This document shows, piece by piece, positions 1-30,171 of a stretch of 30,171 nt of DNA. The notes under the pieces are model-generated. The model searched no databases. It was not told the DNA's origin and saw only the letters and a list, made by a program, of their open reading frames with translations. The translations under genes were made by a program, and so were the position numbers. Within the stretch, counting starts at the first letter, position 1. Each line of letters opens with the position of its first letter. The stretch spans positions 1 to 30,171 of IMG/VR virus record IMGVR_UViG_3300025687_000207, one strand, 5' to 3'. This stretch comes from a virus.

Positions 1-1887
1 TATTTGACAATTGCCAGCCTGACTAGCGCAATTTTGCCACAAATGAACTGGGTGCAATCCGCTGACACTGTGATTGTCGTGCATGAGGATTTGGAGCCAG
101 TCAGGATTTTGCGCGGTGCAACAGACAGCGATTGGACGGCCAGCACAATCACGTTTAGCTTTGTGCCTAAATATGCCTTTGATATCGACACGCACATCCC
201 GGCTTACAATATTACGCCGAGCGCAACATCAGGGAACATAACGCTAACCGCGTCTGGCGTCACGACCGACACCGGCACAGCGCAGGCTGGCGGCGCTAAT
301 ACAATTACGCTAAAAGCGGCCACTAGCTACACAACAGACGATGCGCCTAATGGTATGTTTATTCAGATAACAGGTGGCACCGGCTCTGGTCAGGTGCGGC
401 ACGTTGAGGATTACGTTGCGGCGACCAAGGTGCTGACAGTGTTCCCGGCTTGGACGACCCAGCCCGATGCGACTAGCCAATATAATGTTCACGCTTTTGG
501 CACAGCTATGGTTGATGAGTTTGTCGTGGCTTTGAATGGTTTTGGCCGTGCGCGTATTACTCAATATGTCAGCGCCACTGAGGTTAAGGCTTACGTTGAA
601 ATACCATTCTTTGACACCAGCACAATCAATGCCGGAGACTTTGAGACAGAACACGGTTACGAGGATGTGTGGTCATCGACACGCGGCTGGCCGCGCAGCG
701 TCACATTTCACGAAGGTCGCTTATATTTTGGCGGCAGCAAGCAGCGCCCATCAACTATCTGGGGTTCGCGGGTTTCTGACTTTTTCAACTTTGATAAGGG
801 CGAGAGCCTCGATGATGCGGCTGTTGAGGCGACGCTGGACACTGGCACATTTAACGCCATTGTTGATATTTACTCTGGGCGTCACTTGCAGATATTTACA
901 ACCGGCGCTGAGTTTTATGTGCCACAAACGCTAGACACGCCGATCACGCCAACAAATCTGATCGTCAAACAACAGACTGCATTTGGCGCAAAGGCCGGGC
1001 TAAGGTTGCAGAACGTGGACGGCTCAACGCTGTTTATTCAGCGGCAGGGCAAGGCGATCCAAGAGTTTATCTTTAGTGACGCGGTTCAGGCTTACACGTC
1101 ATCAAAGATATCCTTGCTGTCATCGCATCTGTTAAAGACCCCAGAAGAAATGGCGGTGCGCGTCGCAACGTCAACTGATGAGGGCGACCGCCTGATGCTG
1201 GTAAATGGCGACGACGGCAGCATTGCCTGCTATACATTGCTACGCAGCCAGAACGTCATTGCGCCGTCAGAGTGGACAACCGATGGCGAGTTTATAAATA
1301 TCGGCGTTGACGTTGATGATATTTATGTTGTGGTAAAACGTAACGTAAATACCGCCGATGTTTATTACGTTGAGATATTTGATGCTGATGTGTTGCTTGA
1401 TTGCTCAATTGTTGGCGGTGCTGCGGCGTCAGTAAACATGACGCACCTAGAAGGCGAAACTGTTAAGATAATCCGCGACGGCATCATTGAGCCTGATCAG
1501 ACTGTACCCGGCACACCATTCACAGTGACATTTGCCACAGCGGCCTCTACAAGCCATCAGGTTGGCCTTAACTTTACGCCAGAGGTAAAGACATTGCCGG
1601 TTGAGCCAAACCTGCCCAGCGGCTCCCTAAAGGGTTTTAAGAAGCGTATCTTTGAGGTAAACGCTGAATTGTTTGAGACGCAATCGCTGACAATTGATGG
1701 CAAGCTGATACCGTTCCGGCAGTTTGGCACAGGCGTATTTGGCAGCGCCGTGCCGGAGTACACAGGCATCAAGACATTGCACGGCATTTTAGGGTATACT
1801 TACGATGGGCAAATAACAATCGGCCAAGAGGTTCCACTAAAGATGACCCTGCTTGGTATTGATTACAAAATTAGTGTAGGGCAATAA
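1..1887 (+). CDS. Tail tubular protein B-like (nozzle) protein, 5' truncated
   Basis: The reading frame is open from the left edge, so the gene is cut by the window; a TTG at position 4 is not a convincing start. The visible 628 codons look like the podovirus tail nozzle family (T7 gp12-like). A central stretch with SVTFHEGRLYFGGS, followed by STIWGSRVSDFFNF, is the blade-like segment typical of this family. The product would form the distal tail below the portal and adaptor. The next gene starts two bases after the stop and encodes a virion core protein, which is the T7 order. The family call rests on motif recognition and gene order. Confidence 0.72.
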   Translation, partial: YLTIASLTSAILPQMNWVQSADTVIVVHEDLEPVRILRGATDSDWTASTITFSFVPKYAFDIDTHIPAYNITPSATSGNITLTASGVTTDTGTAQAGGANTITLKAATSYTTDDAPNGMFIQITGGTGSGQVRHVEDYVAATKVLTVFPAWTTQPDATSQYNVHAFGTAMVDEFVVALNGFGRARITQYVSATEVKAYVEIPFFDTSTINAGDFETEHGYEDVWSSTRGWPRSVTFHEGRLYFGGSKQRPSTIWGSRVSDFFNFDKGESLDDAAVEATLDTGTFNAIVDIYSGRHLQIFTTGAEFYVPQTLDTPITPTNLIVKQQTAFGAKAGLRLQNVDGSTLFIQRQGKAIQEFIFSDAVQAYTSSKISLLSSHLLKTPEEMAVRVATSTDEGDRLMLVNGDDGSIACYTLLRSQNVIAPSEWTTDGEFINIGVDVDDIYVVVKRNVNTADVYYVEIFDADVLLDCSIVGGAAASVNMTHLEGETVKIIRDGIIEPDQTVPGTPFTVTFATAASTSHQVGLNFTPEVKTLPVEPNLPSGSLKGFKKRIFEVNAELFETQSLTIDGKLIPFRQFGTGVFGSAVPEYTGIKTLHGILGYTYDGQITIGQEVPLKMTLLGIDYKISVGQ

Positions 1888-1888
1888 G

Positions 1889-2368
1889 ATGAGTGGATTA
1901 TTTGCAGGCAACATAGCCAAGACCGAGGCAAAGGCGTTACTTAACCAAGCCGCTTATGCAAAGGTGCAGGCAAGGTCAGAGGTGCTTAAATACAAGCAGC
2001 AAGGCATTGCCGTTATGGATAATATTTTGGCAACGCAGGCAACCATCAACGCCCGCGCTGGCGCTGGCGGCATTGATCCATTTAGCGGCAGCGCAAGGGC
2101 GCTTGCTTTGTATGCCCAGAAAAAAGGCGCAACAGAAATTTATAATAGTCGAGATGGTGAAATTATTGCCTTTGGTGCTGGTGAGGCGCGGGCAATGCAG
2201 TACGGCTTGCAAGCAAAGGCAACCCTAAAACGCGCACAAGCTGAGACAGTTGGTGCAATATTTGATATTGCTACTATGGCAATTGGGTTTGGCGGTGCGC
2301 CAAAATCAACAGGCGGGTCTTATTTAACAAACGCCGATGATGTTCTGGGCGCTGGCGGGGGCTTGTAA
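1889..2368 (+). CDS. Internal virion protein, T7 gp14-like
   Basis: A 159-aa, Ala/Gln-rich, mostly helical protein. The N-terminal half has many AKxxxxQAAYAKVQA-type helices, followed by a Gly-rich patch (RAGAGGIDPFSGSA) and a C-terminal hydrophobic segment (IFDIATMAIGFGG) that could insert in a membrane. Small proteins of this build between the tail nozzle gene and the very large internal virion genes are the gp14-like core protein, thought to be ejected and to form the outer-membrane part of the DNA channel. The start ATG lies one base after the upstream stop; the stop overlaps the next ATG by one base. Confidence 0.6.
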   Translation: MSGLFAGNIAKTEAKALLNQAAYAKVQARSEVLKYKQQGIAVMDNILATQATINARAGAGGIDPFSGSARALALYAQKKGATEIYNSRDGEIIAFGAGEARAMQYGLQAKATLKRAQAETVGAIFDIATMAIGFGGAPKSTGGSYLTNADDVLGAGGGL

Positions 2369-4116
2369 TGGCAGAGTTACCTAAATATCGCCCATTAGGG
2401 GTTTCGATACCATCTATCCCTGATGTTGATTTTGTGTCTGCTGGTCGTGCGCAGGGTGAGGTTTACCGCAGCATTGGCAAGAGCCTAGACAAAATGGTTA
2501 AGTATGCTTACGACAAAAAAGTAGCATCAACCAAGCGCGAGGCGGCAAAGTACGCATTTGAAAACCCGGTAACGGCAGAACAAATCCAAGACGCAATTTC
2601 GCAGGGTCGTGACATTGAAGAAATTGTTGGCGATCCAGATACGATATTTGGCGCGGTGACGACTGCGACTGCCGCCCAGCAGCTTACGACTGAGCTTGAA
2701 ATTAGAGCCAACAAAAAAATAGCAGAATATAACGCTGCAATTAAGAGCAACGGCTTATACAGCAATGAGCAAATAACTGAAATGCGCCGTGATTTAACGT
2801 CAATGATTGACGCTCACAGCGAACTTATTGCTGGGGTCGATCCAGCCCAAGCCCTAAAATACAACGCTGCGGCAAATACAAGTGCATCAACCGTTTACAA
2901 GTCTGCTCTTGAAGCGCAAATGTCTATCAATAAAGCGGTTAAGATTGCTGCCGCTGATGAGTTTATGGAGACGCTACCAGAGCGAGCAAAAGACATTTTA
3001 ACAAAAAAAGACGCTGACCTTGAGAGCCGTCTTGGTGAGTTGAGTGTTTTGGCGCGATCAGCCAATGACGTTGTGATCAGCACAGGCGATCTTGTTTATG
3101 CCAAGGCTCAATCTTCAGCAATTCAGAAAGTGATTACAGATGTTCAAGTTGGTGTCTTGACTGATCACGTTATCAATTTGCCGCAAGACAAAAGGCTCCG
3201 CGCTTTGCGTAGCGGCGATATGGGTGATTTGACGCCATTGTATAATATGTTGGATAGCAAACAGCAGGCTGAGTTTAGGTCAGGTGTGAGAGCAGAATTA
3301 GCTGCGCGTCAAACCACTGACGACCAAATTGAAAAAGATGGTCTGAAAATAAATAAAAAATCAGCAACAGTTCAAGCCTTGGCGTTTGCTGAAGCGCCTG
3401 AAGGTTCTCAAGAAGAGAGATTTGCCTTAGATGGTTTGGAGCAAATTGCGATTGACAGCAACGGCGACGCAATTAGCGCACAAGGTATATTGGCTCTAAA
3501 GAAAGCCAAAACCGCAGCGGCAGCAGAAGAGACGCCAAACTATGTTGCAGAGTTCCGCATCAAGCAAATGATTAACGCAGAGCAAATAACAACATTTGAT
3601 GAATTGCAAACAGAAGCCGCCGCGCTTGGTGTTGGCCCAAAAGCAACCTTGGGTCTTGTTCCATATTTAGACAGCACAACAAAAGAAACACGCAGAGAGG
3701 TTGACCGCGAGGCAAAGGCACACGCAGCAATCGTGCCGGGTATGCTTAATGTTTCAAAGAAAAAAGCCGAGCGTCACAATCGTTTTGTCAATGCGGTAGA
3801 GAACAGGTTTGCTGACGATATGGATGCGTGGGGAAAAAACCCAGATCGGCGCTTGCAGGACAAGCCTGTGATAGCAAAAATAGCAAAAGAGTATCGCAAG
3901 GAATTGTTGCAAAGCGAACATCAAAAAAAGATTGACACAACTGTTGCTGGGCTGGCGAGCAAATATCCAAACTTAGATATTACAGAAAACTCAGAATATG
4001 ATTATTTTGCCACTAATAGAGTTGCGCTTGGATTGTCCACTGATGATTTAAAAAACATAAAACGAAAGTTAGGGTTTATAGAGCAACAGGCTTTGCTTAG
4101 AGACGAGATAAAATAA
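2368..4116 (+). CDS. Internal virion protein, gp15 position, no recognised domain
   Basis: A 582-aa protein, charged and helical almost throughout, with no signal peptide, membrane segment or catalytic motif seen. It begins MAELPKYRPLGVSIPSIPDV, a Pro-rich head, and continues with long Lys/Glu/Ala helices. It lies between the gp14-like gene and two larger virion genes, the place of T7 gp15, which forms the middle of the ejected core. Position and helical build suggest an internal core protein; no specific sequence match is claimed. Start and stop both overlap neighbours by one base (TAATG), so translation is probably coupled. Confidence 0.5.
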   Translation: MAELPKYRPLGVSIPSIPDVDFVSAGRAQGEVYRSIGKSLDKMVKYAYDKKVASTKREAAKYAFENPVTAEQIQDAISQGRDIEEIVGDPDTIFGAVTTATAAQQLTTELEIRANKKIAEYNAAIKSNGLYSNEQITEMRRDLTSMIDAHSELIAGVDPAQALKYNAAANTSASTVYKSALEAQMSINKAVKIAAADEFMETLPERAKDILTKKDADLESRLGELSVLARSANDVVISTGDLVYAKAQSSAIQKVITDVQVGVLTDHVINLPQDKRLRALRSGDMGDLTPLYNMLDSKQQAEFRSGVRAELAARQTTDDQIEKDGLKINKKSATVQALAFAEAPEGSQEERFALDGLEQIAIDSNGDAISAQGILALKKAKTAAAAEETPNYVAEFRIKQMINAEQITTFDELQTEAAALGVGPKATLGLVPYLDSTTKETRREVDREAKAHAAIVPGMLNVSKKKAERHNRFVNAVENRFADDMDAWGKNPDRRLQDKPVIAKIAKEYRKELLQSEHQKKIDTTVAGLASKYPNLDITENSEYDYFATNRVALGLSTDDLKNIKRKLGFIEQQALLRDEIK

Positions 4117-6296
4117 TGGATGAATTTGAAGAAATGCACGATCATCAAGGGGCCGCATTAGCGTTCCTTCAGACGTTTTCGCCGCAAGACCTTGCGCAGC
4201 CTGCGCCTGCTGATATGAGTATGCCGTCAGAAACAGATGCGCCTGCGCCGTCCAAGCCAAAATATACAGAAGATCAATTGAAGCTGATGCCTGAGTGGAT
4301 TGAAACATCAAAGAAGATGTTTGAGGTTATGAATGATGGGCAGCGGTTCATTGGGTCTGACAAGCAAGCTGCATCGTATGGCCTTGATCTTATGTCTGAG
4401 TTCAACTGGAATATGGCTGGCCCCGCTGGCATCCCCGGTGAAAGCGGTATCAGCGTTCCCGGCTTTGGTGTGCAAGTTTACAACCTTATGTCAGAGAGCG
4501 CCGGGCCAGACGCGGCTAATGGCTTTTTAAATATGCTGGACATATACGCCGACACCAAAACAGAAGGCGCGACAATCAAACGCGCCTTTCGTGGTTTGGC
4601 GGCTGACCCGCTAACATACGCAACGCCGGTTGGCAGCTTGTATTCGCTTGGCGCAAAAGCTATGGCGCGTAAAACAGCAACGACCGGCCTGCGTAATATG
4701 TTGATGTCGACAGCAAAGGCTGCTGGCTTTGTCGGTGAAAAAGCTATGACTGCGCCGGGCAAGACAGGTATGGCTGCTGGCGCTGGCTATGGTATGGGCT
4801 TTGAAGGTGGCCTGATGGGCGTTGAGACAGCCGCCGGTGATCAGCCTACCTTGGCCGAGGCAGCAACCCGCTTGGCCGTTTCTGGCACTGTTGGGTCTGC
4901 TGTCGGTGGTACGCTTGGCAAGGCGCTTGTCGGTGGTGCAACTGAAGCTGCGCCAGCTATTGCGCGTGGCATTGATCAGGCCGGACAAGCCGCCGAGGCG
5001 CGTATGGCAGAGCGTGGGCCTATTACCGATCGCGTTATGTCTGGCGCTGATCCTATGGAAGTGATTGATCCGGCGTTGGCTGCGGCTGGTAAGTTGGTTA
5101 GGCCAACAAAAGAAAACCCAGTTACCGCTGTGCCGCCAACTGAGACCGAGCCGGGCATCATTGCGTTTCACGGTTCTGGCGCAGACTTTGACCAATTTAG
5201 CTTAGAAAAGATTGGCACTGGTGAGGGCGCACAGGCTTATGGTTATGGGCTGTATTTTACCGATAGCGAGGACATAGCTAAGTTTTATCGGGACACCATA
5301 AGCAGAAGGCAAGATGGCATACCGCAGTCTGTGCCGGATGCCCCAGAAAATATAGCTGGGGAACTTGCTTTAGATATAAACTTTAATAAAGGTGTGTTTG
5401 GCGATACTAAACAATTACAAATAAATTCTGCTGACCCTGATTATGATTTTTACATTCAAACGCTAGACGACAATGCAGTTGAAACAACGCAATCTGGCGC
5501 ACTTAAAACTTTTGAGTTTAGAGACGGCAGTATTATAAGTCTCTTAAATGAGACTATGCCCGTATTCAACGGTAAAGCGTTAGATAGCGTTTACACAAGC
5601 GATATTCAAGATGTGTTTGGGGCAGAGATAGCAGATGTTGCGCAACGCGCTAAAGATATGGGCATCCCCGGAACTTTAGAGGAATTAACTGACGATGTTA
5701 CGACAGTTTTGTCTCAATTGGGGCAAGGCCTTAGTAGCAAGCGCGATATGAGCGCGGCTGTAGAAAGTTTAGCGCCTAGTGGTCAGGGAGCGCCAAGTAG
5801 GTTTAAGACTATATACAATCACTTTATTGAGCCAAAATCTACAATAGAAACCACCTCAACAGTTACTGAACTAGGGGTTAAAAAAGGAAAAATGTACAAA
5901 GTTGGCCTTGAGCCAAAGCCAGAAGATATGCTGGATTATGATAAATCTTTGCGTGAACAACCAAAATTTGAAAAGGTTTTAGAACCTATCTATGCCGAAT
6001 ATGGTGTGGCAAAAACGGCTGACATTGGTACTTTGTTTGAAAGCATTAAAAACCAGCGCGGTATTATGCCAAAGGATTTGTCAAAACGGCTTTCTGACGC
6101 TGGTATCCCCGGCATTAAATATCGTGCCGCTGGATACAGAGGTTCTAACGTTAGTGACGCGGCCGCAAAACAAAACTATGTCATCTTTGACGATAAAGCG
6201 ATCAAGATATTAGAGAAATATGGTATTGTTGGGCCTGTGGCTATCACAGCGTTAGGCGCAGCAAAACAGGAAGGCGCAGACAATGGCGATACCTAA
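4116..6296 (+). CDS. Internal virion protein with ADP-ribosyltransferase (ART-PolyVal type) domain
   Basis: A 726-aa protein. Residues 1-90 are acidic and Pro-rich. Residues 90-330 hold Gly/Ala-rich hydrophobic helices (e.g. GMAAGAGYGMGFEGG), possibly membrane-active. From about residue 347 the sequence IIAFHGSGADFDQFSLEKIG, then GEGAQAYGYGLYFTD, matches the start of the ADP-ribosyltransferase domain found in phage polyvalent proteins: the His of HGS and the Tyr of YGYGLYF are the expected NAD-binding residues. The end of that domain is also present (GIPGIKYRAAG, then NYVIFDDKAIKIL near residue 687). Between them sits a long AT-rich insert. Its place among internal virion genes suggests ejection with the DNA and modification of a host protein early in infection; the target is unknown. 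It overlaps the next gene by 14 nt. Confidence 0.7.
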   Translation: MDEFEEMHDHQGAALAFLQTFSPQDLAQPAPADMSMPSETDAPAPSKPKYTEDQLKLMPEWIETSKKMFEVMNDGQRFIGSDKQAASYGLDLMSEFNWNMAGPAGIPGESGISVPGFGVQVYNLMSESAGPDAANGFLNMLDIYADTKTEGATIKRAFRGLAADPLTYATPVGSLYSLGAKAMARKTATTGLRNMLMSTAKAAGFVGEKAMTAPGKTGMAAGAGYGMGFEGGLMGVETAAGDQPTLAEAATRLAVSGTVGSAVGGTLGKALVGGATEAAPAIARGIDQAGQAAEARMAERGPITDRVMSGADPMEVIDPALAAAGKLVRPTKENPVTAVPPTETEPGIIAFHGSGADFDQFSLEKIGTGEGAQAYGYGLYFTDSEDIAKFYRDTISRRQDGIPQSVPDAPENIAGELALDINFNKGVFGDTKQLQINSADPDYDFYIQTLDDNAVETTQSGALKTFEFRDGSIISLLNETMPVFNGKALDSVYTSDIQDVFGAEIADVAQRAKDMGIPGTLEELTDDVTTVLSQLGQGLSSKRDMSAAVESLAPSGQGAPSRFKTIYNHFIEPKSTIETTSTVTELGVKKGKMYKVGLEPKPEDMLDYDKSLREQPKFEKVLEPIYAEYGVAKTADIGTLFESIKNQRGIMPKDLSKRLSDAGIPGIKYRAAGYRGSNVSDAAAKQNYVIFDDKAIKILEKYGIVGPVAITALGAAKQEGADNGDT

Positions 6297-9200
6297 AGAC
6301 ATGAACGAGCAGCCATCCATCTTGGATGAGCGGCCAACGACTACGCAGCCTGTGCCAGAGGAAGAGCTTGTTCAAGTCGCAGGGGTAACGTCAGCAATTT
6401 CGCGCAAAGCAACCAAGGGCATCCTTGAGCCGCTAACGGCCAAGGGTGCGCGTGTTTCGCCGGAAAGCAAAATAACAAGAACTCCAACGCTAAAGGAAAG
6501 CATTATTGATGCGCCGTTTGAGCCGTCATTTGAAATACCAAAAGCAGAGGTTCCACAGCCACAGCCAGTAAAGCCCGCGCCTGTTGATCAGGCCGAGGTC
6601 GACGCACGGCTTGCAGCTAGAGAGCAAGAGCTAGGCGCAGCGCGTGAGGTGCCTTCACCATCTAAGGCACAAAAAGCCGCTGGCCTTGTTAAAGGGCCAG
6701 TGAATACGCGCTTCTATGACAATGACGGCTTGGCGGCTACAGTGCAAGCAGCGGCCAAAGCTGCTGATGCTGGCGAGGTTGCCGCGTCAAAGCCAATGAC
6801 AATCAAAGAAATTTATGATCGTGCAGAAAACGCTGGCATTCCAAAAGAGAATTTGGACTTGGTGTTTTCTGGTCAAGACATTAGCAGCAGCGTTGGGGGC
6901 AATGAACTTGCGCAGCGTATGGCTGGCCTGATGGTTTTGCACGACGTTAGCGCAGGCAAGGTTGATGATCTAATGCGTATGGCCGGGCGCGGCGAATTAG
7001 ATGACGTTGGGAAACTGGAATTGCGTGAGGCGATGGCGCAGCACAATATGATCCTCGATCAACTATCAGGCGCAAAGACTGACGTTGCTAGAGCAATGAA
7101 CGTGTTTAAGGGTGCGCGTGATCGCGGCGACAGCTTGAGCATTAAAGAGGTTCGTGATGCGCTTGACAATCTTGGCGGCGATGATCAGTTGCGGATGTTG
7201 GCAGAAACATACAACAACACCAACAGCCCGGCAGCCAGAAACGCTTTGTTAAAAAACAGCGTCAGCCGCAAGTCCTATGAGGCTATTGTCTATATGGCTC
7301 AATCGGTCATGCTGAACGACCCAACGACCCATATGTATAATGCCGCCGGTAACGCGCTAAATTTATTTATGGACGTTCCTGAGCGCGCCTTGTCTGTGCC
7401 GATTGGTATGTTGCGCCAGCGCCTCGCAAAAACATTTGGATATAAGACAGACCAAGATCGTTATTATGGGGCTGACCTTTATGCGCGGGTGTCAGGTTTT
7501 AGAAATGGTATGATTGACGGCTGGTCTATGATGGGCGCAAAACTGTTAGAGGGTGGTGCCGCCAAAGACGCACCGACAGACCCGCTGACGACAAAGTTTT
7601 GGGCTGGCGCAAATTACAAAATACCGTTTACAAAACAAATACGAGAGTTTCCTGATTTATCAGACAACGTGCTTGGCAAAGTTCTCAACAGTATGGGTCT
7701 GGTTTATTCTGTGCCGTTTCGCGCACTGGGCGCTGCCGATGAGTTTTTTGCTGGCACGGCGCAACGTATGCAATTGCACGAAGAGGCTGCACGGCTAGGC
7801 GGCAGAATTTACGACACAACATTACAAGAAATGATTGACGCAGGGGCAGAGCCAAAGACAGCAGCGGCGCAGGCTATGTCAATTGCACAACGTGCTGTGC
7901 AAAAATTGCTGACAGAGCGCCCGGCAGATATTGAGATGAGCATCAATGCGTGGCGCAAACAAGTCACGCTGCAAGATGATTTAAATAGAGAGGCACCATT
8001 CTCCGGCATTTATTCTGGTGCATCAAAGCTGATGAATAAATGGTATGTAAAGCCATTGGTGCCGTTCTCAAAGACGCTAACAAACATTGCAATTGAAAGC
8101 AGCGCAAGAGCTGGCCCACTTGCGTTTGTGTCGCCGCGCTTTTATAGCGAAATGCAAAAGGGTGGCAGAGGCAAAGACCTTGCTATCAGCCGATTAACTC
8201 TTGGCGGCAGTATGCTTTACGCTGGCTATCTTATGGCTGGTGACGGCACCACAACAGGCGCAGGCCCGGCTGACACAGACCAGCGCCGGGCTTTGCAGTC
8301 ACGCGGCTGGCAGCCATTCTCTTTTGTTATTGGCAAGGATCAAATTACATCTCAGAACGTGCAGCAATTGCGTGACATTCTCGGCGCTGAAAACGTGACA
8401 GAAGGCACAGGCCAAGACTTTGAAGGCAATATCTATATTTCTATGAAGCGCCTTGAGCCTGCAAATATGCCGCTGCTTTTGGGCGCTGCATATGCTGACG
8501 CTATGCGCTATCACGAGTACGATGAAGATGGGTCATATGGGCAAGCTGTGTTTGATGCAAGTGTTGCTGCTATGGCTGAATATTCAACATCAATACCGGC
8601 GATGCAAACCTTTGCAAAGATAATGCGAATTGCCAACCAGCGTCAGACTGATGGCGGCGATAGGCTTGTTGCTATGTTTAATCAAATCTCGCAGCAATAT
8701 GGCAGCTTCCTTATTTCTGGAACGCCTGTCCTTGGCTTTACAAACAGCACACTAACGTCACGCATTGAACGTGCAATAGACCCGGCTGTTAGCAATGTTG
8801 GCGTCGGCGAGGATTTCCCTGATGCCCTTGTTGGTTTGGGTGAGGCTTACAACAGGTGGCGCTCACGCATTCCAGTATATTCAAAGGATGTGCCTATCAA
8901 GCTAGATGATTATGGCGACCCTATTGGCATGACAAATGCGCCAGCTTGGCAGCCATTGTCTATGACGTTTGGTGAACATGATGAAACCAAAGAGTTTCTC
9001 GACGCAATCCATCACGCAATCCCACCGGCACAAAGAAAATTTGACGGCATCAAAATACCGCCAGAGATTGAGGCTCGGTATAAGACCCTTTACGCAAAAG
9101 AGATTGTCATTGATGGCATGACGATGAAAGAAAACATCAACGCCGCAATGAATGAAATGATGGATGATGCTGAGTTTTCTGGCACAGAGTTAGCTATTGG

Positions 9201-9477
9201 CGATATGCGTTCAATGGTCAATAACATTGTAGGCCAGTATCGCAAGATTGCGCAGATCAGAATGTTTGGCGCTAGGTCTGAAAATGAAGCTGACCCTCGC
9301 CTGTTTGAATATGCTCTGGTTCCAGAAGATTTGTCAGAGTATGGGCTTTTTGGTGAAGAAATAGAATTTCCAGAATTTGCGGAAAAGCTGGCAAAGCAAA
9401 AAAACAAGCGCCGTTTCCCCAAATTAACAGCGCCAGATAACGCAGAAAAACCGTCCTTATCAGGGATGATAAAATGA
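6283..9477 (+). CDS. Very large internal virion protein, gp16 position
   Basis: A 1064-aa protein, the largest in the window and in the place of T7 gp16. The first 130 residues are Pro/Glu/Ala-rich linker. Helical segments follow (e.g. AVQKLLTERPADIEMSIN). Near residue 640 is a hydrophobic, Gly-rich stretch (GGSMLYAGYLMAGDG followed by TDQRRALQSRGWQPFSF), a pattern I associate with large polyvalent or virion proteins of marine phages. No transglycosylase motif like that of T7 gp16 was seen. The ATG at 6283 has GGAAGG upstream and overlaps the preceding gene by 14 nt. A role in the ejected DNA channel is inferred from size and position. Confidence 0.55.
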   Translation: MAIPKDMNEQPSILDERPTTTQPVPEEELVQVAGVTSAISRKATKGILEPLTAKGARVSPESKITRTPTLKESIIDAPFEPSFEIPKAEVPQPQPVKPAPVDQAEVDARLAAREQELGAAREVPSPSKAQKAAGLVKGPVNTRFYDNDGLAATVQAAAKAADAGEVAASKPMTIKEIYDRAENAGIPKENLDLVFSGQDISSSVGGNELAQRMAGLMVLHDVSAGKVDDLMRMAGRGELDDVGKLELREAMAQHNMILDQLSGAKTDVARAMNVFKGARDRGDSLSIKEVRDALDNLGGDDQLRMLAETYNNTNSPAARNALLKNSVSRKSYEAIVYMAQSVMLNDPTTHMYNAAGNALNLFMDVPERALSVPIGMLRQRLAKTFGYKTDQDRYYGADLYARVSGFRNGMIDGWSMMGAKLLEGGAAKDAPTDPLTTKFWAGANYKIPFTKQIREFPDLSDNVLGKVLNSMGLVYSVPFRALGAADEFFAGTAQRMQLHEEAARLGGRIYDTTLQEMIDAGAEPKTAAAQAMSIAQRAVQKLLTERPADIEMSINAWRKQVTLQDDLNREAPFSGIYSGASKLMNKWYVKPLVPFSKTLTNIAIESSARAGPLAFVSPRFYSEMQKGGRGKDLAISRLTLGGSMLYAGYLMAGDGTTTGAGPADTDQRRALQSRGWQPFSFVIGKDQITSQNVQQLRDILGAENVTEGTGQDFEGNIYISMKRLEPANMPLLLGAAYADAMRYHEYDEDGSYGQAVFDASVAAMAEYSTSIPAMQTFAKIMRIANQRQTDGGDRLVAMFNQISQQYGSFLISGTPVLGFTNSTLTSRIERAIDPAVSNVGVGEDFPDALVGLGEAYNRWRSRIPVYSKDVPIKLDDYGDPIGMTNAPAWQPLSMTFGEHDETKEFLDAIHHAIPPAQRKFDGIKIPPEIEARYKTLYAKEIVIDGMTMKENINAAMNEMMDDAEFSGTELAIGDMRSMVNNIVGQYRKIAQIRMFGARSENEADPRLFEYALVPEDLSEYGLFGEEIEFPEFAEKLAKQKNKRRFPKLTAPDNAEKPSLSGMIK

Positions 9478-9485
9478 TGTATAAT
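9457..9485 (+). promoter_or_regulatory. Candidate sigma70-type promoter before the tail fibre gene
   Basis: TTATCA (9457-9462), a 17-base spacer and a perfect TATAAT (9480-9485) lie just upstream of the fibre gene. The -35 box matches consensus at 4 of 6 positions. TTATCA is also the left arm of a perfect 6-bp inverted repeat (TTATCA-ggga-TGATAA, 9457-9472), so the site may be regulated. The box overlaps the 3' end of the preceding gene. Confidence 0.4.
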
Positions 9486-9510
9486 CTCAGCAATCATATG
9501 AGGCACCAAA

Positions 9511-10275
9511 ATGGCTGATTACAATATTAACGCAATTACACGCCGCGTCGTGTTCACCGGGTCAGCCGGGCTGGGGCCGTATGCGTTTTCGTTTGAGATT
9601 TTAGATCAAAACGATTTGGCCGTTTACTTTAACGCGACCAGCCTGACGATCACCACAGATTACACTGTGACGATCAACGCCAACGGCACTGGCAGCGTCA
9701 ACATTGTCACTGGCAGCAGCGTACCGTCAACGCCGACAGCCTCAGATCAGATTGTTATTGTTGGGGCGCGTGACATTGAGCGCGTCACAGACTTTGTGAC
9801 AGCCGGTGACTTGCTGGCGTCGAGCCTCAACGAGCAGCTTGACGCGCTGACAATCTTTGATCAGCAAGTGGCAGAGGAAAACAAACGCGGCCTACGCGCC
9901 CCGGTCTATGACCCTGCACTAGTTGAGGATGGCGGCGTTGTTGACATGACCCTGCCAGCCAAGGCTGACCGGGCGCTAAAGTTTCTAGCGTTTGACAGCG
10001 ACGGCAACCCAATCGCCACAACTACGGCTGGCGATTTCAGAGGCAATTGGGCGGCGGGCGTTGACTATGCGGCTGGCGACTTGGTGGTTGATACAACTAA
10101 TCAAGACATTTACCGCGTTAATACCATACACACATCAAGCGGTTCGCTGCCATTAAGCACAAACATAAACAGCGCAAACTATGATTTGTTTGTAAATATT
10201 TCGGCGGCGCAGACTGCGTTGATTGAGAGCGTGGCGGCTGATACTGCCACAGCATTGGCAATAGCACTAGGATAG
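9511..10275 (+). CDS. Tail fibre protein, T7 gp17-like N-terminal domain
   Basis: A 254-aa protein whose first 150 residues match the phage T7 tail fibre N-terminal domain: it opens with ITRRVVFTGS, then repeated beta strands (TDYTVTINANGTGS), then DIERVTDFVTAGDLLASSLN and the EQLDALTIFDQQVAEENKR helix. This domain docks the fibre to the tail. The C-terminus is short and ends with a small Ala-rich helix, so receptor-binding parts may be supplied by the following small genes. GAGG upstream of the ATG gives a fair ribosome-binding site, and a TATAAT box precedes it. Confidence 0.8.
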   Translation: MADYNINAITRRVVFTGSAGLGPYAFSFEILDQNDLAVYFNATSLTITTDYTVTINANGTGSVNIVTGSSVPSTPTASDQIVIVGARDIERVTDFVTAGDLLASSLNEQLDALTIFDQQVAEENKRGLRAPVYDPALVEDGGVVDMTLPAKADRALKFLAFDSDGNPIATTTAGDFRGNWAAGVDYAAGDLVVDTTNQDIYRVNTIHTSSGSLPLSTNINSANYDLFVNISAAQTALIESVAADTATALAIALG

Positions 10276-10279
10276 TAAA

Positions 10280-10630
10280 ATGGCTAACACCTTCAAACTC
10301 AAGACTAATGGGGCTATGCCAGCCAGTGCTGGTACGCCTGACACGCTTTATACAGTTCCGGCTGCGACAACCACGGTTATCATTGGCCTGACACTGGCAA
10401 ACATCGACACAACATCAGTTACAGCCACAGTGCAAATTGTGTCTACAACCGTTGATGTTGAAACCAACGAGACAGTCAGCGTTATCAAAGACGTTCCTAT
10501 CTTAGCTGGCGCATCATTAGAGTTAATGAGCGGCAACAAATATATCTTGCAGACTGGCGACATTGTTAAGATTGACTGTGGCACATCTGCTAAGATTGAC
10601 GCGACATTGAGTATTATGGAGATAGCCTGA
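10280..10630 (+). CDS. Small beta-rich structural protein, tail-fibre associated
   Basis: A 116-aa protein, Thr/Val-rich and almost entirely predicted beta strand (TVIIGLTLANIDTTSVTATV, later LAGASLELMSGNKYILQTGD). It has one Cys and no membrane segment. This beta-sandwich pattern occurs in small virion or fibre-accessory proteins of marine phages; I do not recognise a named family. It begins four bases after the fibre stop and overlaps the next gene by one base, so it probably belongs to the fibre operon. Confidence 0.55.
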   Translation: MANTFKLKTNGAMPASAGTPDTLYTVPAATTTVIIGLTLANIDTTSVTATVQIVSTTVDVETNETVSVIKDVPILAGASLELMSGNKYILQTGDIVKIDCGTSAKIDATLSIMEIA

Positions 10631-10845
10631 TGCAGTATATTGGCAGGGATATTGTCTTAAATACTCTCAATGTTAGGGAGCCTTTGACACTTGACGGCAA
10701 TGTGCCAATTTATCAGAACGCACAAAGCGTAAACGCTGATTATACAATTTCAGACAACACAAACGCTATGTCGGCAGGGCCAATCACTATAGCCAGCGGT
10801 GTGACTGTTACAGTCGGCACAGGCGAAACTTGGACGGTGGTGTGA
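10630..10845 (+). CDS. Small tail-fibre-type protein (NAMSAGPITI motif)
   Basis: A 71-aa protein. The second half (NTNAMSAGPITIASGVTVTV followed by GTGETWTVV) is a pattern I recognise from the ends of fibre proteins of marine phages, where a Gly-Val-Thr-Val repeat closes a beta helix. The N-terminal part (IGRDIVLNTLNVREPLTLDG) is beta-rich. It probably supplies a small fibre or adhesin module. The start overlaps the previous stop (TGATG), and the stop is one base before the first of three paralogous genes. Confidence 0.55.
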   Translation: MQYIGRDIVLNTLNVREPLTLDGNVPIYQNAQSVNADYTISDNTNAMSAGPITIASGVTVTVGTGETWTVV

Positions 10846-10846
10846 T

Positions 10847-11242
10847 ATGAGTACAGTAAAAGTAGACACCTTAGTTGCCAGCGATGGCACCAGTCCTGTC
10901 ACGCTGACTAAGCAGAGTGCGGCGAAGCATTATATTGCTTATGATGGCACTACTTTAGGTGTTGTGGACAGTATTAACACAACAAGTATAACAGATATTT
11001 CAAACGGAATTCATCGTTATAACTTTGTTAATAGTTTTGCGGCAGCAGCGGGATATACATCAGGTGGTGTTTCAGGTTTTAGTGGGGATAATAGTGCATA
11101 TGCGTATGTAAACCAACCTCACAATAAAGCAGATTTATTAACAAGTAGCGCAGAGATGGTTTCTATATATTCGGGGTCAGGAGGGTCTGGCGCACAAGAT
11201 TATAACTATACTTGTTCTACATCACACGGAGACCTAGCATGA
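10847..11242 (+). CDS. Tail fibre/adhesin paralogue 1 (GDLA C-terminus)
   Basis: A 131-aa, Ser/Gly/Asn-rich beta protein and the first of three tandem paralogues. Shared features are an N-terminal KVDTL segment, an AKHYIAYDG core (AKAW in the other two), an N-x-[YF] strand pattern with Ala/Gly-rich turns, and a C-terminal GDLA. It is probably a short fibre tip or receptor-binding subunit; the function is inferred from composition and from lying after the fibre gene. The codons for GDLA contain GGAG, which is the ribosome-binding site for the next gene; the two genes overlap by 4 nt. Confidence 0.6.
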   Translation: MSTVKVDTLVASDGTSPVTLTKQSAAKHYIAYDGTTLGVVDSINTTSITDISNGIHRYNFVNSFAAAAGYTSGGVSGFSGDNSAYAYVNQPHNKADLLTSSAEMVSIYSGSGGSGAQDYNYTCSTSHGDLA

Positions 11243-11628
11243 GTGAGATAAAAGTAGACACCCTCACTGGCAAGACCTCCGCTGGTGACATCACAGTGAC
11301 AAGTGAAGGCGGTGCGGCGACTATGCAGTTGCAGCAGGGTCTGGCGAAGGCTTGGATACAGCACAATGCAGGAACATCCATTACTAACAGCCTAAACTAC
11401 GCCAGTCTTACGGATGTTGGCACAGGAAATTACCGCCCAAACTACACAAACAATATGGCAAACAATGACTACGCAGCCGCTGGTTTTGCTGGCAACGCAA
11501 GCACTAGCGTATGTTCCGGCAACGAAATGAATGTAGCATATGTAGATACATTTTATCGTGTGGGAAGCACAGGTTCTGTTGCGGATGTTTCAGAAGCGCA
11601 GTTTATGGTTTTAGGAGACCTCGCATAA
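11239..11628 (+). CDS. Tail fibre/adhesin paralogue 2 (GDLA C-terminus)
   Basis: A 129-aa protein. The ATG at 11239 is chosen over an upstream in-frame ATG at 11212 because it gives MSEIKVDTL, aligned with the start of the preceding paralogue, and sits 7 nt after GGAG. The core is QGLAKAWIQHNAGTSITNSL, then NYASLTDVGTGNY, and it ends VLGDLA. The 14-bp string TAAAAGTAGACACC is identical near the starts of this gene and paralogue 1, which points to duplication or recombination. It is probably a virion surface adhesin. Confidence 0.6.
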   Translation: MSEIKVDTLTGKTSAGDITVTSEGGAATMQLQQGLAKAWIQHNAGTSITNSLNYASLTDVGTGNYRPNYTNNMANNDYAAAGFAGNASTSVCSGNEMNVAYVDTFYRVGSTGSVADVSEAQFMVLGDLA

Positions 11629-12011
11629 TGGCTGGAAAAATTATAGCAGATACGCTGGAACACAGCACCGCAGGGTCAATCGCTACGAACTATGTTGTGA
11701 ATGGTAGTGCGAAGGCTTGGGTGAATTTTAATGGTACTGGGACTATTGCTTCTCGTGATTCGCTGAATGTGAGTGGATTGGTAGATAATGCTGGAGGAAA
11801 CTACACCGTTTCTTACTCTAGCAATATGCAAAGTGCTGGATACGCTATTGCTAGTAGCGGGGGAGATAGTGGAAGTTATTTTGAGTGCTGGTTAGGCACC
11901 GCATACGGTCTTCCAACAACGTCCAATACTGGTTTGGGGACAGGATATGACACCCCAGCCGTTGCGGATTTAAGTGTTGTTACCAGTATGATTATGGGAG
12001 ACCTTGCCTGA
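11628..12011 (+). CDS. Tail fibre/adhesin paralogue 3 (GDLA C-terminus)
   Basis: A 127-aa protein and third member of the tandem set. The ATG at 11628 overlaps the previous stop by one base (TAATG) and is preceded by GGAG ten bases upstream. It starts MAGKIIADTLEHSTAG, contains NGSAKAWVNFNGTGTIASRD aligned with AKAW of paralogue 2, and ends IMGDLA. The middle is more divergent (Ser/Gly-rich, with one Cys in FECWLG), as expected of a receptor-contacting surface. The stop overlaps the next gene by one base. Confidence 0.6.
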   Translation: MAGKIIADTLEHSTAGSIATNYVVNGSAKAWVNFNGTGTIASRDSLNVSGLVDNAGGNYTVSYSSNMQSAGYAIASSGGDSGSYFECWLGTAYGLPTTSNTGLGTGYDTPAVADLSVVTSMIMGDLA

Positions 12012-12475
12012 TGAACACACCTGATTTCAAAGGCACTCACCTGTTTGACCGCCTATGCTGGGCAAAGGAAAACCTAGAGGGTGTGCAGTCAGACTATCGG
12101 GTTGTCTATGAAGACAGCGTTGATGAGTGCGCTAAGATACTTGTGCCTGACCCTAACTGGATGGCCTGTGCGCTTGCCGGAAACATTCTCCCTCCGGTGT
12201 GGGTCTACTGGGAACTGGCAAAGGACGAGGCGCAGCCTGACTTTAAGAAGCACACTCGTGGTTACTTGCTGCATGAGACTGAACCAATGCCAGCGATGAC
12301 TGAAGAAGAAGCAATCGAATACCTAATTCAGAAGGATGTGCCACAACACGTTTGGCAGAATTGGGATACCGGCAACAAGCCGAAGATGGTAATATGCCGC
12401 AAGGAACAATTACCGCAGACTAGAGAATGGCGCAATTCTTGGCGCATATCTGATAAACTAAACTTAGCCGCTTAG
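12011..12475 (+). CDS. Hypothetical protein in the fibre operon
   Basis: A 154-aa acidic protein unusually rich in Trp (CWAKENLEG, DPNWMACALAGN, PPVWVYWELAKDE, HVWQNWDTG, WRNSWRISDK). No membrane segment or known catalytic motif is visible. The lower-Gly, globular composition differs from the preceding adhesins. It overlaps paralogue 3 by one base and is followed by a chaperone-like gene, so it may help assemble or cap the fibre; this is only context. GGAG lies upstream of its ATG. Confidence 0.5.
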   Translation: MNTPDFKGTHLFDRLCWAKENLEGVQSDYRVVYEDSVDECAKILVPDPNWMACALAGNILPPVWVYWELAKDEAQPDFKKHTRGYLLHETEPMPAMTEEEAIEYLIQKDVPQHVWQNWDTGNKPKMVICRKEQLPQTREWRNSWRISDKLNLAA

Positions 12476-12484
12476 GAGATTATA

Positions 12485-12844
12485 ATGGCTGTTACAACTT
12501 ACATCGTAGATAAGGACGGTAATCAGATTGACGCTTCAACTGCAACCGTTCCGGCTAACCGTGACTTTCGCGGTGCTTGGGTATTGTCAGGCAACGTGAT
12601 TAGCGAGGACTTGACCAAGGCAAAGGAAATCTTTGCTGACAAAATCCGTGAAGCCCGCAAGCCTTTGCTTGAGGCATTGGACACAGACTATATGAAGGCA
12701 CTGGAAACAAGCGCAGACACCACAGCAATCGTAGCAACAAAGCAAATCTTGCGTGACGCACCGACTGCCGGTGACAGTGCAACAACTATTGCTGAGTTAA
12801 AGGCTGCTTGGCCTGCAGCTTGTGGTGACAGCCCTTACGCATAG
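12485..12844 (+). CDS. Hypothetical protein, possible tail-fibre assembly chaperone
   Basis: A 119-aa protein. It opens with a short beta part (TYIVDKDGNQIDASTATVPA), then FRGAWVLSGNVISEDLTKAK, then a long helix (EIFADKIREARKPLLEALDT) and DYMKALE. A beta head followed by a helix of the type KxxAxxxIRxxRxPLLxxLD is common in tail fibre assembly or DUF4376-like proteins encoded after phage fibre genes. That is a pattern resemblance, not a proven match. GGAG precedes the start by several bases. Confidence 0.5.
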   Translation: MAVTTYIVDKDGNQIDASTATVPANRDFRGAWVLSGNVISEDLTKAKEIFADKIREARKPLLEALDTDYMKALETSADTTAIVATKQILRDAPTAGDSATTIAELKAAWPAACGDSPYA

Positions 12845-12851
12845 GTGACCT

Positions 12852-13025
12852 ATGACCGAAGAAACCAAGACAACGGCTGACCTAGCTTTCGGCGGTATTA
12901 CGATAGGCGCGTTCTTTGAGGCGTTGCCTGAGATTACTGCGCTGGTCGCGTTGTGTTGGTGGTTGCTGCGTATCTGGGAGACCGAGACCGTGAAGCGGTT
13001 GACTGGTCGACAGGACGATGTTTAA
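12852..13025 (+). CDS. Small single-span membrane protein, holin-like
   Basis: A 57-aa protein. After a polar head (MTEETKTTADLAFGG) comes a hydrophobic stretch around residues 16-42 (ALPEITALVALCWWLLRIW), then a short tail with RLTGRQDDV. One or two membrane passes are possible. Small proteins of this design sit at the head of lysis cassettes in marine phages and may act as a holin or its regulator. It overlaps the next ORF by 8 nt. Confidence 0.55.
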   Translation: MTEETKTTADLAFGGITIGAFFEALPEITALVALCWWLLRIWETETVKRLTGRQDDV

Positions 13026-13221
13026 GGCTATTGTATTGGCCTGCTCTTTAAGCGCTCCACAAAATTGCATTGAGCTACATGACTTTCGCGGCCCTTGGCC
13101 GTCCTATGAGGCTTGCGTTGAGCGAGTGCATGAGATGGCACAGGACATTGGCGAACTGCCGGGCGACCTAATCGCCAAATCTTACAAGTGCCTGCCGCTG
13201 CGGAAAGGAATGTTGTCCTAA
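13018..13221 (+). CDS. Small cysteine-containing hypothetical protein
   Basis: A 67-aa protein with four Cys (C9, C17, C33, C58). Residues 1-12 (MFKAIVLACSLS) form a short hydrophobic head that could be a weak export or lipoprotein-like signal, but there is no clear lipobox. The rest (IELHDFRGPWPSYEACVERV) looks like a small disulphide-held domain. Its place among lysis genes allows an envelope role, for example spanin-like, which is untested. It overlaps both neighbours: by 8 nt upstream and by 1 nt downstream (TAATG). Confidence 0.5.
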   Translation: MFKAIVLACSLSAPQNCIELHDFRGPWPSYEACVERVHEMAQDIGELPGDLIAKSYKCLPLRKGMLS

Positions 13222-13727
13222 TGGAGCCTATTACCACAGCCATAGCGGCAGTAACCGCCGCCTCAAATGCCATAGCCTTTATCAAGGCGCGGGTTAATGA
13301 TGTGCAATCTGTGGCTGATCTTGGCGAGCAGATCGGCACACTGTTCTCGGCGCAAAAGAAACTGAACGAGGAACGAAACAAGCAAGCCGGGGTTGGCGAC
13401 GTTAGCTTTAAGGGCAGTATCGACGCAGTGCTTGAGGCGAAGCGGCTCAACGAAGAGATGCAGCAAATCGCAACGATGATCAATATGCGCTGGCCTAAAC
13501 CAGCGGATCAGCCGTCGACGTGGCAAGAGATTATCAACCACCACAATCAGGCTTTGCGCGAGCAGAAAGAGGCTCGCCTTGCGGCGGCCAAGGCTGCGGC
13601 CATCGCGCATGATGAGGCCATTGAAAACGTAAAAATAGGTCTGGCTATTTTCTTGTTGGTGCTAGTTGTGGTAGGTTTGTTTGTAACAATAATGGTGTCA
13701 ACGGCGAAAGCTATCGGCCTTACATGA
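13221..13727 (+). CDS. Coiled-coil membrane protein of the lysis region
   Basis: A 168-aa protein; the ATG at 13221 overlaps the previous stop and is preferred over a farther in-frame start at 13188. The N-terminus is Ala-rich (ITTAIAAVTAASNAIAF). The centre is a charged coiled coil (SAQKKLNEERNKQ, later NQALREQKEARLAAAKAAA), and residues about 140-162 form one strong membrane helix (IGLAIFLLVLVVVGLFVTIM). Coiled coil plus C-terminal anchor suggests an envelope protein; a spanin-like role is possible but the polarity is opposite to a standard i-spanin. The stop overlaps the next gene by 4 nt. Confidence 0.5.
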   Translation: MEPITTAIAAVTAASNAIAFIKARVNDVQSVADLGEQIGTLFSAQKKLNEERNKQAGVGDVSFKGSIDAVLEAKRLNEEMQQIATMINMRWPKPADQPSTWQEIINHHNQALREQKEARLAAAKAAAIAHDEAIENVKIGLAIFLLVLVVVGLFVTIMVSTAKAIGLT

Positions 13728-14137
13728 GCGAAACAACAACCGGGCTGATTGGCGAATACATCGCCGCTGCCGCAATATTAGGCCTTGGCTGGCGCGTCTC
13801 TATGGCACAGCAAGACCGAGTAGATTTGGTGGCGTGGAATGGGACGCATGACTTTATCAGAGTGCAGGCAAAGACTGCGAATTTATTGGGCAATAAAGAT
13901 GGTCGATCTCCGCGTCACCATTTCCAATTGGGTCACGGTTGCAAAACAAAACATTTACCAAAGCCGAGTGATTACGATGTTCTGTGCCTTGTTTCCCCCA
14001 ATGCCCGCCGGTGCTTGTTCATGTCGCACCCAATCTGCCAACGATCTATGCGCGTGTCCCCGACGCGGTTTACACTTGAAGCGGAGATTGATAGCTGGGC
14101 TAAAGCGGTTAATCACGTTTTGGAGATGAGGCGCTAA
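13724..14137 (+). CDS. PD-(D/E)XK-type nuclease
   Basis: A 137-aa protein with the pattern of small PD-(D/E)XK endonucleases: GLIGEYIAAAAILGLGW supplies the N-terminal Glu (E11), DRVDLVAW the metal-binding Asp (D34), and FIRVQAK the Q48-x-K50 pair on the next strand. It resembles the archaeal Hjc/group I-intron-endonuclease branch. A role in Holliday junction cleavage or DNA repair is possible; sequence alone cannot choose. Its position inside the lysis cassette, just before the lysozyme, is odd for a DNA enzyme. Confidence 0.65.
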   Translation: MSETTTGLIGEYIAAAAILGLGWRVSMAQQDRVDLVAWNGTHDFIRVQAKTANLLGNKDGRSPRHHFQLGHGCKTKHLPKPSDYDVLCLVSPNARRCLFMSHPICQRSMRVSPTRFTLEAEIDSWAKAVNHVLEMRR

Positions 14138-14595
14138 TGGATATCGAAAAGCTACGCGATGAGCTAATTGCTGATGAGGGTATGAGGCTCGACATTTACA
14201 AATGCACGGCTGGCTATCTTACTGTTGGCGTCGGGCATCGCATCATTGAGGGCGACACAGAACACGGCAAGCCAGAGGGCTACACGATTACTGAGCGCCG
14301 GATGAAGCAGCTATTTGATCTGGACATCGCCATTGTGCGCGAGGATTGTCACAGGCTATATGAGGATTTCAGCGACTTGCCCGAAGAGGCACAGCGCATC
14401 ATCGCTAACATGATGTTTAATATGGGCTTGCCAAGGATGCGGCTTTTTAAAGCTATGCGTCAGTGCGTCAATGACAGGGATTGGGCTGGGGCTGCGCTGG
14501 AGATGCTCGACAGCAAGTGGGCGCGTCAACTGCCCAATCGCTCGGAGCGTTTGGTTAAAAGGATGAGGGCTTTAGCAGATGGCAAAGAAGATTGA
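14137..14595 (+). CDS. Endolysin, GH24 (T4-type) lysozyme
   Basis: A 152-aa muramidase that cleaves the peptidoglycan glycan strand. The GH24 catalytic pattern is E14 (IADEGMRL), eight residues, C23 (IYKC), five residues, T29 (YLTVGVGH). T4 lysozyme has Asp where C23 lies; Cys there is known in other phage members and is compatible with activity. MMFNMGLPRMRLFKAM is the usual FN-G motif region. There is no signal peptide or SAR helix, so release should need a holin; two candidates lie downstream. The start overlaps the nuclease stop by one base. Confidence 0.9.
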   Translation: MDIEKLRDELIADEGMRLDIYKCTAGYLTVGVGHRIIEGDTEHGKPEGYTITERRMKQLFDLDIAIVREDCHRLYEDFSDLPEEAQRIIANMMFNMGLPRMRLFKAMRQCVNDRDWAGAALEMLDSKWARQLPNRSERLVKRMRALADGKED

Positions 14596-14689
14596 AAATG
14601 TACGTCTCGAACGGAAGCGGGTTCGCCGTCCCGGCGTACACAAGAAACGCATCAACAAAAGAAACAAACCAAAGGCGTATTGGGGATGA
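14579..14689 (+). CDS. 36-aa Lys/Arg-rich peptide
   Basis: A short ORF beginning inside the lysozyme 3' end (ATG at 14579) and ending with a TGA that overlaps the next ATG (ATGA). The translation is strongly basic, about 16 Lys/Arg of 36, and includes VRRPGVHKKRINKRNK. Peptides with a GVH(A/K)K-type basic core recur in marine phage lysis/structural regions, but their function is not known to me. Overlap on both sides supports a translated gene. Confidence 0.45.
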   Translation: MAKKIENVRLERKRVRRPGVHKKRINKRNKPKAYWG

Positions 14690-14883
14690 GCAAGGCGCTG
14701 TTAGAATACAAGATCATTCCGCGCTTGATGATCTTTACGATGACGGTGGTTTATGTGCGTTGCATTGAGTGGGCGCTATCCCAGCCAGACCTATCGACAC
14801 AACAGGCCAGCCTGATTAGTGTGGTCACTGGTGCAATGACAGGATCACTGGCCGTGTTTCTAAACTCGGAGACAAAGAAATGA
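14686..14883 (+). CDS. Small two-helix membrane protein, holin candidate
   Basis: A 65-aa protein. The ATG at 14686 overlaps the preceding TGA and is preferred to a TTG at 14680. Two hydrophobic segments (LMIFTMTVVYVRCIEW and ASLISVVTGAMTGSLAVFL) are joined by a polar turn (ALSQPDLSTQQ), and the C-terminus is charged (NSETKK). This is the size and topology of a class II holin. It lies between the endolysin and a second holin-like gene. It overlaps the next gene by 4 nt. Confidence 0.6.
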   Translation: MSKALLEYKIIPRLMIFTMTVVYVRCIEWALSQPDLSTQQASLISVVTGAMTGSLAVFLNSETKK

Positions 14884-15275
14884 TACAAGCATTGATAGGG
14901 CCAGTCACCGGCCTGCTGGATAAGTTCATTGAGGACAAGGATCAGAAGGCAAGGCTCGCGCATGAGGTTGCCACAATGGCACAGAACCACGCGCAAGAAC
15001 TTGCCAAGGGTCAGCTAGAAATCAACAAAGCCGAAGCGCAACACCGCAGTATTTTTGTGGCGGGTTGGCGTCCTTTCGTTGGCTGGACGTGCGGCGTTGC
15101 CTTGGCTTGGCACTTTGTACTAGCGCCGTTTATCATCTTTGGCAGTGCCTATGCTGGTGTGCCTTTGCCTGACCTGCCGCAGTTTGATATGTCGAGCCTG
15201 CTGACTGTCCTGATGGGTATGCTTGGCCTTGGCGGTTTGCGCAGCTTTGAGAAAGTCAAAGGTCTAACAAAATAA
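14880..15275 (+). CDS. Holin, 3TM (GTA-type) family
   Basis: A 131-aa protein. An N-terminal charged helix (DKFIEDKDQKARLAHEV) and the motif HRSIFVAGWRPFVGWTCGVA are hallmarks of the 3TM holin family used by gene-transfer agents and many alphaproteobacterial phages. Three hydrophobic segments follow in residues 60-115, ending LLTVLMGMLGLGGLRSFEK. It would form the inner-membrane hole that frees the lysozyme. It is the last gene of the rightward late block; its TAA is the left edge of the terminator stem. Confidence 0.8.
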   Translation: MIQALIGPVTGLLDKFIEDKDQKARLAHEVATMAQNHAQELAKGQLEINKAEAQHRSIFVAGWRPFVGWTCGVALAWHFVLAPFIIFGSAYAGVPLPDLPQFDMSSLLTVLMGMLGLGGLRSFEKVKGLTK

Positions 15276-15294
15276 AGGGGCGAAAGCCCCTTTA
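15273..15294. terminator. Bidirectional hairpin terminator between convergent genes
   Basis: A perfect 9-bp stem (TAAAGGGGC / GCCCCTTTA) with a GAAA tetraloop. It lies between the converging holin gene (+) and winged-helix gene (-). The outer arms contain both stop codons: TAA at 15273-15275 on + and TAA at 15294-15292 on -. Read on the minus strand the stem is followed by TTTATTTTG, a better U-tract than on plus, so it should stop leftward transcription best and may work weakly rightward. Confidence 0.75.
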
Positions 15295-15519
15295 CTCAAC
15301 CACTCTGATCGTTCTGATCTTGCCGGGCGTGTGCGTTATTATGCCATCCTCTATCAGTTTGTCTAACTGAAACCTGACGGCGGTTCTTGATCGCCCCACA
15401 ACATAGGCTATTTCGCTTACTGTCGGGCCGTAGCCGTTGTGGCGGTGGTAAGCAGCCACCGCGTCCACAACAGGCTTCCACGAGCTTTCCTTGCGCCTTG
15501 GGCCGTTCTGTTTAGCCAT
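15292..15519 (-). CDS. Small winged-helix DNA-binding protein
   Basis: A 75-aa protein. SSWKPVVDAVAAYHRHNGYG followed by PTVSEIAYVVGRSRTAVRFQ is a LexA-type N-terminal winged-helix pattern: the PTVSEIA helix, then recognition helix RSRTAVRFQLDKL, then wing DGIITHTPGKIRTIRVV. There is no peptidase domain, so it is not a complete LexA. It likely acts as a regulator of the phage; its operator is not proven, but the divergent region at 18257-18376 is a candidate. It is the last gene of the minus operon and is coupled to the exonuclease by TGATG. Confidence 0.65.
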   Translation of the reverse strand: MAKQNGPRRKESSWKPVVDAVAAYHRHNGYGPTVSEIAYVVGRSRTAVRFQLDKLIEDGIITHTPGKIRTIRVVE

Positions 15520-16472
15520 CAGTCAATCTCCTTTAGCGTTAGGGTTTTCTGCCGCATGACAGTCTCAGGCTTGGCAGGCACGACCTTCTCAGGCTGCGCC
15601 CGCATCTTGCGCGTAGGCCACTTAACTTGCACCCGGCGATTGCCCACTGACGCAAAGGCCGTGTCGTGGCTGCCCATCTTGTCCATAATAGCTGCCGTGG
15701 CAATGTCGATCTCACGCTCTGCCATCGCCTTGTTGGCCTTGGCCGTCATCAAATGGTCAACCCACATTGCGTCGTCGCCTTCTAGCTCTAGCGGTGGCGC
15801 GTCTGCGTCGACCCTGCCATATGCCGCCACCCCATCAGCGGGTGACACGACCGGGTACTTGTCCATATTTTTTCGGCGATTTTCAAAATCAATAACCGCC
15901 TCTCTAATGCGGTTTTGTATTGCCTCATCAGCCCGATAGACAAACAGACGCAGGGTTGTACTTTGATACAGCACGGCAATGCAGCCCCACTTGTATCCAG
16001 TACACATCATCTGACCTTGTAACTGGTATCTGCCACGGTGTGTCGCTGGTATTTCCTCTGGCCGGGCTGACGTTAGTTTGGCTTCAATGAGGCCAATGCC
16101 CTCAATGTCAATCGCCCCGCCTTGAGGCACATAAATACCTTTATCCCAGTTGGCTATGACTGAGCCTTTGCCAACGCCAGTGCCATCAAGGCTGGCCGCC
16201 AGCGGCAGGTGGTCGTGCTGGTATGGCACGGTGATGTCAGTCTCAACATTAGTCAAGCCCAAGCGCTCGGCAGCCTTTCGCAATATCATTGGCTCAAAGA
16301 AATCGCCAAGCTCCATTGGTTCGTTCTGAGGTATTTGCTTTGGTGGGTTGCCCTCGTCAATGCTGATCATTTCCTCAAGCAGTTCATTCTGCGTTTGCCA
16401 CGGTGATGCGTTAAGCAATGCAGGCAACCGGCTGACGCTCAACTGATTATCCGGTGTAAGTTTTCCGACCAT
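15519..16472 (-). CDS. YqaJ/lambda-exonuclease-type recombination nuclease
   Basis: A 317-aa protein. The ATG at 16472 is chosen because it overlaps the upstream stop (TAATG) and follows GGGAG; a longer frame reaching 16556 adds an unlikely head. The PD-(D/E)XK core of viral YqaJ exonucleases is visible: ELGDFFEPMILRKAAERLG (E60), LAASLDG (D96), GLIEAKLTS (E130 and K132), then YQLQGQMMCTGYKWG (Q151). These enzymes resect one strand of duplex DNA for annealing-type recombination. The C-terminal 90 residues are basic and helical. No RecT-like annealing gene was recognised, although the SSB-like protein at 20213-20842 could be a partner. Confidence 0.82.
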   Translation of the reverse strand: MVGKLTPDNQLSVSRLPALLNASPWQTQNELLEEMISIDEGNPPKQIPQNEPMELGDFFEPMILRKAAERLGLTNVETDITVPYQHDHLPLAASLDGTGVGKGSVIANWDKGIYVPQGGAIDIEGIGLIEAKLTSARPEEIPATHRGRYQLQGQMMCTGYKWGCIAVLYQSTTLRLFVYRADEAIQNRIREAVIDFENRRKNMDKYPVVSPADGVAAYGRVDADAPPLELEGDDAMWVDHLMTAKANKAMAEREIDIATAAIMDKMGSHDTAFASVGNRRVQVKWPTRKMRAQPEKVVPAKPETVMRQKTLTLKEID

Positions 16473-17173
16473 TATACTGTCTCCCATTTGTTGTGTTTTG
16501 CTAAATTGTCTCTTGCAAGGATCACCCGCAAGTTCCACGGCACATGAAGGCCGCAAATGTTTTTGCCTTTCAGTGGCACGACATGATCAACGTGATACGC
16601 CAAGCCGGTTACTCGGCTCATACAGTCGCGCTCTTTGTACTTAATGGCAATACAGCTTTGATCAACCCATTCGGGTGTAGCTGTTTTGAGCCGCTCATCA
16701 CGTTCCGGGCGTTTCATAGCATTATAAAGGCTGATCCTTTCCCTATTGTTGTCTTTCCATCTTTTTGATAATGCTCTGCATTTTTGCAAATTGTTTTGAT
16801 AGTATTCTTTGCGCCTTTGCAAAACATAATCGTGATTTTGTTCCTTCCATTTATTGGCTCGCTCTGTGCAAGCCTGCAAGTTTTCCCGATAATATTTTTT
16901 TGAGTATGCTTTGACCACATCAGGATTGTTTTTTCTCCAATTAGCGGCGCGCTGTGAAACCAAGTCAGGGTTGTTTTTCCTATATTCAGCTTCATATGCG
17001 AGGCGCTTGTCTCTGTGCTTTACCCGCATTCTTTTAGTTTTTGCTTTGCCGCACTCCAAACACTGTGCATCAACTGTGTGCCTCTCAACAACATGACCGT
17101 ACTTGCAAGGCTTGCCGGTAAAGTACCGCACCAACCCCTGCGCTATTGCGTCTTTGCGCCTGATAATCTGCAT
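16472..17173 (-). CDS. HNH endonuclease with basic repeat region
   Basis: A 233-aa protein. The N-terminus has Cys pairs (GKPCKYGHVV, then CLECGKAK), suggesting a zinc-binding DNA-contact module. Residues about 55-150 contain repeated Tyr/Trp-basic-Asn units (EYRKNNPDLV, NWRKNNPDVV, KYYRENLQA, EYYQNNLQK). The C-terminus has the HNH core YHVDHVVPLKGKNICGLHVP then NLRVILARDN. Homing-type phage HNH enzymes look like this. The ATG at 17173 overlaps the upstream TGA; a GTG at 17176 is an alternative. Hand counts show GC near 33-40% here against about 70% in the recombinase gene, consistent with recent acquisition. Confidence 0.8.
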   Translation of the reverse strand: MQIIRRKDAIAQGLVRYFTGKPCKYGHVVERHTVDAQCLECGKAKTKRMRVKHRDKRLAYEAEYRKNNPDLVSQRAANWRKNNPDVVKAYSKKYYRENLQACTERANKWKEQNHDYVLQRRKEYYQNNLQKCRALSKRWKDNNRERISLYNAMKRPERDERLKTATPEWVDQSCIAIKYKERDCMSRVTGLAYHVDHVVPLKGKNICGLHVPWNLRVILARDNLAKHNKWETV

Positions 17174-17295
17174 CACCCCGCACCCCCTAGCTTAACCATC
17201 AAAGCCCACACGTTGTATTCGGTGGTGATGAAGTTAGTAAAAAACGTGATGGCAAACGCCGTCACAAACAACATTCCGATAGTGTCTTTAACCAT
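17173..17295 (-). CDS. 40-aa membrane microprotein
   Basis: A short ORF exactly filling the gap between the recombinase and HNH genes: its ATG overlaps the recombinase TAA and its TGA overlaps the HNH ATG. It has one hydrophobic segment (IGMLFVTAFAITFFTNFI) and a Lys/Gly tail (MVKLGGAG). The precise fit is the main evidence that it is real. Function unknown; a small inner-membrane effector or superinfection-exclusion peptide would be possible guesses. Confidence 0.5.
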   Translation of the reverse strand: MVKDTIGMLFVTAFAITFFTNFITTEYNVWALMVKLGGAG

Positions 17296-17924
17296 TAGTT
17301 TGCTCCCATTAGATTGCGCACAGTGCTGGCGTACCATTGCCCGCCCAATGCTGTTGGAATGCCAGCTTCATTGAGCTTGGCGGCGATGGTGCGTAGTGAG
17401 GCACCAGCCTCACGCAGCACCGAGACGATAGGCATTGCCTGCTTGGCAACGACGTTAGTACGCGCAACGCGCTTGGCCGCTGACGCACGGCCAGCAGCGG
17501 CAGGGTTGGGCGAGCCGAGCTTGACGCCGCGAGCCTTGGCGGCAGCCAGTGCGGCCTTGGTGCGCTCGCTGATCTTGCGGCCTTCCCACTCGGCGAACAC
17601 AGCGGCCATCTGCAAGAACGTGCGGTCGGCCTCTGGCATATCGGCGCAGACGATTGGCACGTTAGCCTCAAGCAGCCCGGTGATAAAGTGGACGTTACGC
17701 GCTAGGCGGTCGAGCTTGGCAATCAGCAGCGTCGCGCCAGTGCGCTTGGCCTCAGCCAGTGCGGCGGCAAGCTGTGGGCGCTGGGCTTTCTTGCCGCTCT
17801 CCACCTCGGTGTACTCGCCGATGATGTTGTAACCGGCGACTGCTGCGCGTTGCGCCTCAAGGCCAAGACCCGATTGGCCTTGGCGCTGAGTTGATACACG
17901 ATAATAAGCGATGTACTGGGTCAT
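17295..17924 (-). CDS. Small serine recombinase (resolvase/invertase family)
   Basis: A 209-aa protein; the ATG at 17924 is chosen because it overlaps the upstream stop and gives MTQYIAYYRVSTQRQ with catalytic S11. R9, the QRPQLAAALAEAK helix and AKLDRLARN (about residues 69-77) complete the resolvase core. The E-helix (GRKISERTKAALAAAKARG) follows, and the C-terminus (GASLRTIAAKLNEAGIPTAL) is a helix-turn-helix for DNA binding. The enzyme could resolve or invert DNA, or integrate it; its size is that of a small resolvase rather than a large serine integrase. No crossover sites were found by eye. Confidence 0.85.
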   Translation of the reverse strand: MTQYIAYYRVSTQRQGQSGLGLEAQRAAVAGYNIIGEYTEVESGKKAQRPQLAAALAEAKRTGATLLIAKLDRLARNVHFITGLLEANVPIVCADMPEADRTFLQMAAVFAEWEGRKISERTKAALAAAKARGVKLGSPNPAAAGRASAAKRVARTNVVAKQAMPIVSVLREAGASLRTIAAKLNEAGIPTALGGQWYASTVRNLMGAN

Positions 17925-18256
17925 TATGCCGCCGCCTTTTTGTCTGCGATTGCTGTCCAAGCTGCGTCAACATCGTCTGCCAGCTTTGACAAGTGGTACA
18001 TAAGCTGCCACTTGGTGTAGCTTTTCTCTTTATTGCAAACATCACGCAACCACTTAGCGTGGTAGTTGTCGTTGCGACCATAAAGCATTTCGCAACCAGC
18101 GAAGAAAACGTCACCGTGACAAAAATCATCAAAGCTGGGCAACTTGGCAACTAAACCATTTGGGTTAAACAAGTGAAAGCACACGATCTCATTCTTGGTC
18201 ATACCGTTGATGTGTGTTGCAGTGTCAAACACATACTCTGTAGTGAATTTAGCCAT
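17924..18256 (-). CDS. Hypothetical protein, first gene of the minus operon
   Basis: A 110-aa protein of no family I recognise. Notable parts are FCHGDVFFAGCEMLYGRND and YTKWQLMYHLSKLADDVDAA, with four Cys and many aromatics. No membrane segment or signal is visible. It follows a strong AAGGGAG ribosome-binding site and the divergent control region, and overlaps the recombinase start by one base. As promoter-proximal gene it should be expressed most, perhaps early; the function cannot be read from sequence. Confidence 0.55.
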   Translation of the reverse strand: MAKFTTEYVFDTATHINGMTKNEIVCFHLFNPNGLVAKLPSFDDFCHGDVFFAGCEMLYGRNDNYHAKWLRDVCNKEKSYTKWQLMYHLSKLADDVDAAWTAIADKKAAA

Positions 18257-18376
18257 TTGTCGTCTCCCTTTGATTACTAGTGACTAATAACTATTTAATA
18301 TTTATCACACTATGTTACAAGGGTTATAGGCAATATTTATTGAACAAAATCACAAACCATTGAAAAGGTTATATAA
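18257..18376. promoter_or_regulatory. Divergent control region
   Basis: A 120-base AT-rich gap between divergent operons. Rightward candidate: TTGATT (18270-18275), 18-base spacer, TTTAAT (18294-18299). Leftward candidate (read on minus): TTGTAA (18320-18315), 16-base spacer, TTAAAT (18298-18293). Both are weak-to-fair matches. Further right is a second small palindrome, CAATA-tt-TATTG (18331-18342). The minus gene has a strong AAGGGAG site; the plus gene is preceded by AAAAGG. Confidence 0.55.
18274..18290. promoter_or_regulatory. Candidate operator, 17-bp near-palindrome
   Basis: TTAcTAGT-g-ACTAaTAA: 8-bp arms with one mismatch and a one-base centre. It lies in the spacer of the rightward promoter candidate and across the predicted start point of the leftward one, so one bound dimer could control both operons. 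Two DNA-binding proteins are encoded nearby: the ribbon-helix-helix protein at 18377 and the winged-helix protein at 15292. Confidence 0.45.
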
Positions 18377-18583
18377 ATGGCTGGGATAAAAAACCAAATG
18401 TTACGGCTCAGAAGCGACACAGTTGATAAGCTGCGGTTCGTTCTTGACATATCATCGCATCGCTCAATGTCTGCGCTGGCAGATGAACTGCTAGAGCAGG
18501 GGCTGGATCGGCGCATTGCGGCTCTAAGTGACAGCGACGTTGCCGCGCAAACGCTGCGCAGTTTGGCTCGCCGCGATGGTTAA
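18377..18583 (+). CDS. Ribbon-helix-helix DNA-binding protein
   Basis: A 68-aa protein. NQMLRLRSDTVDKLRF gives the N-terminal strand and first helix, and SHRSMSALADELLEQGLDRR the second helix, the layout of Arc/MetJ-type ribbon-helix-helix repressors. Such dimers bind palindromic operators; the 17-bp site about 90 bases upstream is an obvious candidate for autoregulation and control of the divergent operon. It is the first gene of the rightward replication block. Its stop overlaps the next start by 8 nt. Confidence 0.65.
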   Translation: MAGIKNQMLRLRSDTVDKLRFVLDISSHRSMSALADELLEQGLDRRIAALSDSDVAAQTLRSLARRDG

Positions 18584-19028
18584 TAGCAGAAACAAGGGGA
18601 TGGGCGGGGAACGCGAGATCATCGCAATCCTAACCGATGAGCTTGGCGGCGACGCTAATGGCCTGACGTTTCAGCGCGACATCAATCAATACAGGCAGTC
18701 TGATCTGGGCGACATCATTTGCAGCGACCCAGATTTTCCCTTTGTCATTGAGGTGAAACGCAAACGCGCCGGATATGGCATTGACCCAAACTGGTGGGAT
18801 CAGGTTTGCGCTGCGGCTCTGGCTACAGAGAGTGGCAAGCTGCCCCTGCTGGTCTATCGCTATGATCGCCTGCCTTGGCGCTGGCGCTTCCCAGTCGCAG
18901 CTATCGTCGGGATGGATGGCTTCGAGCCAACAGGCGACATAGCCGAGCAGTATGATTGGCGTTACGCGGTCGAGTGCGACCAAATGACAGCGATGATGAT
19001 TGTCAGGGAGCATCTGGCTGATGCTTAG
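18576..19028 (+). CDS. PD-(D/E)XK nuclease, Holliday-junction-resolvase-like
   Basis: A 150-aa protein with the ATG at 18576, eight bases inside the previous gene; a longer frame from 18528 adds an implausible head. SRNKGMGGEREIIAIL gives E12, QYRQSDLGDIICS gives D46, and FVIEVKRKRAG gives E59-x-K61, the complete PD-(D/E)XK set. The spacing and GxxxERE opening resemble phage resolvases of the Hjc-like branch. It may resolve branched replication DNA before packaging. An alternative is the nuclease half of a restriction-type system, since a cytosine methyltransferase follows at once with an 8-nt overlap. Confidence 0.68.
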   Translation: MVNSRNKGMGGEREIIAILTDELGGDANGLTFQRDINQYRQSDLGDIICSDPDFPFVIEVKRKRAGYGIDPNWWDQVCAAALATESGKLPLLVYRYDRLPWRWRFPVAAIVGMDGFEPTGDIAEQYDWRYAVECDQMTAMMIVREHLADA

Positions 19029-19779
19029 GATGCTCGACCTATTCAGCGGCATTGGCGGCTTTAGTTACGCTGGCGAAAAGCTGGTGGGTGGCTATGAAAC
19101 AGTTGCGTTCTGCGAGTATGATAAACACGCGCAGAAGGTCTTGCGAAAGCATTGGCCGAATACAGAAATTATTGATGATGTGAGGGAGCTGGCAAATGAC
19201 GCAGATAGATTTAGAGGATTGGTTGACATCGTTGTCGGGGGATACCCGTGCCAGCCGTTCAGTTATTCCGGGGTCAGACGCGGCGATCAAGATTACAGAC
19301 ATCTCTGGCCAGCGATGCTTGCAGTTATCAAAAAGGTCAGACCGACTTGGGTCATTGGAGAAAATGTTGCTGGACACATCACTCTGGGCATCGACACGGT
19401 GTTATCTGACTTGGAAGCCACAGGTTACAGCGCAAGGACGTTTATTATTCCGGCTGTCGCCGCAGATGCACCACACAGGCGAGACAGATGTTGGATTGTT
19501 GCACACGCCGACAGCGACAGCAAATCAGATGGCTCCATTAATGGAAAAAAGCGGTTGGTGGGAGACACCACAAGCACACGATGCGAAAGTGGGCAAAAAT
19601 GGTCGCGGTCTTGGGGCGAAATTTCAGGACAACAATGGTGGGAAGCTGAACCCTCAATTTGTAGAGTGGTTGATGGGTTATCCGGTCGGGTACACAGAAT
19701 TAGACAGTTAGGCAATAGCATCGTGCCGCAGGTGGCGGCGCGTATATTGTGGGCAATTAAAGAGGCGCATAATGGCTAG
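19021..19779 (+). CDS. DNA (cytosine-5) methyltransferase
   Basis: A 252-aa protein that would methylate cytosine at carbon 5 using S-adenosylmethionine. Motif I is MLDLFSGIGGF (from residue 4), motif IV GGYPCQPFS with nucleophile C77, motif VI GENV (113-116), motif VIII APHRRDRCWIVAHA (150-163), and motifs IX/X lie in GRVHRIRQLGNSIVPQVAA. The target-recognition region between VIII and IX is short (about 65 residues) and Ser/Gly/Trp-rich. The start at 19021 overlaps the nuclease stop by 8 nt; an in-frame ATG at 19030 is also possible. The role may be protection from host restriction. Much of the gene is also open in the +1 frame (separate entry). Confidence 0.88.
   Translation: MLRMLDLFSGIGGFSYAGEKLVGGYETVAFCEYDKHAQKVLRKHWPNTEIIDDVRELANDADRFRGLVDIVVGGYPCQPFSYSGVRRGDQDYRHLWPAMLAVIKKVRPTWVIGENVAGHITLGIDTVLSDLEATGYSARTFIIPAVAADAPHRRDRCWIVAHADSDSKSDGSINGKKRLVGDTTSTRCESGQKWSRSWGEISGQQWWEAEPSICRVVDGLSGRVHRIRQLGNSIVPQVAARILWAIKEAHNG
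19196..19711 (+). CDS. Overlapping +1-frame ORF inside the methyltransferase gene
   Basis: A 171-aa frame embedded wholly in the methyltransferase gene. It has its own GGAG seven bases before the ATG. Its translation carries motifs I recognise from a phage protein family associated with Dcm genes: LWASTRCYLTWK (about 63-74), GRLLFRLSPQM, GLLHTPTATANQMAP (100-114) and KLNPQFVEWLMGYPVGYTEL (150-169). The same bases encode EPSICRVVDGLSGRV of the methyltransferase in the other frame. Either both frames are translated, or this is a conserved remnant of a frame exchange. Function unknown. Confidence 0.5.
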   Translation: MTQIDLEDWLTSLSGDTRASRSVIPGSDAAIKITDISGQRCLQLSKRSDRLGSLEKMLLDTSLWASTRCYLTWKPQVTAQGRLLFRLSPQMHHTGETDVGLLHTPTATANQMAPLMEKSGWWETPQAHDAKVGKNGRGLGAKFQDNNGGKLNPQFVEWLMGYPVGYTELDS

Positions 19780-20188
19780 GCCAATGTATGAAACCGAGGC
19801 CGACAGACGCAAAGAGCAGGCATTAGCCGACGCCTTTGCGGCTCACGGTTACGATTTCTACAAGCTGCCAATACAGTATCGCCTCGACTTTGTGGTGTTC
19901 AAAGACAACGAGGCCAAGGCATTTATTGAGGTGAAGCATCGCAATGTGCGGCTGTTGCAGTACGACACAGCGATGATTAGCCTGTCGAAAGTTATACAAG
20001 CGAGGACGCTGACGCAGCACACAGGCTTGCCAGCGTATCTGTTGAACGTGTATCAAGATTGTATCGCCCGGTTTGATTTCGCTGGCGATTATACATTGGG
20101 GAAGGGTGGCAGAAGCGACAGAGGCGATGCCCAAGACGCGGATATCTGCGCCTATTTCCCGATCCGAGCCGCAACGGTTGTGCGGTAG
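19772..20188 (+). CDS. PD-(D/E)XK-type nuclease
   Basis: A 138-aa protein. The core is ADRRKEQALADAFAAHGYD (E15), YRLDFVVFKD (D39) and AFIEVKHRN (E53-x-K55), the D...ExK set of the PD-(D/E)XK fold. The C-terminus (ARFDFAGDYTLGKGGRSDRG) is Gly/Arg/Asp-rich. It overlaps the methyltransferase by 8 nt, making that enzyme flanked on both sides by nucleases. It may process replication or recombination intermediates; a restriction role is possible but unproven. Confidence 0.62.
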   Translation: MARPMYETEADRRKEQALADAFAAHGYDFYKLPIQYRLDFVVFKDNEAKAFIEVKHRNVRLLQYDTAMISLSKVIQARTLTQHTGLPAYLLNVYQDCIARFDFAGDYTLGKGGRSDRGDAQDADICAYFPIRAATVVR

Positions 20189-20212
20189 TTCTAAAGTTAA
20201 ATGGAGAAAACG

Positions 20213-20842
20213 ATGGCTTTAGGTTTTACAGAGACTACATCATCAGGCGGTGGGGATTTCCTGCCAATAATGAAATTCAGTGCAAAGGATGGCTCATTCG
20301 TGCGCCAAGACCGGCATCAGGGGGCAGACGGCCACTGGGAAAAGAGCGAAACCGAAATGGATTTGCCTTTTAAGGTGGTGATGGATATGGACGCAATCGA
20401 GGTTGGGTTTATCGCCTTCACAACGACTGGCCCAGACTTTCGCTTCGTCAAGGTTGGCGAGCCAATGCCGGTCAAGCCCTCTGATGAGCATAAGGAAGGC
20501 TTCCGCATCAGGATGTACAACAAAGAGATCGGCCTGCGCGAGATGAGCAGCAGCTCAAAGATCGTGCGCAATCAGATGAATGATTTGCACGATTCCTACT
20601 TGGCTGGTAAGGCCGACAACCCCGGCAAGGTGCCAGTGATTGAGATCACCGGCTCTGATCGCATCCAGATTGAAACTAAGGCTCAGGGAACGCAGACGTT
20701 CCGCTCGCCTAAATGGTCGATTGCTGGCTGGGTTGATCGCCCGGCTGGCTTAGATAAGGCAGAAGCTGCCCCAGAACCCGCCGCTGTAGCAGCCCCGATT
20801 GCTGCAACCCCTTCAGTAGTTGAGGGCGCTGATTTGTTTTAA
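20213..20842 (+). CDS. Single-stranded-DNA-binding-like protein
   Basis: A 209-aa protein. The ATG at 20213 is preferred to 20201 because GGAG lies seven bases before it and translation then begins MALGFTETTSSGGGDFLPIM. The body is beta-rich (IEVGFIAFTTTGPDFRFVKV), with a GFRIRMYNKEIGLREMSSSS segment and a WSIAGWVDRPAG strand. It ends with an Ala/Pro linker and an acidic tip (VEGADLF). Body plus flexible acidic tail is the plan of phage ssDNA-binding proteins that coat replicating DNA. Next to a primase/helicase, that role is likely; homology is by pattern only. Confidence 0.6.
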   Translation: MALGFTETTSSGGGDFLPIMKFSAKDGSFVRQDRHQGADGHWEKSETEMDLPFKVVMDMDAIEVGFIAFTTTGPDFRFVKVGEPMPVKPSDEHKEGFRIRMYNKEIGLREMSSSSKIVRNQMNDLHDSYLAGKADNPGKVPVIEITGSDRIQIETKAQGTQTFRSPKWSIAGWVDRPAGLDKAEAAPEPAAVAAPIAATPSVVEGADLF

Positions 20843-20851
20843 GCGGCGGTA

Positions 20852-20892
20852 GTGACCGGCGGCGGGTTCCTCCCTTGACCGTCGCCGGTCAC
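20852..20892. other. 14-bp stem-loop between SSB-like and helicase genes
   Basis: GTGACCGGCGGCGG (20852-20865) pairs with CCGTCGCCGGTCAC (20879-20892) around a 13-base loop; the only non-Watson-Crick pair is one G-U in RNA. It is GC-rich and not followed by a U-tract, so a classical terminator is unlikely. It could be a transcript-stabilising or translational element for the replication operon, or a replication structure. It lies in the 83-base gap before the helicase gene. Confidence 0.5.
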
Positions 20893-20925
20893 GCTTTCAA
20901 AGGGGCAAGGGATTGGGGTAATGAG

Positions 20926-22737
20926 ATGACAAACATAGCAGCATACATAGAACAGGTGGCTCGGCACTATTGGGGTGAGCCGAACCCACGCCTGTCGAAA
21001 GGCACAGAACTGCGCTTTGGAAACAATGGCAGCAAGTCGGTTTGCCTGCGCAAGGGGGTTTGGACAGATTTTGAAACCGGCGAAAGCGGTGGCGTGGTGG
21101 CCTTGGTGAAGGCAAACGAGCCAGCAAGCATTAATGGCAACATCCCCGACGTGCTTGAGCGCAAGTTTGGCATCAGCAGGCAGCAGCAAAAAGCGCTGCC
21201 AGTCGTGCCGAGCCTCGCACGTTCTTACGATTATTATAATGCTGACGGCGTATTGGCCTATCAGGTGTTGCGCTTTGACAACCCAAAGACGTTTAGGCAG
21301 CGGCGCCCAGATGACCGGGGTGGCTGGATCAATAGCATCAAAGACATTGAAGCCCTGCCGTATAATCTTCCGGCAATAATCACCAACCCACAAGCGCCGG
21401 TGTTTATCGTCGAGGGCGAGAAATGCGCTGATGCTTTGATCGAGCTTGGCCTGATCGCCACGACAAACAGCGGCGGCTCAAAGAATTGGAAGCCGGAGCT
21501 TGCACAGTATTTCGAGGGCAGAAACGTCGTAGTGCTGCCCGATAACGATGAGGCTGGTCAGGCTCACGCAGACACAGTGATTGCTGCGCTGTACGGCACG
21601 GTGGGCAAGATCAAGCGCCTCGACCTGCCGAACCTGCCGCCAAAGGGCGACGTAGCTGATTGGCTGCAAGCTGGCGGTGACAAGGCGGCGTTGCTGGCCT
21701 TAGCCAAGCAAACGCCGGTGGTCGAGACAGCGCCAGAGCCGAAGCCTGACGTGTTTGAGACGTACAACCTTGATTACCTCAAAAATATGCCGCCGGTTGA
21801 GTGGCTGCTGGATGGCATCCTAACGCGCCACGGCTTTGCTGTATTGTACGGTGCGCCGGGCATTGGTAAGTCGTTCATGTCAATTGATTGGGCGCTGTCT
21901 GTTGCCTATGGGCGAGAGTGGCACGGCAGGCAAACAAAGCAGAATGCGGTGCTTTACCTTGCAGCAGAAGGCGTTGGTGGCCTTGGTAAGCGCATCAAGG
22001 CGTGGCAGGCACACTATGACCGTTATGGCGACGCGCCGTTCTACGTCTTGCCAATGGCTGTCAAGCTGCTTGACCAGCAAGAACTCGACAAGCTGATACG
22101 CACTATCGACAATTTCAAGCAAGAGTTTAGCCTGATTGTGATTGACACAGTGGCTCGGACACTAGCCAGCACCGGCTCAGATGAGAATGATGCGACGGCT
22201 ATGGGGCAGTTTGGTGAGATGTGCGGCGTTATACAGCGCCACGCTGACTGCGCCGTCCTAGCCGTGCATCACTCTGGCAAGGACGCTGCGAGGGGGATGA
22301 GAGGCAGTAGTTCCCTGCAAGGTCTGAGCGATACTGTGCTGGAACTGTCGAGCAGCGAAGGCCGGGTAACACTGAAGATGCAAAAGCAAAAAGATGCAGA
22401 GCCAATAGCCGATGAGCAGTATGAGCTAACGCCGGTGGCTCTCATTGACGACAGCAGCGCGGTGCTATTGCCAGTCGAAATGGCCGACAAGAAACGCGGT
22501 GCGAAGCTGACGCCGGGTCAATTGCTGGCGTTTCAAGCGTTGCAGAATGGCCTCATTGATGCCGGTGTGCAGCAGATGTCGTTGGATCGCTGGAAGGATT
22601 TGCACAAGCAAAAATGCGACGATTTCACGTCCAGAAAGCGCTCAGATGACCGTGCGGCACTGCAATTGAAGGGCGTTGTGATTATTGATGGGGGGAAAGT
22701 GTGGATTAACAAAGAGTTAGGGGAGAATGTGAGATGA
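20926..22737 (+). CDS. TOPRIM-RepA-type primase/helicase fusion
   Basis: A 603-aa replication protein; the ATG at 20926 follows GGGG and is preferred to an upstream frame. Residues 1-65 lack a CHC2 zinc finger (a single Cys). A TOPRIM domain spans about 150-230 with VFIVEGEKCADAL (from 160) and VVVLPDNDEAGQ (from about 201). The RecA-fold helicase domain spans about 290-520: GAPGIGKS Walker A at 309, FSLIVIDTVART Walker B near 401, and VHHSGKDAARG near 447. The product should load or act as helicase at the phage origin and may prime. With no polymerase gene seen, it probably works with the host replisome. Confidence 0.85.
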   Translation: MTNIAAYIEQVARHYWGEPNPRLSKGTELRFGNNGSKSVCLRKGVWTDFETGESGGVVALVKANEPASINGNIPDVLERKFGISRQQQKALPVVPSLARSYDYYNADGVLAYQVLRFDNPKTFRQRRPDDRGGWINSIKDIEALPYNLPAIITNPQAPVFIVEGEKCADALIELGLIATTNSGGSKNWKPELAQYFEGRNVVVLPDNDEAGQAHADTVIAALYGTVGKIKRLDLPNLPPKGDVADWLQAGGDKAALLALAKQTPVVETAPEPKPDVFETYNLDYLKNMPPVEWLLDGILTRHGFAVLYGAPGIGKSFMSIDWALSVAYGREWHGRQTKQNAVLYLAAEGVGGLGKRIKAWQAHYDRYGDAPFYVLPMAVKLLDQQELDKLIRTIDNFKQEFSLIVIDTVARTLASTGSDENDATAMGQFGEMCGVIQRHADCAVLAVHHSGKDAARGMRGSSSLQGLSDTVLELSSSEGRVTLKMQKQKDAEPIADEQYELTPVALIDDSSAVLLPVEMADKKRGAKLTPGQLLAFQALQNGLIDAGVQQMSLDRWKDLHKQKCDDFTSRKRSDDRAALQLKGVVIIDGGKVWINKELGENVR

Positions 22738-22853
22738 GAAAGGTTAAATCTCATAGCAATCTCATAGTGATCGGACTGATGACAGGATATGACGGAGATG
22801 AGATCCCCACTATAGGGGATCTCTTTCTCATAGTCCTCGGCATAGGGGAATAG
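22734..22853 (+). CDS. Possible 39-aa peptide over a repeat segment
   Basis: An ATG overlapping the helicase TGA (ATGA) opens a 39-codon frame that ends four bases before the next gene. The peptide includes SHSNLIVIGLMTGYDG and IGDLFLIVLGIGE, mildly hydrophobic. Its coding bases are repeats and a hairpin, so the frame may be incidental. Coupled start and tight ending speak for translation; the odd DNA speaks against selection on protein. Confidence 0.3.
   Translation: MRKVKSHSNLIVIGLMTGYDGDEIPTIGDLFLIVLGIGE
22749..22849. repeat. Short direct repeats with hairpin: candidate origin or operator
   Basis: TCTCATAG occurs three times (22749-22756, 22760-22767, 22826-22833), the first two offset by 11 bases, about one helical turn. 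ATAGGGGA occurs twice (22812 and 22842). Between them is a perfect 9-bp hairpin, GAGATCCCC-ACTATA-GGGGATCTC (22800-22823). The cluster sits directly after the primase/helicase and before the SSB-tail and initiator-like genes, a good site for replication or transcription control. It could also be an RNA element. Confidence 0.45.
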
Positions 22854-22856
22854 GTA

Positions 22857-23411
22857 ATGGCAAGAGTTAGAAAACCAAGCAAGCAACACTATGCGCCTAG
22901 TCAGGGTGCGATGAGGCGACAACAGGATGCGCTGCATCGGTATGATGATCGCGTCAGTGAGGTTGAACGCAAGTGGGGGGTGGATCGCTTGATCTGGGTA
23001 GTGGGCGGTAATCTGAGAGATCGCTTTGAGGCTCAGATGGATAAGCTCAATGCTGCGATAGATAGGATGGAAGATGTCGAGCATCAGGTTGACGTGACAT
23101 TGCGCGGGGTGGCAGCGCTTGAGCAGGCGGCAATCGCTGCTGGTGTGCAGCCGCTAAAGGGCGAGTGGATTGAGGGCAAGATGCCCGATGGCCGTGTGTT
23201 GGCTATCGTGCCAAATGATTACGAGGTGAGCCGCGTCAAGCGCGACAACCGCGAGATGGTGGTTTACAGCGTTGACGAGATCGGCAGGTTGCTGGCAACG
23301 TGGGATGAGAGCAAGACAGTTGATGCTGTCAAGGCTGTGTTCCCCGGTGCTACTGTTGAAAAGGTAAAAACGAAACTTGAAAAGGAATTGAATGATGAAA
23401 TCCCTTTCTAG
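22857..23411 (+). CDS. Replication-region protein with SSB-like C-terminal tip
   Basis: A 184-aa protein. The N-terminal third is basic (MARVRKPSKQHYAPSQGAMR), and residues 30-90 are helical (RWGVDRLI-like aromatic start, then DRFEAQMDKLNAAIDRMEDV), suggesting a coiled coil. The C-terminal half has a small beta/alpha domain (EVSRVKRDNREMVVYSVDEI). It ends NDEIPF, almost identical to the DDDIPF tip by which bacterial SSB recruits repair and replication enzymes. No OB-fold was recognised, so it may imitate SSB rather than be one. It overlaps the next gene by 20 nt. Confidence 0.5.
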   Translation: MARVRKPSKQHYAPSQGAMRRQQDALHRYDDRVSEVERKWGVDRLIWVVGGNLRDRFEAQMDKLNAAIDRMEDVEHQVDVTLRGVAALEQAAIAAGVQPLKGEWIEGKMPDGRVLAIVPNDYEVSRVKRDNREMVVYSVDEIGRLLATWDESKTVDAVKAVFPGATVEKVKTKLEKELNDEIPF

Positions 23412-24054
23412 AAAATGGTCAGTGATGCCATCGCGAGCCATCAATGATCGTGAGCTAAAGGAACGCGAGCTGCGGGTGCTAGGGGCGCTGTGCATCCACA
23501 CTAACGCGGCTGGTGTGTGTTGGCCTAGTATGGAGACGTTATGCGCTGTGACAGGGCTTGCATCGCGCCAGAGCATTCACAATGCTATGAAGGTATTGAA
23601 GCGCAAGCGGTACGTCAGGCAGTTGCAGCCGAAGGACTACCAAGAGACAGCGACAGGCTGGAAGAGCAATAGGTATCAAGTGTTATGGGATGGAGATGAA
23701 GCGTTGCCAACATATGAAGAGGTAGACAGTGCCAAGCCGTTACAGTTGCGCGAGGATCAGGGCGACGACGACGTAAAAGAAATAGGGGGTCTGGGGGATT
23801 TACAATCACACTCTCACACGCACGACGACAGCGCCGCCAGACCGTTAGCAAACGCCTACATCCGCGCCGTTATGCGGGCGACAGGTCAGGTCAGGCTGTA
23901 CGATAATGAGATAGCACACGCGAGGCGGCTGGCTAATGCTGGCTTCACCGCTGATGATGTCGAGGCTGCAACGCTCAACACCTGTGACAGAGCCATCGAG
24001 CGCCGGGCTGGTGTGCCATCGCTTTATGATGTGGCAGTGGGGATGGGGCTATGA
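23392..24054 (+). CDS. HTH replication-initiator-like protein
   Basis: A 220-aa protein; ATGATG at 23392 allows either Met. LKERELRVLGALCIHTNAAG, then CWPSMETLCAVTGLASRQSI and HNAMKVLKRKRYVRQL, is the helix-turn-helix pattern of HTH_36-type phage replication proteins (WPS-x-x-TL, then SRQ). An acidic linker (EDQGDDDVKE) leads to a second helical domain in residues 150-220 (IRAVMRATGQVRLYDNEIAH). It probably binds the phage origin and recruits the helicase. Small GGTCA repeats at 23882-23895 are within the gene but are weak as iterons. Confidence 0.65.
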   Translation: MMKSLSRKWSVMPSRAINDRELKERELRVLGALCIHTNAAGVCWPSMETLCAVTGLASRQSIHNAMKVLKRKRYVRQLQPKDYQETATGWKSNRYQVLWDGDEALPTYEEVDSAKPLQLREDQGDDDVKEIGGLGDLQSHSHTHDDSAARPLANAYIRAVMRATGQVRLYDNEIAHARRLANAGFTADDVEAATLNTCDRAIERRAGVPSLYDVAVGMGL

Positions 24055-24302
24055 AGTACACGGCAGCAAACGTTGGTTTGTCGGTGTACGGCGCGGGCGG
24101 CGACACACCCACCACACAGGAAAATCGACCCCTTGCCCCCCGCCCCTCCCATCTATCGATAGGGGGTGCCACACAAAATTTTCGCCCAAAACGCTGCACC
24201 GACTGCGACAACGGCTTCATCCGCGAGCCGGACGGCTATGGTTGCGTCCAATGGACATCGTGCTATTCTTGTGGGGGAACGGGAGAGGCCGATGATATAT
24301 GA
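24051..24302 (+). CDS. Small zinc-binding protein (CxxC...CxxCGGTG)
   Basis: An 83-aa protein. Residues 45-80 contain RCTDCDNG and SCYSCGGTGE, two CxxC pairs with a GGTG knuckle like the DnaJ cysteine-rich zinc finger. Residues 15-45 are Pro/Thr-rich and low-complexity (TPTTQENRPLAPRPSHLS), coded by a C-rich tract, and may not be conserved. It overlaps the initiator-like gene by 4 nt and the next gene by 11 nt. It may bind nucleic acid or protein; no family is claimed. Confidence 0.55.
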   Translation: MKYTAANVGLSVYGAGGDTPTTQENRPLAPRPSHLSIGGATQNFRPKRCTDCDNGFIREPDGYGCVQWTSCYSCGGTGEADDI

Positions 24303-24456
24303 GGGCGATGGATCATTTGAGCGTAAGCTGGCGAACAGCCAATGTCCGCGCTGTCGCAGCTTGATCGAGTTACGGCGCGATGATAAGCATAAGCGCGAAT
24401 ATAAATGCACTGGCTGCAATTTGAAAATTATTGACGTAAAGGGAGAAAGCGAATGA
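24292..24456 (+). CDS. 54-aa zinc-ribbon protein
   Basis: The ATG at 24292, inside the previous gene, gives MIYEGDGSFERKLANSQCP; a farther start in this frame is rejected because its head is the out-of-frame shadow of the preceding protein. CPRC and CTGC, about 22 residues apart, form a zinc ribbon (QCPRCRSLIELRRDDK, then EYKCTGCNLKIID). Small zinc ribbons in phage replication regions may bind DNA or RNA polymerase. The stop overlaps the next start by 4 nt. Confidence 0.55.
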   Translation: MIYEGDGSFERKLANSQCPRCRSLIELRRDDKHKREYKCTGCNLKIIDVKGESE

Positions 24457-24704
24457 GCTACAAATTTGGAAAAGTAAAATTGGTTGATGTTGACGCAGAC
24501 AATGTAACGCTAAGTTTGGAATTAAACAGGCACGAATTGGATCTTTTATACGCATCTATTAAAAAAGATTTTAAGAACACTTGTCATGCTGTGATAAATG
24601 ACAGGGCTGGCCCCAGCTTTTGTGCAGAACAGGGTATGCTTGTGCAAAAGATAGCTATGGCAACAGCAGAAATTCAAAGCATCATATCATCACAGGATTT
24701 ATAA
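24453..24704 (+). CDS. Hypothetical protein of the replication region
   Basis: An 83-aa protein. The N-terminal half has beta strands (KFGKVKLVDVDADNVTLSLE), and the rest is helical (MLVQKIAMATAEIQSIISSQ). Two Cys are present; no motif is recognised. It follows the zinc-ribbon gene with a 4-nt overlap and a GGAG site, and precedes a DUF6378-type gene, so it is expressed with the replication/packaging transcript. Its low-GC codons differ a little from its neighbours. Confidence 0.5.
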   Translation: MSYKFGKVKLVDVDADNVTLSLELNRHELDLLYASIKKDFKNTCHAVINDRAGPSFCAEQGMLVQKIAMATAEIQSIISSQDL

Positions 24705-24708
24705 AAAA

Positions 24709-24984
24709 ATGAACAGATATGAGTTACTCGACGCCGCCAAGGCCACTGTCGCCGACCGTGGCGAGGATTACGGCAGCATATGGGAAAATCACGAACGTAT
24801 CGCCGTTATATGGACGGCACTGCTTGGCATACAGATTGAGCCGGAGCAGGTCGCTATGATGATGGTCGGCGTGAAGCTGGCTAGGCTGGCTGCGACGCCA
24901 GAACATCAGGATAGCTGGGTTGATATAGCCGGTTATGCCGCAACAGGATCGGAGTGTTTGAGTGTCAGACAAGCTAACGATTAG
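24709..24984 (+). CDS. DUF6378-type phage protein
   Basis: A 91-aa protein with the pattern I recognise from a conserved phage family: DRGEDYGSIWENHERIAVIW, then QVAMMMVGVKLARLAATPEH and DSWVDIAGYAATGSEC. The helical layout with scattered acidic and Asn/His residues resembles small MazG-like nucleotide-binding proteins, but no activity is established. It is next to the terminase genes and overlaps the small terminase start by 23 nt. Confidence 0.65.
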   Translation: MNRYELLDAAKATVADRGEDYGSIWENHERIAVIWTALLGIQIEPEQVAMMMVGVKLARLAATPEHQDSWVDIAGYAATGSECLSVRQAND

Positions 24985-25354
24985 GCAGCAGCGGGCGGCG
25001 CTTGCGGCTGACGATGAGGGTCGCCGCGAGGCTGTGGTGCAAGAGTTAGAGGCGATTGGAGCCGGTGAGGCGACTGACGTTATCCAGTGGGATGATATGG
25101 GGCGGGTAACGCTGACGCCCAGCGATCAGTTGTCGGAGCGGGCGAAGCGCTCGATTAAGAAGGTCAAGGTCACGCCCAATCAGTTTGGCAATACGATTGA
25201 GGTTGAGATGCACGATAAATTGTCTGCCTTGAGGCTATTGGCGAAGCATCGCGGGTTGTTAGAGCCTAACAGTGACAGCCAGAAACCTAGTATGATTGGC
25301 ATCAACATTACTGGGCCAACGACTAAGATTGTGGAGATTGACGGCGATGGCTGA
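24962..25354 (+). CDS. Terminase small subunit
   Basis: A 130-aa protein with a GTG start preceded by GGAG. An N-terminal helical part (AALAADDEGRREAVVQELEA) leads to SERAKRSIKKVKVTP, then NTIEVEMHDKLSALRLLAKH and RGLL, the motif seen in many phage small terminases just before the large subunit. It would bind the packaging site and regulate the motor. A short zinc-ribbon gene separates it from the large subunit; the overlap with that gene is 8 nt. Confidence 0.7.
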   Translation: MSDKLTIRQQRAALAADDEGRREAVVQELEAIGAGEATDVIQWDDMGRVTLTPSDQLSERAKRSIKKVKVTPNQFGNTIEVEMHDKLSALRLLAKHRGLLEPNSDSQKPSMIGINITGPTTKIVEIDGDG

Positions 25355-25556
25355 TGTAATCGACCTGAAGGAATATTTCAGCGTTAGGTTTTTTAAGCGA
25401 GATATATTGTGCGGCTATTGCTCCCGGCTGACTAGGGGTCGGGTGTATGATGGCGGCGAGGCTATTGTTTGCACTGAGTGCGGCGGGCCTATGCTTGAGT
25501 TAGAGAGCGACGATTTTAATGATAATATGACTATTATTTTTGACCCAGAGGCGTAG
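25347..25556 (+). CDS. 69-aa zinc-ribbon protein between terminase subunits
   Basis: The ATG at 25347 overlaps the small terminase stop by 8 nt; an in-frame start at 25296 lies deep in that gene and is less likely. CGYC and CTEC, 20 residues apart, form a zinc ribbon (ILCGYCSRLTRGRVYDGG, then CTECGGPM). The C-terminus is acidic (LELESDDFNDN). Its position suggests a packaging accessory or late regulator; no family is recognised. It ends one base before the large terminase ATG. Confidence 0.55.
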   Translation: MADVIDLKEYFSVRFFKRDILCGYCSRLTRGRVYDGGEAIVCTECGGPMLELESDDFNDNMTIIFDPEA

Positions 25557-25557
25557 A

Positions 25558-27111
25558 ATGGCGCGATCATCAAGAGCAACCGACAGATCACCCCGGCGTA
25601 GGAAAGAGCCTACCACTGACGCGCTTGCGGGTCTGAATTTGGATTTTTCTGAAAGCCCGACGGTATGGGATTTTTTAAACGACGACAGCTTTGTGCGTGG
25701 TCTGATGGGGCCAGTCGGCTCTGGCAAGACATTCGGTTCCTTAGCGGAAGTGATGTTGAGAGCGGTGAAACAGGAACCGTCGCCGATCGATGGGATCAGA
25801 TATACTCGATTTGCAGTTATCAGGAACAGCTACCCAGAGTTACGCACGACCACGATTAAGACGTGGCAAGAGTTATTCCCTGAGAATGTTTGGGGGCCGA
25901 TGCGCTGGTCGCCGCCGATCACCCATCACATCAAGCTGCCGCCGCGCGATGGCGCGGCTGGGCTTGATTGTGAGGTGATCTTTTTGGCGTTGGATCAACC
26001 GCGTGATGTGCGAAAGCTGTTGTCGCTTGAATTGACCGGCGGCTTTATTGACGAGGCTCGTGAACTCCCGAAAGCGGTGGTTGATGGGTTGACGTCGCGT
26101 GTCGGTCGTTACCCGACGCGGGCGAATGCGGGCTGCACTTGGCGCGGCGTGTGGATGAGTACAAACCCAATGGATAGCGATCACTGGTGGCACCAGTTAG
26201 CTGAGAAGAACCCCATTCGCGGAAAATATCCTTGGAAATTTTACAAGCAGCCCGGCGGTGTGGTTGAGGGTACGAAAGAACATGAGAACGCAATATTTGC
26301 GGCTGATAAATATTGGATCAATAACCCGAAGGCCGAGAATACGAATAATCTGCCGCCCGGCTATTACGAGCAGCAGTTAGCCGGTAAGAGCATTGACTGG
26401 ATACAATGCTACGCTGGGGCGCAGTATGTGTTTGTGCAAGACGGCAAGCCTGTCTGGCATGAGTTTTCTGATAGCCTGATGTCGGCTGACGTGCGCATTG
26501 AGGAAGGCTGGCCGGTGCATATCGGGCTTGACTTTGGTTTGACCCCTGCGGCTGTCTTTGGGCAGAAGATGCAAAACGGGCGGTGGCACGTCGTGCATGA
26601 GCTTGTTGCGTTTGATATGGGCTTGGAAAGGTTTTGCCATCACTTGCTGGCTGACATACAGCAGCACTTTCCGAAATCCGACGTGCTGATCTGGGGTGAT
26701 CCGGCGGGCGTCAAGCGTGACGAGATATTTGAGGTCACGGCGTTTGAGCATTTGCGCACGATGGGGCTTCACGCTAGGCCGACCAGCACCAACGACTTTA
26801 TGGTGCGACGCGAGGCTGGGGCTATGCCGATGAATAGGCTGATCGACGGCAAGCCGGGGCTTTTGGTTAATCGCTCTTGCGCCAAGGTGCGTAAGTCGCT
26901 GGCTGGCGGGTATCATTTCAAGCGTATGGCCGTCGGGTCTGGACAAGAGAGGTTCCGCGATGTGCCGAATAAAAACCAGCACTCGCACGTCGGCGATGCG
27001 TTTGGCTATTTGATGCTTGGCGCTGGCGAGGTGCGGAACATCACGCGCAACAGCCAGTTCAGCAAGCAGTTCAGGCAGGCCACAGCCAATATGGATTTTA
27101 GCATATTCTGA
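25558..27111 (+). CDS. Terminase large subunit
   Basis: A 517-aa packaging ATPase/nuclease; the ATG at 25558 directly follows the preceding stop. Residues 1-20 are basic. Walker A is GPVGSGKT (51-58). An acidic strand-end ELTGGFIDEARELP near 158-171 supplies the Walker B Asp and catalytic Glu. The C-terminal RNase H-type nuclease has GLDFGLTPAAVF (D near 325), LIWGDPAG (D near 381) and QHSHVGDAFGYLML (D near 480). It moves DNA into the procapsid through the portal and cuts the concatemer. The next gene starts within the TGATG overlap. Confidence 0.9.
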   Translation: MARSSRATDRSPRRRKEPTTDALAGLNLDFSESPTVWDFLNDDSFVRGLMGPVGSGKTFGSLAEVMLRAVKQEPSPIDGIRYTRFAVIRNSYPELRTTTIKTWQELFPENVWGPMRWSPPITHHIKLPPRDGAAGLDCEVIFLALDQPRDVRKLLSLELTGGFIDEARELPKAVVDGLTSRVGRYPTRANAGCTWRGVWMSTNPMDSDHWWHQLAEKNPIRGKYPWKFYKQPGGVVEGTKEHENAIFAADKYWINNPKAENTNNLPPGYYEQQLAGKSIDWIQCYAGAQYVFVQDGKPVWHEFSDSLMSADVRIEEGWPVHIGLDFGLTPAAVFGQKMQNGRWHVVHELVAFDMGLERFCHHLLADIQQHFPKSDVLIWGDPAGVKRDEIFEVTAFEHLRTMGLHARPTSTNDFMVRREAGAMPMNRLIDGKPGLLVNRSCAKVRKSLAGGYHFKRMAVGSGQERFRDVPNKNQHSHVGDAFGYLMLGAGEVRNITRNSQFSKQFRQATANMDFSIF

Positions 27112-27587
27112 TGTGGCAGCGCGAAATAACGAACAATCGTCAGGTTCAGATCGTGCCGTTTCACTGGGCGCACCCCTACGCGATGGATTTGCGCGAGTTT
27201 GACAAGCGGGCGTTTGACAATATTCCGAATTATCAGGATATGCTAAAGGCGTTTCAAGCCGAGGGCGGCGCAATTACGGCTCTGTGGCGCGGCAAGATCA
27301 TCGCCTGCTTGGGTTGCAATAATATGTGGCCGGGCGTCTCCGAGGCTTGGATGATAACATCTATAGAATTTCCCAATATATCTGTGACAGTAACTAGGGC
27401 AGCTATTAGATATTTCAATAAGATTGCTATAGAACATAAATTAAAAAGATTGCAAATCACTGTCGACGTGGAAAACGAGCTTGCGATGCGCTGGGCAAAG
27501 ATGTTAAAATTCACGCCAGAAGGCGTCATGCGCAAATATGGTGCGGGCGGTATAGATCACATGATGTTCGCAAGGATTTACGAATGA
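27111..27587 (+). CDS. GNAT-like acetyltransferase, T7 gp13-like
   Basis: A 158-aa protein with the GNAT outline: AITALWRGKIIACLGCNNMW (strands 2-3), ITSIEFPNISVTVTRAAIRY (strand 4 and helix), KRLQITVDVENELAMRWAKM (strand 5) and LKFTPEGVMRKYG (end of fold). The classical Q/RxxGxG/A loop is not obvious, so catalysis is uncertain. Internal virion protein A of T7 (gp13) and its relatives have this fold. Bases 27355-27470 are AT-rich by hand count (25-32% GC against about 60% just upstream), a sign of mosaic exchange within the gene. Confidence 0.62.
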   Translation: MWQREITNNRQVQIVPFHWAHPYAMDLREFDKRAFDNIPNYQDMLKAFQAEGGAITALWRGKIIACLGCNNMWPGVSEAWMITSIEFPNISVTVTRAAIRYFNKIAIEHKLKRLQITVDVENELAMRWAKMLKFTPEGVMRKYGAGGIDHMMFARIYE

Positions 27588-27814
27588 GCAATCTTTTCAA
27601 ACCTAAAATGCCAGCGATGCCTACGCCGGAGCAAGTCGCGCCAGAAGTGACTGCCGCACAGAAACGGCAAGAGGAACGCCTTGAGGCACAAGAGCAATTG
27701 CAGGCAAAGCAGCTTGCGGCGCGTCAACGCGCACGTCGTATGGGCGGCAGCCGTATGTTGTTGTCAAGCATTCGCGGCGGTACAGCCGAAGATCAATCAA
27801 CATTAGGAACATAA
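27584..27814 (+). CDS. Small basic coiled-coil protein
   Basis: A 76-aa protein: a Pro/Met-rich head (FKPKMPAMPTPEQVAPEV), a charged helix (AAQKRQEERLEAQEQLQAKQ), then RQRARRMGGSRMLLSSIRGG. Proteins with this Pro-head, Gln/Arg helix and GGxRMLLS tail are common between terminase and portal genes of marine podoviruses; role unknown, perhaps minor virion or head-assembly component. It overlaps the acetyltransferase by 4 nt. Confidence 0.55.
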   Translation: MSNLFKPKMPAMPTPEQVAPEVTAAQKRQEERLEAQEQLQAKQLAARQRARRMGGSRMLLSSIRGGTAEDQSTLGT

Positions 27815-27816
27815 TT

Positions 27817-28104
27817 ATGGGTTCAGCAAAAAAAATGTTTACAAAGCTCGCCAAATCAACAGGCATCATAAAAGAAAATAAATTTGCTCAAACTATGGTC
27901 AAAGCTGGCGCAGAGCTAGAGGCTGGTCGTGATCCGCAAGACAAACCGACTGATCCTGAGCAAACAAAGGCGCAAACTGGCGCAGCCGCAGCAAGAAAGA
28001 AACGCGGCGGCAGAGTAGGTCAGCGCGGTTTGCTTTATGCCAGCCGTTTAGGTGGCGGCGGCGCTGGACGCGGTGAAAATCAAGACACGCTTGGGTCAGC
28101 CTAG
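27817..28104 (+). CDS. Small basic protein with Gly/Arg-rich C-terminus
   Basis: A 95-aa protein. The N-terminus (MGSAKKMFTKLAKSTGIIKE) is a basic helix, the middle is acidic and Pro-containing (DPQDKPTDPEQTK), and the C-terminus is Gly/Arg-rich (ARKKRGGRVGQRGLLYASRL, then GGGGAGRG). It probably has little fixed fold. The end GENQDTLGSA is similar in kind to EDQSTLGT at the end of the preceding protein, which hints that the two are related. Function unknown. Confidence 0.5.
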   Translation: MGSAKKMFTKLAKSTGIIKENKFAQTMVKAGAELEAGRDPQDKPTDPEQTKAQTGAAAARKKRGGRVGQRGLLYASRLGGGGAGRGENQDTLGSA

Positions 28105-28238
28105 TGCCGCTGGCTAAAGGCAAATCCAAGAAAGCCGTCAGCAAAAATATATCTATGCTGCGGCGCGAAGGCAGGCCATTGAAGCAAGCTATCGCTATTG
28201 CAATGCAAGAGGCGGGAAAGGTGAAAAAGAATGGGTAA
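28104..28238 (+). CDS. 44-aa Lys-rich peptide, DUF6496-like
   Basis: A GTG start overlaps the previous stop by one base (TAGTG). The translation (PLAKGKSKKAVSKNISMLRR, then EGRPLKQAIAIAMQEAGKVK) fits a recurrent short phage family with the pattern KGKSxKxxSxNIxxLxxEGxPxKQAxAIA. The first part is basic, the second an amphipathic helix. The family has no established role. Found here just upstream of DUF6321 and the portal, as in other phages I recognise. Confidence 0.65.
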   Translation: MPLAKGKSKKAVSKNISMLRREGRPLKQAIAIAMQEAGKVKKNG

Positions 28239-28266
28239 GAAAAAAGGCAAGGGTTACGGCAAGTAA
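28231..28266 (+). CDS. 11-aa Lys/Gly microORF
   Basis: ATG at 28231 within the end of the preceding ORF; MGKKKGKGYGK then TAA, which overlaps the next ATG by one base (TAATG). A similar tiny Lys/Gly peptide occurs in some related phages. Coupling on both sides supports translation, but it may only serve to pass ribosomes to the next gene. Confidence 0.3.
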   Translation: MGKKKGKGYGK

Positions 28267-28427
28267 TGGAAAAGAAAAAAGAGGTTTGGGATAAAGACCG
28301 GCCAAAGGGCTTGGGCAAGCCGAAAGGTTTAAGCCCGGCACAGAAGCGCAAGGCTATGCGGGCGGCAGCAAAGGCTGGGCGTCCATACCCAAATCTCGTT
28401 GATAACATGAGGGCAGCGCGTGGCTAA
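28266..28427 (+). CDS. 53-aa basic peptide
   Basis: Starts in a TAATG overlap. The sequence has three parts: a charged head (MEKKKEVWDKDRPKGLGKPK), a basic helix (LSPAQKRKAMRAAAKAGRPY) and a tail (PNLVDNMRAARG). The KGL-GKPKxLSPAQK pattern is that of a short conserved phage peptide of unknown function. No fold or membrane segment is predicted by eye. It ends in an 8-nt overlap with the DUF6321-like gene. Confidence 0.5.
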   Translation: MEKKKEVWDKDRPKGLGKPKGLSPAQKRKAMRAAAKAGRPYPNLVDNMRAARG

Positions 28428-28719
28428 AACACCAGCTTGGCAACGGTCTGAGGGCAAGAACCCATCCGGCGGCTTGAACGCCAAAGGCAGGGCTTCAGCT
28501 AAAGCCGAGGGCATGAACCTAAAAGCGCCAGTCAAGTCTGGCGACAATCCGCGCCGCGCATCATTCTTGGCTCGTATGGGCGGGATGCCGGGGCCGGAAT
28601 ATAAGAATGGCGAACCAACGCGCCTGCTCTTGTCGCTTCGCGCTTGGGGCGCAAGCTCCAAGGCAGACGCCAAGAAAAAAGCGGCAGCTATAAGCAAAAG
28701 GAACGAAGCCAGTGCATAG
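28420..28719 (+). CDS. DUF6321-like basic phage protein
   Basis: A 99-aa protein with a GTG start. TPAWQRSEGKNPSGGLNAKG, then RASAKAEGMNLKAPVKSGDN and PRRASFLARMGGMPG, is a strongly conserved phage pattern (DUF6321). It is rich in Lys, Arg and Gly and ends with a helix (KADAKKKAAAISKRNEA). It is generally found near portal or head genes; the role is unknown, perhaps DNA or head-interior binding. It overlaps the portal by 8 nt. Confidence 0.75.
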   Translation: MAKTPAWQRSEGKNPSGGLNAKGRASAKAEGMNLKAPVKSGDNPRRASFLARMGGMPGPEYKNGEPTRLLLSLRAWGASSKADAKKKAAAISKRNEASA

Positions 28720-30171
28720 TGTTGAAGATATCCTAAAGCGTCACGACGTGGCGCAGCGTCGCAAAGATAACTGGCGTCAGATTTACGAAGATTGCTACGA
28801 GTTCGGCTTGCCGCAACGCAATCTTTACGATGGCTACTATGAGGGCGGCGGCTCTCCGGGGCAAAATAAAATGGTGCGGGTGTTCGACAGTACCGCCATC
28901 AATGCGACGCAGCGCTTTGCGAACCGCATCCAGTCTGGCCTGTTTCCACCTTACGCGCCTTGGTGCCGCCTAGAGCCGGGGCCAGATATCCCAGAGGATC
29001 GCCGCATTGAGGCGCAGATTGCGCTGGATATGTACGCCGACACAATGTTTAGCGTATTACGCCAGTCTAACTTTGACTTGGCTATGGGCGAGTTCTTGCT
29101 TGATCTGGCCGTTGGCACCGCTTGTATGCTGGTGCAGCCCGGCGATGATTTGACGCCAATCCGCTTTACTGCCGTGCCGCAGTACCTTGTCAGCATCGAG
29201 GAAGGTGCGCACGGCAAGGTCGATAATGTTTACCGGCGTATGCGCATGAAGGGCGAGGCCATCAACCAGCATTGGGCTGACGCTGAAATCCCGCCACGCT
29301 TGCAGCGCATGATTGACGACAAGCCGACAGAAGAAATCGAGCTTGTCGAGGCGACCTTGTATGACCCAGAGGAAGGCGACTATTGCTATCACGTCATCTG
29401 GGCTGAAGGCAAAGAGGGCTTGCTGATGCGCCGCATGAAATCGTCGCCTTGGATTGTGGCGCGTTATATGAAGGTCGCCGGTGAGGTTTATGGTCGCGGG
29501 CCGCTTGTGACAGCTATTCCTGACATTAAGACGCTAAACAAAACGCTAGAGTTGCTGCTAAAAAATGCCAGCTTGTCTATTGCCGGTGTTTACACGGCTG
29601 CTGACGATGGCGTTCTAAACCCGCAGGCAATCCGCATTGCGCCGGGTGCTATTATCCCTGTTGCGCGTAACGGCGGGCCGTCAGGCGAGAGTTTGCGGAT
29701 GTTGCCGCGCTCTGGTGATTTCAACGTGTCACAGATCATCATCAATGATTTGCGCATGAACGTAAAAAAGATTTTGCTCGACGACACACTGCCGCCCGAC
29801 AATATGTCAGCCCGGTCAGCCACAGAGATTGCAGAACGTATGAAAGAGTTGGCGCAGAACCTTGGCTCTGCCTTTGGCCGTCTGATCACTGAGACTATGG
29901 TGCCGCTGATTAGCCGCATCCTATATGTGATGGATGAGCGCGGCATGATTGAGATGCCGCTGCGCGTCAATGGGCTAGAGGTAAAGGTAACGCCGGTCAG
30001 CCCAATTGCGCAGGCTCAAAATATGGGCGACATTGAGAAAATTATGCAGTGGGTGCAAATGTCGTCAGCCCTTGGCCCAGAGGGTCAGATGGCTGTCAAG
30101 ACTGGCAGCATTGCAGACTATGTTGCTGACAAGCTCGGCATCCCAGCGAGCCTACGCACTACGCCAGAGGA
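28712..30171 (+). CDS. Portal (head-tail connector) protein, 3' truncated
   Basis: Open to the right edge, 486 codons seen. A GTG at 28712 with the upstream stop inside it is the likely start (HSVEDILKRHDVAQRRKDNW). The sequence fits the T7-type head-to-tail connector family: YEFGLPQRNLYDG, VFDSTAINATQRFANRIQSG then LFPP, a central VYGRGPLVTAIPDIKTLNKT, and MSARSATEIAERMKELAQNL followed by GRLITE. It forms the dodecameric ring through which DNA enters and leaves. The remaining end, plus scaffold and capsid genes, must lie outside the window. Confidence 0.9.
   Translation, partial: MHSVEDILKRHDVAQRRKDNWRQIYEDCYEFGLPQRNLYDGYYEGGGSPGQNKMVRVFDSTAINATQRFANRIQSGLFPPYAPWCRLEPGPDIPEDRRIEAQIALDMYADTMFSVLRQSNFDLAMGEFLLDLAVGTACMLVQPGDDLTPIRFTAVPQYLVSIEEGAHGKVDNVYRRMRMKGEAINQHWADAEIPPRLQRMIDDKPTEEIELVEATLYDPEEGDYCYHVIWAEGKEGLLMRRMKSSPWIVARYMKVAGEVYGRGPLVTAIPDIKTLNKTLELLLKNASLSIAGVYTAADDGVLNPQAIRIAPGAIIPVARNGGPSGESLRMLPRSGDFNVSQIIINDLRMNVKKILLDDTLPPDNMSARSATEIAERMKELAQNLGSAFGRLITETMVPLISRILYVMDERGMIEMPLRVNGLEVKVTPVSPIAQAQNMGDIEKIMQWVQMSSALGPEGQMAVKTGSIADYVADKLGIPASLRTTPE

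Follow-up and report, generated by a model that had tools for sequence, protein, structure and literature searches.

A conserved protein carrying motif IX is nested in the +1 frame of a phage C5-cytosine methyltransferase gene

The window analysed here, which is the whole 30,171-nucleotide stretch of the virus record IMGVR_UViG_3300025687_000207, contains a C5-cytosine methyltransferase gene (D, 19021..19779 (+), 252 aa) and, entirely within it, a second open reading frame in the +1 frame (B, 19196..19711 (+), 171 aa). The question raised by this locus is whether the same bases encode two proteins and, if so, what the second protein contributes. The original prediction had proposed dual coding, or an ancient frame switch that gave rise to a new protein family from Dcm. 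The features on which it was based were placed correctly: B starts with an ATG that lies 7 nt 3′ of its own Shine–Dalgarno sequence, AGGGAG (19183..19188 (+)), and it contains STRCYLTWK (19391-19417) and LLHTPTATANQ (near 19496-19528). The best start for D is the ATG at 19021, which is preceded by AGGGAG (19005-19010, 10 nt upstream) and overlaps the stop of the upstream gene. Two putative PDDEXK nucleases, at 18528-19028 and 19772-20188 (Pfam PF24608 PDDEXK_15 and PF24579 PDDEXK_14), flank the methyltransferase gene and overlap each of its ends by a few bases, and a serine recombinase/DNA invertase-like gene (17295-17960 (-); phrog_125, 2e-35) lies near it on the opposite strand.

D resembles an ordinary C5-cytosine methyltransferase (C5-MTase) over part of its length. 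It matches phrog_363 (1.3e-74) and PF00145 (E=2.6e-36), and motifs I, IV (PCQ), VI (ENV) and VIII follow one another in order on a single chain: DLFSGIGG (motif I, 19036..19059 (+)), GYPCQPFS with the catalytic Cys (motif IV, 19240..19263 (+)), GENVAG (motif VI, 19357..19374 (+)) and HRRDRCWIV (motif VIII, 19474..19500 (+)). B reads DTRASRS over motif IV, and its conserved G-LLxTPTA begins over the end of motif VIII. The PF00145 match covers only residues 2-167 of D and ends there. In C5-MTases, the target-recognition domain sits between motifs VIII and X; here, the D frame across 19502..19642 is low-complexity filler (HADSDSKSDG...QQWWEA). Motif IX, which PF00145 enzymes carry on the same chain, was absent from the D chain and was found in the +1 frame instead, and motif X (QLGNSIVPQVA, 19705..19737 (+)) is again in the D frame. 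Canonical single-chain enzymes such as M.HhaI and M.HaeIII have the same motif total, and D matches their profile over motifs I–VIII, but in those enzymes all motifs are in one frame.

The original prediction called for a search for homologues of the +1 frame, and these are numerous. A tblastn search with B returned 82 phage records (E to 1e-28), the match falling within a methyltransferase gene in those examined, and phrog_1008 matched B (3e-30) as well as 119/119 B homologues. Profile searches assigned B to no Pfam, NCBIfam or PADLOC family. The suggestion that B represents a separate phage protein family fared less well, as no standalone B gene was found, although similar phage proteins would lead one to expect some, and every B match examined sat in a methyltransferase gene. 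Among 80 viral loci fetched with B and two phage records, B lies in an open frame on the methyltransferase gene in all 82, and it is offset by +1 from the best D segment in 81/82; in the exception, L070, the B motif and D motifs I–VIII share one frame. The same B protein has been annotated as a nested gene in Lily_63 ('g62 internal gene'), K1H ORF28 (within ORF29) and Bloom_57 (within 56), under the labels methyltransferase, 'Mte8-like' or internal/hypothetical, and the +1 ORF is present and unannotated in N15 gp58 and Bas74. Three families that match B, phrog_1008, phrog_31772 and phrog_10223, are named 'DNA methyltransferase'; B lacks the catalytic motifs I–VIII, and these names are therefore misleading for it. 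No published account of the nested family, or of a role for the phrog_1008 B protein, was found in the literature searched.

Stop codons were counted in each frame to assess whether the +1 frame is coding. The B-peptide pattern search of viral loci is biased towards PQFVEWLM and draws on B's own peptides, so a further sample of loci was drawn through D residues 1-58, which lie outside the overlap with B, giving 80 viral and 80 bacterial-genome loci from this methyltransferase subfamily rather than from C5-MTases at large; each D gene, shuffled among its synonymous codons, provided the null model. Within this unbiased set alone, 104/121 genes were free of +1 stops from motif IV to motif X (5.1 expected), with 44 +1 stops in total compared with 519 expected, and +2 stops numbered 1169 (1180 expected). 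Addition of the earlier B-fetched loci gave 135 non-redundant genes, in which +1 stops occurred at chance 5′ of B (176 versus 168 expected) and were depleted over motifs IV–VIII (2 versus 342) and VIII–X (18 versus 225), with the +2 frame at about chance over IV–X. The +1 stop frequency falls from 0.088 per codon to about 0 within about 10 codons of the PCQ motif. By contrast, canonical C5-MTases with an in-frame motif IX (n=12) had as many +1 stops as expected by chance.

The +1 frame also scores as a protein. A profile of B trained on viral sequences gave 157 bits on bacterial-genome genes and 62.5 bits on their shuffles, and 55/55 genes beat all 20 shuffles. The recognition zone alone scored 73 bits, compared with 7 bits in shuffles (43/43), and the stretch over motifs IV–VIII alone scored 89 bits, compared with 51.5 (42/43). 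That shuffles still reach 62 bits calls for caution, because conservation of D by itself creates some B-like similarity. Around the start of B, an ATG with a Shine–Dalgarno match of at least 4 nt was present in 72/134 non-redundant genes, compared with 20.9 ± 4.1 in synonymous shuffles. B is thus a conserved protein under its own selection, and the dual coding originally proposed has strong support from separate homologues, stop depletion, a dedicated start site and synonymous change that is suppressed both ways.

The last of these observations, for which the original prediction had also asked, reveals which frame is selected where. In the zone that B does not overlap, change per D codon position is.124/.080/.401, the ordinary wobble. 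Over motifs IV–VIII, third-position change in D is halved to.209, and D is still the better conserved protein there. Over VIII–X, the pattern becomes.236/.097/.088, D position 1 being B position 3. The wobble has moved to B's third position, which makes VIII–X primarily B-frame sequence. Pairs in the first comparison had been picked by shared B words, and the analysis was therefore repeated with frame-neutral nucleotide selection: over VIII–X, B was conserved better than D in 45/49 pairs (p=8e-10), and D position 1 changed more than position 3 in 46/49. When all pairs chosen by D similarity were used, the signal over VIII–X was diluted (B.447, D.445), because many such pairs lack homology across this zone. 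Many gene pairs are near-identical up to motif VIII and then only ~30% alike, a sharp drop that would fit exchange of the recognition domain. The substitution pattern among the relatives indicates that the target-recognition zone, 19502..19642 (+) in the window, is coded primarily in the B frame. An overprinted look is limited to the N-terminal half of B, over motifs IV–VIII, and to the VIII–X stretch of D.

Immediately 3′ of this zone, the original prediction had described two motifs on the same bases, and both are present: 19646..19702 (+) reads LNPQFVEWLMGYPVGYTEL in the B frame and EPSICRVVDGLSGRV in the D frame. B's LNPxFVEWLMGYP is motif IX of the C5-MTases. The family form, LNPxWVEWLMGFPxGWT, aligns with canonical motif IX (M.HhaI LHPRECARVMGYPDSY), and hhalign recovers this match, over 19 columns only, at P=1e-4 with the motif profile and 0.006 with the full B profile, in identical register. 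The motif IX profile had no match in the PDB. Among 98 non-redundant genes, scored with a motif IX profile built from family members, motif IX was in the +1 frame only in 94, in the D frame only in 3, in both in 0 and in neither in 1; it was never in +2. The D-frame reading of these bases, taken earlier for a motif of Dcm (EPxxxRVVDGLxxRV), is not a catalytic Dcm motif. In phage Firecracker, the D frame spells IRRVDDGLARRLG 3′ of the stop of D (gp6), where it is untranslated, and the supposed motif is thus largely an out-of-frame shadow of motif IX. The single gene without a recognisable motif IX in any frame, L196 (2001-2750), nonetheless has an open +1 frame.

By computation, then, B is conserved and carries motif IX, and selection on the VIII–X zone acts mainly through the B frame. 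From these sequence patterns, the locus very probably encodes a heterodimeric C5-MTase in two frames, with D holding motifs I–VIII and X and B holding the recognition zone and motif IX. The original prediction recognised the dual coding and missed motif IX and the split enzyme. The alpha subunit (D) would supply the catalytic and AdoMet motifs I–VIII and the C-terminal motif X, and translation of the beta subunit (B) would begin from a separate ribosome-binding site within the alpha gene. A single mRNA would thereby yield two products that assemble into the active enzyme, in which beta may bind alpha, recognise DNA and be needed for methylation. Such orphan methylation may protect the phage against host restriction, and specificity could change by swapping the zone between motifs VIII and IX. 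A heterodimer would give a role to the C-terminal half of B and none to the N-terminal half over IV–VIII. An AlphaFold2 model of B alone was poor (pLDDT 65.6, pTM 0.28), and no fold match was found for it. The proposal that a new family arose from Dcm by a frame switch is accordingly only partly right: it does not hold for the C-terminal half, which is the enzyme's own missing zone plus motif IX, whereas the N-terminal half does look overprinted.

In the two-polypeptide C5-MTase M.EcoHK31I, the small polypeptide is encoded in an alternative frame within the gene of the large one, and both are needed in vitro; the D/B locus shares this gene arrangement. M.EcoHK31I, which recognises YGGCCR, has motifs I–VIII and X on the large polypeptide and motif IX on the small one (PMC3404938), the same motif layout as here, and it is the closest precedent of the D/B locus. 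Its target-recognition domain has been assigned, by a literature prediction, to the large subunit (PMC3404938), whereas the VIII–X zone here is selected in the frame of the small polypeptide. M.EcoHK31I is also part of a restriction–modification system, whereas the phage locus is an apparent orphan. A second two-polypeptide enzyme, M.AquI (CYCGRG), is split after motif VIII, its small subunit holding the distal variable region and motifs IX–X (PMC3404938); motif X is thus on the small subunit in M.AquI and on the large subunit here.

A layout resembling that of M.AquI occurs in Firecracker (L339, 1212-2157), a partly overlapping split. There, gp6 contains motifs I–VIII and stops after the last of these, whereas the +1-frame product gp5 combines the recognition zone with motifs IX and X. 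A split of this kind may be the origin of the nested form, the upstream frame having been extended until it recaptured motif X. For the cluster O mycobacteriophages (Corndog/Firecracker), the authors saw no splicing, noted coding potential in the overlap and similar arrangements elsewhere, and detected no product of the methylase pair genes by mass spectrometry (PMC4351075). These pairs resemble the D/B locus in having overlapping +1 genes for an N-terminal methylase half and a C-terminal half; unlike in the D/B locus, their overlap is only partial and motif X is on the second product. Whether the Corndog pair yields two products or one frameshifted product was left open (PMC4351075), which raises an alternative for the nested genes, namely that ribosomes that have passed motif VIII undergo a programmed +1 frameshift, or a hop, which fuses the N-terminal part of D to the recognition zone and motif IX of B, with no B start. 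A single shift from gp6 to gp5 in Firecracker would indeed yield a complete I–X chain. In the nested form, however, ribosomes would have to shift a second time to reach motif X, which lies in the D frame. Moreover, a shift at that point gives no reason for the +1 frame to stay open over IV–VIII, where stops are nearly absent, nor does it account for selection on B in that stretch or for the enrichment of Shine–Dalgarno–ATG pairs at B starts. We consider this explanation improbable.

A third arrangement of the same enzyme, with motif IX in alpha and beta reduced to its recognition-zone part, occurs in three loci (L171, L179 and L275). In these, motif IX is in the D frame and motif X follows in frame; the +1 frame has acquired stops, yet it retains the part of B that spans the recognition zone. 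Across the recognition zone of L171 and L179, 129/143 B residues are conserved, compared with 112/143 in D. The PF00145 match on the D chain of L275 reaches 319/324, versus only 167 in the window, and phmmer aligns this chain, weakly, to the IX–X region of M.HhaI. In a structural model of L275, motifs I–VIII and X are confident and the D-frame stretch 169-275 has pLDDT <50 (predicted disordered); ~163 columns align with M.HhaI.

These loci bear on a second alternative, that B is made as a protein but has a function unconnected with D, such as regulation or counter-defence. The conserved N-terminal half of B, its lack of a known fold and the absence of a PADLOC, Pfam or NCBIfam entry would be compatible with such a role. 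However, B holds the motif that D is missing, it drops motif IX and keeps the recognition zone where D has a motif IX of its own, and it has not been seen apart from a methyltransferase; an independent B therefore seems about as improbable as the frameshift. That B is not a protein at all, its frame merely appearing conserved owing to the conservation of D, has a negligible chance of being correct: the shuffle scores show that some of the resemblance and some of the database matches do arise as a by-product, but the profile scores, stop depletion, codon-position reversal, Shine–Dalgarno enrichment and frame exclusivity of motif IX far exceed the shuffles.

Beyond this locus, the nested arrangement recurs in more than 100 diverse phage and bacterial methyltransferase genes. 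Probably, although with less assurance than for the locus itself, a large, deep-branching group of phage and prophage methyltransferases consists of obligate dual-coded heterodimers, whose specificity half lies in the +1 frame and is swapped through the B frame over alpha filler that is tolerated. Under this reading, the overlap between the two halves of the enzyme has led gene callers to overlook one of them. Long genes nested on the same strand are rare, and claims for them are usually contested; in the present case, more than 100 non-redundant genes are in support, the functional split between the frames is clear, and canonical enzymes, single-chain variants and partly overlapping variants serve as natural controls. 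The heterodimer would make M.EcoHK31I, a curiosity of 1995, an example of a widespread class, and it favours two products for the Corndog-type methylase pairs. It would also account for the many annotated phage 'Dcm' proteins in which both the recognition domain and motif IX are missing, and an annotated ORF cloned with recoded codons would probably yield an inactive enzyme. What appears to be new is the scale, the evidence for a recognition zone held by beta, the finding that motif IX is exclusive to one frame or the other, and the existence of three types of arrangement. In a few loci, L070 (2365-3129), L214 (from 2501) and L074 (2703-2939), the D frame runs into B or ends early; decay of the copy, an indel introduced by sequencing or a fusion could explain this.
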